Source: Methylacidiphilum infernorum V4 (GTDB lineage: Bacteria > Verrucomicrobiota > Verrucomicrobiia > Methylacidiphilales > Methylacidiphilaceae). Taken from it: 64,000 nt of DNA. Of the stretch, positions 1 to 64,000 are shown in pieces; position 1 is the first letter of the stretch; the number at the start of each line of letters is the position of its first letter. The stretch covers positions 1,922,001 to 1,986,000 of the forward strand of contig NC_010794.1 of NCBI RefSeq assembly GCF_000019665.1, written 5' to 3'. The position numbers were made by a program, and so were the translations under genes. The notes under the pieces were generated by a model. The model saw only the letters and a list, made by a program, of their open reading frames with translations, was not told where the DNA came from and ran no database searches.

Positions 1-397
1 GGATACCGTCTATCCTTTCTGTAAAAGGATGATCGATGAAACTGTCGTGCGAGCGGGCGGGCTGGGAAAGATCAAATCCCCGTTCAAGAACGATTTCCAT
101 GTACCGGTCCAGAAAACCGTGCGGCAAAACCACGTCGTCATCGCATATGAAAAGGTAGTCAAAAGGGCTATCCTTTTGAATCACTTCGTTGGCAACGGCA
201 AACTTCCAGAATTGTCCCGTTTTCAAGGTATAAGCTTGCAATTCCAATTCCGGTTCTCCCTCGCCCAAGGCCACCCAGCTCTGCTCGACTGCCCACTCTT
301 TTGAAGCATTCCATGCTTGAACCAACTGTCGGATGAAAGAGGGCTTATTTAAATAATATACCCCAAAAACCTTGATCTTACCCTTTGGCTTGTTCAT
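1..397 (-). CDS. Glycosyltransferase-like protein, N-terminal part (cut by window edge)
   Basis: The minus strand stays open from an ATG at 397 to the window edge, giving 132 residues. The reading includes CDDDVVLPHGFLDRY near residues 85-99; an acidic DDD after a hydrophobic strand is typical of the nucleotide-sugar/metal site of GT-A-fold glycosyltransferases. The start begins MNKPKGKIKVFGVYYLNKPS, and the ATG overlaps the stop of the upstream fusion gene (ATGA, 394-397), which implies translational coupling in one operon. With its glycan-enzyme neighbours, transfer of a sugar to a surface polysaccharide or glycan is likely. The donor and acceptor cannot be read from this fragment. The ORF is certain; the family call is moderate because the C-terminal part is missing. 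Confidence 0.65.
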   Translation of the reverse strand, partial: MNKPKGKIKVFGVYYLNKPSFIRQLVQAWNASKEWAVEQSWVALGEGEPELELQAYTLKTGQFWKFAVANEVIQKDSPFDYLFICDDDVVLPHGFLDRYMEIVLERGFDLSQPARSHDSFIDHPFTERIDGI

Positions 398-3300
398 AAG
401 CAATGAAAAGAAAAAAGCTTCTTTAAGGTTTCCTTGACGACAGCCTTGGAATAGCGACTCTCCACGTGCTCAAGGGCGGCTTGCGAGAGTCTCTCCCAAA
501 GCTCCTTTTCCTTGTAAAGCCTCACTACCGCCTGGATAAACTCCTCTTTATCATCGCAAATAAAGGCATTTTTCCCGTTTTCTAGCTTCATCCCTTCAGC
601 CCCAATGGAAGTGGTGACAACGGGCAGCCCGGAAGCCATCGCCATCCCGATTTTCCCCTTCATTCCCGCTCCGAACCTGAGGGGAGCCACGAACACCCTT
701 GCTTTTTCAAAGCAGGGGACAAGATCTGGAACGTAACCCACCGGCTGGATCCCCGGCCGGTTTAACAGTTCCTCCGGCACGTATTCTTTAAGAAAACTAC
801 CCACGATCTCGAAGGAACAGCCCGGGATGTGTTCCCGGATACTTTCCCACATTTCCAGAATAAAATAGCTTAAACCGTCCACGTTAGGCTCATGACCGAA
901 ATAGCCAAGGAATAGAATACTCTTGCGATTTTCCCAAGGACTTTTCGGTTTATGGACCTCGTGGATGTTGGGGACCACCTCGACCCGGCTTTGGAGAGAA
1001 AGCTCTAGTATTTTCTCTTTTTCTTCCTCGGTAATCGCAACAATGGCATCCGAAGCCACGAAGTTGGTGGTATCGATTATCTTTGCTTGTTTTGCTTCTT
1101 CTATCACTAAAGGATCTTTTGAAAGGGCCGCTTTTCTCTCTAGCCTAATGAAAGCTAGATCCACCGGATCATAGATGAGCTTGGCATTGACCGCATAACT
1201 CCTGATCAAGGGAATGAAATGATAAGCAACGGTTGGGGAAAACACGTAAGCTACTGAAATCTCTTGTCCCTGTCGGCTCAGAAAGGTTTTTATCTTTTCT
1301 TCTCCAAGAAGGATCTCTTTCACCCCCGCTTCAAAAAGAATCCCTTCGTAGTGTTTGAACTCTATATCGAGATTATCTTCTTGCAGCACTTTCCCATGGT
1401 TTTCCCGGTCATTTAGAACGGCTAGGTTCACTTCCCAACCCAGTTCCCGAATGATTTTTATAATCTGGAAAGTCCTGAAATCTCCCCCTCGGCGATCTGG
1501 CACTAGCAAGTAATCGTTAAAAACAAGGGCTTTTTTCCGCGGAGCCATCGAAGGGGAGATCTCCCAAGGCGGTGTACTTTTTCCCTTGGTGATCCTGTTT
1601 TCCTTTTGCCCGTAATGGAGATAATGCCAAAGGGGGTTAACCTGGGCTTGCTTGACATCGGGATAACGCTCTAGGTAAGAACGAAGGTCAAAATCCGGAT
1701 GCGGGTTGCGTCCTTCCTTCCAACCATTCTCGATAAAATGAAGAAGCGGGTTTACGCCCGCCGCTTTGACGTCGGGATTCTTTTCCAAGTAATAGGCAGA
1801 ATTAAAATAGGGATTGGGATTTCTTCCCTCTTTCCAACCGTGCCGAATGTAATGGAGCAGGGGATCGATTCCTGCTTCCTGAACGTCGGGATATTGTCCC
1901 AGGTAATAAGCCTTGTCAAAAAGGGAAGAACGCAAAATTTTCAAGTACTGGCCGCGTTCCGGAGTGCCTTGCCCGGGCGCTGTCCCCCCTTCCAAGGACT
2001 TTACACTTTCTAAAAAATGTTTCAAAGGATTGACTCCCGAAAGCCTTAGCTCGGGTTGGGTTTCCAAGTAGAGGTCCAGGTCAAAATCCGGATGCGGGTT
2101 GCGTCCTTCCTTCCAACCATTCTCGATAAAATGAAGAAGCGGGTTTACGCCCGCCGCTTTGACCTCGGGATTCTTTTCCAAGTAATAGGCAGAATCAAAA
2201 TAGGGATTGGGATTTCTTCCCTCTTTCCAACCGTGCCGGATGTAATGGAGCAGGGGATCGATTCCTGCTTCCTGAACGTCGGGATATTGTCCCAGGTAAT
2301 AAGCCCTGTCAAAAAGAGAAGAACGCAAAATTTTTAAGTACTGGCCGCGTTCCGGAGTGCCTTGCCCGGGCGCTGTCCCCCCTTCCAAGGACTTTACACT
2401 TTCTAAAAAATGTTTCAAAGGATTGACTCCCGAAAGCCTTACCTCGGGTTGGGTTTCCAAGTAGAGATCCAGGTCAAAATCCGGATGCGGGTTGCGTCCT
2501 TCCTTCCAACCATTCTCGATAAAATGAAGAAGCGGGTTTACGCCCGCCGCTTTGACCTCGGGATTCTTTTCCAAGTAATAGGCAGAATCAAAATAGGGAT
2601 TGGGATTTTTTCCCTCTTTCCAGCCGTGCCGAACGTAATGGAGCAGGGGATCGGCTCCCGCCTTCTTAACATCAGGATAACAACTCCAGTAGTAACCCGG
2701 ATCAAAGAGCCCGGATTCCATGAACTTGACCGCCATTTCCTTTTCGGGGTCGACTTCCTTTTTCCCCCTGTTCCAAATTTTCTTCTTCCCCGGCGATGAG
2801 TAAGCGAGATCTCTAAAAATTTTCGCTATGAATTCCTTGTTAGCCCTGTTAACAAAATGGTTTTTTTTTAATTTTTCTTTTAGTTCCCGGATCTCCAGCT
2901 TTTTTTCTTCGAGTTCTTCTCCAAGCTTTTTTTCCCTATCGTATAGTTCGGCAAGCTCTTTTTTCTTACTTTCGTTGTAAAAATCAAAAAGAGACAAGAG
3001 TTGCTGGAATGCCGAGAATGACTTGGAAAGGCTATCCATCTGGGCTTTAGCTTCCCTGGGAATGGGAGAAAAAGTAGCCATCGCCTTAAAAAGCTTCCAG
3101 CTTTCGACCAGGGGATAAAAGGCCGCTTGGTGCCGTTCAAGATCCATGTCCGTAAAACGGGCATGACGATATTCTTGCTTGAGAAAGTTTCTTTTCAAAA
3201 CCAAGACAGCCTGGTCGTCATAAGGCAGGGAAAAAACCCCGGCTATCCTTTGAAGTTCTTTTTCGGGCTGATCCAAAAACCGGTCGTAATCGACGACCGC

Positions 3301-3858
3301 TTTTAAATAGGGCACGTAGAGCGGCCAAGGTAAGACGTTATGGGAAAGCCAAAGGCAAAAAGACTTGACCAAGGGGAATTGGTTTCTCCGGAATAGGGAA
3401 TAACCAACGGCCAACGGATTGCGAATGACCAGCAGGTAAGAAGGACTGATCTCCTTTTTTTCAAAAACCGTATGCCAAAAGGGAAGGAGTCGGATAGTCC
3501 GAGGATCTTTAAAAGCAAAATTCTTCTCTTTTAACTTCTGCTCGATCAACTCTTCGGCTTTTCTGAGGAGGGAGACCATCTTCGCTTCCTTGAGAGAAAG
3601 ATCAGGAGGAGCAAAACTATCCCAGGAAGAACCGCTCGCCGCAAGAACTTCTTCGTTGATGGCCACGATCTGCCTGTCTTCCCAAAATCCCATGGGATTA
3701 TCCGGCTGGGGATCCAACAGGCTTTGGCCAAGAGATAATCCCAAGGCCATGAGAGACCGGCTCAGTGCGCTTGTCCCGCTGCGGTGCATCCCAAGGACAA
3801 TAACGATCCTTCTTTTCTCTTTAGTCTTTTCTCCGTGTTCCATCCTCTTACCCCTCAA
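394..3858 (-). CDS. Sulfotransferase / tandem-repeat / glycosyltransferase (GT4-like) fusion protein
   Basis: This 1154-residue protein has three parts. Residues about 15-290 look like a sulfotransferase: GMHRSGTSALSRS (23-35) is the 5'-phosphosulfate (PAPS) loop and KDPR (117-120) a conserved element. A charged coiled coil follows (about 295-345). Residues about 375-745 hold repeats of about 35-45 residues built on 'YLxxxPxVxxxGxNPLxHF...GWKEGRNPxPxFD', a motif known from bacterial polysaccharide glycosyltransferases. Residues about 770-1154 are a group-1 glycosyltransferase, with LFLGYFGHEPNVDGL near 980 and GAGMKGKIGMAMASGLPVV near 1065. It probably both sulfates and glycosylates a surface glycan in the cytoplasm, but substrates are unknown. 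It is coupled by ATGA to the next glycosyltransferase. An in-frame ATG also lies five codons downstream of the chosen start. Confidence 0.8.
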   Translation of the reverse strand: MRGKRMEHGEKTKEKRRIVIVLGMHRSGTSALSRSLMALGLSLGQSLLDPQPDNPMGFWEDRQIVAINEEVLAASGSSWDSFAPPDLSLKEAKMVSLLRKAEELIEQKLKEKNFAFKDPRTIRLLPFWHTVFEKKEISPSYLLVIRNPLAVGYSLFRRNQFPLVKSFCLWLSHNVLPWPLYVPYLKAVVDYDRFLDQPEKELQRIAGVFSLPYDDQAVLVLKRNFLKQEYRHARFTDMDLERHQAAFYPLVESWKLFKAMATFSPIPREAKAQMDSLSKSFSAFQQLLSLFDFYNESKKKELAELYDREKKLGEELEEKKLEIRELKEKLKKNHFVNRANKEFIAKIFRDLAYSSPGKKKIWNRGKKEVDPEKEMAVKFMESGLFDPGYYWSCYPDVKKAGADPLLHYVRHGWKEGKNPNPYFDSAYYLEKNPEVKAAGVNPLLHFIENGWKEGRNPHPDFDLDLYLETQPEVRLSGVNPLKHFLESVKSLEGGTAPGQGTPERGQYLKILRSSLFDRAYYLGQYPDVQEAGIDPLLHYIRHGWKEGRNPNPYFDSAYYLEKNPEVKAAGVNPLLHFIENGWKEGRNPHPDFDLDLYLETQPELRLSGVNPLKHFLESVKSLEGGTAPGQGTPERGQYLKILRSSLFDKAYYLGQYPDVQEAGIDPLLHYIRHGWKEGRNPNPYFNSAYYLEKNPDVKAAGVNPLLHFIENGWKEGRNPHPDFDLRSYLERYPDVKQAQVNPLWHYLHYGQKENRITKGKSTPPWEISPSMAPRKKALVFNDYLLVPDRRGGDFRTFQIIKIIRELGWEVNLAVLNDRENHGKVLQEDNLDIEFKHYEGILFEAGVKEILLGEEKIKTFLSRQGQEISVAYVFSPTVAYHFIPLIRSYAVNAKLIYDPVDLAFIRLERKAALSKDPLVIEEAKQAKIIDTTNFVASDAIVAITEEEKEKILELSLQSRVEVVPNIHEVHKPKSPWENRKSILFLGYFGHEPNVDGLSYFILEMWESIREHIPGCSFEIVGSFLKEYVPEELLNRPGIQPVGYVPDLVPCFEKARVFVAPLRFGAGMKGKIGMAMASGLPVVTTSIGAEGMKLENGKNAFICDDKEEFIQAVVRLYKEKELWERLSQAALEHVESRYSKAVVKETLKKLFSFHCL
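1687..2650 (-). repeat. 393-bp coding tandem repeat (about 2.45 copies)
   Basis: A unit of exactly 393 bp (131 codons) starts at 1687, 2080 and 2473. The first two units are full length; the third keeps near-identity to about 2650 and then diverges. Copies differ by only a few bases, for example around 1920 versus 2313. The repeat stays in frame and encodes three structural motifs plus a linker (GGTAPGQGTPERGQYLKIL). Near-identity at the DNA level means recent duplication or ongoing gene conversion, so copy number could vary between strains. Confidence 0.93.
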
Positions 3859-3938
3859 AACTCTGGTTCTTAGTGATTAAATCACAAGATACCCTCTTTT
3901 GTCTTATTGAATACCAATCGAAAGGAAAAACCTTCTTT

Positions 3939-5564
3939 TCATTCCTTTTCAAAAATGACAACGTCTTGAAAAAAAACACCGGGGATTTCTTTCCAGTTTC
4001 CAGGATAATAACGGCAAATTTTCAAGGAGCTCTCTTTCAAAAGCAACTGCAAGGCTTCTTCCTTGAGTCCAATCGCCTCTTCGGGCACCTCCGCCCATTC
4101 CGGGCAAAACCAGTAGCCCGAACCGTAAGCCTTCTTGTTAAATACCCACCGGTTTTTTTCGGTCATGTGGTATTTGCCGGTTTCCTTGGTGCGCAAGGGT
4201 AAAGTTTTCTCGTAGCTTTCATCGAGCAGAAAGAAGGTGACGATGGCCCTGGCCTTTCTTTTCATCACCCGGCTTATTTCCGAGAAGTAAAAGAGGCTAT
4301 CTTCCTCTGAAAGATGCGTCCAGACCGAAAGGGCGGTGACGAGATCAAAAAAATCGTCTTCAAAGGGAAGTTTTGGCTTTTCTTCCCCCAAGGGAGCATA
4401 ATGGGGGTTTTTAGCCTTTAAATCAATAAAGTGAAACTTTTGGGAATCGTAATGGCGGCTGCAAAACTCGATGTCCTCCAAGCGAACATCTACTCCATAG
4501 TAGGCCCCCTTTTCCCCGAGGAAAGGTTCGCTGGCGATCGCCAAAAGCCCTGTGCCACACCCCATGTCCAGGATAAGGTTCTCCTCTTTTTTGTCCAGGT
4601 TCTGGTAAATGAGGGTCTGGAATATCCCTATCACATGAGCCCACTCCCCGTAAGCATACTTCCCGCCCCGGCGGTTTTCCTCGGTGGGGATGAGCCGTAG
4701 ATTTCTAGTCCTAAGGAGGTGGGTTTTATCAAGCTCCAAGTAAGCTTTGTCCAACGCCCGGTAAGAATAAAACCCAAGGAGATCTTTTTTTAAGCTTTCC
4801 TCAAAAAACGGTTCATGGTAAACGGCCCCGGTTAAATACGCAAGCTGCTCCCGGCTGGGAAGCTTACTTTTATCTTTTGCGAGCAGATACCAGCTTTGCC
4901 TTGGATGATACCAGGGCAGTCGGACAAAACAAAGGGCGGCTTCTTCAATGCAGCGTTCGATAGTGGCCGGCCGGTAGCTGACAATTCCCGGGTAAATCCA
5001 ACCCTCTGCTTCAAAATCCTCTTCCCCTTCGATAAAGGTCGCCGCGATAAGTCCCTGGGACTTGAGCGAGCGGGCAAAGTTCTTGAGAGCTTTCAGGATG
5101 AGATCCCTCCCCGCGTGGGAAAAAATCGATTGGGCGAGAATGTAGTCGAAATCCACTCCAAAAACGTCGGTTTTGAAATCCCGGTTGTGGTTAAAATGGG
5201 GTTGCTTGATTCGGATAATATCTTTGCCTAGCTCCTTTCTCAGGGCTTCTTTAATTAACCAACTTGCAGGCTCTATGCCGAAGTAGTTGCCTTTATCCAG
5301 GTAAGGAATGAAAAGCTTGCCGGCCCGCAGTGAACCGCATCCAAAGTCAAGAAGCCTGTGATGAGCTCTCAGCCCCAAGGCACAAAGAAGCCTGAACTGG
5401 GTTGCCCCCATGAAGTCGTACTGGTCGGGAGGACCCACGTAGGCCTTGTAATGAAGATCCCCGGCTTTAAGCTGGGAAATATCCTCTTGGTTTCCCTTAT
5501 TTATGGCCTTTTTGCCGTTTATTCTTTGACCCAGCAAGTCGATAAAAATGTCCTTCAATCTCAT
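3939..5564 (-). CDS. Two-domain class I SAM-dependent methyltransferase
   Basis: 541 residues with two separate Rossmann methyltransferase domains. The N-terminal one has motif I LLDFGCGSLRAG (71-82) followed by the acidic strand end YFGIEP. The C-terminal one has LILDMGCGTGLLAI near 330-343 and a later acidic loop (GVDVRLEDIEF). Fusions of two methyltransferases are seen in polysaccharide and lipopolysaccharide clusters, where they modify sugars or chain ends. It lies 80 bp upstream of the sulfotransferase/glycosyltransferase fusion on the same strand, so it probably belongs to the same glycan operon. The acceptor is not predictable. Whether both halves are active is unknown; both keep glycine-rich SAM loops. 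Confidence 0.8.
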   Translation of the reverse strand: MRLKDIFIDLLGQRINGKKAINKGNQEDISQLKAGDLHYKAYVGPPDQYDFMGATQFRLLCALGLRAHHRLLDFGCGSLRAGKLFIPYLDKGNYFGIEPASWLIKEALRKELGKDIIRIKQPHFNHNRDFKTDVFGVDFDYILAQSIFSHAGRDLILKALKNFARSLKSQGLIAATFIEGEEDFEAEGWIYPGIVSYRPATIERCIEEAALCFVRLPWYHPRQSWYLLAKDKSKLPSREQLAYLTGAVYHEPFFEESLKKDLLGFYSYRALDKAYLELDKTHLLRTRNLRLIPTEENRRGGKYAYGEWAHVIGIFQTLIYQNLDKKEENLILDMGCGTGLLAIASEPFLGEKGAYYGVDVRLEDIEFCSRHYDSQKFHFIDLKAKNPHYAPLGEEKPKLPFEDDFFDLVTALSVWTHLSEEDSLFYFSEISRVMKRKARAIVTFFLLDESYEKTLPLRTKETGKYHMTEKNRWVFNKKAYGSGYWFCPEWAEVPEEAIGLKEEALQLLLKESSLKICRYYPGNWKEIPGVFFQDVVIFEKE

Positions 5565-5697
5565 CCACGATGAACAGGAATTCTGTTAAGCTTAGGGAAA
5601 AGGAAAAGTTCCTGTCAAGATGCAAAATCAAAAGGACCGGCCTCTTTCTTTTGCCCACTCCTTTCTTATCTTAAAACCTTGGAAGGGAAATGGGCAC

Positions 5698-6903
5698 CGA
5701 GGTATGCACCAGGGTATTCCCACCCCTTACAAAGGGAGCTGGGAGCTGATCGATGGAGCCGAAAGACATATCCCCTGGAAGTTAGGTCAAGCCAATATCG
5801 TATAGCCGATGTCGATCCGGAATTAAAGGGAGTGGTGCCACTGACCGCAAGGTTGATGACTTGAGGTGCACTCCCCAAGGCATTAAAAATTATGTTCGTT
5901 GTTCCAAGCGGCCCGCTTGCAATATGAAAACCGTTCTGGGTCGGATGGAGACCCAAATCATTGCTAACATTCCCCGCAACACCGAACACACACAAGCGCA
6001 GTAGTCAAAACTCCCGGAGCTGCAACATTGCCCACAACCCCTGTGTCACCCGGCGGAATGGGTATGCCAAATATCGGGGTATTGACGGTCAGGGGCGTAT
6101 CCATAAAAAAAGTTCCCGCTCGAGCGGGAGCAAAACGAGCAAGAGAGTTAAAACTACTGTTCGCTAAACTTACTGTACCGCCTCACAAAAATACCGAACC
6201 GGTCGGACTATCAAGGCTCAAAATATTCCTGGGAAAAAGAGCTTGTTGTGATTATGATCCCAGAGCCAGCTATCGACCCCAAGGGATAATGCCCAAGATG
6301 ATGGCTATTGGTTGGATCAAGGCTGACAGCCTCAGGTCCTATAATCGTTCCAGGATTATCAATTCCTCCACCCCTTCCTATCCTAGCCGATCCGGCAACC
6401 AAGCTTGGATTTACATATTCTAACCCTTTGGGATGTTTCCCATGATAAAACCCTTGTTGACTAAAAATAGAATTTCTATCCACTACCGTTGGCTACACAA
6501 ACAGGAATATGAGCTAAACTCGTAGTCATCGCTTCCATCATGAAAGAGGGACTTCCCGTTGCATCCACACTGAGAAGGGAAAAAAACCGCAATCTTAAGT
6601 GTAGCCCAAGAACCCACGGTAAGCCCAGGTCCCGAAAACAAGTTACCCACACCTCTAACATTACCAATCCCCCCACTAGGCCCCCACAAAATTACCGTAG
6701 TCCCTGAACCACTAAGAAGGGTAGCTGCAAATCCCGGTTGTGAAAAACCTAAAACCGCTTCAGCTGCAACGATCCCATGATCTGGGAGTTTGGTAGGTCA
6801 TTGCAGGGATTACCCGGCATTTTGCTCCCACTCCTATCCAAGTACTCACTTCCAACAAATGAGCTACCGGGTAAAGTTCCTTTAAGAATAATTTCCTTTT
6901 CAA
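5698..6903 (-). pseudogene. Decayed third TpsA (haemagglutinin-like exoprotein) copy
   Basis: Several minus-strand fragments in different frames match the two intact TpsA genes that lie upstream in transcription order. The relic starts at a TTG at 6903 in the context TTGAAAAGGAAA, where the intact copies have GTGAAAAGGAAA. Fragments corresponding to the 'LWGSSGG', 'NPNHLGPYP', 'NGFHIANGP', 'PQVINLAV' and 'DNGYTAVAGPNFQG' segments occur in the right order. The span is about 1.2 kb instead of about 2.1-2.3 kb, with an internal deletion near 5815. The 3' end (the 'SPFPF' tail) is missing beyond about 5698. Frameshifts and stops interrupt it throughout. It is a dead paralogue from the same tandem amplification. 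Confidence 0.85.
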
Positions 6904-7303
6904 GCCATCGTTTCTTGCTTTTGAATGTTGTTTTTGAACGGTTATTTAATTCCCTTTTTTTAAGCAACCCCCAAAGTTTGCCAGGGAATAACCATGGGCT
7001 GTAAGACCGTTAGGGTAGCCCACTTTTCTTTCCCATCATGAGGATTAAACGCACCTTTTTTAGCCGATCATTTAGAGGAAAAGGATCCATTCCTCAAACA
7101 GGATTAAAAGAATTTCCAAGAAATAATGCCCAGAATAATCCGAACCCAAGTTGAAGAGATTGTTTCAGCATGAATATAAATTATTGTAATATTTTTACTC
7201 CAAGATGAAAGACCCGGTTAACAAAAAAACACAATTTTATTGCTAAAAAAAGGGAGACTAACAAAAAGCCCTCCTTGTTCTTTAAACCAGCCTGCTTTCT
7301 CCA
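6904..7303. other. Intergenic: remnant of TpsA upstream region
   Basis: There is no convincing gene here. The part nearest the pseudogene (6904-6965) still resembles the leader of the intact tpsA genes (a 'cggttatttaat' block near 6939), so the ancestral promoter region was duplicated with the gene. The rest is AT-rich with no clear RNA or protein signal. Confidence 0.5.
7250..7275 (-). terminator. Weak, partly decayed terminator after the first TpsA
   Basis: On the minus strand, GGAGGGC-loop-GTCTCCC is followed by seven T. It corresponds in position to the perfect hairpin after the other TpsA (9711-9746) but carries mismatches, so termination may be inefficient. Confidence 0.35.
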
Positions 7304-9571
7304 TCATTGGAAGGGGAAGGGACTGACGACAAGCTTACCCGGACTAGGATTCGCAGTATAAATGGTCGGAAACAAGGGCGAGACAGCCGTAACATCATAC
7401 ACCGTAACCGGGGGAATGGGTAGAGAGGTATGGACCACAGTATTCCCACTCGTCACAAAAGGAGCCGCCACGCTGATCGATGGCGCCGAAAGGAATATCC
7501 CCTGGAAGTTCGGACCCGCGACAGCCGTATACCCGTTGTCGATCGGCACATTAACTGATAAAGTTCCCCCTGCTTTCAGTGCTATCCCTCCGGGGAATAT
7601 AAAGGAAGGTCCTAGATGAAGAATATTGGTACTTAAAGCTTTGTGTAATGGCAAAAATCCATTAATTTGCGTAACCGTCAAGTTCCCCGAGGCGTTCACC
7701 AACAGGTTTCCTCCCTCGTTAGGTACCGGATTGGTTAAACCGACTGGAGGGGAGAACACAGAGTGTAAAAATGTCGAGGTCCCACCCGAATTGATCGAAG
7801 CATCGCCATTGACAGCAAGGTTGATGATCTGCGGCACTACCCCATCCAAATTCAGAGTAATCGTTGTATTCCCAAAGTTCCCGTTGGCGATATGAAACCC
7901 GTTCAGTATCGCCTGGCTACTCACCACATTTCTCACATCCCCGGCCGTCGTCAGGTGAAACTCCTCCGTGGTTAACACTCCTCCTCCCGTGAGATTGCCC
8001 CCCTTGAAACTCACGATCTGAGAAGTAATCGGGATATTCAAGTAGAACGTCGACAAGGGAAAGCTCGCCGCAGAAAGGGCCGCGGCATGCAACCCGCCGG
8101 GATCAGCAGTATTCACCGCTCCCCCCGTCACGAAAAAGACGTTCCCCGTGGCACTGGAAGCCCATAAGTTTATATTGGGAACAGCCGTCAACTGGTGAGG
8201 ATAAAGGGGAGCAAAGAGACTTATGGACAGATTACCCGGATTGGTAAAACTATCGGTCGAAGCGGTAGGACTGGTAATGTTGATCACCCCACTGTTATAC
8301 ACGCTGCCCAAGGGATACTGGCTGTTCAACCCCCCGGGATTCTGGGCAAAGAGATCGACAAAATCATAGCCCGAGATCGTCCCCTTGTTGATCAACGCCC
8401 CCTGCTGGGCCCACAGATGCACGTTGGTCCCCCCACCGTTCATGATAGCCCCGCTGTTATTGATGATACTTCCCGTTACCCAGATTACCACTCCGGGTAG
8501 TGTTAACGAAGGATTACCCAGTATCGTTCCCCAATTAGAAAGGGATCCATGGAAACCCACCGTCTGGGGACTTAAGAGCTGGGAAAAGGTAATCGTCCCG
8601 TAATTGTAGAGCCAACCCTGCCACATCCCCAAGTTGCCGTAGCCTAACCCCCACTGGATATCCCCTCCACCGGGAAGAACGAGCTTGCCGCTTGTCGTAA
8701 TACTTCCCGAGGAGAGAAGGAAAGAGCCGATGGGAAAAGTAAAGGATCCAGATGAAGGCCCAGAAAGAGTTATCGAACCTGCCGTAGCTCCCGAAGTAGC
8801 ATTCGAAATTGGAGTCGGCCCAGTAGTAAAAGTTCCATAGTAAGCATAGTAACCGGTGAATGAATATCCCGAAAGAATACTCACAGGGTGATGACCAAAA
8901 GTCCCCAAAAGCGATGTTGGCGTAGCGATACCCACGTTCACCGTTGGTGCCGCGATGAGAAGGGCACTTTCGGTAGCATTTAGAGTGGCTCCAGATTGGA
9001 TGGTCACTGAAGAACCGGCGGTCGTGGGCGCTACACTCACTGATCCACTTACACTAAATCCAGAAGCTTGGCTTGATAGATCATAACCTAAAATCCCGAT
9101 TCCACCAGGAAATGTAATGCTCGCATTTGGACCAACAACAACTCCACTTCCATTAGCAATATATATTGGGAAAAAGTAACCTCCGGTACTCTGAATACTT
9201 CCCATAATATACGAAGGATTTCCCGTCGTATCCACATTCAGAAGTGAAGCCGACCCAGTCTGGCTAACAAATAATTTAGCACCTTGACCCACATTAAATC
9301 CTGGACCAGAACCTGTAACATTCAATGTCCCCCCACTAGACCCCCACAAGATCGCCGTGTTCCCTGACACATTAAGAGTTGCTGCATTTGAAAACCCTGC
9401 TGGTGGTGCTACATTAGTATAAGAATTTACCGTTCCACTGGCAACAATCCCATGTCCAGGCAATTGTCCTACCCCCGGCAACGCCCAAGTTTTCGTTCCC
9501 AACCCGATCCAAAGGCCCGCCGCTAACAAAAGAATCGCTTTATATAATTTCCTTAAGATTTTCCTTTTCAC
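7304..9571 (-). CDS. TpsA-type secreted exoprotein (filamentous-haemagglutinin-like), copy 1
   Basis: 755 residues starting at a GTG. Residues 1-30 form an export signal (MKRKILRKLYKAILLLAAGL, cleavage likely after TWA). The TPS secretion domain follows. ANGSGVVVGPNASIT (139-153) and GILGYDLSSQ align with the conserved 'NPNG..FGpnAsInvGGL.AsTLDi' region of FhaB-like proteins. The remainder is Gly/Ser/Thr/Asn-rich, as expected for a beta-helix; cysteine is almost absent. It ends in VSPFPFQ. The protein is short for a TpsA and has no visible adhesin or toxin domain. The TpsB partner is two genes upstream. A role as surface or released adhesin-like filament is inferred. It is a close paralogue of the next gene. 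Confidence 0.85.
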   Translation of the reverse strand: MKRKILRKLYKAILLLAAGLWIGLGTKTWALPGVGQLPGHGIVASGTVNSYTNVAPPAGFSNAATLNVSGNTAILWGSSGGTLNVTGSGPGFNVGQGAKLFVSQTGSASLLNVDTTGNPSYIMGSIQSTGGYFFPIYIANGSGVVVGPNASITFPGGIGILGYDLSSQASGFSVSGSVSVAPTTAGSSVTIQSGATLNATESALLIAAPTVNVGIATPTSLLGTFGHHPVSILSGYSFTGYYAYYGTFTTGPTPISNATSGATAGSITLSGPSSGSFTFPIGSFLLSSGSITTSGKLVLPGGGDIQWGLGYGNLGMWQGWLYNYGTITFSQLLSPQTVGFHGSLSNWGTILGNPSLTLPGVVIWVTGSIINNSGAIMNGGGTNVHLWAQQGALINKGTISGYDFVDLFAQNPGGLNSQYPLGSVYNSGVINITSPTASTDSFTNPGNLSISLFAPLYPHQLTAVPNINLWASSATGNVFFVTGGAVNTADPGGLHAAALSAASFPLSTFYLNIPITSQIVSFKGGNLTGGGVLTTEEFHLTTAGDVRNVVSSQAILNGFHIANGNFGNTTITLNLDGVVPQIINLAVNGDASINSGGTSTFLHSVFSPPVGLTNPVPNEGGNLLVNASGNLTVTQINGFLPLHKALSTNILHLGPSFIFPGGIALKAGGTLSVNVPIDNGYTAVAGPNFQGIFLSAPSISVAAPFVTSGNTVVHTSLPIPPVTVYDVTAVSPLFPTIYTANPSPGKLVVSPFPFQ

Positions 9572-9620
9572 GGTATCGTTTCCTCTTTTTTCACTTTGTT
9601 TTTCTCTAAATGTGCGGTTA

Positions 9621-9649
9621 TTTAATCAACTTTTCGTTTCCCTTGTCAA
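9621..9649 (-). promoter_or_regulatory. Candidate sigma70 promoter of TpsA copy 1
   Basis: Minus-strand TTGACA (9644-9649), a 17-nt spacer and ATTAAA (9621-9626). The same element at the same spacing lies upstream of TpsA copy 2, and the whole leader to the GTG start is conserved between the copies. Each tpsA may therefore be transcribed on its own. Confidence 0.55.
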
Positions 9650-9710
9650 AGAAAATTTTCATTTCTTCAAAAAGAGAGACCCGGTCAACAAAAAACCCGG
9701 TTATAACGAT

Positions 9711-9746
9711 AAAAAAAAAGGGAGGCTTAAAAAGCCTCCCTTTTTT
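9711..9746 (-). terminator. Intrinsic terminator after TpsA copy 2
   Basis: GGGAGGCTTAAAAAGCCTCCC at 9720-9740 is a strong stem flanked on both sides by A/T runs. On the minus strand the stem is followed by nine T, so it ends the transcript of the 9774-11858 gene. It could also act on the plus strand. Confidence 0.85.
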
Positions 9747-9773
9747 CTTTAAACCAGCCTGCTTACGCCTTCC

Positions 9774-11858
9774 TTAAAAGGGGAAGGGACTGACGACAAG
9801 CTTACCCGGTGTAAGATTTGCGTTATAATAACTCGGGAATAAGAGTGAATTAGCAGCACTATACACCGCAACCGGGACGCTGACAGAAGTGTGCACAAAA
9901 GTATTCCCACTGGTTACCATTGGCGCATTGACTATAATCGTTGGTGCTGCCAAGAATATACCCTGGAAATTAGGTCCTGCCACGGCTGTATACCCGTTGT
10001 CGATCGGCGCATTAACTGTTAAAGTTCCCCCTGCTTTCAATGCTATCCCTCCGGGGAATATAAAGGCAGAACCGAACCCAAGAATGTCAGTACTTAAGGC
10101 ATGATCTATCGGCGTTCCCCCCTTAACCGTCAAGTTCCCCGTGGCGTTCACCAACAGGTTCCCCCCAGAATAAGCTTCAGCATTGGATAATCCAAGTGGG
10201 AATACGCTATTGATAAAGGTTGAGGTATCATGGGTCTGAATCACCGCATTCCCATTAATTGCCAGGTTAATAATCTGGGGAGCTACGGCATCATCGTTGT
10301 CAATCGTTATCGTTGTCAGACTAAAGGGTCCATTGGCAATATGGAATCCGTTCTGGATCGCCTGGTTGCTCACTACATTTCTGACATTCCCAACTACATC
10401 ATGAAAGTTCACTACTGCCGAAGTCAATACCCCCGATCCCGTGAGATTGCCTATATCAAAGTTTGTAGTATACACGGTCAGAGGGGTATTCATAAAAACT
10501 GTCCCTGTTGTAGCCGTCCTAAAATGAGCAGTTGATGAAGGATCGGTCCCATTAGCCAAACTGACCGTGCCCCCTAAGAATATCGAACCGGTCGAACTAA
10601 CAACATCCAAGGTATTGGAGCTAGAACTACTCGTTATACTGATAGTCCCCGTGTTGGATATTGAGCCCGCCGGGTAAGGACCGAGGTGGTTGGGATTGGA
10701 CGCCGTAAGAGTAACACTCGTATTTGCCGTAATCGTTCCCATGTTATTTATACCACCACCGGCAGCATCCAAAGATACATTAAACCCTGTTGATCCAATC
10801 GTTGCCCCACTATTATTGGTGATACTTCCTCCAACAGTTATACTGATATTGGAAGCAGAGGCAATGATAGACCCATTATTCACTAAAGAACCTGACAAAA
10901 GAGCGGATGAAGAAAAGTCCCCCGTAATCGTCCCGTTGTTGGTAAAGTTACTCGCCGCAAGATTGGAGGGATTACCCGTTCCCCACTGGGCAGAAACCCC
11001 AGACAAAACCAAGTTCCCATTGGTCGTAATACTCCCCGAGGAATATAAAAAGGAACTAGCTGGATTCGTAAAAAACCCAGAAGTTGGGCCACTCAAAGTG
11101 ATCGACCCGGATGTTCCAGGAATAGGCGATGGTCCTCCAGAAACTGACCCACTAGCTACATTGTAGCCCGTGACCGAATAACCCGAAAGAATATCCAAAA
11201 AGGTCATTCCCGAAAAAGAAGTAGGAGTTGCAACACCCACGTTCACCGAAGGAGCGGCCACTAAAATGGTATTTCCAGTACCTACGGTAATCTTAGAAGC
11301 TCCGGACTGGATGGTTACCGCCCCTCCCGTGGTCATGGATGGCGTCACGCTGACCGTTCCAGAAAACGCAGAAGCCTGGCTAGAGAGATCATAACCCAAA
11401 AGTCCTACCCCCCCGGCAGTAATCGATGCCCCGCTGCCCACGATAATCCCACTGCCGTTGGCCACGTAAACGGGAATCCCAGAAGCACTTATAGTCCCCA
11501 TAATGTAGGAAGGACTCCCCGTCGTATCCACATTAAGGAGTGCTCCAGATCCAGAAACAAACAACTGAGCTGCTGATCCAACATTAAATCCTGGACCAGA
11601 ACCTGTAACATTCAATGTCCCCCCACTGGACCCCCACAATATCGCCGTATTGCCAGAAATACTGAGCGTAGCCGCATTGATAAAACCGGTCGGAGGTGTG
11701 CTGTTTGAATAGGTTGCTGAACCCGTCGCTATCGTCCCATTTCCCGGTAATTGTCCCGCTCCAGGGAAAGCCCATCCTTTTGCTCCCAACCCGATCCAAA
11801 GGCCCGCCGCCAATAAAAGAATCGCTTTATATAATTTCCTTAAGAATTTCCTTTTCAC
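9774..11858 (-). CDS. TpsA-type secreted exoprotein (filamentous-haemagglutinin-like), copy 2
   Basis: 694 residues with a GTG start behind GGAGG. Signal peptide 1-30 (MKRKFLRKLYKAILLLAAGL). The TPS domain contains TAILWGSSGGTLNVTGSGPG (71-90) and ANGSGIIVGSGASIT (133-147). A long Ser/Thr/Asn/Gly-rich repetitive region suggests a beta-helix. The C-terminal block (GNLLVNATGNLTV, PIDNGYTAVAGPNFQGIF, SPFPF) is nearly identical to copy 1. The middle differs most between copies, in sequence and length, as expected if that part faces the outside. It lies directly downstream of TpsB, with its own promoter and terminator. Secretion across the outer membrane through TpsB is inferred from family and order. 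Confidence 0.86.
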   Translation of the reverse strand: MKRKFLRKLYKAILLLAAGLWIGLGAKGWAFPGAGQLPGNGTIATGSATYSNSTPPTGFINAATLSISGNTAILWGSSGGTLNVTGSGPGFNVGSAAQLFVSGSGALLNVDTTGSPSYIMGTISASGIPVYVANGSGIIVGSGASITAGGVGLLGYDLSSQASAFSGTVSVTPSMTTGGAVTIQSGASKITVGTGNTILVAAPSVNVGVATPTSFSGMTFLDILSGYSVTGYNVASGSVSGGPSPIPGTSGSITLSGPTSGFFTNPASSFLYSSGSITTNGNLVLSGVSAQWGTGNPSNLAASNFTNNGTITGDFSSSALLSGSLVNNGSIIASASNISITVGGSITNNSGATIGSTGFNVSLDAAGGGINNMGTITANTSVTLTASNPNHLGPYPAGSISNTGTISITSSSSSNTLDVVSSTGSIFLGGTVSLANGTDPSSTAHFRTATTGTVFMNTPLTVYTTNFDIGNLTGSGVLTSAVVNFHDVVGNVRNVVSNQAIQNGFHIANGPFSLTTITIDNDDAVAPQIINLAINGNAVIQTHDTSTFINSVFPLGLSNAEAYSGGNLLVNATGNLTVKGGTPIDHALSTDILGFGSAFIFPGGIALKAGGTLTVNAPIDNGYTAVAGPNFQGIFLAAPTIIVNAPMVTSGNTFVHTSVSVPVAVYSAANSLLFPSYYNANLTPGKLVVSPFPF

Positions 11859-11907
11859 GGTATCGTTTCCTCCTATTTCGCTTTGTTTTTCTCTAAATGT
11901 GCGGTTA

Positions 11908-11936
11908 TTTAATCAACTTTTCGTTTCTCTTGTCAA
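11908..11936 (-). promoter_or_regulatory. Candidate sigma70 promoter of TpsA copy 2
   Basis: Minus-strand TTGACA (11931-11936), a 17-nt spacer and ATTAAA (11908-11913), about 50 bp upstream of the GTG start. It is conserved, with identical geometry, in front of copy 1. A second TTGACA lies further upstream near 11995 without an equally good -10. Confidence 0.55.
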
Positions 11937-12050
11937 AGAAAATTTTATCTTTTTTTTCTTTGTGCGCCCTTTTTTATGTTTTTTACAATCTGCTGTCAAC
12001 CTAAAAACTTAAAATTTCTTTAAAAATTTCTTCTTTCCATCCCGATCCCT

Positions 12051-13865
12051 TCAAAAATTCTGACGCAGGACAAAAAGAATGGCCGCCCTCCCCCCCGTGG
12101 CGTAATTTCTTTGGTCAACCGGCACGTTAATCGACATCACGGGGAAAGCCGCATAAGCGCTGATCGTCGTCCCGTAGCGGTGGACTATATCGACACTTAC
12201 CCCCACATCACCCAGGTATTGCCAGGCGGCCACTGCCCCCTTGGGCATGAAATTAAACCGGCTTCCCCCAAATTCGGTGTAACCCGAGGCATTGATCGTA
12301 AAGCCCCCCAAGTTCCAAGTGGGGGAGTAAAGCACGCTTCGGCCGATAAAACCGGTATCCCCGAATAGCACGGCCGGGTACCAGGCCGAGAGGTTTCCCA
12401 TCCCTCCCAAGATCCACATGTCCATGATGGGCAGGGTATTTTCAGAAACCTGCCCGTATCCCGAGACCATGAAGTTCATCCCGTAGGGAAGTCCCTGGAC
12501 GTAATCGGCGTTGAACTTGAAGTAGGTAAAGTAGGGGTTGGGCGCACCGGGAAGGCTGTTTACGTCTTGATTTAATATCTGGAAACCGCCGTGGGCATAG
12601 GAATGGACGGCGTGAATGCCCCCGTCCCAGTGGGCTGGCCTGCCAAAGGCGATAAAATTCTGGGTATAGGTCGAACCCACCTGGAAAGAATTGTAATCCT
12701 GGGCATAGAGGTGTTGAAAGATAAAAAAATCCTGGAAATTGGTGAAAGCCAGGTATTCATCGAAACCCCACCGGATCGATTCACTGGCGTAAGCTACCTG
12801 CTGACCGTAAAACTGCCAGTAACGGAGATCTCCCGTGCTCCCCGAGGCGAGCAAAGTGGCTAGTTCAGGTGTCATCCCCGGGATGTTAAAAAGCCCCAGG
12901 GCATTGGGTCCTTCCTGGAAATGCATCTGCCTGTACATCACCCCGTATACCCCGTAGGGATTGGCCCAGGAAAGGCCGAAGGTCCCCGCGTAATAGATCC
13001 CCCCGTTACTGTAGGTATCAAAGCCGGTCAATCCCTCGGAAAGATCCCCCGTGATTTGCAACCCATACCCCGGCCTATAGCCCACGACAAGATCGGTCAG
13101 GTAACGGGAGACAAAACGGGTCCCGTAGTTGCCGAACATCACGGAGGTGTCCCACGGCTTGGCTTCATCGAGCACGTTGGGAGTAAAGGTTTGAACGGGT
13201 TGGGATTCGACGAACATCTCGGAGGTAGCGTAATCTTGACCCGGCTCAAAATGGATCTTGGGCTGTTCCTGCTGCCTTCGGGCATAGTTTTCGGCATTAA
13301 TGTTGTCCCGGATCACGTCCGAAGTCTGAACATCGGGCCTGTTCTTGATCCCGTAATAAAAAAGATCGAGCGGCTTTTCGGCATGGATGGCACTGATCCT
13401 ACCCTCGATCACCTCGAGTTCCACCTGCTTATCCTCGGTATAAGCCCTGACAGTCACAAGGAAGTAACCCTTTTGCTGGTAAAGCATCTTAAGCCTGTTC
13501 AAGGCATCTTCCGGGCCAACCGCTTTCTTGAGGGCTTTCTTTATCGTTCCTTGGGAAAGCAGGGTGTTGCCCGTCACGATGTAGGTATAGGTTGGAGTAG
13601 AGACGATGACTGGCTTGGCTTTAAGCTCCTTTTGGTTGAGAATACTGACCGCATGTTTTTCCCCGGGGAGGTTAACGGGAGGGACTTCGGGTTGTTGATC
13701 TTCCTGCCGGGAAGAATAACCCAAGCTTTCGGAAGAAGGGGGCAGGGAAGTTTCCGGGGAATCCTTGGGGCTTGAACCCTCCTGGGGGTTCTCTCCTTCT
13801 TGGCCGGCAAAAGAAAAGAAAGTCAAAAGAAAGCAAAACAGGGCTATTGTTAATAAAAACCTCAT
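12051..13865 (-). CDS. TpsB-family outer-membrane transporter (FhaC/ShlB/HecB-like)
   Basis: 604 residues. Signal peptide about 1-20 (MRFLLTIALFCFLLTFFSFA), then a Pro/Glu/Ser-rich linker to about 75. POTRA-like segments follow (IVTGNTLLSQGTIKKALKKA, LNRLKMLYQQKGYFLVTVRA, VELEVIEGRISAIH). From about 230 to the end is a Tyr/Gly/Trp-rich beta-barrel finishing in AILFVLRQNF; the terminal Phe is the usual outer-membrane assembly signal. The family recognises the TPS domain of its exoprotein in the periplasm and passes it through the barrel without ATP. The next genes downstream are its two TpsA substrates, which supports the call. A single TpsB apparently serves several exoproteins. Confidence 0.85.
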   Translation of the reverse strand: MRFLLTIALFCFLLTFFSFAGQEGENPQEGSSPKDSPETSLPPSSESLGYSSRQEDQQPEVPPVNLPGEKHAVSILNQKELKAKPVIVSTPTYTYIVTGNTLLSQGTIKKALKKAVGPEDALNRLKMLYQQKGYFLVTVRAYTEDKQVELEVIEGRISAIHAEKPLDLFYYGIKNRPDVQTSDVIRDNINAENYARRQQEQPKIHFEPGQDYATSEMFVESQPVQTFTPNVLDEAKPWDTSVMFGNYGTRFVSRYLTDLVVGYRPGYGLQITGDLSEGLTGFDTYSNGGIYYAGTFGLSWANPYGVYGVMYRQMHFQEGPNALGLFNIPGMTPELATLLASGSTGDLRYWQFYGQQVAYASESIRWGFDEYLAFTNFQDFFIFQHLYAQDYNSFQVGSTYTQNFIAFGRPAHWDGGIHAVHSYAHGGFQILNQDVNSLPGAPNPYFTYFKFNADYVQGLPYGMNFMVSGYGQVSENTLPIMDMWILGGMGNLSAWYPAVLFGDTGFIGRSVLYSPTWNLGGFTINASGYTEFGGSRFNFMPKGAVAAWQYLGDVGVSVDIVHRYGTTISAYAAFPVMSINVPVDQRNYATGGRAAILFVLRQNF

Positions 13866-13968
13866 GAGAAAGCATCAGTGATAAAGACTGACTTCCTTGT
13901 TTTCAACCTCTTTTTTTTTTAAAAGGGCAAGCTTTTCGATTCTCAAAGCTTTTTTTTTAGCTAAAAGC

Positions 13969-14361
13969 TTATTCTTCCATGTACCGGATGGCCACCGCGT
14001 GGTAGGCGGGAATGTAGCGGTTTAAGTTGGTATCGTACATCCCCCCGGAGGTGTTCATAATAAAGGGATTACCGATGGGAACCGAGCGATCTTCCAAAAT
14101 CAAAGCTTCCGCTCCCAGTTCCCTCGCCTTTTGGCTTAATGCCCCGACCAGCTCGGTCTTGGGACTGCCCTCGGCCCCGCGGATGTCCAATTCGGCTATC
14201 TTCAGGTACCTTCTCTTGGGAGCCTTGTTCAAGATTTCCACGTAACGGCTCGGGCTATAAGCCTCGGTCGTCAACCGCTTGACGCGGACGGATTCCTGCT
14301 GGGCACAACCATAAAAAAACAAGAGAATGAGCAAGTAAAAAGAGCGCATGAGGGAAGCCAT
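13969..14361 (-). CDS. Small lipoprotein, secretion-locus associated
   Basis: 130 residues with a short hydrophobic leader and a lipobox-like FFYGC (Cys19), so probably anchored to a periplasmic membrane face. The mature part contains 'KARELGAEALILEDRS', reminiscent of small lipoproteins and YbjQ/RcsF-like folds that share an 'A..LGAdal' pattern, but no family is certain. Its ATG overlaps the stop of the isomerase gene (TAATG at 14359-14363), showing translational coupling. TpsB begins about 100 bp further along. A role in outer-membrane assembly or in TPS biogenesis is inference from position. Confidence 0.65.
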   Translation of the reverse strand: MASLMRSFYLLILLFFYGCAQQESVRVKRLTTEAYSPSRYVEILNKAPKRRYLKIAELDIRGAEGSPKTELVGALSQKARELGAEALILEDRSVPIGNPFIMNTSGGMYDTNLNRYIPAYHAVAIRYMEE

Positions 14362-15194
14362 TATGGGGTTGTTGAAGAAACGTTCAAGGGGAAAATTTGG
14401 ACCCGGCTTGAAGCGATAAGTTCCTGGACGTATTTTTTCAAGTTTTCCTGCTCGATCTGCTGGATTAACTGCGGCTTGAGTTCTTCATAGGAAGGCACCC
14501 TCAAGGGCCTTACCGCAAGAAGCTCGATCAGTTCCCACCCCATCGAAGAAAGGATTGGCCCCCCGACCTGGCCGGGTTTCAGTTTTTGGATCAAGGAATA
14601 GGCTGAAAGCACAAGGGTTGCCTTGTTTTGCCAGCCGAGTTCCCCTCCCCGGTCAGCCGTCTGTTTTTCCAAGGATTCCATAGCAAGCAAGGAAAAATTT
14701 TCTCCTTTTTTTAACCTTTCCATGACTTCGAGGGCTTTCCTGCGGGTGGGTAGTACGATATGCCTGATCTTGTATTCTTCCTTGGGCAAGGATTTTAAAA
14801 GCTGGCTGTAACGCAGCCGCAGTTCCCCTTCGGAGGGGGGCTGGCTCCTTATTTTTTTCTGGACGACCAGCTCGGTAAGGGCCTTTCGGTTAAATTCTTC
14901 CTGGGCCCTCAAGAGCTCCTTGCTCTTTTCCATTTCGAGCTTCATCGCCTCCTGATAGAGGATTTCCTGTTGGACGAGGCTGGCCAGCGCATTCTGGATA
15001 GCCTGGGAATCGGGCTTAACGATCCCGGCTTTCTTAAGCTCTGCCAGCACGTAGGACTTCCTTATTTCTACCCCGTTAACGATCGCAAGGAGCTGGTCGG
15101 ATTCAACCAGGTCCCCTTGGGAATAAAGCTCTTTAAGTCCAAAACCCAAAAAAAAGAGAAAGGCTAAAAAGAACTGGAAAGAAAAAATCTTCAT
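14361..15194 (-). CDS. Periplasmic peptidyl-prolyl isomerase, SurA/PpiC (parvulin) type
   Basis: From the ATG at 15194 the protein has 277 residues and a clear signal peptide (MKIFSFQFFLAFLFFLGF). A helical N-terminal chaperone-like region (about 25-125) precedes a parvulin domain containing EEYKIRHIVLP and ADRGGELGWQ, with KPGQVGGPI and GWELIELL further on. SurA/PrsA proteins keep unfolded outer-membrane and secreted proteins competent in the periplasm. Coupling with the lipoprotein gene and the nearby TpsB and TpsA genes suggest it is dedicated to this export locus. In-frame starts at 15212 (ATG) and 15239 (TTG) are possible; no clear ribosome binding site decides between them. Confidence 0.82.
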   Translation of the reverse strand: MKIFSFQFFLAFLFFLGFGLKELYSQGDLVESDQLLAIVNGVEIRKSYVLAELKKAGIVKPDSQAIQNALASLVQQEILYQEAMKLEMEKSKELLRAQEEFNRKALTELVVQKKIRSQPPSEGELRLRYSQLLKSLPKEEYKIRHIVLPTRRKALEVMERLKKGENFSLLAMESLEKQTADRGGELGWQNKATLVLSAYSLIQKLKPGQVGGPILSSMGWELIELLAVRPLRVPSYEELKPQLIQQIEQENLKKYVQELIASSRVQIFPLNVSSTTP

Positions 15195-15402
15195 GGAACT
15201 TGGAACTTTCATGATGCACTTAAAAGAATGGAACTTCAAGAAAAAAAGGGGAGTGATGTCAGGGTTTTTTAGGCTGGATATCGGTTAGAAAGGATCGCTT
15301 TGGCTTTCGTCCCATGGGATTTATTCAACTCTTGGAGAGGAAAGAAAGGCTTGAAAAGGCCGTCAACTAAAGGCCTCGCTATCTTTTCTCGGCTAGCCCT
15401 TT

Positions 15403-16125
15403 TCAAGGTTTATCTTTAGAGGGGGGTTGTGCAGGGCTTTTGGTGATCCTTGCGATGTTCTGCTGGAGGGTGGCATTGGTGGGGTTGAGGAGGTAAGCCT
15501 TGCTGAAAGCCTGGTGGGCGGCTTCTTTTTTGCCCAACTTTTCGTAACAGAGGCCTAAAGTATGGCGGGCCTCGATAAGTCCAGGATCAAGGTGAGCGGC
15601 TTTTTCCAAGGGATAGAGCGCTTCATTAAAACGGTTTAAGTTCATGTAAGCCAGCCCGAGGTGATACCAGGATTGGGCCGTGGGGCTAAGAAGGGTAGCC
15701 TCTTTAAAGCTTTCCAAAGCTCGCTTGGCCATGTTCAGGTGTTCTTCTTCAAGGCCCAAGGCCATCCAGTTTTCGGCGGACGTAGGATCGACTTTGACCG
15801 CTTGGCGGTAAGCCAAGAGGGCTTTCCTGCGGTTTTGGCAAAGCACGTAGCTGTCTCCCAAAAGCCTGTAGATTTCTCCGTTTTTAGGATCCAGGCTTTG
15901 CGCTTTTTTTAGTAACCCGTAGGCTTTTTTCCACTCCTTTTCTTCCAACCGCTGCCTTGCCCGGCCGACGAGAAGCTTGGCGAGGTTCTTTTTTTCAAGA
16001 GCCCCAAGAGAAGGAGCCCTCCTCTCCTTGGGCTTAAAGGGGCCACTTGATCCCGGTGGTTGGGCTTGAAGGAGGCTCAAGGACAAGCAAAAAATAAAAA
16101 GGGATAAAAACCGTTCTTTCTTCAT
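15403..16125 (-). CDS. Secreted TPR-repeat protein
   Basis: 240 residues from the ATG at 16125, preferred over an upstream TTG at 16155 because it begins a good signal peptide (MKKERFLSLFIFCLSLSLLQ). Residues about 40-230 form five to six tetratricopeptide repeats, for example GEIYRLLGDSYVLCQNRRKA, AENWMALGLEEEHLNMAKRA and IEARHTLGLCYEKLGKKEAA. TPR solenoids bind partner proteins, here presumably in the periplasm. It is the first gene of the minus-strand series leading into the isomerase, lipoprotein and TpsB genes, about 200 bp upstream of the isomerase. A scaffolding role in envelope protein export is plausible but unproven. Confidence 0.75.
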   Translation of the reverse strand: MKKERFLSLFIFCLSLSLLQAQPPGSSGPFKPKERRAPSLGALEKKNLAKLLVGRARQRLEEKEWKKAYGLLKKAQSLDPKNGEIYRLLGDSYVLCQNRRKALLAYRQAVKVDPTSAENWMALGLEEEHLNMAKRALESFKEATLLSPTAQSWYHLGLAYMNLNRFNEALYPLEKAAHLDPGLIEARHTLGLCYEKLGKKEAAHQAFSKAYLLNPTNATLQQNIARITKSPAQPPSKDKP

Positions 16126-16587
16126 GGAGATATTGAAGCCTAAAGGGAAGCTCAATATACCCTAAAACGGCCTTATCCCAAAGCCCTTTTTTAGTTCTAA
16201 AAAATCGAGCCGAGAAAGGAGAGATCTCCCCTGGGCTCTTCCTTTGAGCTCGGGCCTTTCTTTCATCTTTAAGAAGCATTTTTTGGCCGTTTCTTTACCG
16301 GGGCTTACCCTGTGATATTACTCCGGCAACAAGATCCCCTCCCTTGCGGCGATCTTCCTCCTGAACTCTCCCTTTTCCCCAGCCTAGCAGATCCAGGAGA
16401 GGATCCGAACCGGATTATCCAAAAGAAGAGGGAATGAAGGGATTGCTTCCAACTGGCCGTTGAGGCAAGCTCAATAGCCTTGGACGGTTCCAAGCCCGTT
16501 GCTAAATGCTTGTTTATCTAAGCAAGGGCTACAAGAGGGCATAGCCCGCAGCCTCTTTTTTCGTCATCCGGTTATCCCTGGGCTTGG
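16126..16587. other. Intergenic, no supported gene
   Basis: Short open frames here lack start signals and family resemblance. A GGGCTA/TAGCCC pair and a GAGG/CCTC pair precede T6 near 16523-16560 on the plus strand, but no plus-strand gene precedes it. I see no RNA gene. Confidence 0.4.
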
Positions 16588-16977
16588 TTAATCCCCATCC
16601 TCAAAATCCATCCCGGAAGTAGCGGGGGCAAGCTCGCCTTGAGAGCCAACTGGATCCGGTTGCGGGGACTGGAGTTGGTATTCAAAGATGGGCTCATTTC
16701 CTATGCTCCCTACCCCCACGTTGCCCACCTGGTTAAACCAAAAGGGCTGGTTGCCGATCGATCCGACGGTAAAGCCATTACCGTTCTCGAACGCATAAAA
16801 GGGAGAGTTGCCGATGTTTCCTATAGTCGTGTTCCCTTCCTGGTTAAACCAGAAAAACTGGTTGCCCACGAATCCCGTAGTAAAAGTTCCACCGTAAAGT
16901 GCCGGTTTCATCCCCCACAAAAGACCGGCCGCCATCCACCCGCAGAGAATGATTTTCTTTAGTTTCGCTCCTTTCAT
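16588..16977 (-). CDS. Secreted protein with 18-19-residue aromatic repeats, unknown function
   Basis: 129 residues from the ATG at 16977, chosen because it starts a signal peptide (KIILCGWMAAGLLWGM, cleaved near ALYGG). The mature protein is three and a half repeats: VGNQFFWFNQEGNTTIGN, IGNSPFYAFENGNGFTVGS, IGNQPFWFNQVGNVGVGS, IGNEPIFEYQ. The pattern is '(V/I)GNxPFxxFxxxGNxxxGS'. A Pro/Gly-rich, acidic tail ends in DFEDGD. The alternation of Gly-Asn turns and aromatic strands suggests a small beta-solenoid or surface protein. I know no family with this repeat. It has no partner overlapping or within 400 bp. The function is unknown. Confidence 0.65.
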   Translation of the reverse strand: MKGAKLKKIILCGWMAAGLLWGMKPALYGGTFTTGFVGNQFFWFNQEGNTTIGNIGNSPFYAFENGNGFTVGSIGNQPFWFNQVGNVGVGSIGNEPIFEYQLQSPQPDPVGSQGELAPATSGMDFEDGD

Positions 16978-17508
16978 AACATTGTCCACAGGTTCAGTCA
17001 AAAGTCCAAAGTTAGACTTCCAAGGAAAGCCATTGGCTTTTTTTTCCCTTGGGGGGGGAGAACGTCCCTCCTGGCCCACTTCCTACAAAATAAAGCAAGC
17101 CCTCCCCTTTTTTTATCCCCGCAAGCCTTAGACTTTCCCCGCGTTCTCTTTGGCTTTCTTGCTCGTTATTATATCCATTTTAGCTTTCCCCGTCGATCTT
17201 TTTGTCATGAAAGCCAACCGGCTTGCGATGAAACTTGCTTGATCTCTGTCCCGGCTTTGACCTCTCCTCCCCATGGACCCCACTTTCTTGTTCGATACCA
17301 CGGATCAACCAGGCATAAAAAAAAAATCCATCCTAAACCAATCTATTTGCCCTCTCCATGCCCCAAGAGCCTCCCATTACAATGAAAAAAAAAGAAAAGG
17401 GGAGGACTCTCCTTCCTTTCCCTGCCAATGCATCAATACCTTACCGTTCATGGCAATCGAACAGTCGGCTAGATAAGCTTTTTTACAGGCGAGGTGCGGG
17501 ATAAAAAA
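16978..17508. other. Intergenic, no supported gene
   Basis: No frame has convincing coding character. A plus-strand frame at 17273-17476 has no ribosome binding site and a low-complexity composition. The stretch should hold the leader of the secreted repeat protein at its low end; no strong promoter was identified. Confidence 0.4.
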
Positions 17509-18213
17509 TCAAGAAAGGGCTTGGGGATCGATCCGCATCGCCTTGGCCAGGATTTTCTCGATCAGCTCTATCCTTTTGCTTTCCATCTCAAAGTCCAGTT
17601 TCATGTCCGCCCTTAGATCTTCTATCCTCTTGCCTTGTTCGACAAACCTCCCGTCCATGTCCGCCCTTAGATCTTCTATCCTCTTGCCTTGCTCGGCAAA
17701 CCTCCCGTTCATATCCGTCCTTAGATCTTCTATCCTCTTGCCTTGTTCGACAAACCTCCCGTCCATGTCCGCCCTTAAATCTTCTATCCTCTTGCCTTGC
17801 TCGACAAACCTCCCGTCCATGTCCGCCCTTAAATCTTCTATCCTCTTGCCTTGCTCGGCAAACCTCCCGTTCATGTCCGCCTTTAGATCTTCTATCCTCT
17901 TGCCTTGCTCGGCAAACCTCCCGTTCATATCCGTCCTTAGATCTTCTATCCTCTTGCCTTGCTCGGCAAACCTCCCGTTCATATCCGTCCTTAGATCTTC
18001 TATCCTCTTGCCTTGCTCGGCAAACCTCCCGTTCATGTCCGCCCTCAAGTCTTCCATCCTCTTACCCAGCTCTTCCATCCTCTTGTTTTGCTCGGCAAAC
18101 CTCCCGCCCATGTCTTCTCTCAGATCCTCTATCCTTCTTTCTAGATGCCTAAAAAGGTAGAAAAAGATTCCCGACAAGGAAGCGATAATGGTCAGGGTTT
18201 GGGTCCATTCCAT
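17509..18213 (-). CDS. Membrane-anchored coiled-coil protein with 18-residue tandem repeats
   Basis: 234 residues. An N-terminal transmembrane helix (TIIASLSGIFFYLFRHLE, about 8-25) is followed by one degenerate and then eight near-identical repeats of RIEDLRADMNGRFAEQGK (residues 52-195). A divergent ninth repeat and a short tail (MRIDPQALS) complete it. The helix propensity, charge pattern and 18-residue period (one heptad plus one hendecad) indicate a long rod-like oligomeric coiled coil, similar in composition to the repeat rods of DUF1640 or phage/haemolysin XhlA-type proteins. It probably projects from the inner membrane. Variants (NGRFAE versus DGRFVE, R/K and A/T) are mixed between repeats. 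The function is unknown. Confidence 0.7.
   Translation of the reverse strand: MEWTQTLTIIASLSGIFFYLFRHLERRIEDLREDMGGRFAEQNKRMEELGKRMEDLRADMNGRFAEQGKRIEDLRTDMNGRFAEQGKRIEDLRTDMNGRFAEQGKRIEDLKADMNGRFAEQGKRIEDLRADMDGRFVEQGKRIEDLRADMDGRFVEQGKRIEDLRTDMNGRFAEQGKRIEDLRADMDGRFVEQGKRIEDLRADMKLDFEMESKRIELIEKILAKAMRIDPQALS
17629..18060 (-). repeat. 54-bp coding tandem repeat, 8 copies
   Basis: Eight consecutive 54-bp units encode the 18-residue coiled-coil repeat; a further divergent unit lies at 17575-17628 and another beyond 18060. Units are nearly identical and differ at a few shared positions, as expected from slippage or unequal recombination with gene conversion. There are no unique spacers, so this is not a CRISPR array. 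Confidence 0.93.
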
Positions 18214-18421
18214 GACTCATTCATAGCACAGAAAAAGCCAATTCACTATAAAAATTACCGAGCTAAAAATTACCGAGCCGGTAAGCTTAGTAGAGCTAAA
18301 AGAGAAAAAAACTCAATCTCCACCGCCCGGAAAAGAGGATGAAAATGTAGAGCCCCAGGCAACCAAGCGGTATGGGTTAAAAAAAAGAAAAAAAGAATTC
18401 TTTGAGACGTCGGCCTAGATG

Positions 18422-18493
18422 AGCCGCTTGTGGGATTCGAACCCACGACCCACGCTTTACGAAAGCGTTGCTCTACCCCTGAGCTAAAGCGGC
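18422..18493 (-). tRNA. tRNA-Thr (anticodon CGU)
   Basis: The minus strand folds into a full cloverleaf of 72 nt. The acceptor stem is GCCGCTT/AAGCGGC, followed by discriminator T and no encoded CCA. The D arm holds GCTCAGGGGTAGAGC. The anticodon stem ACGCT/AGCGT has loop TTCGTAA, giving anticodon CGT (reads ACG, Thr). The T arm is GTGGG-TTCGAAT-CCCAC. A T-rich tract lies downstream (18400-18375) and may terminate transcription. Confidence 0.96.
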
Positions 18494-18596
18494 GCAAAAC
18501 CCTTCGGCCTCCTAAAAGGTTATTTTTTTTTAAGAAAAAAGAAAAATTCTTTTTTATTGTTTTCTTCTTTTCTTTCCAGCCTATCATAAAGAAAAA

Positions 18597-19178
18597 ATGA
18601 AAGGGAAAATTTCTACCGGTACCCTTGTCCTTGTTGGAACGGTTAGTTTATTTCTTCTTTTTTCCTTTGGGCTCCTTGCTTACCGGATCATGGTTGATCG
18701 TTCCCAGGCGGAGTGGGCAAAAATCATCCTGGACTACGACGAAGCGAAGTCAACCGAGGAAAAACTAAAAATCGCCAAAGAGCATCTTTCCCACAAGCAA
18801 ACCGCCGTTTGGATTTTGGAGTGCGCCGACAGCTTCTTTGAAAAAAGAGCGATTTCCGAAGCTTTATCGACCTACCAGTTCTTTATCGATCATTTTGCCG
18901 GCCACCCCTTGGAAGCCGGGGCTTTGCTCGGAGCCGGGGAATGCTTGGAAAGCCAAGGCAAAATAGCCGAAGCTCTTAACCTTTACCGCAGGATACTAGA
19001 AAAAAAAGAGAGTTCTTCATACAACACGGTGGCCACGCTCAGAATTGCCCAGCTTCGGATCCAGAAAAAGGAATATGCCCCGGCAAAAGAACTCTTGGAA
19101 AAATTTCTCTCGCAAAATTCCACCAGTCCCTTTGCCAATCAAGCCCAGATGCTTCTTGAAATGATTCCCTCCTCCTAA
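18597..19178 (+). CDS. Membrane-anchored TPR-like protein
   Basis: 193 residues. One N-terminal transmembrane helix (TLVLVGTVSLFLLFSFGLLA, 9-28) is followed by tetratricopeptide-like helical pairs, including ALLGAGECLESQGKIAEALN and AQLRIQKKEYAPAKELLEKF. Topology and size recall YfgM/BamD-like proteins that hold TPR repeats on the periplasmic side, but no specific family signature is present. It stands alone on the plus strand between a tRNA and the convergent aspartate kinase gene, whose stop is only 5 bp away. It is probably a scaffold for envelope proteins; this is inference. Confidence 0.7.
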   Translation: MKGKISTGTLVLVGTVSLFLLFSFGLLAYRIMVDRSQAEWAKIILDYDEAKSTEEKLKIAKEHLSHKQTAVWILECADSFFEKRAISEALSTYQFFIDHFAGHPLEAGALLGAGECLESQGKIAEALNLYRRILEKKESSSYNTVATLRIAQLRIQKKEYAPAKELLEKFLSQNSTSPFANQAQMLLEMIPSS

Positions 19179-19183
19179 GCGGT

Positions 19184-20404
19184 TCATAAAAGCTGGTCCA
19201 GCTTGAAGGCATCATGAACGACCTGGGCCGCTTTTTTCCCCACGGCTTCATCGATGATCACCGCTATTTTGATTTCACTTGTAGAGATCATCTGGACGTT
19301 GATTCCCGCTTCGGCCAATGCAGAAAAAAGAAGGGCGGCAACCCCGCTGTGGGAACGCATCCCTATACCCACCACGGACAGCTTGGCAACCCCTTCCGTA
19401 GCCCTCACCTCTCTTGCTCCAATTTCAGTCACGATAGGGTCCAAGGCCACCATGGCTTTCTTGAGCAAGCTCTTGTGCACGGTAAAAGTAATATCGGTCA
19501 GCCCATGATCGGAAATGTTTTGAACGATCATGTCCACGTTGATCTCCGCTTCGGCAATCCTGCTGAAGACTTTCGCCGCGATTCCGGGTTTGTCAGGAAC
19601 GCCCAGAATCGTCACCTTCGCCTGATCGGGCTCCAAACTCACAGCCCTCACCACCACTTTTTCCATCGCACGCACCTCTTCTTTGACTATGGTCCCCGGG
19701 GCGTTCGTAAAACTTGAACGCACCTCAAAAGGCACCTTGAATTTCTTGGCAAATTCCACCGACCTTGCCTGCATGACCTTCGAACCCGAAGCCGCCATTT
19801 CCAACAGCTCATCATAGCTAATTTCTTCAATTTTTCGAGCCCCAGGGACGATCCGGGGATCCGCCGTATATACCCCTTCTACGTCCGTATAGATCTGGCA
19901 GCACTGGGCATGGATCACGGCGGCTATAGCTATGGCCGTAAGATCCGAGCCTCCCCTGCCAAGGGTAGTAATATGACCTTCAACGTTTTGTCCTTGAAAA
20001 CCGGCTACAACCACCACGTTGCGCCCTCGGAGCAGGTCCTTGATCTTTTTGGGACTGATATTGAGAATCTTTGCCCTCGTATGCCGAGCGTCGGTAATAA
20101 TGCCCGCCTGTGCTCCCGTCAAGGAGACGGCGGGAATTTTTAAAGCATGCAGGGCGATCGACAAAAGGGCTATGGTGGTTTGCTCCCCGGTAGAAAGGAG
20201 GACATCAATTTCTCTTTCCGAAGGTTCCGGATGAAGTTGAGAAGCGAGCTGCAAAAGCTGGTCGGTGACTCCCGACATCGCCGAAACCACCACGACCAAG
20301 TCGTGTCCCTGCCTGTAAAAGTCGGCAATGCGTTCGGCCACTTTTTTTATCCGCTCCACGCTCCCTACGGAAGTTCCTCCATATTTTTGAACAAAGAGAG
20401 CCAT
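19184..20404 (-). CDS. lysC: Aspartate kinase
   Basis: 406 residues, the usual length for a stand-alone monofunctional aspartokinase. The catalytic amino-acid-kinase domain begins with KYGGTSVGS (7-15) and includes LSTGEQTTIALLSIAL, TLGRGGSDLTA and TDVEGVYTADPR. Two ACT domains fill about 265-400 (VTILGVPDKPGIAAKVFSRI; VVGIGMRSHSGVAALLFSAL; VQMISTSEIKIAVIID). It phosphorylates L-aspartate, the first step to lysine, threonine, methionine and diaminopimelate. The ACT domains predict feedback control by lysine and/or threonine. A good promoter lies 35-63 bp upstream (20440-20467). No riboswitch is visible. Confidence 0.95.
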   Translation of the reverse strand: MALFVQKYGGTSVGSVERIKKVAERIADFYRQGHDLVVVVSAMSGVTDQLLQLASQLHPEPSEREIDVLLSTGEQTTIALLSIALHALKIPAVSLTGAQAGIITDARHTRAKILNISPKKIKDLLRGRNVVVVAGFQGQNVEGHITTLGRGGSDLTAIAIAAVIHAQCCQIYTDVEGVYTADPRIVPGARKIEEISYDELLEMAASGSKVMQARSVEFAKKFKVPFEVRSSFTNAPGTIVKEEVRAMEKVVVRAVSLEPDQAKVTILGVPDKPGIAAKVFSRIAEAEINVDMIVQNISDHGLTDITFTVHKSLLKKAMVALDPIVTEIGAREVRATEGVAKLSVVGIGMRSHSGVAALLFSALAEAGINVQMISTSEIKIAVIIDEAVGKKAAQVVHDAFKLDQLL

Positions 20405-20439
20405 TTCCTCTTCTTTTCCCTTTATTTATAAAAGCCAAT

Positions 20440-20467
20440 ATTATAACAAAAGGTTAAAAAATTGCAA
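20440..20467 (-). promoter_or_regulatory. Candidate sigma70 promoter of lysC
   Basis: Minus strand: TTGCAA (20462-20467), a 16-nt spacer and a perfect TATAAT (20440-20445). A start near 20433 would leave a leader of about 30 nt before the lysC ATG. Confidence 0.55.
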
Positions 20468-20516
20468 ATTTAGACTTAAAAACTATTGCATCGATCATGG
20501 AGATTATTGTAAAGAT

Positions 20517-20552
20517 CAAAGAAAAAGGGCGGCACACATTCATGTGCCGCCC
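20517..20552 (-). terminator. Intrinsic terminator, distal to the porin genes
   Basis: A perfect 10-bp stem (GGGCGGCACA / TGTGCCGCCC, 20527-20552) with a 6-nt loop. Read on the minus strand it is followed by TTTTTCTTT, so it stops transcription before the lysC promoter. Confidence 0.75.
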
Positions 20553-20667
20553 GGGCCGGGAATCGTCAGAGGAGGAAAACGATCATTTAGAGGTTATTCA
20601 TATATTGATACTCGGCAAGTTTTCTATTTGTTCAAAAAAAAATCGTCCTCGAAAGAAAATGGCTTTT

Positions 20668-20703
20668 TAAATAAAGAAGGGCAGCAAGCCAAGCTGCCCT
20701 TTT
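20668..20703 (-). terminator. Intrinsic terminator, proximal to the porin genes
   Basis: A stem of about 9 bp (AAGGGCAGC / GCTGCCCTT around 20677-20701) with a 7-nt loop, followed on the minus strand by TTCTTTATTT. It lies about 140 bp after the porin stop. On the plus strand it is followed by only four T. Confidence 0.65.
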
Positions 20704-20839
20704 CAAGTTGTATCCTAGAGGAGGAGGAAACAAATTCTTTTATCTATTTTTTAAACGATTCTACCCCGTTTCCCGTTCAAAATTTTTTTAAAGATTTTTT
20801 TTAAAACTTCTTTTATTTTTATCCTCCCCTATCCAATCC

Positions 20840-22483
20840 TTAATAACTGTAAACGACATCCACCGCTACGAACCAAAAGGGACCGCTCGAGGGCTGGGCA
20901 AGCCCGTTGCCGTTGAGTCCCACGGCTGCGGGAGCTATACCGGCCGCCGGGTAGTACCAGTTCATGAATCCTTTGCCGTAATCGGCTCGATTTTCTATGC
21001 GGATCATGAAGTTATCGGCCAGGTCAAACCTCCAGTCTACCGTGACACTGTAAATATCCATCGGGAAAAGCATGTCGGAAAAGATCTGGTTGCGGTTCGC
21101 ATGGTCGTACTGCTCTCTCCAGGCCATGCTGAAAACCTTGTTAAACTTGTAAATCTGGTAGATTGATATGCCCAAGAAACTCGTCGATCCTTCAAAGCCA
21201 TAGAGAGGGTAGTTTCTGGGGAATATCGACAAAGCGGTTTGTGTTGCGGGCCCAAGTTGGGCAATGCCCGCGGGGCCGATCCTGTTGGCAAAGCCGCCGA
21301 CCAACTCGTAGGCAAATTCCAGTTTCTGGTCTTTAACAAATTTAGGAATCCAGGTTCCAAAATCGTTAAATTCCATGAAAAGCCCGTTGTTATTGTAGGC
21401 GGAGGGAACGATGTCTCCCCCGATATCGTATGCTCCCACGTAGCTTCCGTTTTGACTTGTTCCAAATCCCGGTGGGTTGACCGAGTTGGGAGCAAAGGCA
21501 TAGCCAAAGGTATTCAAAAAAAGCTTATCCTTGGAGGTGTAATCCCACATGTTGAAGAGGACTACTCCTTCCCCGCTATTGATCATGTTGTTGGTGTACC
21601 CAAAGTAAGGATAGCCGGCACGGGAGACATTCCAACCCCCGTTGGTAACTCCCCACCGGGTCGTCCAATTGTCGTTGAACTTGTAGAAAACCTCGCCTCC
21701 GACCATGGTGAAGGGCTCGAAGTTGTTAAACAAAATCCCATAAGAAAAGTTAAAGTTTGCCGGCCTTTCCATGACTTCCAATCCTATGGGCGAAGCAAAC
21801 TGCCCGATATGGATCTCCAAGCTTTTCTCTCCTATTGGAGCTTTAAACTGCACGTAAGCCTGTTCCAGGAAAATCCCGCTGGAATTAAAGCCAATACCCG
21901 AATTGAAAGGATTGCCGATGCCTGTAACCGCATCGGGTTCGCCCAGGGCGGCATCCTGGCCAAAGATCATGTCCACTCTAAAACCGGCCTGCCATTTGTT
22001 TTCATCGGTCAGGGGTTTTTCCAGGGCGACCTTTAGCTGGTTAAAATTGAAGGCTCCCCCGGGTATGCCATCGGTGGTAAACCGCAAGGGCAGTGCCGGG
22101 TAGGAGGGAACGAAAGGGGATGCGGCAGGGGGACCATGAAGCCCTGAAGTTGCCGGGTTGGCAAACACAAGGGGAACCTGGTTAAACGAAGGGGCGGCAA
22201 TGAAATTATAGGTATAGCTGGCTTCCACATACCCGCTTAACTTAATGCCTGGGTTATTCGCCTGGACCGCCGCTATGCCCTCCTCTTCGAGTATTTGCTT
22301 GAGTTTTTCCACTTCCTTGGGATCGGTAATGGGACCAGGAGAGTCTTTTTGATCCCCACCCTGCGCCGACAGCTCCGGGCCAGCTCCAGTTTCCCCTTCG
22401 GCCTCTCCCCCATGGCTTGCGGGAGAGCCGAACCCAACAAAACATAAAAGTCCAACTAGAAACGCTATCTTTTTGAATCGCAT
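20840..22483 (-). CDS. Outer-membrane beta-barrel porin, BBP2-like, copy 1
   Basis: 547 residues. Signal peptide (MRFKKIAFLVGLLCFVGFG), an acidic linker, a short helix (PKEVEKLKQILEEEGIAAVQ) and then a barrel starting KLSGYVEASYTYNF. Typical segments are GIPGGAFNFNQLKVALEKPL, FGQDAALGEPDAVTG, MERPANFNFSYGILFNN and DLADNFMIRIENRADYGKG. It ends in VVYSY, an aromatic C-terminus used for barrel assembly. The pattern fits the putative porin families PF07642 (BBP2/OmpL-like). It would form a diffusion channel in the outer membrane; selectivity cannot be read. The gene follows its paralogue by 34 bp, so the two are probably co-transcribed, and it is followed by two terminators. Confidence 0.82.
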   Translation of the reverse strand: MRFKKIAFLVGLLCFVGFGSPASHGGEAEGETGAGPELSAQGGDQKDSPGPITDPKEVEKLKQILEEEGIAAVQANNPGIKLSGYVEASYTYNFIAAPSFNQVPLVFANPATSGLHGPPAASPFVPSYPALPLRFTTDGIPGGAFNFNQLKVALEKPLTDENKWQAGFRVDMIFGQDAALGEPDAVTGIGNPFNSGIGFNSSGIFLEQAYVQFKAPIGEKSLEIHIGQFASPIGLEVMERPANFNFSYGILFNNFEPFTMVGGEVFYKFNDNWTTRWGVTNGGWNVSRAGYPYFGYTNNMINSGEGVVLFNMWDYTSKDKLFLNTFGYAFAPNSVNPPGFGTSQNGSYVGAYDIGGDIVPSAYNNNGLFMEFNDFGTWIPKFVKDQKLEFAYELVGGFANRIGPAGIAQLGPATQTALSIFPRNYPLYGFEGSTSFLGISIYQIYKFNKVFSMAWREQYDHANRNQIFSDMLFPMDIYSVTVDWRFDLADNFMIRIENRADYGKGFMNWYYPAAGIAPAAVGLNGNGLAQPSSGPFWFVAVDVVYSY

Positions 22484-22517
22484 TTTGACCTTCCATGGGT
22501 TGCGGGTTGGCTTTCAG

Positions 22518-24134
22518 TTAAAAGCTGTAGACAAATTCAAGCCCTACGAAATAGACCGGGCCGGTTGAACTGCCCAAGAGAGCCGAAGGACTCCCGGTCG
22601 GGTTCTGGAAAGGAAACCCGTAGTAGCCGAGTACTCCTTGTCCCCAGTCCATCCTGTACTCAAGCCTGATCATGAAGTTGTCGGCCAGGTCAAACCCAAG
22701 CGTTGCCGTGTAAGCCCATATGTCGGTCGGAGCATTATGCCCGGCCAGGATCGAGTTCCATCCCGATTCCACCCAGTCGGCCCTCTGCGCTATGCTGATA
22801 ATGTCGGTTAGCTGGTATTTCATGTGCACCGATGCCCCATACCAGTTGGAGGGCCCGCTCGATAGGTTGACCGGTAGCCCGCTCACCGCCGCTGGCACAA
22901 CCGTCACGTTGTTGTTGTAAAATCCCCCCGTAAACTCAAATCCCAGAAGAAGCTTGTCATGCGCAAACTTCGGCGCCCACGAACCCCATACATCCCCAAG
23001 AAAAAACGCATTGTTCTGGTTGAAGGGCCCCTCCCCCCTTATCCCCTGGGCTATCCCATAAGGCTGAGCTACCCCGTCTATGGGCGAAGCCCCAAAACCC
23101 GGCGGGTTGACCCCGTTAAACCCGTACATCAAGGTCGCACTCAAGGTGGCATTCTTCCCCTTCGCATCCCACTGGCTGTTCAAAAAAAGCAGGTAGGCGT
23201 CGCTGTTGTTAATCATGTTGTTGAGAAAACCAAAATATTCCATTCCCCCCCGAGAAACGTTGAACCCCCCGTCGGCTATCCCAAAGCGGCTCGTCCACTG
23301 CTCATCCCACCGGTAGATCGCCTGCATCCCCGTCAGCGTCGTCGGCAACAGGTTGGCAAACAATAGCCCATAGGTAAAATCCAGGTTCACCGGCCGCTCC
23401 ACCACCTCGTAGCCCGCCGGATCCACAAACTTCCCTATCTTTATGTCTAAGCCGTTACCTACAGGGGCCCGGAAAATCACGTAAGCTTGCTCAAGCCAAA
23501 AACTGGAAGTGTTGAACGAATACCAGGAACTAAAGGGAACCCCAAGGCCGGTAATCGCATCGGGTGCCCCCACGACCGCGTCCTGGCCTACGATCAGGTC
23601 CGCCCTAAAGCCCGCCTGCCAGCGGTTCTCCTCGGTCAAGGGCTTCTCCAAGGCCAGCTTGAAGGCGTTCATGTTAAAGCCTCCCCCGGGAATCGCATCC
23701 ACCGGTTCCCTGCCCGGAATCGCCGGGTAACCCTGGGCAAAGCCCGCCGTATTGGTCGGTCCCACGTAACCCGGTGGGGGAACAAAACCGGGCACCTTGT
23801 TAAAAGCCGGTGCATTGATAAAATTGTAGGTGTAGCTGGCATCAACATAGCCGCTAAGCACTATCCCCTTGGTGTTCGCCTGCACCGGTATGCCCTGGTC
23901 TTCCAGCTTCTTGACCAGTTCCGCTATCTCTTTGTTCTTCTCTTCAAGAGTATCGGATTGATTGGCTCGGTCAGTTTTCTTTGCATGCTTCTTCTTAGAT
24001 TGAGAGGGTTGTTCTGAATCCTGGCCATGACCCCTATAAAGCCCCACCCCCACTCCTAGAAAAAGAAATAATAGATAGACAAAAAATCGACTCGATCTCT
24101 TCACCTCAAGCCTCCTCTTTTCCGTGTTCACCAA
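22518..24134 (-). CDS. Outer-membrane beta-barrel porin, BBP2-like, copy 2
   Basis: 538 residues with the same architecture as its neighbours: a hydrophobic leader (FFVYLLFLFLGVGVGLYRG) and a Lys-rich linker. A helix follows (EKNKEIAELVKKLEDQGIPV), then barrel motifs VLSGYVDASYTYNFINAP, GGGFNMNAFKLALEKPL, VVERPVNLDFTYGLLFANL and DLADNFMIRLEYRMDWGQG. It ends in EFVYSF. The start ATG at 24134 gives a long basic n-region (MVNTEKRRLEVKRSSR); an internal start is possible but no other Met precedes the leader. It probably forms a porin with different loops from the other copies. A candidate promoter lies about 175 bp upstream. Confidence 0.82.
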   Translation of the reverse strand: MVNTEKRRLEVKRSSRFFVYLLFLFLGVGVGLYRGHGQDSEQPSQSKKKHAKKTDRANQSDTLEEKNKEIAELVKKLEDQGIPVQANTKGIVLSGYVDASYTYNFINAPAFNKVPGFVPPPGYVGPTNTAGFAQGYPAIPGREPVDAIPGGGFNMNAFKLALEKPLTEENRWQAGFRADLIVGQDAVVGAPDAITGLGVPFSSWYSFNTSSFWLEQAYVIFRAPVGNGLDIKIGKFVDPAGYEVVERPVNLDFTYGLLFANLLPTTLTGMQAIYRWDEQWTSRFGIADGGFNVSRGGMEYFGFLNNMINNSDAYLLFLNSQWDAKGKNATLSATLMYGFNGVNPPGFGASPIDGVAQPYGIAQGIRGEGPFNQNNAFFLGDVWGSWAPKFAHDKLLLGFEFTGGFYNNNVTVVPAAVSGLPVNLSSGPSNWYGASVHMKYQLTDIISIAQRADWVESGWNSILAGHNAPTDIWAYTATLGFDLADNFMIRLEYRMDWGQGVLGYYGFPFQNPTGSPSALLGSSTGPVYFVGLEFVYSF

Positions 24135-24433
24135 TAAAAATTATCCCGAATACCCCTACTTCTTTTGCCTATACTGGGAATGGGAAAATCTTTTTTGGCT
24201 TTTTTCCTAAAGCATTTTTCATGCCATAGGATAGGGGAAAGAAAACTGGGGGAGGGACTCAAAAAAGGGAGTTGGATATTAAAAAGGAATCAAAGAAAAG
24301 AGGGTCCTTTATAAGAAACTCCCCGTTGCGGCATCAACCCATGGGGTATTAAAAAAGCATAAAAAAACCTTTCTTCGGTGATGGGCCTATTTCTTGTGTC
24401 AAGCCTGGGACAGTTGAGCTACAACCCGCAAGC
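24135..24433. other. Intergenic between porin copies 3 and 2
   Basis: No gene. It contains a candidate promoter for the 22518-24134 porin (24308-24337) and an isolated minus-strand TTGACA near 24400 without a matching -10. No terminator hairpin was found after the 24434-26059 gene, so read-through is possible. Confidence 0.45.
24308..24337 (-). promoter_or_regulatory. Candidate promoter of porin copy 2
   Basis: Minus strand TTGATG (24332-24337), an 18-nt spacer and TATAAA (24308-24313). The leader to the ATG would be about 165 nt, which is long, so confidence is limited. Confidence 0.35.
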
Positions 24434-26059
24434 CTAATAGCTATAAACCACTTCAATGGCGCTAAAGACGATAGGGCCCGAAGAAGACCCCACCAGCCCA
24501 TTGCCTTTTAACCCGATACTTTGGGGATTAACAAGCAGGTTGGGCTGGTAATAGTCCAGGACGTTGTCGCCCCAGTCCGCCCTCCACTCCACTCGGACCA
24601 TCAAGTTATCGGCAAGATCGAGGCGGACCGTCAGGGTCGTTTCCCAGATGTTTGCAGGAAAAATAAATCCTTCGAGATAGGAGTTCCAACTCGCCTGCAG
24701 GTATTGTTCGCGGAAATTTAAGCTGGTGAAGCTGTTGAGCTTGTAGACCTGGTAAAGCCCTACGCCAAGCCAGTTGGTCGGTCCATCGTAACCAGAGGCA
24801 AAAGGAAAGGGAGGAAATATCCCGAGAAGCCTTTCTTGCTCAAGACCCAGGGCGGTAATCCCACCGGGGGCAACGGCATGGTTATAGAATCCCCCGACCA
24901 GTTCAAAACTCAACATCAACCTCTCGCCGGGCACAAAAGAAGGAAGCCAGGTGCCAAAATCGTTCAACTCCATGTAAGTCCCGTTATTGTTATAAGGACC
25001 GGGGATAATATCCCCATTGGCATAAGCACCGGGATAAGAGAGCGATGGGGCAGGAGAGGTGGCAAAACCGGGAGGGTTGGTGCCGTTAAAACCGTAAAGT
25101 AGGGCAAAGGTGTTAAGGAGTTTTTTGTCTTTTGAGGAATAATCGAGGTTAAAGGTGACCAAGTAAGCAGGGAGGTTGTTGATCGTGTTGCTTAGAAAAC
25201 CAAAATAGGGAAATCCCCCGCGGGAGGTGTTAAAGCCGCCGTCGACAAGACCACCCCTGACCCTCCAGGAAGCATTGAGCTGGTAGTAAACCTGGCTTCC
25301 GACCAGGACGAAGGGTTCGACGTTGTTGAAGAAAAGCCCATAACTAAAATTGAGGTTAGCCGGCCTTTCAAGGACCTCGAAGCCGACGGGAGCTTCAAAT
25401 TTCCCTATATGGATTTCCACCCGGTGCTCGTCCCCTGCCGGAATCTGAAACGCAGCATAAGCCTGTTCGACGAAAATCGTGCTCGAGTTGAGCCCAAAGG
25501 TGGTCGAATTAGCCGTTCCCAAGCCTTCGACGCTGTCGGGAACGCCCAGTCCAGCATCCTGGCCGAGCATCAGGTCAAAGCGAAAAGCGCCGTCAAACTT
25601 GTTTTCCTTGGCCAGTTCTTTTTCCAAAACGACCTTAAGCTGGTTGAGATTAAATCCTCCCCCGGGAATCCCATCGTCGGCATAGCGCAAGGGGGCCACG
25701 GCAACGGCCGGAGATAGGATAGATTGTCCGCTCAACGTTTGAGCCGCAAAAAGAGGCAAGGCGCCAAAAGAAGGAGCATTAAAGTAATTATAATCGTAGC
25801 TGGCATCCACGTAACCGCTTAATCTTATGGCGGGCCTAGGCGGAGGAACCGCTATGCCTCCTTCAGCAAGGATTTTTTCCAGCTTTACCCTGTCCACCGA
25901 GCATGACACCTCTTCTTGGGGGGTGAGGGATTCAAGCTCTTGTTGAGAAAATTCTTCGGCCCCAATTAATGCGGTCAGAAAAGAACTGACCACCGATAAG
26001 AATAAAAGAAGACCGATTCCGGCCCGTCTAAGCCCAAGCCGACGTAATGTGCTTGCCAT
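24434..26059 (-). CDS. Outer-membrane beta-barrel porin, BBP2-like, copy 3
   Basis: 541 residues. Leader AGIGLLLFLSVVSSFLTALIG, a Glu-rich segment, a helix (DRVKLEKILAEGGIAVPPP) and a barrel starting RLSGYVDASYDYNYFNAP. Conserved family segments are GGGFNLNQLKVVLEKEL, LGQDAGLGVPDSVEG, LERPANLNFSYGLFFNN and DLADNLMVRVEWRADWGD; it ends in EVVYSY. It resembles copy 1 most, including the shared YNNNGxxMExNDFGTWxPxFV block. It is the first of three tandem paralogues on this strand. An 18-bp perfect palindrome lies 56-73 bp upstream of its start and may be an operator or a structured leader. Substrate range is unknown. Confidence 0.82.
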   Translation of the reverse strand: MASTLRRLGLRRAGIGLLLFLSVVSSFLTALIGAEEFSQQELESLTPQEEVSCSVDRVKLEKILAEGGIAVPPPRPAIRLSGYVDASYDYNYFNAPSFGALPLFAAQTLSGQSILSPAVAVAPLRYADDGIPGGGFNLNQLKVVLEKELAKENKFDGAFRFDLMLGQDAGLGVPDSVEGLGTANSTTFGLNSSTIFVEQAYAAFQIPAGDEHRVEIHIGKFEAPVGFEVLERPANLNFSYGLFFNNVEPFVLVGSQVYYQLNASWRVRGGLVDGGFNTSRGGFPYFGFLSNTINNLPAYLVTFNLDYSSKDKKLLNTFALLYGFNGTNPPGFATSPAPSLSYPGAYANGDIIPGPYNNNGTYMELNDFGTWLPSFVPGERLMLSFELVGGFYNHAVAPGGITALGLEQERLLGIFPPFPFASGYDGPTNWLGVGLYQVYKLNSFTSLNFREQYLQASWNSYLEGFIFPANIWETTLTVRLDLADNLMVRVEWRADWGDNVLDYYQPNLLVNPQSIGLKGNGLVGSSSGPIVFSAIEVVYSY

Positions 26060-26914
26060 TGTCTTTAGTTCGTTTTAGACTGCTCAACAGGCCCCAAAGC
26101 CGCTTGACAAACTTGGCTGCCGGCCGGCAGCCCCGTACCCTCTTTTTTTTCCTTTTGTCCTCCAAGACTTTCCTTTCACCTTTTTCTTTTTTTTAAAGGC
26201 TTCTTTAGGTGCATGAAAAAAAAATCTAGGCCGCTTGTTTTTATACCTCCAGGCCCCCTATAACCCAGCCGAAAACCACTCCCGTTTAGCCTTGGAGATG
26301 CAACCGATCTAAGCCTCCGCTTGCCTTTTTTTTAGCCCATGCCCACCCAAGATCCTCCAAGGAAAAGCTTTTTTATTTCAGCCTGGACAAGGGCCTCGAC
26401 AAGCCCTTTAAAAAGTCTTTCTCGGCATAAGATTCTTTCTGGACAAAGGATAAATAAAAGAAGGAAAGAAAAGAACTTAAAAAAGGGCTTAAGAAGATCA
26501 AAAAGAAATTAATAAACCTTTTTTTTGAGCCGGCCAAGGGGTTATCCCTGGAAAATCGCCTCGATAGCCCGGCTCCCTGATCCGTCAAGAAAACAACGAA
26601 AGAGAAATTCAATAAAAAATCCCGTTGTATTTAGCCGCTTTTAATCTTTTTTTTGGCTCTGTTGACCTCCCTTGCTTTGGCGGATGCCAAGGGGGCAAAG
26701 GGCAGGATAGAGAGAAAACTCGGGCCCGGGGATGGGTATAACCTGGGGGTTGGCCGCTACCAAAGCACTGAAAATACCTTCTATTGAAGCAACCCTTCCT
26801 TGAATACCCCGCTTGAGGATCATTGCACCGGCTGAGAGCCTTGGGATTTTCCCTCCTTCGGGCCGGCAGGGGACATCTACTCCAGGAATGAGCCCCATAC
26901 TATAGAAAAAGGCC
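26060..26914. other. Gene-poor stretch upstream of the porins
   Basis: Two short minus-strand frames (26373-26612 and 26641-26898) lack ribosome binding sites and family resemblance. The only clear signal is the palindrome at 26115-26132. A GAGCCGG/CCGGCTC pair (26527-26576) has a 35-nt loop and no usable T-run. The porin promoter should lie here, but no convincing -35/-10 pair was found. Confidence 0.45.
26115..26132. promoter_or_regulatory. Perfect 18-bp palindrome upstream of porin copy 3
   Basis: GGCTGCCGGCCGGCAGCC is fully self-complementary and GC-rich in an AT-rich intergenic region, 56-73 bp before the porin start. It could be a dimeric regulator site or an RNA hairpin. A T-rich run eight bases further along the plus strand also permits a plus-strand terminator, although no plus-strand gene precedes it. 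Confidence 0.45.
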
Positions 26915-28309
26915 CTAGTTTTCCTTTACCCAATCCGTCAGTTCAAACTGCTTGATCTTTCTTTGGAGGGTCTTTCGGCTTATGCCCAGTTTTTTTGCGG
27001 CAGAGGTTTTTTTTCCTTGGCAGACTCTCAAGGCATGGAGAATGAGCCGCTTTTCGGCTTCTTTTAAGTTGAAGCAGTCTGGTTCGGAGGATTCTACGGA
27101 GATCGGAGCACTGAGCAGGGGTCTTGGGATTCTTATCCTTTCAGGAAGGTCCCTGGGACGAATCTCTTCTCCCTGGCAAAGGACCACTCCATGTTCTATA
27201 GCCATTTTGAGTTCGCGAACGTTGCCCGGCCAATCATATTCTAAAAGGATTTTCATCGCCTCGGGGCTTAGCCGATCGATCTTTTTACCGTTTTCCGCTG
27301 CAAATTCGGCCAGGAAAGCTTGGGCAAGCAAGGGAATATCCTCCTTTCTTTCTCTCAGAGGAGGCATAACGATCCGCACCACGTTTAACCTAAAAAAAAG
27401 ATCTTCTCTGAATTTTCCTTCCTCGACCATCTTTTCAAGGTTCTTGTTCGTGGCGGCAATGACGCGCACGTCCACCGCGACGACCTTGTTGCTTCCAACC
27501 CTCTGTATCGTCTTTTCTCCCAAGGCACGAAGCAACTTGACCTGCGTGGGCAGATCGATTTCCCCGATTTCATCGAGGAAAAGCGTTCCCCGTGCCGCTT
27601 CTTCGAATCGCCCTATCCTTCGTTCAATCGCCCCGGTAAAGGCCCCTTTTTCATGGCCGAAAAGCTCGCTCTCGAGAAGCTGGGGAGAAAGAGCCGCGCA
27701 GTGGACGACGACAAAAGGGAAGTTTTTCCTGGGACTGAGCTGGTGGATGGCATGGGCAACGAGTTCTTTGCCCGTCCCGCTTTCCCCTTCAAGCAGTACT
27801 GTCGCCTTGCTCGATGCCACCTGCTTTATCTTTTCAAAAACGGCTTTCATCGCCGCCGAATTGCCGATGATCTTCTCAAGGCCGTATTTCCAGTTGAGCT
27901 GTCGTTTCAACTGGAGATTTTCGACCTCGACTTTCCTGGATTGATAGATTCTTTTGAGGGTAATCTCCAACTTTTCCAAGTCCAAGGGCTTGGGAATGTA
28001 ATCGTAGGCTCCCATCTTTATGGCTTCGACGGCGTTCTCCACCGAACCGTAAGCGGTCATAAAGAGGCAGGCCGGAGGAAAGGGAAGCGACTTGACTTTC
28101 CTTAGAATTTCAAAACCGGACTCCTTGCCCAGCCGGATATCGGCAAGGACGATGTCGATGGGTTCGTTTTCCAAGATGGCCATGGCCGAAGAGAGATCGG
28201 AAGCTTCATAAGTGTCAAACTCCTCTCCCAAAGCCATAACCAATCCCATGCGCGTTCTTTTTTCATCTTCGATGATCAGCAGCTTGGGAAAGTCATTCTC
28301 CCTATTCAT
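26915..28309 (-). CDS. Sigma54-dependent response regulator (NtrC family)
   Basis: 464 residues. Receiver domain 8-122 with acidic pair E14/D15, phospho-acceptor D57 (VLADIRL), T85 and K107. AAA+ domain with Walker A GESGTGKE (175-182), sigma54-contact loop GAFTGA (222-227) and Walker B GTLFLDEIGE (241-250). A Fis-type helix-turn-helix is at the C-terminus (AAKKLGISRKTLQRKI). All catalytic features are intact, so it should activate RNA polymerase with sigma54 when phosphorylated. Its start overlaps the end of the kinase gene by 8 bp, making the two a cognate pair. Targets are unknown; no clear -24/-12 promoter was found in the intergenic regions I read. Confidence 0.92.
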   Translation of the reverse strand: MNRENDFPKLLIIEDEKRTRMGLVMALGEEFDTYEASDLSSAMAILENEPIDIVLADIRLGKESGFEILRKVKSLPFPPACLFMTAYGSVENAVEAIKMGAYDYIPKPLDLEKLEITLKRIYQSRKVEVENLQLKRQLNWKYGLEKIIGNSAAMKAVFEKIKQVASSKATVLLEGESGTGKELVAHAIHQLSPRKNFPFVVVHCAALSPQLLESELFGHEKGAFTGAIERRIGRFEEAARGTLFLDEIGEIDLPTQVKLLRALGEKTIQRVGSNKVVAVDVRVIAATNKNLEKMVEEGKFREDLFFRLNVVRIVMPPLRERKEDIPLLAQAFLAEFAAENGKKIDRLSPEAMKILLEYDWPGNVRELKMAIEHGVVLCQGEEIRPRDLPERIRIPRPLLSAPISVESSEPDCFNLKEAEKRLILHALRVCQGKKTSAAKKLGISRKTLQRKIKQFELTDWVKEN

Positions 28310-29498
28310 CGCAACGAGCCTCGGTTTGCTTTGCTTTTTCAGCCATGGGAAGAAGCCTGATCAGCCTTTCCGCCCGGGGCAATAAAATTTTTACGGTCGT
28401 CCCTTTGCCTTTTTGGCTTTCGATCTGGACTTCTCCCCCATGATCACGGATGATCCTCCTGACGATGAGAAGACCCAAGCCCGTGCCGGAGGACTTGGTC
28501 GTAAAATAGGGTTTGAAAAGATGACTCATAGCCTCTTGGGCAATCCCCGTTCCGTTGTCCTGGAAGGAAACGATCAAAAAGGAATCATCCGCATGGGTGC
28601 TGATTTTTATGATCCCGTTCTTGCCTACCGCCTCTATCCCGTTTTTCAGAATGTTGTAAAAAGCCTGTTTTAATTGATTTCTATCCGCCCGCAGGAGGGG
28701 AAGCCCCTGGTCGAGATCCATCTCGATGAGGATATCCAGGTTTTGGATTTCCGGCGAGAGAAACTCCACGGCTTGCTTAAGGACCTGGTTGAGCGACAGC
28801 AACCTCAACTTGGGAGGAGAAGGCCTGATCGCCTTAAGAAACTGGTTGATGATGCCATCAAGCCTACGGATCTCCGAGCGGATGGCTGCAAAAGAATTTT
28901 CTATCTCTTTATCCCCTATTTGCCCGTTTTTCTGCTGGAGCAGTTTCTTGTACTTCTTTTCGATGAGCTGAAAATGAATACCTAGGGCATTGATGGGGTT
29001 GCCCAATTCGTGGGCCACTCCAGCAGCCAGCATGGTCAAGAGGTTGAGTTTTTCGCTCTCTATCGCCTCCAAAGTTTTTTCTCGCGTCGCCGTAATGTCA
29101 TAAAAAATGGCAATGTAGGCGGCATTTTTATCCCCCAATCCTTCAAGAGGAATCAAGGAAAGATTGAAATAACGGGGTTCAGGATAGAAAACCTGGAAAT
29201 CCCGGCTGATGACTTTTCCCAAGGAAATCAACTCCGGCCAATCGATCAGAGGAATACACTTCTGGATCTCCTTGCCAAGGATATCGTCGGGACTCACCCC
29301 GAAGAGCCTCTGCACCGCAAGATTGCTATACTTGATTTTACCCAGGTTGTCGAGAACGATAATCCCCTCCTGAAGGGCATTGAATATGGCTTCAAGAAAA
29401 CCCTTTTCCTTGACCAAACTCAAGAAAACGCCCTGGATCTCCCGGGGCCCTACCCTCTCGAACTTTCCCAAGAGCTTGCTTAAAAACGAGTGGCGCAT
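28302..29498 (-). CDS. PAS-domain sensor histidine kinase (NtrB/AtoS-like)
   Basis: 398 residues without a transmembrane segment, so cytoplasmic. PAS domain about 33-135 (ALQEGIIVLDNLGKIKYSNL, FGVSPDDILGKEI). The dimerisation/phospho-acceptor helix has HELGNPINAL with H163. The ATPase domain has N box QAFYNILKNGIEA, G1 DNGTGIAQ, F box LFKPYFTTK and G2 GTGLGLLIV. It autophosphorylates H163 and passes the phosphate to the regulator encoded immediately downstream. What the PAS domain senses is not predictable. The proteins overlap by 8 bp at DNA level, which fits coupled synthesis. Confidence 0.92.
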   Translation of the reverse strand: MRHSFLSKLLGKFERVGPREIQGVFLSLVKEKGFLEAIFNALQEGIIVLDNLGKIKYSNLAVQRLFGVSPDDILGKEIQKCIPLIDWPELISLGKVISRDFQVFYPEPRYFNLSLIPLEGLGDKNAAYIAIFYDITATREKTLEAIESEKLNLLTMLAAGVAHELGNPINALGIHFQLIEKKYKKLLQQKNGQIGDKEIENSFAAIRSEIRRLDGIINQFLKAIRPSPPKLRLLSLNQVLKQAVEFLSPEIQNLDILIEMDLDQGLPLLRADRNQLKQAFYNILKNGIEAVGKNGIIKISTHADDSFLIVSFQDNGTGIAQEAMSHLFKPYFTTKSSGTGLGLLIVRRIIRDHGGEVQIESQKGKGTTVKILLPRAERLIRLLPMAEKAKQTEARCDE

Positions 29499-29577
29499 GA
29501 ATGTTTAAAAACGGCTGTAATATAAGTTTTTCTTATTTATTTCTCCATGCAACGATTTTGTGAAAAGCTTTTTTTCC

Positions 29578-30606
29578 TTAAAGCCCCGAGCCGTCCGAAG
29601 CGAAAGATTTTTGCAAGGCTTTCTTCTTCTGGGGATTGACCTGGTTAAAAAAGGTCAATATCCCCCGGGCGATGGCTTCGGCCAGCTTTTGACGGTAGCT
29701 TTCATGATCCACAAGGGAAGATTCGATAGAATTGGATAGAAAACCGCCTTCAACGAGCACGCTGGGAAGCGAGTTTTCCCTGAGGACCTTGAACCTGGCC
29801 CTTTTCAGTCCTCTATCCATGTCCGAATCGTTGGGATGAAGCCTGATAATTTGACTATGGATGTCATGGGCAAGAAGGATATTGAGGCTGTCCGTCCGGT
29901 TACCGGGACTGGGACTATAATCGGTCAGGTAGAGCCTTCGGCTGTTGGTGGAGGGGGAGCCGCGGGGAGAAAGGGCATAGGTTTCCAAGCCGCGGCCTCC
30001 CCCGTAAGCTTGATTGTAATGAATGCTGACGAAGATATAATCGGGATAATAAGAGGCCATTCTTATCCGTTCATCGAGCGAAACAAAGACATCTTCGTTC
30101 CGGGTCATGACCACGGGTATCCCCCTGGCTTTTAGAAGGGCGGCAAGCCTACGGGCGGTATCCAGGGCATAGTTTTTTTCTGTCCCTTTTCTCGAAACAG
30201 CCCCTTTATCCGATCCTCCATGTCCCGGATCGATGACCACCCCGCGATAAAGGCGACCAGTGGGAATCATCCCCGGTCGGAGCAAAGGTTCAAACAAGCA
30301 GCAAAGATCTATCCTCGAAATCCATATTTGTCCCAGCCGTTCGACAATCGGGAATGAAAGCCAATGCTTGACCCCATCGATAAAGACAAACGAGGTATTG
30401 GGCAGGAAGTCAAGAGAGTTGATCCCGTTGGATAAATGGATGGGTTGGGAGGGAAAATAATCCGGGGCAGAAAAGTGATAAAAACGGCAAAAATCCTCCA
30501 AGGGGACATATTGGCTCTTGCCGAATTGGGCAAGGTGCCACGGCTCCGCTTTCAAAAAAGATGAGCCCAAAAAAAGAAAAAAAAGGAAAATTCTAATCAA
30601 GGGCAT
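29578..30606 (-). CDS. N-acetylmuramoyl-L-alanine amidase (Amidase_3, AmiC-like)
   Basis: 342 residues, signal peptide 1-20 (MPLIRIFLFFLFLGSSFLKA), an N-terminal domain of about 100 residues, then an Amidase_3 catalytic domain. Zinc ligands H129 (VIDPGHGG), E143 (GTEKNYA) and H196 (VSIHYNQ), and catalytic E286 (VLVEGGFLSN), are all present. It hydrolyses the amide bond between N-acetylmuramic acid and the stem peptide in periplasmic peptidoglycan, which is needed for daughter-cell separation. Its ATG lies 10 bp inside the end of panC, so the two are likely one operon with coupled translation. Confidence 0.9.
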   Translation of the reverse strand: MPLIRIFLFFLFLGSSFLKAEPWHLAQFGKSQYVPLEDFCRFYHFSAPDYFPSQPIHLSNGINSLDFLPNTSFVFIDGVKHWLSFPIVERLGQIWISRIDLCCLFEPLLRPGMIPTGRLYRGVVIDPGHGGSDKGAVSRKGTEKNYALDTARRLAALLKARGIPVVMTRNEDVFVSLDERIRMASYYPDYIFVSIHYNQAYGGGRGLETYALSPRGSPSTNSRRLYLTDYSPSPGNRTDSLNILLAHDIHSQIIRLHPNDSDMDRGLKRARFKVLRENSLPSVLVEGGFLSNSIESSLVDHESYRQKLAEAIARGILTFFNQVNPQKKKALQKSFASDGSGL

Positions 30607-31370
30607 GGGAAATTATCGATTAAGCGTATTTTATCTATCCATAGGGCTGCACACAACCGCCCATTTACTTTTTCCACATAATCGAGCTTAAAACAAGGAA
30701 TTTTTTCAAGCTCTTTCTTCGCCCAAGCTTCTCCTTCGGGCATCGAGGCCGCCTCTTTGAGGATCCTTGGGAACTGGGAAGCTATCCTTTTTTGTTCTTC
30801 GTTCAAGTAAGCATTCCTGGAGCTGTAGGCCAGCCCGTTTTCGTCCCGCACCGTCTCTACCCCGATCACTTCCATGGGAAGATAAAAATCCCTGGCCAAT
30901 CTTTGCACGAGTTCCAGCTGTTGGGCGTCTTTCCATCCGAAAACCGCCTTGGAGGGTTGAACCAACCAAAAGAGCTTCATCAACACCGTTGCAACTCCCT
31001 TGAAGTGTCCCGGCCTGGAGCGGCCGCAGCGGCCCAGGGAAATCTTTTCTTCGACCACCCAGCTTGAATGCTCTTCATGGTAAAGGCTAGGAGGTGCAAA
31101 AAGAACATCGACCCCCTGTTCACGACAAAGCAGCCTGTCTTTTTCATAATTCCGGGGATAGACCTGGTAATCTTCGCCAGGGCCAAACTGCGTGGGATTA
31201 ACATAAATGCTGACAACCAAGGGATCCCCTAGCTTGCGTGCCTTTTCTATCAAGCAGAGATGGCCCTTGTGCAGGGCACCCATGGTAGGGACCAGGACGG
31301 TGGCCTTCCCTTGGATTTTCCACTGCAGAGCAAGCGACTGCATCTCCGAAGGAGAAAAAATTTCGATCAT
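30597..31370 (-). CDS. panC: Pantothenate synthetase
   Basis: 257 residues from the ATG at 31370, preferred because the family starts here; an upstream in-frame ATG (31508) would add 46 residues of unrelated sequence. Motifs: PTMGALHKGHLCLIEKA (HxGH nucleotide site), YVNPTQFGPGEDYQVYPR, RPGHFKGVATVLMKLFWLV, GWKDAQQLELVQRL and YSSRNAYLNEEQ (KMSKS-like loop). It joins pantoate and beta-alanine with ATP to give pantothenate for coenzyme A. The protein is slightly short of the usual 280 residues, with a compact C-terminal domain. It overlaps the amidase gene downstream. Confidence 0.93.
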   Translation of the reverse strand: MIEIFSPSEMQSLALQWKIQGKATVLVPTMGALHKGHLCLIEKARKLGDPLVVSIYVNPTQFGPGEDYQVYPRNYEKDRLLCREQGVDVLFAPPSLYHEEHSSWVVEEKISLGRCGRSRPGHFKGVATVLMKLFWLVQPSKAVFGWKDAQQLELVQRLARDFYLPMEVIGVETVRDENGLAYSSRNAYLNEEQKRIASQFPRILKEAASMPEGEAWAKKELEKIPCFKLDYVEKVNGRLCAALWIDKIRLIDNFPCP

Positions 31371-31634
31371 AGCAATAAAAACTGCTTCCGGTTGGACCGC
31401 TGTCAATATTCCCTTTCCAAGAAAAATCCCTCGCAAAACTTCTGCTCGAAAAAGATGACGAAAAAAAAGAATCCGACTTGAAGAAAACTCTGGAGTTTTT
31501 ATCTTCAAAGCCCATCAAAATAAGCTTAATAAATCGAGATTAAAAAAGGATGGACTTAAAAAATCAATAGGGCTAAGCCCAAGAGAAACTTCGGGGATGT
31601 TTTTTTTCTAAGCCCGGATCAACGGTTACAAAAC

Positions 31635-32555
31635 ATGGATCTTTTTTACATTCTTTTTTTTTCTTTGCTCGGGTTGGCCTTAGTCGGACAAATCTTGAAT
31701 TCCTTGGGTTTTAGCCCACGAGGAAAGACCCCGGGCTTGGGAAGATCTTTCCTATGGATCCTTTTTAGTCTCCTTCTTGGACTCTGGCTAGGACTCGTCA
31801 AGGGGGCGGAAAAGGCGATGAGTTTCCTCGGTGTTTTTGGAATCGAATACCTCCTGAGCCTGGATAACCTCATCACCTTCCATCTCATTTTTGAATTTTC
31901 AAAAACGGCCACCTCTCTCAGGCAGAAAATCTTGAGCATAGGGCTTCTTTCAGCGGTTCTCCTTAGGCTGCTGCTTATTGTTTTTGGCCTCTATGCCGCC
32001 TCCAACTGGTCTTTGATCTACCCCCTTTTCGGCCTTTTCCTTTTTTACGGCGCTTACCGGCTTTCCCATCCCAAGGAAGAAAAACCTCCTTCCCTTCTTG
32101 CCGGAACGAAAAGAACGAAGCGGGGACCCTTTGTAATCGACCCGGAACAAAAATGGCTTTTTTTGTCAAAAGGTAAAATCGGGGTGGGTTCTGCCGCTCT
32201 TACGCTGCTAGCCATAGAAAGCAGCGATATTTTTTTTGCCTTAGACTCCGTCCCCGCCTCCTTTGCCCTGACCGACGATCCCTTGGTCATCATCGGGGGG
32301 AACATTTGCGGGATCCTAGGTCTCAGGTCCCTCTATTTCTTGGTTGAAAAAATGGCCCAAAAGATCATCTCGATCCGCAAGCTTTCCGCCTGGCTCTTGT
32401 TGCTTATGGGAGCCGAACTCATTGCCAAGTTCTGGGTGGAAATCCCTCCCTTGTATAGTTTCATAGCCCTCGTAGCCCTCTGTATTTTGCATGAACTCAA
32501 GGAAAGAAGCCTACTCAAGCAAAAAGGAAAGGCCGCCAAGCCGGCTAAAAAATAA
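31635..32555 (+). CDS. TerC/Alx-family integral membrane protein
   Basis: 306 residues with about seven to eight transmembrane helices. The two family signatures are present: GIEYLLSLDNLITF (69-82, with Asp77) and IESSDIFFALDSVPASF (194-210, with Asp198 and Asp204). These acidic residues in membrane helices are conserved in TerC/Alx proteins, several of which export manganese, and some of which support metalation of secreted proteins. The loop between halves is short (about 150-185). It is monocistronic, convergent with the next gene. I found no yybP-ykoY manganese riboswitch in the 126 bp upstream, although that RNA is common before this family. Confidence 0.85.
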   Translation: MDLFYILFFSLLGLALVGQILNSLGFSPRGKTPGLGRSFLWILFSLLLGLWLGLVKGAEKAMSFLGVFGIEYLLSLDNLITFHLIFEFSKTATSLRQKILSIGLLSAVLLRLLLIVFGLYAASNWSLIYPLFGLFLFYGAYRLSHPKEEKPPSLLAGTKRTKRGPFVIDPEQKWLFLSKGKIGVGSAALTLLAIESSDIFFALDSVPASFALTDDPLVIIGGNICGILGLRSLYFLVEKMAQKIISIRKLSAWLLLLMGAELIAKFWVEIPPLYSFIALVALCILHELKERSLLKQKGKAAKPAKK

Positions 32556-32570
32556 GGAAAAGAAAGTCCT

Positions 32571-33074
32571 TTATTTTGATTCTTCGCCAAAAAGAGGAGG
32601 TTCTTCGGGAGGCTCCTGTTGTTGTTGTTTTTTCTGTACTTCTCTCATTTTTTCCAGAAGCTCGGACATATCCTCGACTTCTTCCCACACCTCCTCGGCG
32701 ACGTAAATAGGGCACTTGTACTGCAATGCCAAGGTCAAGCAATCACTCGGCCGGGCATCCAATTCGATGATTTTTTTATGGACCTCGTTTTCGGCGCGCA
32801 ACAGAAGCCTTGCAAAATAAGTGTTGCTCCGCAGATCGTTGATGACCACCCGTTCAACGTGGATCGAAAGGGAATCGAAAACCATGGCCATGAGCTCGTG
32901 CGTTAGGGGCCTTTCATTTCTTTCCCCCCTAATGGCCATGGCTATCGCCCTCCCCACGTAACTATCCACATTAATGACAAAAACTTTTTCCTCGTTGCCT
33001 AAAAAAATGGCAAAACCATTGGGGCTGCTGGGCAAAATGCCTTTAACCTCTATTGGAACAACATCGTTTCTCAC
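32571..33074 (-). CDS. Bifunctional nuclease family protein (DUF151)
   Basis: 167 residues. The DUF151/BFN domain covers about 5-130: VEVKGILPSSPNGFAIFLG-like start (VKGILPSSPNGFAIFLGNE), SYVGRAIAMAIRG, RPLTHELM and LDARPSDCLTLALQYKCPIY. The last element is the conserved family core. Members of this family from bacteria and plants have been reported with DNase/RNase activity, but its cellular role is poorly understood. The C-terminal tail is acidic and Gln/Glu/Pro-rich (KKQQQQEPPEEPP). It is convergent with the TerC gene, 15 bp apart. The family call is strong; the function is weak. Confidence 0.85.
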   Translation of the reverse strand: MRNDVVPIEVKGILPSSPNGFAIFLGNEEKVFVINVDSYVGRAIAMAIRGERNERPLTHELMAMVFDSLSIHVERVVINDLRSNTYFARLLLRAENEVHKKIIELDARPSDCLTLALQYKCPIYVAEEVWEEVEDMSELLEKMREVQKKQQQQEPPEEPPLFGEESK

Positions 33075-33893
33075 ACTGTATTCAGTTAATTCGGTTTTAA
33101 ATAGTTTGCAAGGGTTTTCAATAGCAATAATTAGTCAGCACCAATCCAGGAATGGATCACCCTGGGCAAATGAAGCGAAGCAAGCCTGCAAGCCATCCAG
33201 GCTTTTGTTACAAGGGAACAGTTGGATGGGGAAAGAGGGAAAGATTTCCGGCAGGCGGTTGAGCGGCCGGCACCGTGATCATCCTCTGGGAAGGAAAGAA
33301 ACCGACCGATGTAGTCCTATAGGCTTGGCTGTCCGGCACAGGCCAAGATGGGGATCCTAAAAAAAACTCCAGGCCAGGATCACGGAAAAGAAAGCTGTCA
33401 AAGGGTTAGGGGGCCGTTGATCACCAGGTTCAGGAAGCCTGTCCTGGAATAAACGGAAAATACAAGGGATTTTTTCATGGGTGATCCGGGGCTTGGCTCC
33501 ACCCGCGCTTGAATGCCGGGATAGGTTCATCCGCCTTGGAAGCGATAAGGCAGATGGAGCATCGGCAAGGGATTGTTCCTCCCTTCTCGCCACCAATCAC
33601 GGGGCTATGGCATGGGACATTAACCGTGATTTCCCCAACTTGATCGAGCTCTTCTGAACGAGGAGCCGGGGCAAGCACTCCGCCAAAGCCTGGGCAAAAA
33701 AGCTGACGGGATGCCCCCCCAAGGAATGTTTTGTTAAGAGTCCAACCCGAAGTGCCTGGAGCAGAACTTGGCTGACGTCGTGGGAGAGCTTCAGGGAGAG
33801 GGGCATGATCGGCCCTGTGATTCAAAACGGCGAAAGAAAAAAATTAAAAATAAAATAGACAATTTTTGCGATTTATTTTTGTAGTTTTATATT
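33075..33893. other. Gene-free 0.8-kb stretch, possible gene relic
   Basis: Minus-strand frames at 33475-33825 and 33597-33806 overlap each other and lack start signals. Their GC-richer composition differs from the AT-rich ends of the same gap, which suggests a decayed gene. I recognise no protein or RNA family. The last 60 bases are A/T-rich and should hold the arginine decarboxylase promoter. Confidence 0.4.
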
Positions 33894-35900
33894 GTGAGTT
33901 CCATGATTAGCCAACCAAAAATCCCGTGGGAGATAGGCCAAGCCCTGAACACCTATCAGATACCTCGCTGGGGAGCAGGCTACTTTTCCATCAACAAGGA
34001 AGGAAACATTTGCGTCAGGCCCGTGCAAGATGCCGGACCGGAGCTTGACCTCTTCAAAGTCATCCGTGCCGCTTTCGGAAGGAAACTCCATTTCCCCCTC
34101 CTTTTGCGCTTCCAGGACCTATTGCGCCATCGTGTTCTCAATCTCAACCAGGCATTCAAAGAAGCGATCGAAGAAGCGGACTACAGGGGAAAATATCGAG
34201 CGGTTTTCCCCATAAAAGTAAACCAACTCCGTGAAGTGATCGAAGAGATCGTCGATGCAGGCTCTCCCTTTCATCACGGCCTGGAAGCGGGAAGCAAAGC
34301 TGAATTGTTTGCCGCATTGGCCATGCTCAAGGATTCCGAAGCCCTGCTCATCTGCAACGGGTTCAAAGACAGGCTTTTCGTCGATTCGATCTTTCTTGGC
34401 CGTAAACTCGGCAAAAAGGTAATCCAGGTCCTCGAAAAAGTTGAAGAATTGGATCTCGTGATCGACGGGCTCAGCCGTTTCAAAGTCGATCCCATCATCG
34501 GTGTGCGCATCCAGCTGGCTTCCAAGGGCAGAGGCCACTGGGCCTATTCGAGCGGCGATGAAGCGAAGTTCGGCCTTTCCACCGCGGAGCTCTTACAGGT
34601 CATCCAGAGGCTCAAGGAGAACCATTTATCCCACTGCCTTCAACTGATCCATTTTCATATCGGCTCGCAAATTCCCGATATCCTCACGATTAAAAGGGCG
34701 GTAAGAGAAGCAGCAAGATATTACGCCAGGCTTTATCAGCTTGGATTTCCCATCCAGTACATCGACGTGGGAGGAGGACTCGGCGTCGATTATGATGGAA
34801 GCAGGTCTACCGACTCGAGCATAAACTACTCCCTTCAGGAATATGCCCGGGACATTGTTTATAACATTGCCGAAATCTGCAACGAAGAAAAAGTTCCCCA
34901 TCCCACCATTGTTACCGAGAGTGGAAGAGCGGTCGTGGCCTACCATTCCGTCCTCATTGTCGATGTCCTGGGCACCATCCAGAAAATAAAACCCGCAGGC
35001 TTACAACCCTTAAGCTTTCATTCCAATCACAAGCTTGTCCAGGATCTCATGGAGCTTAAAGCCTTACTCAACAAGAGAAATCGGCTTGAGAACTACCATG
35101 ACAGTCTCCAGATCAAGGAAGATGCTCAAGCGATGTTTGACCTCGGCTTGCTCGATCTTCAAACCAAGGCTGAAATTGAAACCCTTTACTGGGAGATCTG
35201 CAAAGAAGTGGTCAACCTTTACAATGGAGCCAAGCAGGTTCCCGAGGAGATACGCAAGCTGCGCGAATCTCTCAGTGATCAGTATCTCTGTAACTTTTCG
35301 GTCTTTCAATCCTTGATCGACCATTGGGGACTTGGACAGATTTTCCCCGTTGTCCCGATCTCCATGCTGAATGAAAAACCCGACAGCCGTGGTTTTCTCG
35401 TGGACATTACCTGCGATTCCGATGGAAAAATCTGTTCCTTCCTGACCGGGGAAGAAAAACACCAGAGTTCCATCCCCTTGCACAGCCTGGATTCCAAGCC
35501 CTATCTCCTAGGCATTTTCCTCGTTGGCGCCTACCAAGACATCATGGGGGATCTCCACAACCTATTCGGCAGGGTGAACGAAGCCCACGTGTTTATCGAT
35601 CCTGACGAACCCGAGGGGTTTTACATCGAAGAAACGATTCCTGCCTTAACCATCGGAGAGGCGCTGAGCGCGGTTCAATATGAACCGAAGATTCTTGAAA
35701 ATGCCATGAAAAGCCAAATTGATAACGCGATCAAGCAAAACCTTCTTAAGCCCAATGAAGGCATGCGTCTTCTCGAATTCTACGAGAGCGGATTAAAAAA
35801 ATCCACCTACCTAGAGATCGAATACGAAGAGCTCAATAAAAAGTCCGTCGCGGAAATCGAGTCAGAAAGAAGCTTGTTTTTTGGCCCCCTTCCCGGTTAA
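33894..35900 (+). CDS. speA: Biosynthetic arginine decarboxylase
   Basis: 668 residues, the family length. Starts WGAGYFSINKEGNICVRP; PLP lysine K108 lies in VFPIKVNQL. Further family blocks: GLEAGSKAELFAALAM, FHIGSQIPDI, YIDVGGGLGVDYDG, TESGRAVVAYHSVLI and FLVGAYQDIMGDLHNLFG. It decarboxylates arginine to agmatine in the cytoplasm, feeding putrescine and spermidine synthesis. The chosen start is GTG at 33894; an ATG at 33903 is equally possible. Neither has a Shine-Dalgarno sequence, and a TTGCGA-N16-TATATT element ends at 33893, so the message may be nearly leaderless. Confidence 0.95.
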   Translation: MSSMISQPKIPWEIGQALNTYQIPRWGAGYFSINKEGNICVRPVQDAGPELDLFKVIRAAFGRKLHFPLLLRFQDLLRHRVLNLNQAFKEAIEEADYRGKYRAVFPIKVNQLREVIEEIVDAGSPFHHGLEAGSKAELFAALAMLKDSEALLICNGFKDRLFVDSIFLGRKLGKKVIQVLEKVEELDLVIDGLSRFKVDPIIGVRIQLASKGRGHWAYSSGDEAKFGLSTAELLQVIQRLKENHLSHCLQLIHFHIGSQIPDILTIKRAVREAARYYARLYQLGFPIQYIDVGGGLGVDYDGSRSTDSSINYSLQEYARDIVYNIAEICNEEKVPHPTIVTESGRAVVAYHSVLIVDVLGTIQKIKPAGLQPLSFHSNHKLVQDLMELKALLNKRNRLENYHDSLQIKEDAQAMFDLGLLDLQTKAEIETLYWEICKEVVNLYNGAKQVPEEIRKLRESLSDQYLCNFSVFQSLIDHWGLGQIFPVVPISMLNEKPDSRGFLVDITCDSDGKICSFLTGEEKHQSSIPLHSLDSKPYLLGIFLVGAYQDIMGDLHNLFGRVNEAHVFIDPDEPEGFYIEETIPALTIGEALSAVQYEPKILENAMKSQIDNAIKQNLLKPNEGMRLLEFYESGLKKSTYLEIEYEELNKKSVAEIESERSLFFGPLPG

Positions 35901-35926
35901 AGGGTTGTCCTCCCCTAGAAAGGGTT

Positions 35927-35967
35927 CCTCGGGCAAGCCCGGTGCATGAACAGGACAAAGCCCGAGG
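35927..35967. other. Inverted repeat after speA
   Basis: CCTCGGGC (35927-35934) and GCCCGAGG (35960-35967) are perfect 8-bp complements around a 25-nt loop, between the convergent speA and LysR genes. There is no T-run, so it is not a classical terminator; it may protect the speA 3' end. Confidence 0.3.
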
Positions 35968-36066
35968 CGATCAGGGCCAACCCAGGCCTATAAAAAAAAG
36001 CTTGTTTTTGGAAAGGAAAGAAATGAGCGGTTTTCTCTTCCTTGATCCGCCCTTAGGCTTAGCTTT

Positions 36067-36996
36067 TCAAGAACCGTTCTTAACGTTTAAAAAATCTAGA
36101 GGAGTATCGATGGGTACCTCCTCTTTCTGGAGAATCTCTATGAATTTTCTCATTGCCGGGGTAAGCATCCTTCCTGATTTATACAGAATCCCAATCGGTC
36201 TATAGCAAGGGGGGCCGGAAAGCTCGAGCATCTTGAGGGTGCCATTCCTGATCTCCTGGGTAATCGTAGCCATGGGAACGATAGCCACCCCGGCATCGAT
36301 TTCTACAGCCCTCTTCACCGTCTCGACATTATCAAACTCCATTACGGGTCTAAATTCAAGCCCCCTATCCCTAAAGAGCTTGTCGAGCTCCCTGCGGGTC
36401 GGCATGTCCGAACTAAAAGCGATGAACCCCTCCCTGGCTATTTCTTCCAAGCCGACCTCTTTTAATTGGGAGAAACGGTGAGTCGGGCTGCAGATAACCA
36501 CCATGCGGTCTTTGCGGAAAGGCTCAATTTTGATCAGTTTTCTCGGCGAGGGATAAGCAACGATGCCGATGTCGCTATTGCCTTCTATGATGTCTTGATA
36601 AACTTGCCTTGAGTGGCGGTATTCGACCCGGATGTTAACTTCGGGGTAGAGTTTCAAAAACTTTTTCAAATAGTAAGGCAGTTCATGAAGACCGACACTG
36701 TAAATGGCCGAAACCCGGATGTTGCCCGAAACAGAAGCCTTGATTTCAGTAATTTTCGCTTCTATTCTTGTATAAATATCAACAATCTCCCGGGCGGCAT
36801 GATAAAGTATTTCTCCTTCCTTTGTCAACTGCACCTTGCGGCTCCCTCTCTCAATAAGAGGAACACCAAAACGCTCTTCAAGGGAACGAATCTGCTGGCT
36901 GACAGCAGATTGACTGATCTTGTTCAGTTGGGCAGCCTTGCTAAAACTACGACTTTCTACAAGATCCCTAAAGGCTTTGAGCGTTTCTATTTGCAT
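36067..36996 (-). CDS. LysR-family transcriptional regulator
   Basis: 309 residues. Winged helix-turn-helix 1-60 (FRDLVESRSFSKAAQLNKIS, SAVSQQIRSLEERFGVPLIE), then a two-lobed effector domain with IRVSAIYSVGLHELPYYL, EGNSDIGIVAYPSP and AGVAIVPMATI. The ligand is unknown; the pattern is closest to CysB/CbbR-like regulators, without a decisive feature. It is divergent from the YggS gene with only 38 bp between starts, and a T-N11-A inverted repeat lies in that gap. Autoregulation and control of the neighbour are therefore likely. Confidence 0.9.
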   Translation of the reverse strand: MQIETLKAFRDLVESRSFSKAAQLNKISQSAVSQQIRSLEERFGVPLIERGSRKVQLTKEGEILYHAAREIVDIYTRIEAKITEIKASVSGNIRVSAIYSVGLHELPYYLKKFLKLYPEVNIRVEYRHSRQVYQDIIEGNSDIGIVAYPSPRKLIKIEPFRKDRMVVICSPTHRFSQLKEVGLEEIAREGFIAFSSDMPTRRELDKLFRDRGLEFRPVMEFDNVETVKRAVEIDAGVAIVPMATITQEIRNGTLKMLELSGPPCYRPIGILYKSGRMLTPAMRKFIEILQKEEVPIDTPLDFLNVKNGS

Positions 36997-37007
36997 CGAA
37001 CTAATTT

Positions 37008-37020
37008 TTAGTAAAACTAA
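37008..37020. promoter_or_regulatory. Candidate LysR operator (T-N11-A)
   Basis: TTAGTAAAACTAA, a perfect 5-3-5 inverted repeat matching the T-N11-A rule of LysR boxes. It is centred in the 38-bp region between the divergent LysR and YggS genes. A second small repeat (CTAATTTTTAG, 37001-37011) overlaps it. Confidence 0.45.
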
Positions 37021-37034
37021 TAATTTGTCAAATT

Positions 37035-37775
37035 ATGAATTTTTCTTTTTACTCGGCATCAATCCAAGAAAGGTTAGAAAAACTTCAATATAAAATTGAA
37101 ACGGCTTCAAGGAAAAGCGGCAGAAATCCTAAGGATATTACCCTCGTCGCGGTAACAAAGGGTTTTGGACCGGAAGTCGTTGAAACTCTCCTGCGGATGG
37201 GCATCGTTCACATCGGAGAAAACCGTGTTCAAGAAGCTCGGCTTAAAAAAGAGCAAATTGGAGAAAAGGGGATATGGCATTTCATCGGACACCTTCAGAA
37301 AAACAAAATAAAGCTCACTTCCCATCTTTTTGATTGGATAGATTCTGTTGACGACCTCGAGGATGCCACCCTGCTTTCTCACTTCGCCCAAAACATGGGA
37401 AAAACGTTGAAAATTTTAGTCCAAGTCAACGTTTCTGGAGAATCGACGAAGTTTGGAACGACCCCGGAGCTAGCGCAGTCCCTTTGCCTGGCAATCAACG
37501 CTCTTCCCCGGTTAGAAATCCTTGGACTGATGACCATCGCTCCCGCCAGTCCGGATCCCGAAAAGGTCAGGCCCGTATTTTCTCGGCTCAGGATGCTGAG
37601 GGACAAAATCGAATCCCAAAGCGGTATTCCTCTGCCGGTTTTGTCCATGGGTATGAGCCAAGATTTCGAAGTGGCCATCGAAGAAGGAGCTACGATGATC
37701 AGGATAGGTCATTTTCTTCTTGGGCCAAGAAAAGAATCCTTCATTAAAACCGGGGGAACAAAAACTTTTCTTTAA
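37035..37775 (+). CDS. YggS/PLPBP-family pyridoxal-phosphate-binding protein
   Basis: 246 residues. The PLP lysine is K42 in LVAVTKGFG; further blocks HIGENRVQEARLKKEQI, WHFIGHLQKNKIK, VQVNVSGESTKFG, LGLMTIAP and SMGMSQDFEVAIEEGATMIR define the family. It is a single-domain alanine-racemase-like barrel without known catalysis; in other bacteria it keeps vitamin B6 and amino-acid pools in balance. It is divergent from a LysR gene and 18 bp upstream of a secreted protein gene, with which it may be co-transcribed. Confidence 0.93.
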   Translation: MNFSFYSASIQERLEKLQYKIETASRKSGRNPKDITLVAVTKGFGPEVVETLLRMGIVHIGENRVQEARLKKEQIGEKGIWHFIGHLQKNKIKLTSHLFDWIDSVDDLEDATLLSHFAQNMGKTLKILVQVNVSGESTKFGTTPELAQSLCLAINALPRLEILGLMTIAPASPDPEKVRPVFSRLRMLRDKIESQSGIPLPVLSMGMSQDFEVAIEEGATMIRIGHFLLGPRKESFIKTGGTKTFL

Positions 37776-37793
37776 GATCCCGCATTTTACCCC

Positions 37794-38621
37794 TTGAAAA
37801 AAGGCTTTTTCTTTTTCGTCTTCTTCCTTTTGCCCGGACTAAACTCTCTTCTTTTTCCCGCCGAAGAGAGCCCTCCTTCTGTTTCTTACACGTTTGTTTT
37901 GCTAAAGGGTAAAGTCAAAGAAGAGCTCGAATTGAAAGTCAGCCCACCCTACCTGCGCATAGACAGGCCTAAAGAGCTGTTTTCCGTCGTTTACAACGAA
38001 CAGGAGGATTCCTTTTTGGGCATGGAACATCGAGACGGCCGGTACTGGAAATTCAGCTGGAAGACCCTACAGAAGGCGGTGGAGAAGATCAAAGAGAGTA
38101 GTTATCGTATCCGGCGAGATCCTTACAGCGATCCTTCAGAACAAAGCTTGGATGAAATCCTCAATCCCTCCTTTTTTCCCCATTACGGTCGGTTCGAACC
38201 TTTTGGAGCTCCCCCGCAATTGAACTGGACAAAAAGTGCTCAATCCAAAAGTTCTCCTTTCGGGGAGCTCTTCCAGTGGGTAGGGAAAGATGAAAAGACT
38301 CAAGCGGTTTGTTGGATACAGCTTTTAACCGCTAAAGAAGAAGCCAACTGGGACTGGGCGGTCCCCCTGTTGAGGAAAGTCTGCCAGGTCCTTTCCTTTC
38401 TCCTCGGAGAAAATGCTTGGCCAAGCTCTTCGCTGGATATCTGGGCATCCCTTCCTCCCAAGGCAGGCATTCCCATTGAAACACGCTGGACAGAGGAGGA
38501 AAATGCGCTTGTTCTTTTTCTGCAGCGTAAAAGGGTCCTTTCAGGCCTATCCTGGACAAATCCCCCTCAAAATTACCTCAGCGAAGAGTTGTCCCTATTA
38601 GAAGAATACAAAAACCCCTAA
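37794..38621 (+). CDS. Secreted protein of unknown function
   Basis: 275 residues from a TTG start. An export signal (KKGFFFFVFFLLPGLNSLLF, cleavage near PAEE) is clear. The mature part is Trp- and Glu-rich with no repeats, a single Cys pair far apart and no recognisable domain. Segments such as SPPYLRIDRPKELFSVVYNE suggest a beta-rich lipocalin- or DUF4412-like fold that reads 'reduced polymer/protein X' only weakly, so I do not assign it. Placement 18 bp after the YggS gene suggests one transcript. It is probably periplasmic or outer-membrane associated. Confidence 0.65.
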   Translation: MKKGFFFFVFFLLPGLNSLLFPAEESPPSVSYTFVLLKGKVKEELELKVSPPYLRIDRPKELFSVVYNEQEDSFLGMEHRDGRYWKFSWKTLQKAVEKIKESSYRIRRDPYSDPSEQSLDEILNPSFFPHYGRFEPFGAPPQLNWTKSAQSKSSPFGELFQWVGKDEKTQAVCWIQLLTAKEEANWDWAVPLLRKVCQVLSFLLGENAWPSSSLDIWASLPPKAGIPIETRWTEEENALVLFLQRKRVLSGLSWTNPPQNYLSEELSLLEEYKNP

Positions 38622-38690
38622 TTTTTTTTTAAAATTCTTTATCTCTATTTCTTTTCTAGAGAATATGATTAAAATATTTTTATCCCAAGT

Positions 38691-39155
38691 ATGTTTTTGA
38701 CTAAACGAAGCAAGTATGCCATTCGAGCCCTTCTCTACCTTGCCAAAGAACAGCAGAGGGGAACGATTTTAATTCAAGAAATCGCTGAAAAAGAAAAAAT
38801 TCCTAAAAAATTTCTCGAATCGATTCTCTTGGAACTAAAAAACAACGGGTTTTTGAGCAGCAGGAGAGGCAAAGGGGGAGGTTATGCCCTTGAATACCCA
38901 CCCGAGAAAATCCCGATCGGCTCGGTGATCCGGCTGATCGATGGGCCCTTGGCTCCCGTCCGCTGCGTCAGCCAAACGGCTTATGCTCCCTGCGAGGACT
39001 GCTTGGATGAAAAGACCTGCGTCATCCGCCTCTTGATGAAAGAAACCCGGGATGTGATATCGACCGTGCTGGATAAAACTTCCCTAAAGGAACTGCTGCA
39101 AAAGGAAAGCCAGTTAAAGACCGAAGCCACCGAAGGCTTCGCTTTCGAGATATAA
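38691..39155 (+). CDS. Rrf2-family transcriptional regulator with cysteine cluster
   Basis: 154 residues. Helix-turn-helix 1-80 (SKYAIRALLYLAKEQQRG, IPKKFLESILLELKNNGFLS, SRRGKGGGYAL). Four cysteines follow: C92, C101, C104 and C110 (C-X8-C-X2-C-X5-C), a pattern able to bind an iron-sulfur cluster as in IscR, NsrR and RsrR. The family senses iron-sulfur status, nitric oxide or redox. Targets are unknown; no iron-sulfur or cysteine biosynthesis gene is nearby. It is a single gene, convergent with the next pair. Confidence 0.88.
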   Translation: MFLTKRSKYAIRALLYLAKEQQRGTILIQEIAEKEKIPKKFLESILLELKNNGFLSSRRGKGGGYALEYPPEKIPIGSVIRLIDGPLAPVRCVSQTAYAPCEDCLDEKTCVIRLLMKETRDVISTVLDKTSLKELLQKESQLKTEATEGFAFEI

Positions 39156-39354
39156 GAAATTTAAATAAACGCAAATCACTTTTCCATAAGCAAGCCCACC
39201 CGTACTCCTCACCGTTGAAAACCCCAGCCGAGCGTAACGAGCCAGACTCAAGGGAAGGATTTCTTTTCCTGAAAAACGCAAGTTTTCTTGTCTCTTCCAC
39301 TCAGGGCCCTTTAAGATCGTCATACTGGAAGAAAGCTGCAAGGGAGGGGAAAGT

Positions 39355-40074
39355 TCAAAAAATCTTGGGAAAGAGGATCTTGAGAAGGAAAAAAAGCGCC
39401 GCTCCCCCTATGAAACCCACGGCTAAGAGGAACCATACCGCCCAGATTCTCAACAGGTGCTTCTTTTTCTCCAGGCTTTCAACGCCGGCCAACAGCTTTT
39501 TGATCAGTTCGTCTCGCTGGGGAAGATCTTTATCCTTCCTGGTCTTTTCCTCGACCACGATCTGTTTTATTTCCTGGTGGCTTTCCGCCAAGGTATGGAT
39601 GACTTCTTCAACCTGTTTTTGGTAATTTTCCAAGTAACCGACAAAATTTCTCAACTCTTTAAGACCCTCCTCCAAGGAGGAAAAATTACTCGAAGCCAGA
39701 TTTTGCAGGAGTCGGCTGACTTCCTTGGGGATCGAATCCAGGTAAGCGGCATTCGCTTCCAGCAAAAGCAAAAGACCGGGTAATGTATCCAGGGGTTTTT
39801 CTCCCTGGCAATGGTCCATGTACCATTCCCAAGCCATTTCTCTTTTTTCCGCGGGAAGCCTGGAAATAGCCGCCTTCCAGTACCTGTGGGGATCATCTTT
39901 TCCTTCGGATTGAACGCTTGAAGTCAAGGATGAAGATAGGGAATGGCCTTGTTGAAGAGCAGGGTTTTCCAAAGCCGTTTTCTGGTCTTCTTTCGTCGGC
40001 AAGGGATTCCTTGATGAGGGAAAAGGAAAGGAAGATTTCGAAGGAATAGACCAGTTGGCTTTAAAAGGTTTCAT
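39355..40074 (-). CDS. C-terminally membrane-anchored coiled-coil protein (TraM/StbC-like partner)
   Basis: 239 residues. A Ser/Pro-rich, disordered N-terminus (1-60) is followed by a helical region with coiled-coil character (about 125-205, including KNYQKQVEEVIHTL-like heptads). One transmembrane helix near the end (IWAVWFLLAVGFIGGAALFF) precedes a short basic tail. Its start overlaps the stop of the ATPase gene by 4 bp (ATGA), so they are made together. A small P-loop ATPase followed by a tail-anchored membrane protein matches TraL-TraM of IncP plasmids and StbB-StbC of IncW plasmids. Sequence identity cannot be judged by eye, so the relation is architectural. Confidence 0.6.
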   Translation of the reverse strand: MKPFKANWSIPSKSSFPFPSSRNPLPTKEDQKTALENPALQQGHSLSSSLTSSVQSEGKDDPHRYWKAAISRLPAEKREMAWEWYMDHCQGEKPLDTLPGLLLLLEANAAYLDSIPKEVSRLLQNLASSNFSSLEEGLKELRNFVGYLENYQKQVEEVIHTLAESHQEIKQIVVEEKTRKDKDLPQRDELIKKLLAGVESLEKKKHLLRIWAVWFLLAVGFIGGAALFFLLKILFPKIF

Positions 40075-40898
40075 TGAAGGTTCGATAAATTAATCTTGGC
40101 CCCTCTTCTTTGCAATGAAAACTCCTTATTTTCCTCGGGCGGCTTTTTCCACTTTTCCATAACCCTCTTTGCCTCCTCGTCAGGAAGTAAATAACCGGCA
40201 AGCCGGTCATACTGCTCGAACATTTTTTTAACCCAATCTTCAAGGATGAGCCGGTGAAAAAGATCCATTTTAATCTTCTTATCTGAAATGATCTCCAGGA
40301 GATTGAGAGGTTGTTGCAGTTCGACTTCTAACAGGGAGAGGTAATTGCGCGTATCCGAAAGCAGGGCGGGAATCTCCAGGGTGGCAGCTCCCAGTGCAGC
40401 CAGTTCTTTTTCCAGTTGGCTGCCGTCGAACATCCGGGTTTTAGGAGCTTTTGCCCTGTTTTTAATGACCAGGTAATCTACCTTGTCTCCAAACTTTTCG
40501 ACGATCTCCGCCAGTTCATCCATGACACTCAGATCGTCAACGGGAAAGAGTAAAACCGTCGTCCTTATACCAGACTGGGCTCCCCAATCGAGAAAATGGG
40601 CAAAATCCATGGAATGGAGTAAAACCCTAAAAAAATGGGCTTGAGGATCAAGGACCGTTACCGACCTTTCGGGAATCGTCCTAAATATTTTTAGAAAATC
40701 CGCCTCGGGTTCCTCGGACAACAGGACCAACTTCGCTTCAGGTATCGCCCTGGAGAGAGTCCGGTTATCGCTATCGAGATCGTAAGCCTGCCATGAAACA
40801 TTCCTGGCATTCATCCAGAAAATCTGCAGCGAAGCCTGCGTGGATTTTCCTACATTTCCCTTGCTCTGCAGGGGCAGAGTAAAACGGTGTTTAATCAT
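40071..40898 (-). CDS. ParA/MinD-like P-loop ATPase (TraL/StbB-like)
   Basis: 275 residues. The N-terminus LQSKGNVGKSTQASL has the deviant Walker A box (K13-G-N-V-G-K18-S19) of ParA/MinD/TraL ATPases. The strand-ending YDLDSDN (about 38-44) and VLDPQAH (about 85) supply the acidic switch residues, and VIKNRAK (about 148) is the usual nucleotide-base contact region. These proteins bind ATP and position DNA, plasmids or membrane complexes. The downstream, ATGA-coupled gene encodes a tail-anchored protein that could be its membrane partner. No ParB-like gene or parS repeat is near. Plasmid-mobilisation ancestry is inference. Confidence 0.7.
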   Translation of the reverse strand: MIKHRFTLPLQSKGNVGKSTQASLQIFWMNARNVSWQAYDLDSDNRTLSRAIPEAKLVLLSEEPEADFLKIFRTIPERSVTVLDPQAHFFRVLLHSMDFAHFLDWGAQSGIRTTVLLFPVDDLSVMDELAEIVEKFGDKVDYLVIKNRAKAPKTRMFDGSQLEKELAALGAATLEIPALLSDTRNYLSLLEVELQQPLNLLEIISDKKIKMDLFHRLILEDWVKKMFEQYDRLAGYLLPDEEAKRVMEKWKKPPEENKEFSLQRRGAKINLSNLQ

Positions 40899-40964
40899 AT
40901 TCTATAAAACTCCTTCCTTCTTGTCTCTTCAACAAATTTACTCGTTTTTTAAAGCTCTCTAATC

Positions 40965-41234
40965 TTATTTTCTATTTTTTTCAATGAGAATTTCAGCTAT
41001 TCTTAAAATCGCGACTTGATTTTTGCCCCCAGTCGAGGGGTTCTTTTCTTGCACCGGGGTTTTTTCGCCCGAAAAAATCAAAACGGCTAGGCTCTCTTCG
41101 CGTGCCGTCCAATAGGCACGGTCGGAATAGGAAGCCTCAAGGATAATGTCAAGGGGATATTCCCATAAATGGCGCAGCTTGTCACTGCATTTTTCCCTTC
41201 CAAGCACTTCTTGGGCTCTTCCGGCAAGCCTCAA
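40965..41234 (-). CDS. Small hypothetical protein upstream of the ATPase pair
   Basis: 89 residues from a TTG; an in-frame stop lies nine codons upstream. Composition looks like real protein (LRHLWEYPLDIILEASYSDR, QVAILRIAEILIEKNRK), basic at both ends. No family is recognised. It ends 66 bp before the ParA-like gene on the same strand, so it may be part of the same unit; in TraK-TraL-TraM and StbA-StbB-StbC loci a small DNA-binding protein occupies this place, but I see no helix-turn-helix. No ribosome binding site is evident. Treat as probable. Confidence 0.4.
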   Translation of the reverse strand: MRLAGRAQEVLGREKCSDKLRHLWEYPLDIILEASYSDRAYWTAREESLAVLIFSGEKTPVQEKNPSTGGKNQVAILRIAEILIEKNRK

Positions 41235-41585
41235 CCTTTGCTTCTTTTTGCAAAACCGCTAATGACTTAACAGCCGATGGCAACAGTAAAAACTCACCAA
41301 CCGGGACCTGGCGGCGGACCGCTTCCTTCCACTCGGGGCCGTCCCGGCAAAGCGTCAAGCAGCCCTCGAGTCATTTTGATCGCGAAACCCATTGCCCGGC
41401 TATAGCTGCATGCAAACCAGCCGGCGACTTTACGGTCGGCAGGACCGGTAATGGCCTCTGGCCATCCCTCTCCATCCCTATCCACCCCATGAGGCCAGTG
41501 AACATATTTTCCCTCAAGGCCTAAAAAATCAAAACAACGCCAAAAGTTAATTTTTCTTCCCGTTTTTTTCCATGGTAAACACCCG
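41235..41585. other. Intergenic, no supported gene
   Basis: A minus-strand frame at 41294-41602 runs through here and overlaps the end of the propeller gene, but it has no ribosome binding site and a Gly/Pro/Arg-rich sequence unlike its neighbours. No RNA or terminator signal was found. Confidence 0.4.
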
Positions 41586-42944
41586 CTAGGAGCCCGGTGC
41601 AAGGCGCATTACGACTACATCTTCCAATGGGCCCAGGCTGTCAAAACGGGGAGTTTTTAAACCAAAACAAACCGCTCCCCGCTCGTCGATCGCAATATTG
41701 CTAAAAGGGGAACTGGTCATGGCGCCAAACTGCTTAATCCATAAAAGATCTCCCCGGTCATTTAAACGGGCTAGGAAAACCCTACCCGGTTTTTTCTCTC
41801 CCACGGCTTCTTGCGGGTAAACATCCTTGATCTCTCCAAGCACGTAGGATCCTCCCGCTGAGTCCGTGGTTATGGCAAGGGGAGCCAGTGACACCCCAGA
41901 GCCAAATTGCCTGCACCAGAGCAATCGGCCTTGAGCCGAATAGCGAAAAACAAAGGTCTGGAGACTGTAAAGATCGTTGGCCGTCCGGTGCGAGTCGTCG
42001 GGACAAGAAAAACTTTCAGAGGTGCCGCACAAGGTTAGGATCCCCGAAGGACCGGCGAAGGCGGAAGCCACAAGGTTATTCCAATTGCCGCTGAGTAAAA
42101 TATTTTCCAGGAGTTTTCCCCCCCTGTCATATTTCCGAGCAAAAATGTGATTATGAGAAACGATGAGGGGAGAGGAAAGCCAACCATAATCCATGGTTTG
42201 GCCGGCATTGCCGGCAAAAGGACCGAAGCCTGCGGTATAACCGTAAACGACGAGGCTGTCGGAGGAAAGGGCAAGGAGGCCTACCAAGGTATCCAAGGTT
42301 TGCAAACCGGGAGGAAGCCAGCTCTTTGAAGGATTCTTTTCTGAATAAAGGGGAATATTTTCAATCCATTTGCCCGCAGCCGAATAATGGGCAATTTCAA
42401 TGGGACCGGCATTCTTTTTGCCCGCAGAAGCAAAAAGAAGAGGCGGAATAGCTACATAAGCTCCTCCCGACCCATCTCCCGCAGCTATCCCTTCGGGAAG
42501 CGAAAAAGCCGATTTTCTCTCTATTTTCCACAAAGGTTGGCCATCGGATCCCCACTTCCACAGGAAAAACCGATCTTCGATGACTCCTCGAATGAAAATT
42601 TCTTGCGGTCGATCCGAAAAAAGAGAAAACCGGTTGTCCATCCCATAATAATCCCCGATCGGCCTTTCCCAAAGCTTTGTTCCCTTCTTATCCCACTTGG
42701 CTAGGACGACTTCCCATCTATAGGAAGCCCCGGCAAAAGGTTTTGTCGCCTCACGGGCAAAAACCAGGTAACATTCCCCGGTTGGAGACATATAAAGATC
42801 GTAAGCTTTTTTAACTTGCCCCTGGGCAAGGGAGATGACGGACACTCCCTTGGGTAAACCCAAGGCGGGATAAAGGAACGACAGGGCAGCAGAGAAAAGA
42901 AGGGAACAAAGCCCAGCTTTTAAGCCTCTATAAAAACCATCCAT
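41586..42944 (-). CDS. Secreted beta-propeller-like (SBBP-type) protein
   Basis: 452 residues. Signal peptide (LKAGLCSLLFSAALSFLYPALG). The mature protein is a series of about 45-60-residue blade-like units containing 'ARxxxxGxLLWxxxF' and 'GSYVLGE' patterns, for example VFRYSAQGRLLWCRQFGSG and LARLNDRGDLLWIKQFGAM, which match the SBBP beta-propeller repeat. Such proteins are exported and often of unknown ligand. It ends 3 bp before the pepA stop-side neighbour begins transcription order (pepA lies immediately upstream), so it is probably the last gene of an ispH-pepA transcript. Catalytic residues are not apparent. Confidence 0.65.
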   Translation of the reverse strand: MDGFYRGLKAGLCSLLFSAALSFLYPALGLPKGVSVISLAQGQVKKAYDLYMSPTGECYLVFAREATKPFAGASYRWEVVLAKWDKKGTKLWERPIGDYYGMDNRFSLFSDRPQEIFIRGVIEDRFFLWKWGSDGQPLWKIERKSAFSLPEGIAAGDGSGGAYVAIPPLLFASAGKKNAGPIEIAHYSAAGKWIENIPLYSEKNPSKSWLPPGLQTLDTLVGLLALSSDSLVVYGYTAGFGPFAGNAGQTMDYGWLSSPLIVSHNHIFARKYDRGGKLLENILLSGNWNNLVASAFAGPSGILTLCGTSESFSCPDDSHRTANDLYSLQTFVFRYSAQGRLLWCRQFGSGVSLAPLAITTDSAGGSYVLGEIKDVYPQEAVGEKKPGRVFLARLNDRGDLLWIKQFGAMTSSPFSNIAIDERGAVCFGLKTPRFDSLGPLEDVVVMRLAPGS

Positions 42945-42947
42945 TTT

Positions 42948-44399
42948 TTACAAGGATTTTTCTTCGAGCCGTTTCATAAGATAACGGCAAATCAACCGCA
43001 CGCCAAATCCCGTGGCCCCCTTTTCAAGATAGGGATATTCTTTGGTTATCCAAGCCGGCCCCGCTATGTCCAAGTGGACCCAAGGTACTTCCCCTACCCA
43101 TTTCCGTAAAAAAGAAGCCGCCGTACAGGCTCCTCCTTCCCTGCCTCCTACATTTTTGACCAAGGCCACATCGCTCGTTATCGCTTCATCAAACTCCTCG
43201 CCTAGAGGCAAGGGCCACAGCGGATCCCCATAATCCTCGCTCTTCTTCCACAAAAATTCGGCTATATCCTCCCTGTTGCTGAACAGCCCCGCTTTTTGCT
43301 TGCCGATAGCCACAATACAAGCCCCGGTCAAAGTGGCCAGGTCAAAAACAAGACCGGGATTAAACTTCTCGATCCCATAGGCTAAAGCATCGGCAAGGAC
43401 AATCCTGCCCTCGGCATCGGTATTCAATACTTCGACGGTCTTCCCTCCGTAGGTCCGAAGAATATCCCCGGGTCGATAGGCATGTCCGCCGGGCATATTT
43501 TCCGCAGCAGCAATGATCCCTACAAGCCTCAGCGGCAACCCAAGCCGGCTTACCGCATCAACGATACCCAGGACCGCACATCCTCCCATCTTGTCATACT
43601 TCATTTCATCCATGTGTTCTCCGGGCTTGATCGAGATGCCTCCACTATCAAAAGTAATCGCTTTGCCCACGACCAGTACCGGGCGGGAGCTGGAACCCTC
43701 CCCTCGGTAGTCTAAAACGATGAGCCTGGGTTCATTCGCAGAACCCTTCCCCACGCTGGTTAATCCGCCAAAACCTTCTTTTTCCAACCGCTCTTTATCG
43801 AATACTTCTACATAAAGAGCTTTCCTTTTCCCGGCCAGCTCTACCGCTTTCTGGGAGAGGGTTTCAGGAGTAACGTAATTGGCGGGCATATTGCCGATCG
43901 CCCTGACGTAATTAACGGCATGGGCGATCTCCTGGGCCTGGCGCACCGCCTTTTCTATATCCTGGAGCAGGGAGTCGGGAATCTCTCCCGTTACCACCCT
44001 CAACTCTTCGAGGTTATTCTTTCTCTTGGCCTTTTCTTCTTTAAACTCCTCAAAGCGGTAGGAGCCCAGCATGGCCCCTTCCACTGCAGCATCCACATGG
44101 GGCAAAAAGTCGGGATGATTCGAAAAATCAAGGGTAATATCCCTGGCTCCGATCTTCAACAAGGACTTGACCCCCAGGCCGGCCGCCTTGCGTAATGTAT
44201 CCCTCGTATAAGGAGGACCGCCTATACCCACATAGAGGATTCTTCCCCAAGGTTCACGCCACAAAAGAGAGGAAAGTTTTTTGCCCTCAAACTCCAGTGC
44301 GCTGACTCCTTCCTTTTGAAACTTCCCCTCCTCGACAAAAACGACCTTGTCTCCCCTCCCTGGAAATGCTTTTTGCAGATGAATATTCATGGTTGTCAT
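42948..44399 (-). CDS. pepA: Leucyl aminopeptidase (M17 cytosol aminopeptidase)
   Basis: 483 residues. Metal and catalytic residues of M17 peptidases are present: K246 and D251 in VGKAITFDSGG, the DKMGGCAVLG segment, and N326-T-D328-A-E330-G-R332 (NTDAEGR) with the catalytic Arg. It removes N-terminal residues from peptides in the cytoplasm with two metal ions, usually as a hexamer; some homologues also bind DNA. Its start overlaps the ispH stop by one base (TAATG at 44397-44401), so translation is coupled to ispH. Confidence 0.94.
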   Translation of the reverse strand: MTTMNIHLQKAFPGRGDKVVFVEEGKFQKEGVSALEFEGKKLSSLLWREPWGRILYVGIGGPPYTRDTLRKAAGLGVKSLLKIGARDITLDFSNHPDFLPHVDAAVEGAMLGSYRFEEFKEEKAKRKNNLEELRVVTGEIPDSLLQDIEKAVRQAQEIAHAVNYVRAIGNMPANYVTPETLSQKAVELAGKRKALYVEVFDKERLEKEGFGGLTSVGKGSANEPRLIVLDYRGEGSSSRPVLVVGKAITFDSGGISIKPGEHMDEMKYDKMGGCAVLGIVDAVSRLGLPLRLVGIIAAAENMPGGHAYRPGDILRTYGGKTVEVLNTDAEGRIVLADALAYGIEKFNPGLVFDLATLTGACIVAIGKQKAGLFSNREDIAEFLWKKSEDYGDPLWPLPLGEEFDEAITSDVALVKNVGGREGGACTAASFLRKWVGEVPWVHLDIAGPAWITKEYPYLEKGATGFGVRLICRYLMKRLEEKSL

Positions 44400-45658
44400 T
44401 ATCCTTTTACAATCTCATTTTCCATCGAGTGGTTGGCCAGGAGCGTTTCAACCCCGATGCCGCGCAGTTCAAAAAGCCTTTGAATCGTTTCCTCGATCAG
44501 GTTGTTTGGACAAGAAGCCCCGGCCGTAATGCCCACGTTAATCTCTCCCTCTTTCAGCCAACCCTCGGTGATCACTTCCTGTCCTTTGTGCAGGTCCCAA
44601 TGCTGAATCTGGCGGGTAGAAATCAACTTTTCGGCATTTTTTATAAAATAGGTGGGTAGCCTGCTTTCCCCGATTTCGGCTAAATGGGAAGTGTTGCTGC
44701 TGTTATAACCGCCAACGACGATCAGCAGGTCAAGTTTTTCTTTATCGAGCATATCCAGGAGGGCGTCCTGTCTTTCCTGGGTGGCCCCGCAAATGGTATC
44801 AAAGAAACGAAAATGCTCATGGAGGTTTTCTTTTCCATACCGATCTTCGATCGCCTTACAAATTCGCCGTTGTACCTCTTCGGTTTCTCCGCGCATCATC
44901 GTCGTTTGATTGGCTACCCCCACGTGACAAAGATGAACGTCGGGATCAAACCCGGGGGAAACCGCTCCCTTGAATTTTTCTAAAAACTCCTTCTTATCTC
45001 CCCCATAACGAATGTAGTTGCAGACGTAATCGGTTTCTTCAAGGTTGTAAACTACCAGGTAATGACCGTTGCCGTCTTCTCCGATTGCCCGAGAAGCCGT
45101 AGCCTTCGTTTCCTCATGCCAAGCTTTCCCATGAATAATGGACGTAGCCCCTTCCTTCCTATACTGCCGGACCCGTTTCCAGACCGTCATGACATCCCCG
45201 CAGGTCGTATCGACAATTTGACAGCCGATCTGCTGGATTCTTTTCATGGTTTCGACCTCCGCGCCAAAAGCGGGAATGATCACCACGTCATCGGCCGTCA
45301 ATCCATCCAGGAAATATCCTCCTTCTACCGCTTGCAGTCTCTTTATTCCCATCGCCGTCAACTGATCGTTCACTTCCGGGTTGTGAATAATTTCTCCGAG
45401 TAAAAAAATCCGTTTCGTAGGGAAGACCTTGGTGGTGGCATAGGCTAAGTCAATGGCCCTTTCTACCCCGTAACAAAAACCGAAAGCCTTTGCCAGCTTA
45501 ACGGTTATGCCGCCACCGGAAAGAGAACCCCCCGTTGTTTTCAAGTAATCGACAAGAGGACTGCGGTAATGTTTTTCCACCTCCGCCTTGACGAGGTTCA
45601 TGACCTCAGGAGTCCTTAAGTTTACTTTCAAAGGTTTCTGTTGGATTTTTTCAACCAT
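44399..45658 (-). CDS. ispH: 4-hydroxy-3-methylbut-2-enyl diphosphate reductase (long form)
   Basis: 419 residues, about 100 more than the E. coli enzyme, with an N-terminal extension of about 50 residues and internal insertions as in the cyanobacterial/plant-type and PVC enzymes. Iron-sulfur ligands are C62 (AFGFCYGVERA), C153 (VDTTCGDV) and C290 (DTICGATQERQ). Other conserved motifs are GEIIHNPEVN and GYNSSNTSHLAEI. It makes isopentenyl and dimethylallyl diphosphate in the last step of the methylerythritol-phosphate pathway. It heads a minus-strand unit with pepA. Confidence 0.95.
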   Translation of the reverse strand: MVEKIQQKPLKVNLRTPEVMNLVKAEVEKHYRSPLVDYLKTTGGSLSGGGITVKLAKAFGFCYGVERAIDLAYATTKVFPTKRIFLLGEIIHNPEVNDQLTAMGIKRLQAVEGGYFLDGLTADDVVIIPAFGAEVETMKRIQQIGCQIVDTTCGDVMTVWKRVRQYRKEGATSIIHGKAWHEETKATASRAIGEDGNGHYLVVYNLEETDYVCNYIRYGGDKKEFLEKFKGAVSPGFDPDVHLCHVGVANQTTMMRGETEEVQRRICKAIEDRYGKENLHEHFRFFDTICGATQERQDALLDMLDKEKLDLLIVVGGYNSSNTSHLAEIGESRLPTYFIKNAEKLISTRQIQHWDLHKGQEVITEGWLKEGEINVGITAGASCPNNLIEETIQRLFELRGIGVETLLANHSMENEIVKG

Positions 45659-45977
45659 AGCCTTATTCCTGCTTATTTTTTTGCAATCGTTGTTATCACC
45701 GCTTCAGCCGACTTGTTCAGTTATGCCTTCTAAGCTGCGAAGCCGGCTTACCATTTACCCAAGCCAACCCGGGCTCAACCCCGGCTCAAGCCCTCAAGTA
45801 TTCGCTCAAATGACCCCAATGCATCTCCAAGTTGATATTTCCAGCGTTTGCCCTGCCCTATCCTGCTCATTTTATACACCCATTTTCAAAAAAAAGCGAA
45901 ACTAATTCTTTACCCGCTCAAATCCATTTCTCTACCTTGAGCCGTTTAGCAGAAGATAGCGGCCTTTGCATGCATCG
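45659..45977. other. Intergenic, no supported gene
   Basis: 319 bp upstream of ispH and downstream of the membrane protein. No frame has coding character, and no terminator or riboswitch was recognised. The ispH promoter should be here but no clear -35/-10 pair was found. Confidence 0.4.
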
Positions 45978-46529
45978 CTACTCGGCTTTAGGCAGGGGCT
46001 CGTCCGGTCTTGGAGGTTGGGGCTGTTTAGCTTTTTCATAACCCGGCGGAGGGCCCTCGTAGAATTCCTTGTGGCGGATCTTGCCTCCCGCATGTCCCGT
46101 CCACACCGTCATAAAAAGAGCCGCAAGCCCCACAATAATGGTAGCCGTCCCTAGAAACTGCATCCCCTTGGGAAATATCCCCAGGGCAACCAAGGCGATG
46201 ACCGCTATGAGCCCTTCAGCATAGAGAACCCAGACAGCCCTCTCTCCCCTTTCTTTGTGGGCGTCCAGCCAAGCTTTCTCTTTTTCGGACACCATCGCTT
46301 CCACCCGATCATACCCCTCTTCTCCATAACGTTCAACCAACCAACCTGATGCACACATCGAAAGGATCAGCACAAGCCCCACCGCCTGCACACTCCTTGA
46401 CTTTATAAAAGAGCCGATGATGAAGACCAAAAGGGCCAGGCCTAGGCCGTAAATAGGCAAAGGATTGAGAAGGACGTGGATGTATTCAGGCTGCTTGAGA
46501 GTTTCTAAAAAGTCTTTGAATTCGTTCAC
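45978..46529 (-). CDS. Small integral membrane protein, DUF2231-like layout
   Basis: 183 residues. Four predicted transmembrane helices: about 22-40, 46-63, 101-120 and 126-144 (GLGLALLVFIIGSFI, AVGLVLILSMCASGWLV, LIAVIALVALGIF, TATIIVGLAALFMTVWT). A short motif GHAGGKIRHKEF follows the last helix, with His residues that could bind metal or haem; this layout recalls the DUF2231 membrane family. The C-terminal tail is Pro-rich and cytoplasmic or periplasmic. The gene lies 86 bp after pfkA on the same strand and may share its transcript. The function is unknown. Confidence 0.7.
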   Translation of the reverse strand: MNEFKDFLETLKQPEYIHVLLNPLPIYGLGLALLVFIIGSFIKSRSVQAVGLVLILSMCASGWLVERYGEEGYDRVEAMVSEKEKAWLDAHKERGERAVWVLYAEGLIAVIALVALGIFPKGMQFLGTATIIVGLAALFMTVWTGHAGGKIRHKEFYEGPPPGYEKAKQPQPPRPDEPLPKAE

Positions 46530-46615
46530 AATCAGTTCGTTTTAAACTAAAGAAAAAAGGAAAGCAATCGCTTTAAGAAATCCTCGTTTCTCCAAGAGGC
46601 TAGGAAAGAAAACAA

Positions 46616-47707
46616 CTACTCTTCTCCAAAAGAGATGCCCATTGCCCGGGCCGTTTGAATCTCGGGGCAATGGACATCTACTTTTTTTAATTCTTTTATC
46701 GCTTCAAGGATGGGGACGGAGCCAATTTTGCCTTCACGGTAACTGACCATGTAGCCAAAACGCTTTTCCCGTATCAAGCCCACCGCCGCAGCGCCGAACA
46801 TCATCCCCAGGTTGCGATCGAAAGCGGTTGGCTCTCCTCCCCTTTGGAGATGGCCGAGCACGACCGCCCGGGTATCCTGGCCGGTCATCTGGTGGATCAC
46901 TTTTTCCAACTGCCTGCTCACCCCTCCCAATCTCAGTTCACCGGGCCTTTCTTTTCCTTCCTCGACGACATAATAGGGATCCTCTTTAGGATGGGCCCCT
47001 TCGGCTACAACGATCATCGTCTGGAAGTTGCCTTCGGCAATCCTCTTTCTCACCTGGTAAGCAATTTTCGAATATTCGAAGGGAATTTCCGGAATCAATA
47101 TCAGGTTGGCTCCGCCCGCAAGCCCTCCATAAAGAGCGATCCAACCCGTATACCTTCCCATGACCTCCACGATCATCACCCGCCTATGGCTGGCCGCCGT
47201 GGTCCGCAACCTGTCCAAGGATCGGCAAACGAATTCCACGGCAGAATAAAAACCAAAGGTATAATCCGTAGCGGAGAGGTCATTATCGATCGTTTTAGGC
47301 ACGCCGACGATGGGGACTCCTTCTTCGTAAAGCTGTTGAGCCGCGGTCAACGAACCATCCCCTCCAATGCAAATAATCGCCCCGATACCCAGGCCTTCAA
47401 GAGTCTCTTTGACCTCGTCGATAAGATGGGCAGGTAACCTCATGACCTCCCCTATACCCGTTTTTGTCGTAAACCTTCCCCGATTGGTTGTTCCCAAGAT
47501 GGTTCCTCCCAGGGATATGATCCCTTGGGTATCTTCTTCATTCAAAATTTGATACCTTACCGGAGAAATCAACCCTTCAAATCCATCAATAAAGCCGAAA
47601 ACCTCCCATCCTAAAAGGCCGGCAGAACAGACAACGGCTCGGATAGCCGCGTTAAGCCCCGGACAGTCGCCCCCGCTGGTAAGCACTCCAATCCGATATC
47701 TTTTCAT
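46616..47707 (-). CDS. pfkA: 6-phosphofructokinase
   Basis: 363 residues, single PFK domain. TSGGDCPGLNAAIRAVV (10-26), GTILGTTNRGRF, CIGGDGSLTAA (113-123), VPKTIDNDLSATDYTFGF and MGRYTGWIALYGGLAGGA are all present. It phosphorylates fructose 6-phosphate in glycolysis. The nucleotide site is mixed: Gly118 in GGDGS is the ATP-type residue, while Lys138 in PKTIDND is the residue found in PPi-dependent enzymes. Some ATP-PFKs (for example of Actinobacteria) share this combination, so ATP use is likely but PPi cannot be excluded. Confidence 0.92.
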   Translation of the reverse strand: MKRYRIGVLTSGGDCPGLNAAIRAVVCSAGLLGWEVFGFIDGFEGLISPVRYQILNEEDTQGIISLGGTILGTTNRGRFTTKTGIGEVMRLPAHLIDEVKETLEGLGIGAIICIGGDGSLTAAQQLYEEGVPIVGVPKTIDNDLSATDYTFGFYSAVEFVCRSLDRLRTTAASHRRVMIVEVMGRYTGWIALYGGLAGGANLILIPEIPFEYSKIAYQVRKRIAEGNFQTMIVVAEGAHPKEDPYYVVEEGKERPGELRLGGVSRQLEKVIHQMTGQDTRAVVLGHLQRGGEPTAFDRNLGMMFGAAAVGLIREKRFGYMVSYREGKIGSVPILEAIKELKKVDVHCPEIQTARAMGISFGEE

Positions 47708-47803
47708 TTAAAATCATTTATATTATCGGTTTACAAGCGTAGTACCTGGCCGAAAATCTTTCCCTGCTTCATCCTTTTTATAAAAAAAGACCCACAGCGG
47801 TCC

Positions 47804-48289
47804 TTACCGGGAAAGGATCGACTGCAAGGCTTCCTTGATCGGCTCAAATCGAGGCAATTCAAGCGGAGAGGCAGTTACCTCTCTATAAACTATTCTTTGA
47901 GCTTTATCAACAACGAAAACAGCCCGCGCAGCCACATCGCCGATCCCGATCAACCCCGGCAGAAGAACATCATAAGCCCTGCAAACTTCCTTGTTCAAGT
48001 CGGAGAGCAAGGGGATGGTAATTCCCTCTTTTTTCGCCCATGCTTCTTGTGCAAAAGGATTATCTACGCTTATACCAAAAACCTGGGCATCGAGTTTTGC
48101 ATACTCGTTGAGCGAAGAGGAAACCGTGCACATCTCCTGGGTACAAACCGGGGTGAAAGCCATGGGAAAAAAGAGCAGAACCACGTTTTTTTTAGCAAGC
48201 TCCTCCTTGAGATGGATCTGCTTTATCCCTTCCGGGAACTTGGAACTTAAGGTAAAGTCGGGGGCCAAGCTTCCTACACTCAGGGCCAT
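47804..48289 (-). CDS. Peroxiredoxin (AhpC/TSA-Bcp family)
   Basis: 161 residues. Peroxidatic Cys49 sits in FFPMAFTPVCTQEM, matching the PxxxTxxC core. Further residues APDFTLSS, EVCRAYDVL and ARAVFVVDKA are typical of AhpE/Bcp-like enzymes. It reduces hydrogen peroxide or organic hydroperoxides in the cytoplasm. Cys54 (QEMC) and Cys103 (EVC) are possible resolving residues, so one- or two-Cys chemistry is unclear. No thioredoxin or oxidative-stress regulator is adjacent. It stands alone between pfkA and pnp. Confidence 0.9.
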   Translation of the reverse strand: MALSVGSLAPDFTLSSKFPEGIKQIHLKEELAKKNVVLLFFPMAFTPVCTQEMCTVSSSLNEYAKLDAQVFGISVDNPFAQEAWAKKEGITIPLLSDLNKEVCRAYDVLLPGLIGIGDVAARAVFVVDKAQRIVYREVTASPLELPRFEPIKEALQSILSR

Positions 48290-48326
48290 AACTTCTTTCC
48301 TCCTTTTTGATTACGAGCAAGTCCTT

Positions 48327-50450
48327 TTACTGCATCCTCTTGGCATGAAGCTCTTTCATCGCCGCCTTCCTGCTAAACTTATAGCGGCCTTTTTCGTCCA
48401 CTCCAATACACTTTACCCAAATTTCTTCTCCTACCCTAACGACCTGGTCCACCCGCCTCACCGGCGTATCGGACAGTTCAGAAATGTGGACAAGACCTTC
48501 TCCTTTGCCTTTGATTTCAATAAAACAGCCAAAATCCTTGACCGATACCACCTTGCTTCGGTATATCCCTCCGACGGTTACCTCTCCAACCATATCTTCG
48601 ATCATTTCCCGCGCCGCTTCCAAGCTATCCGCCGAAGAGCTATAAATCATGACCGTCCCATCGTCTTCGATGGTAATCTCCGCCCCGGATTCGGCGGAGA
48701 TCTTCTTGATCGTCTTTCCCCCGGGACCGATAAGCAAGCCGATCTTGTCAGGATGGATCTTTATCTTTTCTATCCGCGGGGCATGTTTCGATATTTCCGC
48801 CCGTGGGGCATTGATCACCTTATCCATGCAATCCAGGATAACCATGCGCGCTTTCTGAGATTGGAAAATGGCTTTAGCCATGACATCCAGCGGAATACCC
48901 CTGAGTTTTAAATCAAGCTGAAAGCCGGTAATCCCTTTACGCGTTCCGGCGATCTTAAAATCCATATCTCCATAATGATCTTCAAGACCCAAGATATCGG
49001 TCAAAAGACAATACCGGGACCAATCGAAATCCTCTTCCTTGCCCTTCACCAATCCCACGGAAATACCCGCAACCGAGGTTTTGAGAGGGACTCCCGCATC
49101 CATGAGGGCAAGACTGCCTCCACACACCGTCGCCATCGACGTGGAGCCGTTAGATTCCAGTATTTCGGAACTCACCCTAATGGCATAGGGAAAATCGGTT
49201 TCCGAGGGGATTACGGGCAATAGCGATCTTTCGGCCAGGGCTCCATGGCCTATTTCCCTTCGGCTTTGCCCGGTGATCCTCCCCACTTCCCCCACGCTAA
49301 AAGGAGGGAAAAAATAGTGAAGTAAAAACCGCTTGCTCTGTTCTCCCCCTCCGTAAGCATCCAATTCCTGGGCTTCATTCAACGAGGCAAGGGTGGCCAT
49401 GCAAAGCGCTTGGGTTTCCCCGCGGCAAAACAAGGAAGAACCATGCGACCTGGGAACGACAGAGGTTTCGATTGCAATCGGGCGGATATCTTCCGGCCCC
49501 CTGCCGTCGCAACGCCTCTTAGTTTCCAACACGTTGGTGCGAAAGATCGTTTTTTGCAGGCTATCATAGGAAGAAGTGATCTCCCTAGGGGTAGCCGTGG
49601 GGAATTCTTCCAGGATTTTCGCCGTGAGTTCTTCTTTAAGCTTGGCCAGCTTTTTCTGGCGCTCCGTCTTGGAAGAGGTATAAAGGGCATCTTGCAGTTG
49701 GGAAGAATAAAGCTCGGCAAGACGGTTGGTTATTGCCAGGTTCTCTTCGAAAAGAACGCACGATCTTTTGGGTTTTCCCACTTTTTCAGCAAGCTCTTTT
49801 TGCGCGGCTATCACCTCCTGGACGTGCTGATGGGCAAATTCAAGGGCCTTCACAAATTCCTCTTCAGGAAACTCCCGGGCACTGCCCTCGATCATCAAGG
49901 GATAATGTTCGCTTCCCACGTAAACGAGGTCAATATCGCTGATTTCCCTTTCCCTATGGGTGGGATTGATAATCCAGCGTCCATCTATTTGTCCTATCCT
50001 GACCGCTCCAACCGGCCCGTAGAAAGGAATGTCTGAAACCATTAGAGCCGCAGAAGCTCCATTGATAGCCATCACATCGGGATCGTTTTGACCATCGGCG
50101 GAAAGCAAAGTCCCCAATATCTGGGTTTCGTAGAAATACCCTTTAGGGAAAAGAGGGCGCAGTGGCCTGTCGATCATCCTCGAGGTGAGTATTTCTTTAT
50201 CCGTGGGCCTCCCTTCCTTTCTAAAGTAGCCCCCCGGGAATCTTCCTGCTGCTGCCGCCTTTTCCCTGTATTCAACCTGCAGGGGCAAAAAATCCTGGTC
50301 CTCTTTTAGTTCCGTTACAGAAACCGCGGTAACCAAGACAGCCGTCTCCCCGTAAGAGACGGTAACGGATCCATCGGCAAATTTGGCAAGTTTCCCCGTT
50401 TCAAAAACGATCGTCTGGTCTCCAAATTTCCTTTTTATATATTCTGGCAT
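48327..50450 (-). CDS. pnp: Polyribonucleotide nucleotidyltransferase (PNPase)
   Basis: 707 residues, the normal length. Two RNase PH domains (GRFPGGYFRKEGRPTDKEIL; CRGETQALCMATLASL; SFRVSSEILESNGSTSMATVCG-like block ending CGGSLALMDAGVPLK; active-site SRYCLLTDILGLEDHYGDMDF region), then KH (KIGLLIGPGGKTIKKISAES) and S1 (VKDFGCFIEIKGKGEGLVHI). It degrades RNA 3'-to-5' with phosphate and takes part in the degradosome. It follows rpsO on the same strand 64 bp downstream, the classical rpsO-pnp arrangement. SD-like AAAGGA precedes the ATG. Confidence 0.96.
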   Translation of the reverse strand: MPEYIKRKFGDQTIVFETGKLAKFADGSVTVSYGETAVLVTAVSVTELKEDQDFLPLQVEYREKAAAAGRFPGGYFRKEGRPTDKEILTSRMIDRPLRPLFPKGYFYETQILGTLLSADGQNDPDVMAINGASAALMVSDIPFYGPVGAVRIGQIDGRWIINPTHREREISDIDLVYVGSEHYPLMIEGSAREFPEEEFVKALEFAHQHVQEVIAAQKELAEKVGKPKRSCVLFEENLAITNRLAELYSSQLQDALYTSSKTERQKKLAKLKEELTAKILEEFPTATPREITSSYDSLQKTIFRTNVLETKRRCDGRGPEDIRPIAIETSVVPRSHGSSLFCRGETQALCMATLASLNEAQELDAYGGGEQSKRFLLHYFFPPFSVGEVGRITGQSRREIGHGALAERSLLPVIPSETDFPYAIRVSSEILESNGSTSMATVCGGSLALMDAGVPLKTSVAGISVGLVKGKEEDFDWSRYCLLTDILGLEDHYGDMDFKIAGTRKGITGFQLDLKLRGIPLDVMAKAIFQSQKARMVILDCMDKVINAPRAEISKHAPRIEKIKIHPDKIGLLIGPGGKTIKKISAESGAEITIEDDGTVMIYSSSADSLEAAREMIEDMVGEVTVGGIYRSKVVSVKDFGCFIEIKGKGEGLVHISELSDTPVRRVDQVVRVGEEIWVKCIGVDEKGRYKFSRKAAMKELHAKRMQ

Positions 50451-50514
50451 AATCCTTTTTTTCGTTCGAAATACGCCCGGGAGAAACGTCGTTCAAAGAA
50501 AGGCTCTTTTTTAT

Positions 50515-50787
50515 TTACTTTCGAAGAGAAAGCCGGCTTAGCATTTCTCGATACTTTTCCGGCTCTGTCCGGTTCAAATACTCCAACAGCTTTCTCCTCC
50601 TGTTCACCATGCGCAAAAGCCCTCTCCTTGAGCTGTGATCTTTACGATTATTCTGTAGGTGCGCTGTCAGCCGCTTGATTTTTTGGGTCAGCAAAGCAAC
50701 TTGCACAACAGCAGAGCCTGTGTCTTTCTCATGAAGCCTGAACGATTCGATAAGCTTTTTTTTGTCTGTTTCTACTTCCATAGGCAT
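50515..50787 (-). CDS. rpsO: 30S ribosomal protein S15
   Basis: 90 residues, normal length. The family core KDTGSAVVQVALLTQKIKRL, LTAHLQNNRKDHSSRRGLL and MVNRRRKLLEYL is intact. S15 binds 16S rRNA helices 20-22 and nucleates the platform of the 30S subunit. The order rpsO then pnp is widely conserved. It is divergent from the phosphosugar mutase gene, with 194 bp between starts for both promoters; a weak TTGCCT-N16-TATATA on the minus strand may serve rpsO. Confidence 0.97.
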   Translation of the reverse strand: MPMEVETDKKKLIESFRLHEKDTGSAVVQVALLTQKIKRLTAHLQNNRKDHSSRRGLLRMVNRRRKLLEYLNRTEPEKYREMLSRLSLRK

Positions 50788-50981
50788 TTGTTAATATTTG
50801 ATATATATTCAGAAGGCATAAAGAGGCAATAATCTCTTTTTATTTTTTTCGTAAAGCCCTCAAAGTTGAAACAGGATGAGGGGGTTGTCAATAAAAAAGA
50901 ATTTCTTCGATTTTGCAGGACTTTATGGTTCATTGGGTTTTTACTGGTTAAAAACTTTACATTTTTTTTAAAGAACCGGTT

Positions 50982-52922
50982 ATGAATAGCATTTTACTCA
51001 GCGAAATCGAAAAGGCCTACAGGGAGAACAAACTCCTCGAGTCTTCCTTCCGCAACCTAAAGGAATTTCTTTCTTTCCAGGACCTCTCGGCTGTCGAAAA
51101 AGAATCTCTCGAAGAACTCGTTCACAACCAAAACTGGGAAGAACTCGACGAAAGGTTTTACAAAAAACTTTCCTTCGGCACCGGAGGCATTCGCGGCAGA
51201 ACGATAGGGAGGATCATTACCCGGGCTGAGCGGGGATCGTCCCCTGCTGATCCCATTCCCCAATATCCGGCCGTAGGGCTCAATTGCATGAACGATCGCA
51301 ACGTGCGCAGTGCAGCTTTAGGACTTGCCCGCTATCTTCGAAGAGCATTGAAAGTAGAGCCCTTAAAAATAGTGATTTCCCATGACTCGAGGCACTTTTC
51401 CCGCTATTTTTCCCTACTCTGTGCCCAGGTCCTTGGGAAAATTAATGTAGAAGCTTTCCTTTTCCCATCCCAAAGATCCACCCCTCAACTTTCCTTTACG
51501 GTAAGATGGCTAAAAGCCCAAGGCGGAATCATGATCACGGCCAGCCACAATCCCCCTTATGACAACGGCTTTAAAGCCTACTTTAAGGACGGCTGCCAGC
51601 TCGTCGAACCTCACGCTTCAGAAGTCATCAAGGAAGTGGAGGCGCTAGAATCTCTTCGAGGCTTTCCCGCTCAAGAGGCGGAACTTTCTCCGAATATCTT
51701 GGGACCGCAAGCCGATGAAGCTTATATCAAGGCGGTTGAAACCCTTATTCTTGAACCCCGGGCTATCGAGGCGGCCGGGAAAAAACTGAAGGTCATTTAT
51801 ACTCCTCTTCACGGAACGGGGATCGAAATCATTCCCAAGCTGTTCGATCGGCACGGGATTCGTTACCAGGTCGTTCCCAGCCAAGCCATCCCCGACGGCG
51901 GTTTCCCTACCGTAAAGTCCCCCAATCCTGAAGATCCCGCTGCCCTTTCCCTGGCCGTTAAACTCGCCCTGGAACAAGGGGCTGACATCGTCATAGGGAC
52001 CGATCCCGATGGGGATAGGATGGGAGCGGCCGTAAAAAATAAGCAGGGAGAGTTTGTCCATTTGACGGGCAACCAGATTTTTTCTCTTTTTGCCCACTAC
52101 CGCACTTCTCGGTTGTTTGAATTGGGCATACTCAACTCCCAGAATGCACACAAGGCTGTTTTGATCAAGTCTTTCGTCACGACCGACCTCGTAAAAAAAA
52201 TTGCCGAACACTACCAGGTAAGTTGCGTTGAAACCCTGACCGGTTTTAAGTATATCGGGGCAAAACTCTTAAAGTATGAACTCCAATGCGGTCTTACCAA
52301 CTACGACGACCACAGTTTTGAAGAAAGAAGAGCTGCCCAGCTCCAAAAAGGAAAGTATTTTATCTGTGGTGGAGAAGAAAGTTATGGCACTTCGTGCGGG
52401 GATTACGTCCGGGACAAGGACGCCAACGCTGCAGCCCTGCAGTTGGTGGAAATAGCGGGTTGGGCGGCAGCCCACTCGATGAGCCTTCTTGACTACTTGG
52501 ACAACATTTACACGAGCTTCGGCTATTTTGCCGAAAAACTGGGGACGATGACCTTCGAAGGGCCGGAAGGCTCAATGTTGATTGCTCAAATCCTCCGCTC
52601 CTATAGAGAAAATCCCCCCTTGGAGTTTTTGGGCAATAAAAGGCTAAGCTTCGATGACTTCGGCCAGCAAGACCATTATGATACCGAAGGGGACCTTATT
52701 CCCAAGGAAATCATGCTTCGGTTCGAATTCGAAAACAATGCCAAGCTGATCATCCGCGGATCGGGAACCGAACCCAAAATAAAGTTTTACTTGTTCACCC
52801 AATGCAGCGTGGAGGAGGGACTGGAACAAGCTAAAAACAAGGCCACACAGTTCTTGGAAAGCTGGTGGACGGCCCTCAGGGAAGATGTCAAAAGAAGGAT
52901 AAGTGGCCCAAGAACAGGGTAA
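50982..52922 (+). CDS. Phosphohexose mutase (phosphoglucomutase/phosphomannomutase)
   Basis: 646 residues. Catalytic Ser lies in MITASHNPPYDNGFKAYF, the metal loop is GTDPDGDRMGAAV, the sugar loop is CGGEESYGTS and the phosphate loop is RGSGTEPKIKF. An N-terminal FGTGGIRGRTIG matches the family's first motif. The length is larger than the 450-550 residues of typical enzymes and fits the PgcA/PGM2-like group. It interconverts glucose 1- and 6-phosphate (or the mannose forms), supplying nucleotide sugars for glycans. It overlaps the possible start of the next gene. Confidence 0.92.
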   Translation: MNSILLSEIEKAYRENKLLESSFRNLKEFLSFQDLSAVEKESLEELVHNQNWEELDERFYKKLSFGTGGIRGRTIGRIITRAERGSSPADPIPQYPAVGLNCMNDRNVRSAALGLARYLRRALKVEPLKIVISHDSRHFSRYFSLLCAQVLGKINVEAFLFPSQRSTPQLSFTVRWLKAQGGIMITASHNPPYDNGFKAYFKDGCQLVEPHASEVIKEVEALESLRGFPAQEAELSPNILGPQADEAYIKAVETLILEPRAIEAAGKKLKVIYTPLHGTGIEIIPKLFDRHGIRYQVVPSQAIPDGGFPTVKSPNPEDPAALSLAVKLALEQGADIVIGTDPDGDRMGAAVKNKQGEFVHLTGNQIFSLFAHYRTSRLFELGILNSQNAHKAVLIKSFVTTDLVKKIAEHYQVSCVETLTGFKYIGAKLLKYELQCGLTNYDDHSFEERRAAQLQKGKYFICGGEESYGTSCGDYVRDKDANAAALQLVEIAGWAAAHSMSLLDYLDNIYTSFGYFAEKLGTMTFEGPEGSMLIAQILRSYRENPPLEFLGNKRLSFDDFGQQDHYDTEGDLIPKEIMLRFEFENNAKLIIRGSGTEPKIKFYLFTQCSVEEGLEQAKNKATQFLESWWTALREDVKRRISGPRTG

Positions 52923-52998
52923 AAAAATTTTTCTTCTCTTCCTTTGCTTTGATCTTCCTCTCTATTGTAAGCTAAAAGCTTCAAAGCGATCCATCTCC

Positions 52999-54636
52999 AT
53001 GGCTACTCCTTTAGCAGTCGACTGTGCGGTCGTCCTCTTTTTTTTCCTGGTCACCCTGGGTATCGGCCTGGCGAGCAGCAGAAATGGACATGAAAAAAAG
53101 TACGACGAGCTTACCCTTGGAGGAAGAAGAATGCCTTGGTGGGCCGTCCTGGGCTCGATTATTGCCGCCGAAACCAGCGCGGGCGCTTTTCTAGGAACTC
53201 CAGCCGAAGGCTACGTTCTTAAGGATTTCACTTATCTCCAGTTGGCTTTGGGAACCGTGCTTGCCCGCGTAATCATCGGCTTTTTATTCATCAAGCCTTT
53301 TTTTCAAAGCGGGGTCCATTCGATATACCAATTTTTAGAGATCCGTTTTGGGCCCCTGACCCAAAAAATGGCTTCGGCAACTTTTCTTTTCAGTCGAATG
53401 CTTGCCACCGGGACCCGGCTCTACGTGGCCGCGATCATCCTGGTGGTAGGGGCCCAAGTTTTGCTCCAAAAACCCCTGAACCGGTTCCAGGAAATCCTGC
53501 TCTATTTTTTTTCCATTTTTATAATCAGCTCCTTTACGGCCTTTTATACCGCCCTTGGGGGAATTAAAGCGGTGATATGGACAGACCTCATCCAGGCTCT
53601 AATCATGCTTTTCGGAGGGATTTTCGCCCTCTTGTTCATCCTGCTCAAACTCTCTGCGGTTTATCCCGAGGCTGAAATCCTCCATCAGCTTTTCCACAGG
53701 CCCTGGTTGACTACCGGCATTAACCCTTCAAAGAATCTTTTCGGCAATCTCTTCGACATCCTGGCGCTTGACTATACCCTATGGTCGGCCCTCATCGGTT
53801 CGACATTTACCACCATGGCCACTCATGGGACAGACCAGGATATTGTCCAGAGACTGCTCACGGCCAAAAATTACCAGAAGAGCAGGCTTTCCTTGATCCT
53901 TTCAGGACTTGCCGATATTCCCATCGGTTTTTTGTTCCTCAGCATCGGCCTTTTGTTATCCTTCTATTACTCGGCCTATGTCGATCCCTCCCTCCCGGCA
54001 AATCCTAACGAGGTTTTCCCTTACTTTATAGTCAGCCAGTTGCCCGGTGGGATAAGAGGCTTGGTCATAGCCGCGATCTTCGCTACGGCTACAGGCTCCT
54101 TAAGCGCAGCCCTAAACGCCCTGGCTACTTCCTTCTGCCAGGACTGGCTGCAACCTTCCTTCGACAGGCTGGCCGATGAAAAAAAGAAAGTCGCCACGCT
54201 CAGGAGAGCAACCCTCCTTTTTGCCCTGCTTACCTCCTCCATAGGCATGGCGACAGCCCTTTACACCGTTTATTCTCCCTCGGCAAGAATCTTGCCGATC
54301 ATCCTCGGCATCATCGGTTTTACTTACGGCCCTCTTCTCGGCGTTTTCCTCTTGGGCATGCTCACCGACAACAGGGGCAGCGACCTAGGCAACGTGGTAG
54401 CCATGATCATGGGATTTCTTGCCGTCCTGGTCCTCAGCGGCATTCCCGCTTTCGACTTTCAGGCCTATGAAAACAAAAGGGCCTTGCCTTTCCTCCACTT
54501 TTTCCCTCACATCGCCTACCCCTGGAGGATAGGCATTGGATCCTTGGTGACGTTCTGCATAGGACTGCTTTTCAGCAACAAAAATAAAAAAACCTTCGCC
54601 CAGAAACCCCTCCACTCCAATCAAGATTCCTTGTAA
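52999..54636 (+). CDS. Sodium:solute symporter family (SSS) transporter
   Basis: 545 residues from the ATG at 52999; a GTG at 52903 behind AGGAT would add 32 residues and overlap the mutase gene by 20 bp. About 13 transmembrane helices. Family landmarks are DELTLGGRRMPWWAVLGS, AETSAGAFLGTPAEGY, FYTALGGIKAVIWTDLIQAL and THGTDQDIVQRLLTAKN. It uses sodium (or proton) motive force to import a small solute; sugar, amino acid, organic acid or nucleoside cannot be told apart. It follows a sugar mutase, which hints at sugar import. Its 3' end overlaps the convergent aldolase gene by 16 bp. Confidence 0.88.
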   Translation: MATPLAVDCAVVLFFFLVTLGIGLASSRNGHEKKYDELTLGGRRMPWWAVLGSIIAAETSAGAFLGTPAEGYVLKDFTYLQLALGTVLARVIIGFLFIKPFFQSGVHSIYQFLEIRFGPLTQKMASATFLFSRMLATGTRLYVAAIILVVGAQVLLQKPLNRFQEILLYFFSIFIISSFTAFYTALGGIKAVIWTDLIQALIMLFGGIFALLFILLKLSAVYPEAEILHQLFHRPWLTTGINPSKNLFGNLFDILALDYTLWSALIGSTFTTMATHGTDQDIVQRLLTAKNYQKSRLSLILSGLADIPIGFLFLSIGLLLSFYYSAYVDPSLPANPNEVFPYFIVSQLPGGIRGLVIAAIFATATGSLSAALNALATSFCQDWLQPSFDRLADEKKKVATLRRATLLFALLTSSIGMATALYTVYSPSARILPIILGIIGFTYGPLLGVFLLGMLTDNRGSDLGNVVAMIMGFLAVLVLSGIPAFDFQAYENKRALPFLHFFPHIAYPWRIGIGSLVTFCIGLLFSNKNKKTFAQKPLHSNQDSL

Positions 54637-55538
54637 ATGGCAAAAGCCTCCTCGACTGAAACGTCATCAAAGGTAATAGCAGAAATGGCGTTGCAGAAGG
54701 CAACGGCTTCTCCCAGGGGTTTCTGGTGGATGTTTCTTCCCGTGGCATTGCCAAAGGCTCCCCCGACATGAATCTGCCCGTAGAGTTGTGCCAGGAAATC
54801 CTTTACCCCTATTTCCTTGCCTCCGGCACAGATCAACCGGGTTCTGCCCGCTGCAGCCACAGCTTCCTTTAAGGCGGCATGAGGATCTCCCTCCTTGACT
54901 CTTGGAGGATTGACCTTGACGAAATCCGCTCCAAGACAAGCGGCAAGTCCGGCAGCTCCGGCGATAAGATGGGGATCGGTTTCGTTGGATACCGCCCTAC
55001 CCCGGGGATAGGCCCAGATGATCGCTATGAGGCCGCGCTGGTGAGCTTCAAAAACAAGCCGAGCCGCTTCTCTCAGCATTTGGGGTTCATATTCACTGCC
55101 GGGATAGACGGTGTAGCCGATCCCCACGATAGGAATGGACTTAGCCTGGAGAAAATAATCGAGCTGTTCAAAATCCAGCCACAAAAGGCTTAAGGGGTCT
55201 CGTTGCGCCGTTTTAACCAGGTGGGTCTTGCTATTGAGTTTCACAATGTAGCGGATGTTGGAATAATCCATGGCATAACGGGCAATGAGTCCCAACTGGG
55301 TGGCAAAGGCTCCAATGCGGGCCCTGCTTGCAATTCTAAAGAAATGCTCGGGATTGGCATCATCGGGGGCTATACCTTCCCCGAAAAAATCGTCGTTGAG
55401 ATGTTCGACTTTCTGATCCCCGGCCATCAGCATCAGCCTGCCCGATCCCTGGGTGACTTCGAAAAAAATCCTCCGGTAATCGTCTTTTTTTGATTCGGGA
55501 ACATCCAGGGGAACTTTGATCTCCTCCAAGCGAATCAT
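54621..55538 (-). CDS. Class I fructose-bisphosphate aldolase, DhnA/FbaB type
   Basis: 305 residues from the ATG at 55538, which has an excellent ribosome binding site (AAAGGAGG) 8-9 nt upstream; the longer frame from 55628 adds a spurious leader. Blocks MLMAGDQKVEHLND, IIWAYPRGRAVSN, ADFVKVNPPRV (Schiff-base Lys208) and GGAFGNATGRNIHQKP match archaeal-type class I aldolases. It cleaves fructose 1,6-bisphosphate; homologues also make DHAP-linked products. With pfkA 8 kb away, it completes the upper glycolytic steps. Its end overlaps the symporter gene on the other strand by 16 bp. Confidence 0.86.
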   Translation of the reverse strand: MIRLEEIKVPLDVPESKKDDYRRIFFEVTQGSGRLMLMAGDQKVEHLNDDFFGEGIAPDDANPEHFFRIASRARIGAFATQLGLIARYAMDYSNIRYIVKLNSKTHLVKTAQRDPLSLLWLDFEQLDYFLQAKSIPIVGIGYTVYPGSEYEPQMLREAARLVFEAHQRGLIAIIWAYPRGRAVSNETDPHLIAGAAGLAACLGADFVKVNPPRVKEGDPHAALKEAVAAAGRTRLICAGGKEIGVKDFLAQLYGQIHVGGAFGNATGRNIHQKPLGEAVAFCNAISAITFDDVSVEEAFAIYKES

Positions 55539-55660
55539 AGGCTTGCCTCCTTTATAAAAAAATAAACAGCCGGCCCAATTCAAAGTTTTGCGACAGCCAT
55601 TTTTCCTTGGAAAAAGCGAGCCATACAAAAGAGGCCCCTCCCGGTCTCATTCCCGGTCCT

Positions 55661-56437
55661 CTAGCGGATAATTCCTCTTTCAGAGCCCTTGATAAACTCG
55701 ACGAGTGTCACAATATCCTGGAGTTTATCCGCTTGCTTTTCCAATATTTCGACGGCCTGGGTGGTATTTAATCCTTCATCTAACAACTGTTTTAAAGCAA
55801 ACTTAAGGACCTTGATTGTTCCTTCGGGAAAATTGTTTCTTTTCAAACCCACGAGGTTAAGGGAACGGAGCCTGGCGGGATTGCCGTCCACAAGGCAAAA
55901 TGGAACCACATCTTGAACGATCTTGGAACAGCCCCCGATCATGGCAAATCTTCCAATGCGGCAGAACTGGTGAACCGCAGAAAGCCCTCCAATCGTGACG
56001 TGATCTTCGACGACGACGTGCCCGGCCAGCGTAGCGTTGTTTGAAAAAACGCAGCGGTTGCCGATCCGGCAATCATGGGCTACATGCGTATAAGCCAAAA
56101 AAACGTTGAATGAGCCAATCTCGGTACTCTGACCCCGGAACGTCGACCTGTGCACGGTAGCAAACTCACGGAAGACGTTACCGGCCCCGATCTTCAGATA
56201 GGTGGGCTCTCCTTGGTATTTCAAATCCTGGGATTTTTCGCCGATCACACAAAAGGAATAAAACTCGTTGCCCGGCCCAATTTCGACCGGCCCCTTTAAA
56301 ACGACATGGGGATGGATCACGCAACCGTCCCCCACCTTAACCCCTTCCCCGATGAAGGCATAAGGGCCTACTTCCACCCCCAAGCCTAACTGTGCTTTTG
56401 GGCTTACAATCGCCGTGGGATGAATCGAAGTCTGCAT
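55661..56437 (-). CDS. lpxA: UDP-N-acetylglucosamine acyltransferase
   Basis: 258 residues from the ATG at 56437 (a TTG at 56461 would add eight). Left-handed beta-helix hexapeptide repeats start at IHPTAIVSPKAQLGLGVEVG. The catalytic His is in AYTHVAHDC, followed by NNATLAGHV and GLSAVHQFCRIG; QDVVPFCLVDGNPAR and NLVGLKRNNF are C-terminal landmarks. It transfers a 3-hydroxyacyl chain from ACP to UDP-GlcNAc, the first lipid A step, in the cytoplasm. It lies 123 bp downstream of lpxC-fabZ on the same strand, so lipid A entry genes are clustered. Confidence 0.95.
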   Translation of the reverse strand: MQTSIHPTAIVSPKAQLGLGVEVGPYAFIGEGVKVGDGCVIHPHVVLKGPVEIGPGNEFYSFCVIGEKSQDLKYQGEPTYLKIGAGNVFREFATVHRSTFRGQSTEIGSFNVFLAYTHVAHDCRIGNRCVFSNNATLAGHVVVEDHVTIGGLSAVHQFCRIGRFAMIGGCSKIVQDVVPFCLVDGNPARLRSLNLVGLKRNNFPEGTIKVLKFALKQLLDEGLNTTQAVEILEKQADKLQDIVTLVEFIKGSERGIIR

Positions 56438-56560
56438 TGCCGGTTTTTCTAAAAAAGCCAACCTAGGAATTTATCCCCGCCTTAGGATTACGACAAGGAT
56501 ACCGTTCATTGCTCCCTCCAACCCTAAAACCCTGATCCCGGCGACCGGGACCCGGGGACA

Positions 56561-57871
56561 TCAACCTTCAACCAGGGCAAAGAGAAGTTCTCCTTCGCAA
56601 ACCGTTTCCTTGTTGACATAACATTTGCCAAAGGCTTTGCCAATTTTTCCCCGCGCCTTGGTCATTTCCACTTCGATAATCAACGTATCTCCGGGCATAA
56701 CCGGTTTGCGGAATTTCACTTTATCGGCGCTCATAAAATAACCGAGTTTTCCAGCGTTACCCGCTTTCCGGAGCAAAAGAATACTGGCCAGCTGGGCCAT
56801 GGCTTCAATCTGGAGCACCCCGGGCATAATCGGATGGCCGGGGAAATGACCCTGGAAATAGGCTTCATTCATCGTTACCGCTTTTTGGCCGATAGCCTTA
56901 ACATCGTCTTGGAAGCCAAGAACCCGATCAAGCATGAGAAAAGGATAGCGGTGAGGAAGGATTTTCATCACCTCGTTAATATCCAGGGCTCCTTCCCCAA
57001 CGGGAATGTTTTCAACGGGCATTAAATGGGAAAGATAATTTTTATAGGCTTTCTGGACCTCCTTGACAAACTTGACGTTAAGAAAATGGCTGGGCCGGGC
57101 AGCGACTATCCTGGCTTTCAATCTCTTGGGGAATAGGGCGAAATCCCCGATCATATCCAAGATCTTGTGCCTGACGAACTCATTTTCAAACCGCAAGGGA
57201 TCCCGGCAATAGACCTTGTCTTGCCGAATGACGATGGCGTTTTCCAAGCTCCCCCCCTTGATCAATCCTTTCTCGATGAGAGGAAGAAGTTCTTCGTAAA
57301 AAACAAACGTTCGGGCAGGGGCGATTTCGGTAACAAAACTTTGAGGATCGTATTGCCAACTGAAATACTGGGTAAAAAGCCCCCCCTGGCTTGAATGGGT
57401 GCAGCTGATCGAAAAGTTTTGAGCCGGCCAACCGGCAATGTAGGCTCCTTCTTCTCCTTCCACCCACACCGGCTCTCTCAGTTCAAAAAAAGAAACCGCT
57501 TTGGCCTGTTCGACGGTTCCCACCCGGGTGATTTCCCGGGCAAGAAACATTCCACTGCCATCCCCGATCGGCGGCTCGTTGGCATTCAACTCGATCAGGG
57601 CATTGTCGATCCCACAACCCCTCAAAACGGCCAAGACATGTTCAACCGTATGAACCTTGACATTGCCCTCCCCGATCGTTGTTGCCCGCTCTGTTTGCCT
57701 GACATTATCGACGGCGGCGACAACCGTGGGTTCATCGGGCAGGTCAACCCTTTTGAAAACATAACCGCTGTCGACCTCAGCCGGCTTGATCACCAGCTTT
57801 ACCGTGTTCCCCGTGTGCAGGGATTTTCCCTCCATGCTCACCGCCTCCCGTATCGTCCTCTGCATGATCAC
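56561..57871 (-). CDS. lpxC/fabZ: Fused LpxC deacetylase - FabZ dehydratase
   Basis: 436 residues. Residues 1-280 are LpxC (REAVSMEGKSLHTGNTV; zinc motif HTVEHVLAVLRGCGID; HKILDMIGDFALF), removing the 2-acetyl group from UDP-3-acyl-GlcNAc, the committed lipid A step. Residues about 290-436 are FabZ (ILPHRYPFLMLDRVLGF; GHFPGHPIMPGVLQIEAMAQ), which dehydrates 3-hydroxyacyl-ACP and so controls the acyl donor pool. Fusion of the two is known in Bacteroidota and PVC bacteria. Start is GTG at 57871, eight bases after AGGAGG; an ATG two codons later is possible. The gene is divergent from oppA with only 44 bp between. Confidence 0.96.
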   Translation of the reverse strand: MIMQRTIREAVSMEGKSLHTGNTVKLVIKPAEVDSGYVFKRVDLPDEPTVVAAVDNVRQTERATTIGEGNVKVHTVEHVLAVLRGCGIDNALIELNANEPPIGDGSGMFLAREITRVGTVEQAKAVSFFELREPVWVEGEEGAYIAGWPAQNFSISCTHSSQGGLFTQYFSWQYDPQSFVTEIAPARTFVFYEELLPLIEKGLIKGGSLENAIVIRQDKVYCRDPLRFENEFVRHKILDMIGDFALFPKRLKARIVAARPSHFLNVKFVKEVQKAYKNYLSHLMPVENIPVGEGALDINEVMKILPHRYPFLMLDRVLGFQDDVKAIGQKAVTMNEAYFQGHFPGHPIMPGVLQIEAMAQLASILLLRKAGNAGKLGYFMSADKVKFRKPVMPGDTLIIEVEMTKARGKIGKAFGKCYVNKETVCEGELLFALVEG

Positions 57872-58029
57872 AACTGACCCCTCCTTGTTACTCTAGTTTT
57901 CCATATAAAGAACCAATGTCGGCTTTTTGCAAGTTTCTTCTCTTGCGTTTTCAGCTAAAATTGTATTTTTTCTTCAACAATGAGTTCCGCTCCATCTGTT
58001 CAAAACCCGGTGAAAGCCCTTGGTTTTTC

Positions 58030-59856
58030 ATGATTACATTTCCTTTTTCTCAGCGCCCTGCTACTCCTGGGAATAAAAAAGGGGGGATGGGGTTGTTTCC
58101 TTTTTTTTCATTTATCCTTCTTTTGTCGTTTATCGCCAGTGGGTGTTACAGCCAGAGAAAAATTCAAAAAGCCCAAAGACCCAGCTATCCCTTTTTCGAA
58201 GACATGGAGAAATCCGCTTTGCCGGTAGGCAAAAGAGGAGGGCTTTTCATAGAATCCAGTGCTGCCGAGCCCTCGACCTTTAACTGGCTTGTTTCTGAAG
58301 ATGCCACTTCCTCTTCTTTTCTTAACCTGATGTTTGACAGCCTGCTTTCCTATAATCCCATCGAAGACAAGGTCGTCCCCGGGTTAGCCAAGAGCTGGGA
58401 AGTAGCTCCGGACAACAAGACTTTCCGCTTTATGCTGAGAAAGGGATTAACTTGGAGCGATGGGGTCCCGATTACCGCCGACGACGTCCTCTTCAGCTTT
58501 GCCTGTATTTATGATCCCCGGTTTCCTAACCGCAACGCCTATGATCTATCCGTAGGCGGCAAGCCTTTTCAAGTACAAAAGATCGACGAGCTGACCGTCC
58601 AGATCCAGACCCCTGAAATTTTCGCCCCCTTTTTACGCTACATGTCCGGGATGCCCCTCATGCCCAAACATATTCTAGAACCCTATTACAAGGATGGATC
58701 TCTACAAAACCAGTGGAACATCAGCACGGCAAAAAAAAATCCTCAATCGATTGTCGGCAGTGGGCCTTTTTTAATCCTTTCTTACAATCCCGGAGAAAGA
58801 ATCGTTTTGAGTGCCAACCCGCGGTATTGGAAACGAGCCGATTATGAAATTCGGCTTCCCTACATCGATTATCTTATCGTGAAATTTGTCAAGGATGCAA
58901 ACGCCAGCCTCATCGCTTTTGCATCCGGTCAAACGGACATCGAAGGGATCAGCCCGGACAACGTCGCGTGGGTGCAAAAGGGTGAAAAAATCTATCACTA
59001 TACCGTTTACGACCGCGGTCCTTCCACGGCCTCTTCCTTTCTCTGGTTCAACCAAAACCCGGGAAAAAACAAAAACGCCGTCCCCTACGTGATCCCCTAC
59101 AAGTTAAAATGGTTTCAAAATCGACTGTTCCGCCAGGCCGTTTCCTACGGCATTGACCGCGAAGGCATCATAGCCGGGGTGCTCTTCGGCAGGGGAACCC
59201 CTTTGTGGGGCCCGGAAACTCCCGCCAACGTCAAATGGTATAATCCCAACGTCAAGAAATACCCTTACAATCCTCGTCTTGCCTTGGAACTTCTCGAGCG
59301 GGCGGGTTTTCACAAGGATGCTTCGGGCCGACTCCTGGACCAGGATAATCATCCCGTTTCTTTTAACCTTTTAACAAACCAGGAAAACCCCATCCGTACC
59401 GCCATGGCCACGGTTTTCAAGGAAAACATGAAACAACTGGGCATCGAAGTCCACCTGCAGTTCATCGATTTTGGAACACTCGTGACAAAAATCAGCGATT
59501 CTTATGAATACGAAGCTTGCTTGCTCGGACTGACCGGAGGCGGGGACCCTGCCGACGGGATGTCCGTGTTCATGAGCAAGGGAAGGCTTCACCAGTGGTA
59601 TCCCAATCAACCAGAGCCGGCCACCCCTTGGGAAGCCGAAATCGACAGGCTCATGATTGAGCAACTGACTACCCTTGACGAAGAAAAACGTCGGCGATGC
59701 TGGTTTAAGGTACAAGAAATCATGAGCGAAGAGCAACCTTACATCTACTTGGTTACCCCGAACACCTACGTGGGGTTGAAGAACAGGTGGCGCAACGTAC
59801 AAATCCCTCGCATTGGACCCCTGGTATGGAATATTGAAGAAATATGGACTCCTTAA
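58030..59856 (+). CDS. Peptide ABC transporter substrate-binding lipoprotein (OppA/DppA family)
   Basis: 608 residues from the ATG at 58030; in-frame ATGs at 57916 and 58087 are alternatives, and none has a good ribosome binding site. A type II signal peptide ends in the lipobox SFIASGC. The mature part is an SBP_bac_5 protein: FRFMLRKGLTWSDGVPITAD, IVGSGPFLILSYNPGERIVL, FRQAVSYGIDREGIIAGVL and LQFIDFGTLVTKI. It captures oligopeptides or related solutes in the periplasm for the permease encoded on the opposite strand (61.3-64 kb). The overall length is normal for OppA proteins. Confidence 0.88.
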   Translation: MITFPFSQRPATPGNKKGGMGLFPFFSFILLLSFIASGCYSQRKIQKAQRPSYPFFEDMEKSALPVGKRGGLFIESSAAEPSTFNWLVSEDATSSSFLNLMFDSLLSYNPIEDKVVPGLAKSWEVAPDNKTFRFMLRKGLTWSDGVPITADDVLFSFACIYDPRFPNRNAYDLSVGGKPFQVQKIDELTVQIQTPEIFAPFLRYMSGMPLMPKHILEPYYKDGSLQNQWNISTAKKNPQSIVGSGPFLILSYNPGERIVLSANPRYWKRADYEIRLPYIDYLIVKFVKDANASLIAFASGQTDIEGISPDNVAWVQKGEKIYHYTVYDRGPSTASSFLWFNQNPGKNKNAVPYVIPYKLKWFQNRLFRQAVSYGIDREGIIAGVLFGRGTPLWGPETPANVKWYNPNVKKYPYNPRLALELLERAGFHKDASGRLLDQDNHPVSFNLLTNQENPIRTAMATVFKENMKQLGIEVHLQFIDFGTLVTKISDSYEYEACLLGLTGGGDPADGMSVFMSKGRLHQWYPNQPEPATPWEAEIDRLMIEQLTTLDEEKRRRCWFKVQEIMSEEQPYIYLVTPNTYVGLKNRWRNVQIPRIGPLVWNIEEIWTP

Positions 59857-60389
59857 TCTCCGAAAGGGATGAGAAAATGACCCCTGTTTTTTCTGAAAGC
59901 GCACTTGGACCGGTCCAGGTCGTCCTGCTGGATGGACTCCCCCTCGAGCTCAAAAGAATAGATCCCAAGACTCCAAGACTTTCTGAATTAATCGAGGATA
60001 GCCGCAGGCGCTTTCCCCTTCTTTTTGAGCAGCTTTACAGGACCCTCGTTGAAGGAGAGATCTATTTCCAACAGCTCCATCTAGAAAGGCTCCCTTCCTT
60101 TTACAAGCGGGTACTCCAACGTGTAAAAACCATTCCCAAGGGGACGGTCAAAAACTACGGTGAAATCGCTACAGAAATCGGTTCTCCCCACGGAAGCCGT
60201 GCCGTAGGATCGGCCCTGGCTAGGAATCCTCTCCCTTTGCTTATTCCCTGTCATCGGGTTGTAAAAAAAGACGGTGCAATCGGTTCTTTCAGCATGGGAG
60301 GAAGCACGCTGAAAGCAAAACTCCTTGAAAAAGAAGGGATAATCCTGGCCAAAAACCATAAATTTTGGATAAAGCAGCAAGGAACTTAA
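59844..60389 (+). CDS. ogt: O6-alkylguanine-DNA alkyltransferase (Ogt/MGMT)
   Basis: 181 residues. The C-terminal domain has FYKRVLQRVKTIPKGTVKNY, the helix-turn-helix-like GSRAVGSALARNPLPLLIP and the active-site PCHRVV, whose Cys accepts the alkyl group in one suicidal turnover; GSFSMGGSTLKAKLLEKEG completes it. The N-terminal domain is short and divergent. It repairs O6-methylguanine. Its start overlaps the oppA stop by 13 bp, so it is translated from the oppA message; an ATG 12 codons later (59877) would also fit. It converges with the methyltransferase gene. Confidence 0.92.
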   Translation: MDSLISERDEKMTPVFSESALGPVQVVLLDGLPLELKRIDPKTPRLSELIEDSRRRFPLLFEQLYRTLVEGEIYFQQLHLERLPSFYKRVLQRVKTIPKGTVKNYGEIATEIGSPHGSRAVGSALARNPLPLLIPCHRVVKKDGAIGSFSMGGSTLKAKLLEKEGIILAKNHKFWIKQQGT

Positions 60390-60400
60390 GGGAGGCCTTT

Positions 60401-61315
60401 TCAGCTTTCCAACTCGATCCAGCACGAGGCGGGGAGTTCGTTGCGAGGAATATCAGGCAGGGGGAAAGGACCATGGAGCAGATGCAGCCTTCGTTTTTTT
60501 GCAGCAGCCGTTTTTTGTGCCTTAAGGAGCAGATCTTTTGTTTTCCACGGCTTGTAATTTGCCGACAGCAATAAAGTGGTCTTTTCCCCGGAGCCGAGCT
60601 CAAGGATGGTTTCAAGCAGGGATTCGAAATCCCGGGCGAGAGAAAAATTGGCCCCCTTTTTCCCGCAAGAAAAAGTGGGAGGATCGAGGATGATGTGATC
60701 AAACATAATCCCTTTTTTCTTGAAAATTTTTAAAGCTTCCCTTGCGTCCATGGCCCAAAACCGGTGAACAGCCGGATCGACGCCGTTAAGCTTGTAGTTC
60801 TCTTTTCCCCATTCTAAAAACCGGGGAGATAAATCGACGTTCCAACTTTCTGCCCCGGCAAGAGCGCCACAGAGTCCAAAAGAACAACTAAAGGCAAACA
60901 GGTTTAATAGCCTTGAGACCGGCCTTTTTTTTAAAAACAGCCGGTTTTGCCTCTGGTCCATGAACAAGCCGGCCGAGCCGCCTTGATCAAAGCGAATGGA
61001 AAAGTAAAGCCCGTTTTCCCGGCAAACCGTATGCATGGGCAGGGAGCTCTCTCCATAAACAAGGCTCAAAGCGGTCGAAATGGGCTTTTCTTTTGCAAAC
61101 CGTTTTTTTAAAAATATCCTCTTGCAGGGAATTCCCCGCCGTGTACACCACCCTAAAAGGCCTTCTATTAATCTTTCTTTTTCTTCCTCGTGGTTTAAAA
61201 CCAATACAAAATCTTCGCCGTATCTCTCTATCCATCCGCAATTGGAGGAATGCACCCGGTGTATGTCCGTTGCCGAACGCTGAAAGTATTGAAGAATATC
61301 CGGATCAATCCACAT
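60401..61315 (-). CDS. SAM-dependent methyltransferase, RlmI/RlmK-like
   Basis: 304 residues. A C-terminal Rossmann domain follows an RNA-binding-like N-terminal part: LFMDQRQNRLFLKK, LLNLFAFSCSFGLCGALAGA (SAM site), WNVDLSPRFLEWGKENYKLNG and HIILDPPTFS (catalytic DPP). The pattern belongs to the PF10672 family, which includes 23S rRNA cytosine and guanine methyltransferases (RlmI, RlmK). The usual PUA N-domain is not obvious. It follows oppF by 10 bp, so it may be the last gene of the importer operon. The precise base is not predictable. Confidence 0.82.
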   Translation of the reverse strand: MWIDPDILQYFQRSATDIHRVHSSNCGWIERYGEDFVLVLNHEEEKERLIEGLLGWCTRRGIPCKRIFLKKRFAKEKPISTALSLVYGESSLPMHTVCRENGLYFSIRFDQGGSAGLFMDQRQNRLFLKKRPVSRLLNLFAFSCSFGLCGALAGAESWNVDLSPRFLEWGKENYKLNGVDPAVHRFWAMDAREALKIFKKKGIMFDHIILDPPTFSCGKKGANFSLARDFESLLETILELGSGEKTTLLLSANYKPWKTKDLLLKAQKTAAAKKRRLHLLHGPFPLPDIPRNELPASCWIELES

Positions 61316-61325
61316 GCCAGCTCGA

Positions 61326-62135
61326 TCAAAGTACGGGAATAGCCGAAATCAGTTTTTTGGTATACTCCTGCTTGGGGTTTTTATAAATTTCTTCGGGTAG
61401 TCCCTCTTCCACGATTTTTCCCTTGTAGAGGACCAGGATGTAGTCGCTGATGTATTCAACGACGGCCAGGTCATGAGAAATAAAGAGATAAGAAAGATGG
61501 AGTTCCTCCTGCAGATCAAGCAATAAATTGATGATCTGGGCTTGAACCGAGACATCCAGGGCGCTGACGGGTTCATCACAAACGATCAACTGGGGATTGA
61601 CCGCAATCGCACGGGCAATGCCTATCCGCTGGCGTTGTCCCCCGCTGAATTCATGGGGATAGCGAAAAATGTGATCGGCTTTAAGACCGACTTTTTCCAA
61701 CAGCTCAACAATCTTCTCCCTCTTTTGGGTCTTGCTCAGGCCCGGGAAATGGATGTCCAGGGGCTCTCTAAGTATGGCTTCAACATTTAAACGAGGATTT
61801 AAAGAATTATGAGGATCTTGAAAAATCATCTGGATTTTTTTCCTGTAGGGACGGAATTGTCCCTGGGAAAGATGGTGGATCGGTGCCCCCTCGAAAAAAA
61901 TAGAACCCGAGGTAGGGTTCAGCAGCTTTACAATCGCTCTTCCAATGGTGGTTTTGCCACTGCCGCTTTCTCCAACCAGGCCGACGGTCCGCCCCTTTTC
62001 AATCGAGAAAGAAACGTCGTCAACGGCTTTCACAAACTCTTTTGCCCTGCCGAAAAGCCCCTTGCGCAAGGGAAAGTACACTTTAAGCCTATCGACGCTA
62101 AGTAGGGGGGGAGTACTTGAAGAGGGGGATGTCAT
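61326..62135 (-). CDS. oppF: Peptide ABC transporter ATP-binding protein (OppF/DppF)
   Basis: 269 residues. Walker A GESGSGKTTIGRA, Q-loop PHNSLNPR, signature FSGGQRQRIGIARA, Walker B LIVCDEPVSALD and switch FISHDLAVV are all intact. The C-terminal peptide-transporter tail (EEIYKNPKQEYTKKLISAIP) is shorter than in some OppF proteins. It dimerises with OppD to energise import across the inner membrane. Its ATG overlaps the oppD stop by 4 bp (ATGA). It and the following methyltransferase gene are closely spaced. Confidence 0.93.
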   Translation of the reverse strand: MTSPSSSTPPLLSVDRLKVYFPLRKGLFGRAKEFVKAVDDVSFSIEKGRTVGLVGESGSGKTTIGRAIVKLLNPTSGSIFFEGAPIHHLSQGQFRPYRKKIQMIFQDPHNSLNPRLNVEAILREPLDIHFPGLSKTQKREKIVELLEKVGLKADHIFRYPHEFSGGQRQRIGIARAIAVNPQLIVCDEPVSALDVSVQAQIINLLLDLQEELHLSYLFISHDLAVVEYISDYILVLYKGKIVEEGLPEEIYKNPKQEYTKKLISAIPVL

Positions 62136-62974
62136 AGCTTGAGGGAAGATTCGATCGTGCTATAATCTATGGCTTTCAACCTTTTTCCTTTTTCTCCCAG
62201 TTTTGGAACGCAATCGATCAGGGCCCGAGTATAAGGATGGAGAGGGGAGTAAATGACTTTCTCGGTTGGTCCTTCTTCAACTACTCTTCCTCTGAACATC
62301 ACCACGACCCGATCGGCAAATCCTTTGACTATGCCAAAGTTATGGGTAATGAGCAGGACGGACATCCCTAATTCTTTCTGGATCTTGGCAAACAACTCCA
62401 GTATCTGGGCTTGAATGGTCACATCAAGAGCCGTCGTGGGTTCATCGGCAACCAAAAGTTTCGGTTTACACAACAGGGCCATGGCGATCATTACCCTTTG
62501 TTGCATCCCTCCACTCAATTCATGAGGATAGCAACTCCAGACCCTTTGGCAATCCCCAATTCCCACTTTTTTGAGAACATCCATGCCCAGGGATTTCTTA
62601 TCCTTGACTTGAGGCTGGTGAAGCTCGATCGCCTCCATGAGCTGAAACCCGATCGAATAAACGGGATTTAAAGAAGTTGAAGGCTCCTGGAAAACGTAGG
62701 CAATTTCCCCTCCTCGATATTTCCGCAGTTGCTTCGGCGCCAGTTTCAAAAGATCAACCCCTTCGTAGAGAATTTTTCCTCTTTTATAGAGGGCCGGAGG
62801 ACTATCCAGGAGTTTTGTCAACGAAAGAGCGGTTACCGACTTGCCGCTGCCGCTTTCTCCGACAATGGCCACCGACTCCATTTTTCCAATGCCGAAACTC
62901 ACCCCGGAGAGGGCCGGCTGCTCTCCCGAAGGAGTCAAGAAACTGACGTGAAGATCTTCTACCTGCAGAAGCAT
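62132..62974 (-). CDS. oppD: Peptide ABC transporter ATP-binding protein (OppD/DppD)
   Basis: 280 residues from the ATG at 62974; the longer frame from 63124 adds 50 residues unlike the family. Walker A GESGSGKSVTAL, Q-loop EPSTSLNPV, signature LSGGMQQRVMIAMAL, Walker B LLVADEPTTALD and switch ITHNFGIVKGF are intact, with the C-terminal PTEKVIYSPLHPYTRALIDCVP typical of peptide transporters. It pairs with OppF. It begins 29 bp after the oppC stop and overlaps oppF by ATGA. Confidence 0.93.
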   Translation of the reverse strand: MLLQVEDLHVSFLTPSGEQPALSGVSFGIGKMESVAIVGESGSGKSVTALSLTKLLDSPPALYKRGKILYEGVDLLKLAPKQLRKYRGGEIAYVFQEPSTSLNPVYSIGFQLMEAIELHQPQVKDKKSLGMDVLKKVGIGDCQRVWSCYPHELSGGMQQRVMIAMALLCKPKLLVADEPTTALDVTIQAQILELFAKIQKELGMSVLLITHNFGIVKGFADRVVVMFRGRVVEEGPTEKVIYSPLHPYTRALIDCVPKLGEKGKRLKAIDYSTIESSLKL

Positions 62975-63003
62975 GGTTTTATCCTCAATGCATGCATAAA
63001 ATA

Positions 63004-64000
63004 TCACCCTCTTTTTGCCTGATACAGGCGAAACTTCGGGTCCACAAGGTCCCTTAGCACATCGCCCAGCATATTGAACGCTATAACCGTAATCAAAATT
63101 GCGACTCCGGGAGTCAACAGCCACCAGAAGTTCAACATGAAGACCTTCATATCCTGGGCCTGAGCGAGCATCAAACCCCAGGAAGAGGAGGGTTCTTGTA
63201 TTCCAAGACCCAGGAAACTCAAGGCCGCTTCACCAAGAATATACCCGGGGATAGACAAAGCCGCCGACACGAGCAGGTAACTTGCCAAGTTGGGAAGCAA
63301 ATGCTTAAGGAGAATGCGCAAGGAAGATTGACCGAGAACGACGGCGGCATCGACAAAAGTCTGTGAACGGAGGGAAAGGACCAGTCCCCTTATGACCCGT
63401 GCAAACCCTGACCAACCGATGAAGCTCAATATGATCACGATAAGAAAATAAACTTGGGCTGAGCTAAACTTAACCCCGAAGACTCCCCTTAAAGCCAGGA
63501 GTAAATACAAGCCGGGAACGGCCATGAGAAATTCCGTAAGCCGCATCACCACGTTGTCGAACCATCCCCCATAATACCCGGACAACCCTCCAATCAAAAG
63601 CCCCAAGACCAAGGTTAGGCTAACGCCGATTACCCCTATGCTTAAGGAAACCTGCGAACCATAAACAAGCCGAGAAAAAACGTCTCTGCCGGTGCTATCA
63701 CTGCCCAAAAGATAAACCCGATCGGGTTTATCTACTCCGAAAAGATGGATATCCGCGGGGATTATGCCCATAAAGCGGTAGGAATATCCATGGATAAACC
63801 ATTTCAAGGGAGAGCATTCCCCGGGTATCTCTTTATAGCTGGCAGAGGTCGGATCGACATTCCTGTAGCGAGCCACTTGCCACCGTCCATCCTTCCAGTA
63901 TATCTTTGTCGGGGGATGGTAAGTCCTCTTAAGGTCTTGATCCGAGGGTTCGTAAGGAGCAAGAAAGGGAGCTAAAAACGCGGTCAAATAGAGAATAAGC
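63004..64000 (-). CDS. oppC: Peptide ABC transporter permease (OppC/DppC), N-terminus cut by window edge
   Basis: The minus-strand frame stays open to the window edge, so the true start lies outside; a TTG at 63987 is in the middle of the first transmembrane helix and is not a likely start. About 330 residues are visible. Helices and the inner-membrane-complex (EAA) motif GYILGEAALSFLGLGIQEP are present, plus the OppC signature LLGSDSTGRDVFSRLVYGSQ near the N-terminus. A periplasmic insertion (YHPPTKIYWKDGRWQVARYR) is larger than in E. coli OppC. OppB, the other permease half, should lie beyond the edge. Confidence 0.88.
   Translation of the reverse strand, partial: LILYLTAFLAPFLAPYEPSDQDLKRTYHPPTKIYWKDGRWQVARYRNVDPTSASYKEIPGECSPLKWFIHGYSYRFMGIIPADIHLFGVDKPDRVYLLGSDSTGRDVFSRLVYGSQVSLSIGVIGVSLTLVLGLLIGGLSGYYGGWFDNVVMRLTEFLMAVPGLYLLLALRGVFGVKFSSAQVYFLIVIILSFIGWSGFARVIRGLVLSLRSQTFVDAAVVLGQSSLRILLKHLLPNLASYLLVSAALSIPGYILGEAALSFLGLGIQEPSSSWGLMLAQAQDMKVFMLNFWWLLTPGVAILITVIAFNMLGDVLRDLVDPKFRLYQAKRG

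Follow-up and report, generated by a model that had tools for sequence, protein, structure and literature searches.

A chromosomal TraL/StbB-like ATPase and its membrane partner in Methylacidiphilum infernorum, a probable domesticated mobilisation module

What might a plasmid-type ATPase and its membrane partner do on a chromosome? This question is raised by a pair of overlapping genes in a 64,000-nucleotide stretch of the Methylacidiphilum infernorum V4 genome (the window; NC_010794.1, positions 1,922,001 to 1,986,000), which as a whole is a single contig of 2,287,145 bases. A preliminary description, made from the sequence alone, had taken the genes to be an orphan TraL/TraM-like (StbB/StbC-like) pair. 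Our analysis leads us to conclude that they are probably a domesticated mobilisation StbBC module that acts as a membrane-tethered positioning switch of the ParA/MinD superfamily. The domestication is well supported; the positioning function is what we infer.

A conserved two-gene locus

The features of the locus are listed in Table 1. Both ORFs, the single C-terminal transmembrane (TM) helix of the second product and the ATGA overlap had been recognized from the sequence, and both ORFs and the overlap are kept in relatives; the overlap suggests that the ATPase and membrane genes may be translationally coupled. The small basic protein that had been placed upstream had to be given up, as none of 13 relatives contains a homologue (the best chance match, elsewhere, had E=0.06) and in sister genomes only short non-coding DNA separates the ATPase gene from the upstream gene, called beta-propeller-like from reading its sequence. 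With this ORF rejected as spurious, the pair lacks the DNA-binding first gene that would make it a three-gene operon. The possible promoter was read by eye, as was a TTGAAA/TAG motif that recurs upstream of the ATPase gene in same-genus relatives, and it is absent from the list returned by a consensus promoter scan. Upstream of the pair, a search for direct or inverted repeats of ≥10 bp within 80 bp gave none.

Table 1. Features of the locus (positions in the window)
Feature	Position	Strand	Basis
ATPase of 275 aa, TraL/StbB-like, with a deviant-Walker P-loop; first of the two genes	40898-40071	minus	orthologues, TraL profile match, fold model
StbC/TraM-like membrane protein, 239 aa, second gene of the pair	40074-39355	minus	orthologues, profile match to MOBF modules
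ATGA overlap of ATPase stop and membrane-gene start	40071-40074	minus	sequence; equal offset in relatives
Possible promoter of the pair, TTGAAA-N17-TAGAGA	40956-40984	minus	by eye, low confidence
Small basic ORF with TTG start, spurious and outside the system	41234-40965	minus	without homologues; non-coding in relatives

The 13 relatives from the Methylacidiphilaceae comprised five genomes of the same genus, seven of a sister genus and one of a third genus (G005). Orthologues of the ATPase were present in 11 of them, namely all five same-genus genomes (87-89% identity) and six of the seven from the sister genus (49-52%), and G005 held only distant ATPase paralogues. The membrane gene, whose absence from relatives had been named beforehand as a finding that would speak against the pair, has orthologues in 12 of the 13 (in one, G012, the gene starts at a contig edge) and is present wherever the locus occurs. 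In the two genera the locus is syntenic and the overlap of the two genes identical. Compared with the closest genome, G002, a pairing in which synonymous sites are near saturation, the ATPase gene gave a dN of 0.058 and a dS of 1.76 (dN/dS 0.033) and the membrane gene a dN of 0.120 and a dS of 1.80 (dN/dS 0.066), which places both within the range of housekeeping neighbours in the region such as pepA (0.069) and ispH (0.015). As both ORFs and their overlap are conserved and evolve under purifying selection, the pair is not a product of chance, and its synteny, retained overlap and low dN/dS indicate that it acts as a functioning two-gene operon.

Family assignment and relaxase-linked relatives

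The ATPase carries the deviant Walker A motif SKGNVGKST, the A' motif DLDSDN and a Walker B motif of the form hhhhD (VTVLD), as first described, and residues G14, G17, K18, S19, D40, D42 and D84 are invariant across 10 aligned relatives. When compared by hhalign, where each E-value refers to a single pair of profiles and not to a database search, the ATPase family matched annotated TraL proteins over their full length (E 1.2e-8, 222 columns) and a wider core profile did so at E 8e-11, whereas the ParA/Soj (E 2e-4) and Mrp (E 6.5e-4) proteins of the same genome aligned around the P-loop only. Relaxase-linked ATPases matched the family at E 5e-58 to 2e-64, and an intermediate among them, of the L050 type, itself matches the NCBIfam TraL model (E 2e-12). 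By its motif set and its ranking of TraL above the ParA/Soj and Mrp paralogues, the protein is assigned from sequence to the TraL/StbB superfamily, in keeping with the preliminary description; closer similarity to MinD or to flagellar or pilus ATPases was not seen as far as tested. The profile search proposed there succeeded in part: TraL was reached by hhalign, but the curated NCBIfam models for StbB (NF041292) and TraL (NF010461) gave no match to the window ATPase at E<1. Scans of the window proteins with Pfam, NCBIfam, PADLOC and PHROGs returned sub-threshold matches only, P-loop and coiled-coil matches having been set aside as unspecific, and phmmer against the PDB yielded nothing useful. 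An AlphaFold model of the ATPase (pLDDT 82) has a ParA/MipZ-type fold and matched ParF, MipZ, MinD and FlhG generically at Z 12-15, with ParF and MipZ the best (Z 14-15); as this fold is common to the whole superfamily, it does not discriminate among functions. As regards a C-terminal amphipathic membrane-targeting helix of the MinD type, the last 24 residues of the model are below pLDDT 50 and no hydrophobic segment was seen in the ATPase.

The membrane protein begins with a stretch predicted to be disordered (residues 1-59), followed by a conserved helical domain (∼60-120), long helices and one hydrophobic helix at residues 213-231 (KD19 2.44), 8 residues before the C-terminus. Its AlphaFold model is helical and of low confidence (pLDDT 57), and was therefore used for helix content only. 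With a single C-terminal TM helix, a mostly helical make-up (according to that low-confidence model) and a gene directly after that of the ATPase, it has the topology of StbC/TraM-type proteins. Direct comparisons were all weak (NF041291, E=0.064; hhalign against R388 StbC, 0.18, and against TraM, 0.03). The combined profile of membrane proteins from MOBF-linked modules was matched at E 3e-17 over 194 columns, and the counterpart at locus L113, with which the protein has a 'DxHRYWKAAISxLP' domain in common, at 41% identity over 61 aa (E 1.6e-13). The link to StbC/TraM is accordingly supported through operon position, topology and relaxase-linked homologues, a direct profile match being absent.

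In other families of the order, distant homologues belong to a recurrent module in which ATPase and membrane protein are joined by a divergent MOBF relaxase of the TrwC type, a small HTH-like protein and, often, a coupling protein. Of the 26 ATPase relatives outside the family, 21 have a TrwC match within 4 kb; one of the other five is 13 kb from TrwC and four are near the end of a TrwC-less contig. Within the family, none of 11 ATPases has a TrwC match on its contig. A profile scan of genome contigs revealed closer mobile relatives: at L113 the operon order is HTH-ATPase-membrane protein-TrwC relaxase; at L114, L117 and L118 the order is ATPase-membrane protein-coupling protein with the relaxase downstream, the coupling-protein domain having been tested for L117 among the three. 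In the tree, the orphan ATPases fall among the relaxase-linked sequences and come together in 75% of bootstrap trees, with a support for orphan monophyly of 69/97. At E <= 1e-20 the ATPase is found in 17 of ∼129 sampled genomes of the class, and its patchy spread outside the family is as expected for mobile elements. By sequence comparison, both window proteins are homologous to verrucomicrobial MOBF-linked StbBC-like pairs.

In these relaxase-linked modules of Verrucomicrobiota (L069-L071, L113, L114, L117 and L118) both proteins are homologous to those of the window over most of their length, the C-terminal tail motif of the ATPase (INL-x-N-L) is partly shared and the genes overlap or abut; unlike the window pair, they have a TrwC relaxase within ∼5 kb and, in some, an HTH or coupling protein. 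The stbABC operon of the IncW plasmid R388 (L086) resembles the locus in its deviant-Walker ATPase, its short membrane protein with one C-terminal TM helix and its order of DNA-binding protein, ATPase and membrane protein, divergent from a MOBF relaxase operon, but the window pair is chromosomal and without StbA or relaxase, its ATPase has no NF041292 match and matches R388 StbB by hhalign over 15 columns, and it carries the signature lysine (SKGNVGKST) in place of the SGXXGK of R388-type StbB (PMC3098194). The traK-traL-traM genes of an IncP-type plasmid (L133) likewise overlap, with the full-length match of TraL (PRK13886/NF010461) given above and a hydrophobic C-terminal segment in TraM; however, TraM has no detectable sequence match to the window membrane protein, and this TraL is linked to MOBP, in contrast to the MOBF link of the pair's nearest relatives. 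Cyanobacterial plasmid operons of HTH, ATPase and DUF6753 genes (L087-L089) follow the same operon logic, with an ATPase profile match of E 1e-14 and, in L089, an adjoining MobC, but their membrane partner belongs to another sequence family (DUF6753 in L089) and the plasmids are of MOBP type.

Several parts of such modules are missing from the chromosomal pair. No relaxase of the TrwC/MOBF, PF03432, MobA_MobL or TraI_2 families was detected in the whole genome, so that what had been said of the surroundings holds genome-wide for these four families; with no short-distance repeats upstream either, neither an adjacent relaxase of these families nor an oriT was found at the pair. The earlier remark that no partition gene was visible is correct for the neighbourhood; further away, the genome does have genes of the ParA/Soj and ParB types. 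An HTH/StbA-like profile found nothing in the five same-genus genomes, and did find a separate StbA-StbB-like pair of the sister genus, two sequences of which are in the profile. After the TM helix, the nearest mobile relatives have 68-94 residues, compared with 8 or fewer in the chromosomal membrane proteins. The loss of relaxase, StbA and post-TM domain, together with the retention of the remainder under purifying selection, fits the domestication that had been suggested at the outset; since the relaxase is gone and selection on the pair remains strong across the family, the pair would seem to have been adopted by the host.

Type IV secretion and related loci in the family

A cluster ∼840 kb from the pair (G000:C1:1087000-1124000; L090, L096) encodes TrbI/VirB10, VirB4, a T4SS-DNA_transf/TrwB coupling protein, a T2SSE-type ATPase and ParB. 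The chromosomal type IV secretion system (T4SS) of TrbI/VirB10, VirB4 and coupling protein is conserved within the genus and in most genomes of the sister genus, and is apparently relaxase-less, given the genome-wide result for the four relaxase families. It looks anciently and vertically inherited, as the VirB4 sequences share 65-87% identity within the family and 36-37% with those from other families of the order. It may correspond to the 'possible integrated plasmid' of the M. infernorum genome paper (PMC2474590), with which we matched it by approximate gene number only. Our search of the literature on Methylacidiphilum and type IV secretion found no paper on this system.

Further TraL/StbB-like genes were noted in the family. 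A second orphan ATPase of this kind in M. infernorum (G000:C1:1664257-1665018, minus strand; L137) has 253 aa and the motif KGGTGKTT, lies near a sigma-factor-like gene and matches the core family at an hhalign E of 4e-7 over 219 columns. In the sister genus, StbA-like and StbB-like genes form a conserved pair between purF and fabH/plsX (L040-L042, L058, L059), ∼24-32 kb from the chromosomal VirB4 gene in G006-G008; no membrane gene is evident beside them. Two loci are apparently mobile: contig C124 of G009 (L091:1123-5324) carries a TrwC relaxase, a divergent StbA-like gene and an overlapping StbB-like ATPase gene, and contig C82 of G010 (L092:5850-10929) a TrwC relaxase and a divergent StbA-like gene without such an ATPase.

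Possible roles of the pair

The history that we favour would start with StbB and StbC as part of an stbABC/traKLM-type operon on a MOBF mobilisable or conjugative element. Capture on the chromosome would have taken place in an ancestor of the two pair-carrying genera of the Methylacidiphilaceae and been followed by vertical inheritance, the relaxase, the StbA-like DNA-binding protein and the post-TM domain of the membrane protein having been lost since. In the simplest reading, the membrane protein would be the anchor and the ATPase the ATP switch of a docking device: an ATPase dimer would be tethered to the inner membrane through its co-translated partner, whose conserved cytosolic helical domain would face it, and ATP-dependent binding and release would position a cargo from the cytosol at the membrane or dock it there, in line with what has been proposed for StbB and R388. 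On that plasmid, deletion of stbB abolishes conjugation and the plasmid foci are lost from the polar membrane, loss of stbA leaves the plasmid mislocalised and destabilised, and deletion of StbC has no phenotype (PMC3098194). As StbA is gone, the cargo would be a host complex and not a relaxosome brought by StbA, most plausibly the T4SS/coupling-protein machine on the chromosomes of the family, which is the leading candidate.

A more specific form of this explanation, in which the pair is dedicated to the relaxase-less T4SS and recruits or positions its VirD4-type coupling protein or VirB4 complex, we regard as possible but doubtful. It would suit the conservation of that system in the pair-carrying genera and the position of the pair directly before the coupling protein gene at L114, L117 and L118, and it has a precedent in the gonococcus, where a ParA found at the membrane works with the T4SS of a chromosomal island and its relaxase (PMC8716806). 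The T4SS is, however, unlinked to the pair, the co-occurrence of the two is imperfect because VirB4 is also present in the pair-less G005 and in other families, and the coupling protein of the chromosomal system is no more than a distant relative of its counterpart in the mobile modules (22% over 190 aa). Alternatively, the pair could act in trans on incoming MOBF elements, either interfering with them or helping them, by titrating or hijacking their StbA/StbB/StbC complex. TrwC relaxases beside StbA-like genes do occur in the family, on the G009 and G010 contigs, and a dominant-negative role of the pair would be in keeping with the missing StbA and distal domain; the mobile ATPase of G009 nevertheless looks divergent, as a search with the window ATPase did not pick it up, and we consider this role unlikely.

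A MinD/ParA-like system for cell division or chromosome positioning, unrelated to mobilisation, would agree with the generic fold matches of the ATPase model, but that fold is non-discriminating, the profile comparison favours TraL over the ParA/Soj and Mrp proteins of the genome and the nearest relatives are relaxase-linked, making this very unlikely. That the pair is a decaying and currently functionless remnant of an integrated mobilisable element might be read from the missing StbA, relaxase and distal domain; intact and syntenic genes in both genera, a retained overlap, invariant ATPase motifs and above all dN/dS values of 0.03-0.07 strongly disfavour decay, which we hold to be highly improbable. 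The tree, the dN/dS values and the profile comparison were the grounds on which these two explanations were judged unlikely.

As for the domesticated module, we suggest only tentatively that a captured ATPase and its anchor, without relaxase or oriT, organise a vertically inherited chromosomal T4SS or another host complex. If true, the use of StbB/TraL-type ATPases would extend beyond plasmid positioning and relaxosome docking, and would do so in acidophilic methanotrophs. The pair would represent a natural ATPase-membrane core that stands alone under strong selection with no plasmid to move, and its function is thus directly testable. A single bacterial family here combines ATPases of the partition type with mobilisation modules and a chromosomal T4SS that is apparently relaxase-less.
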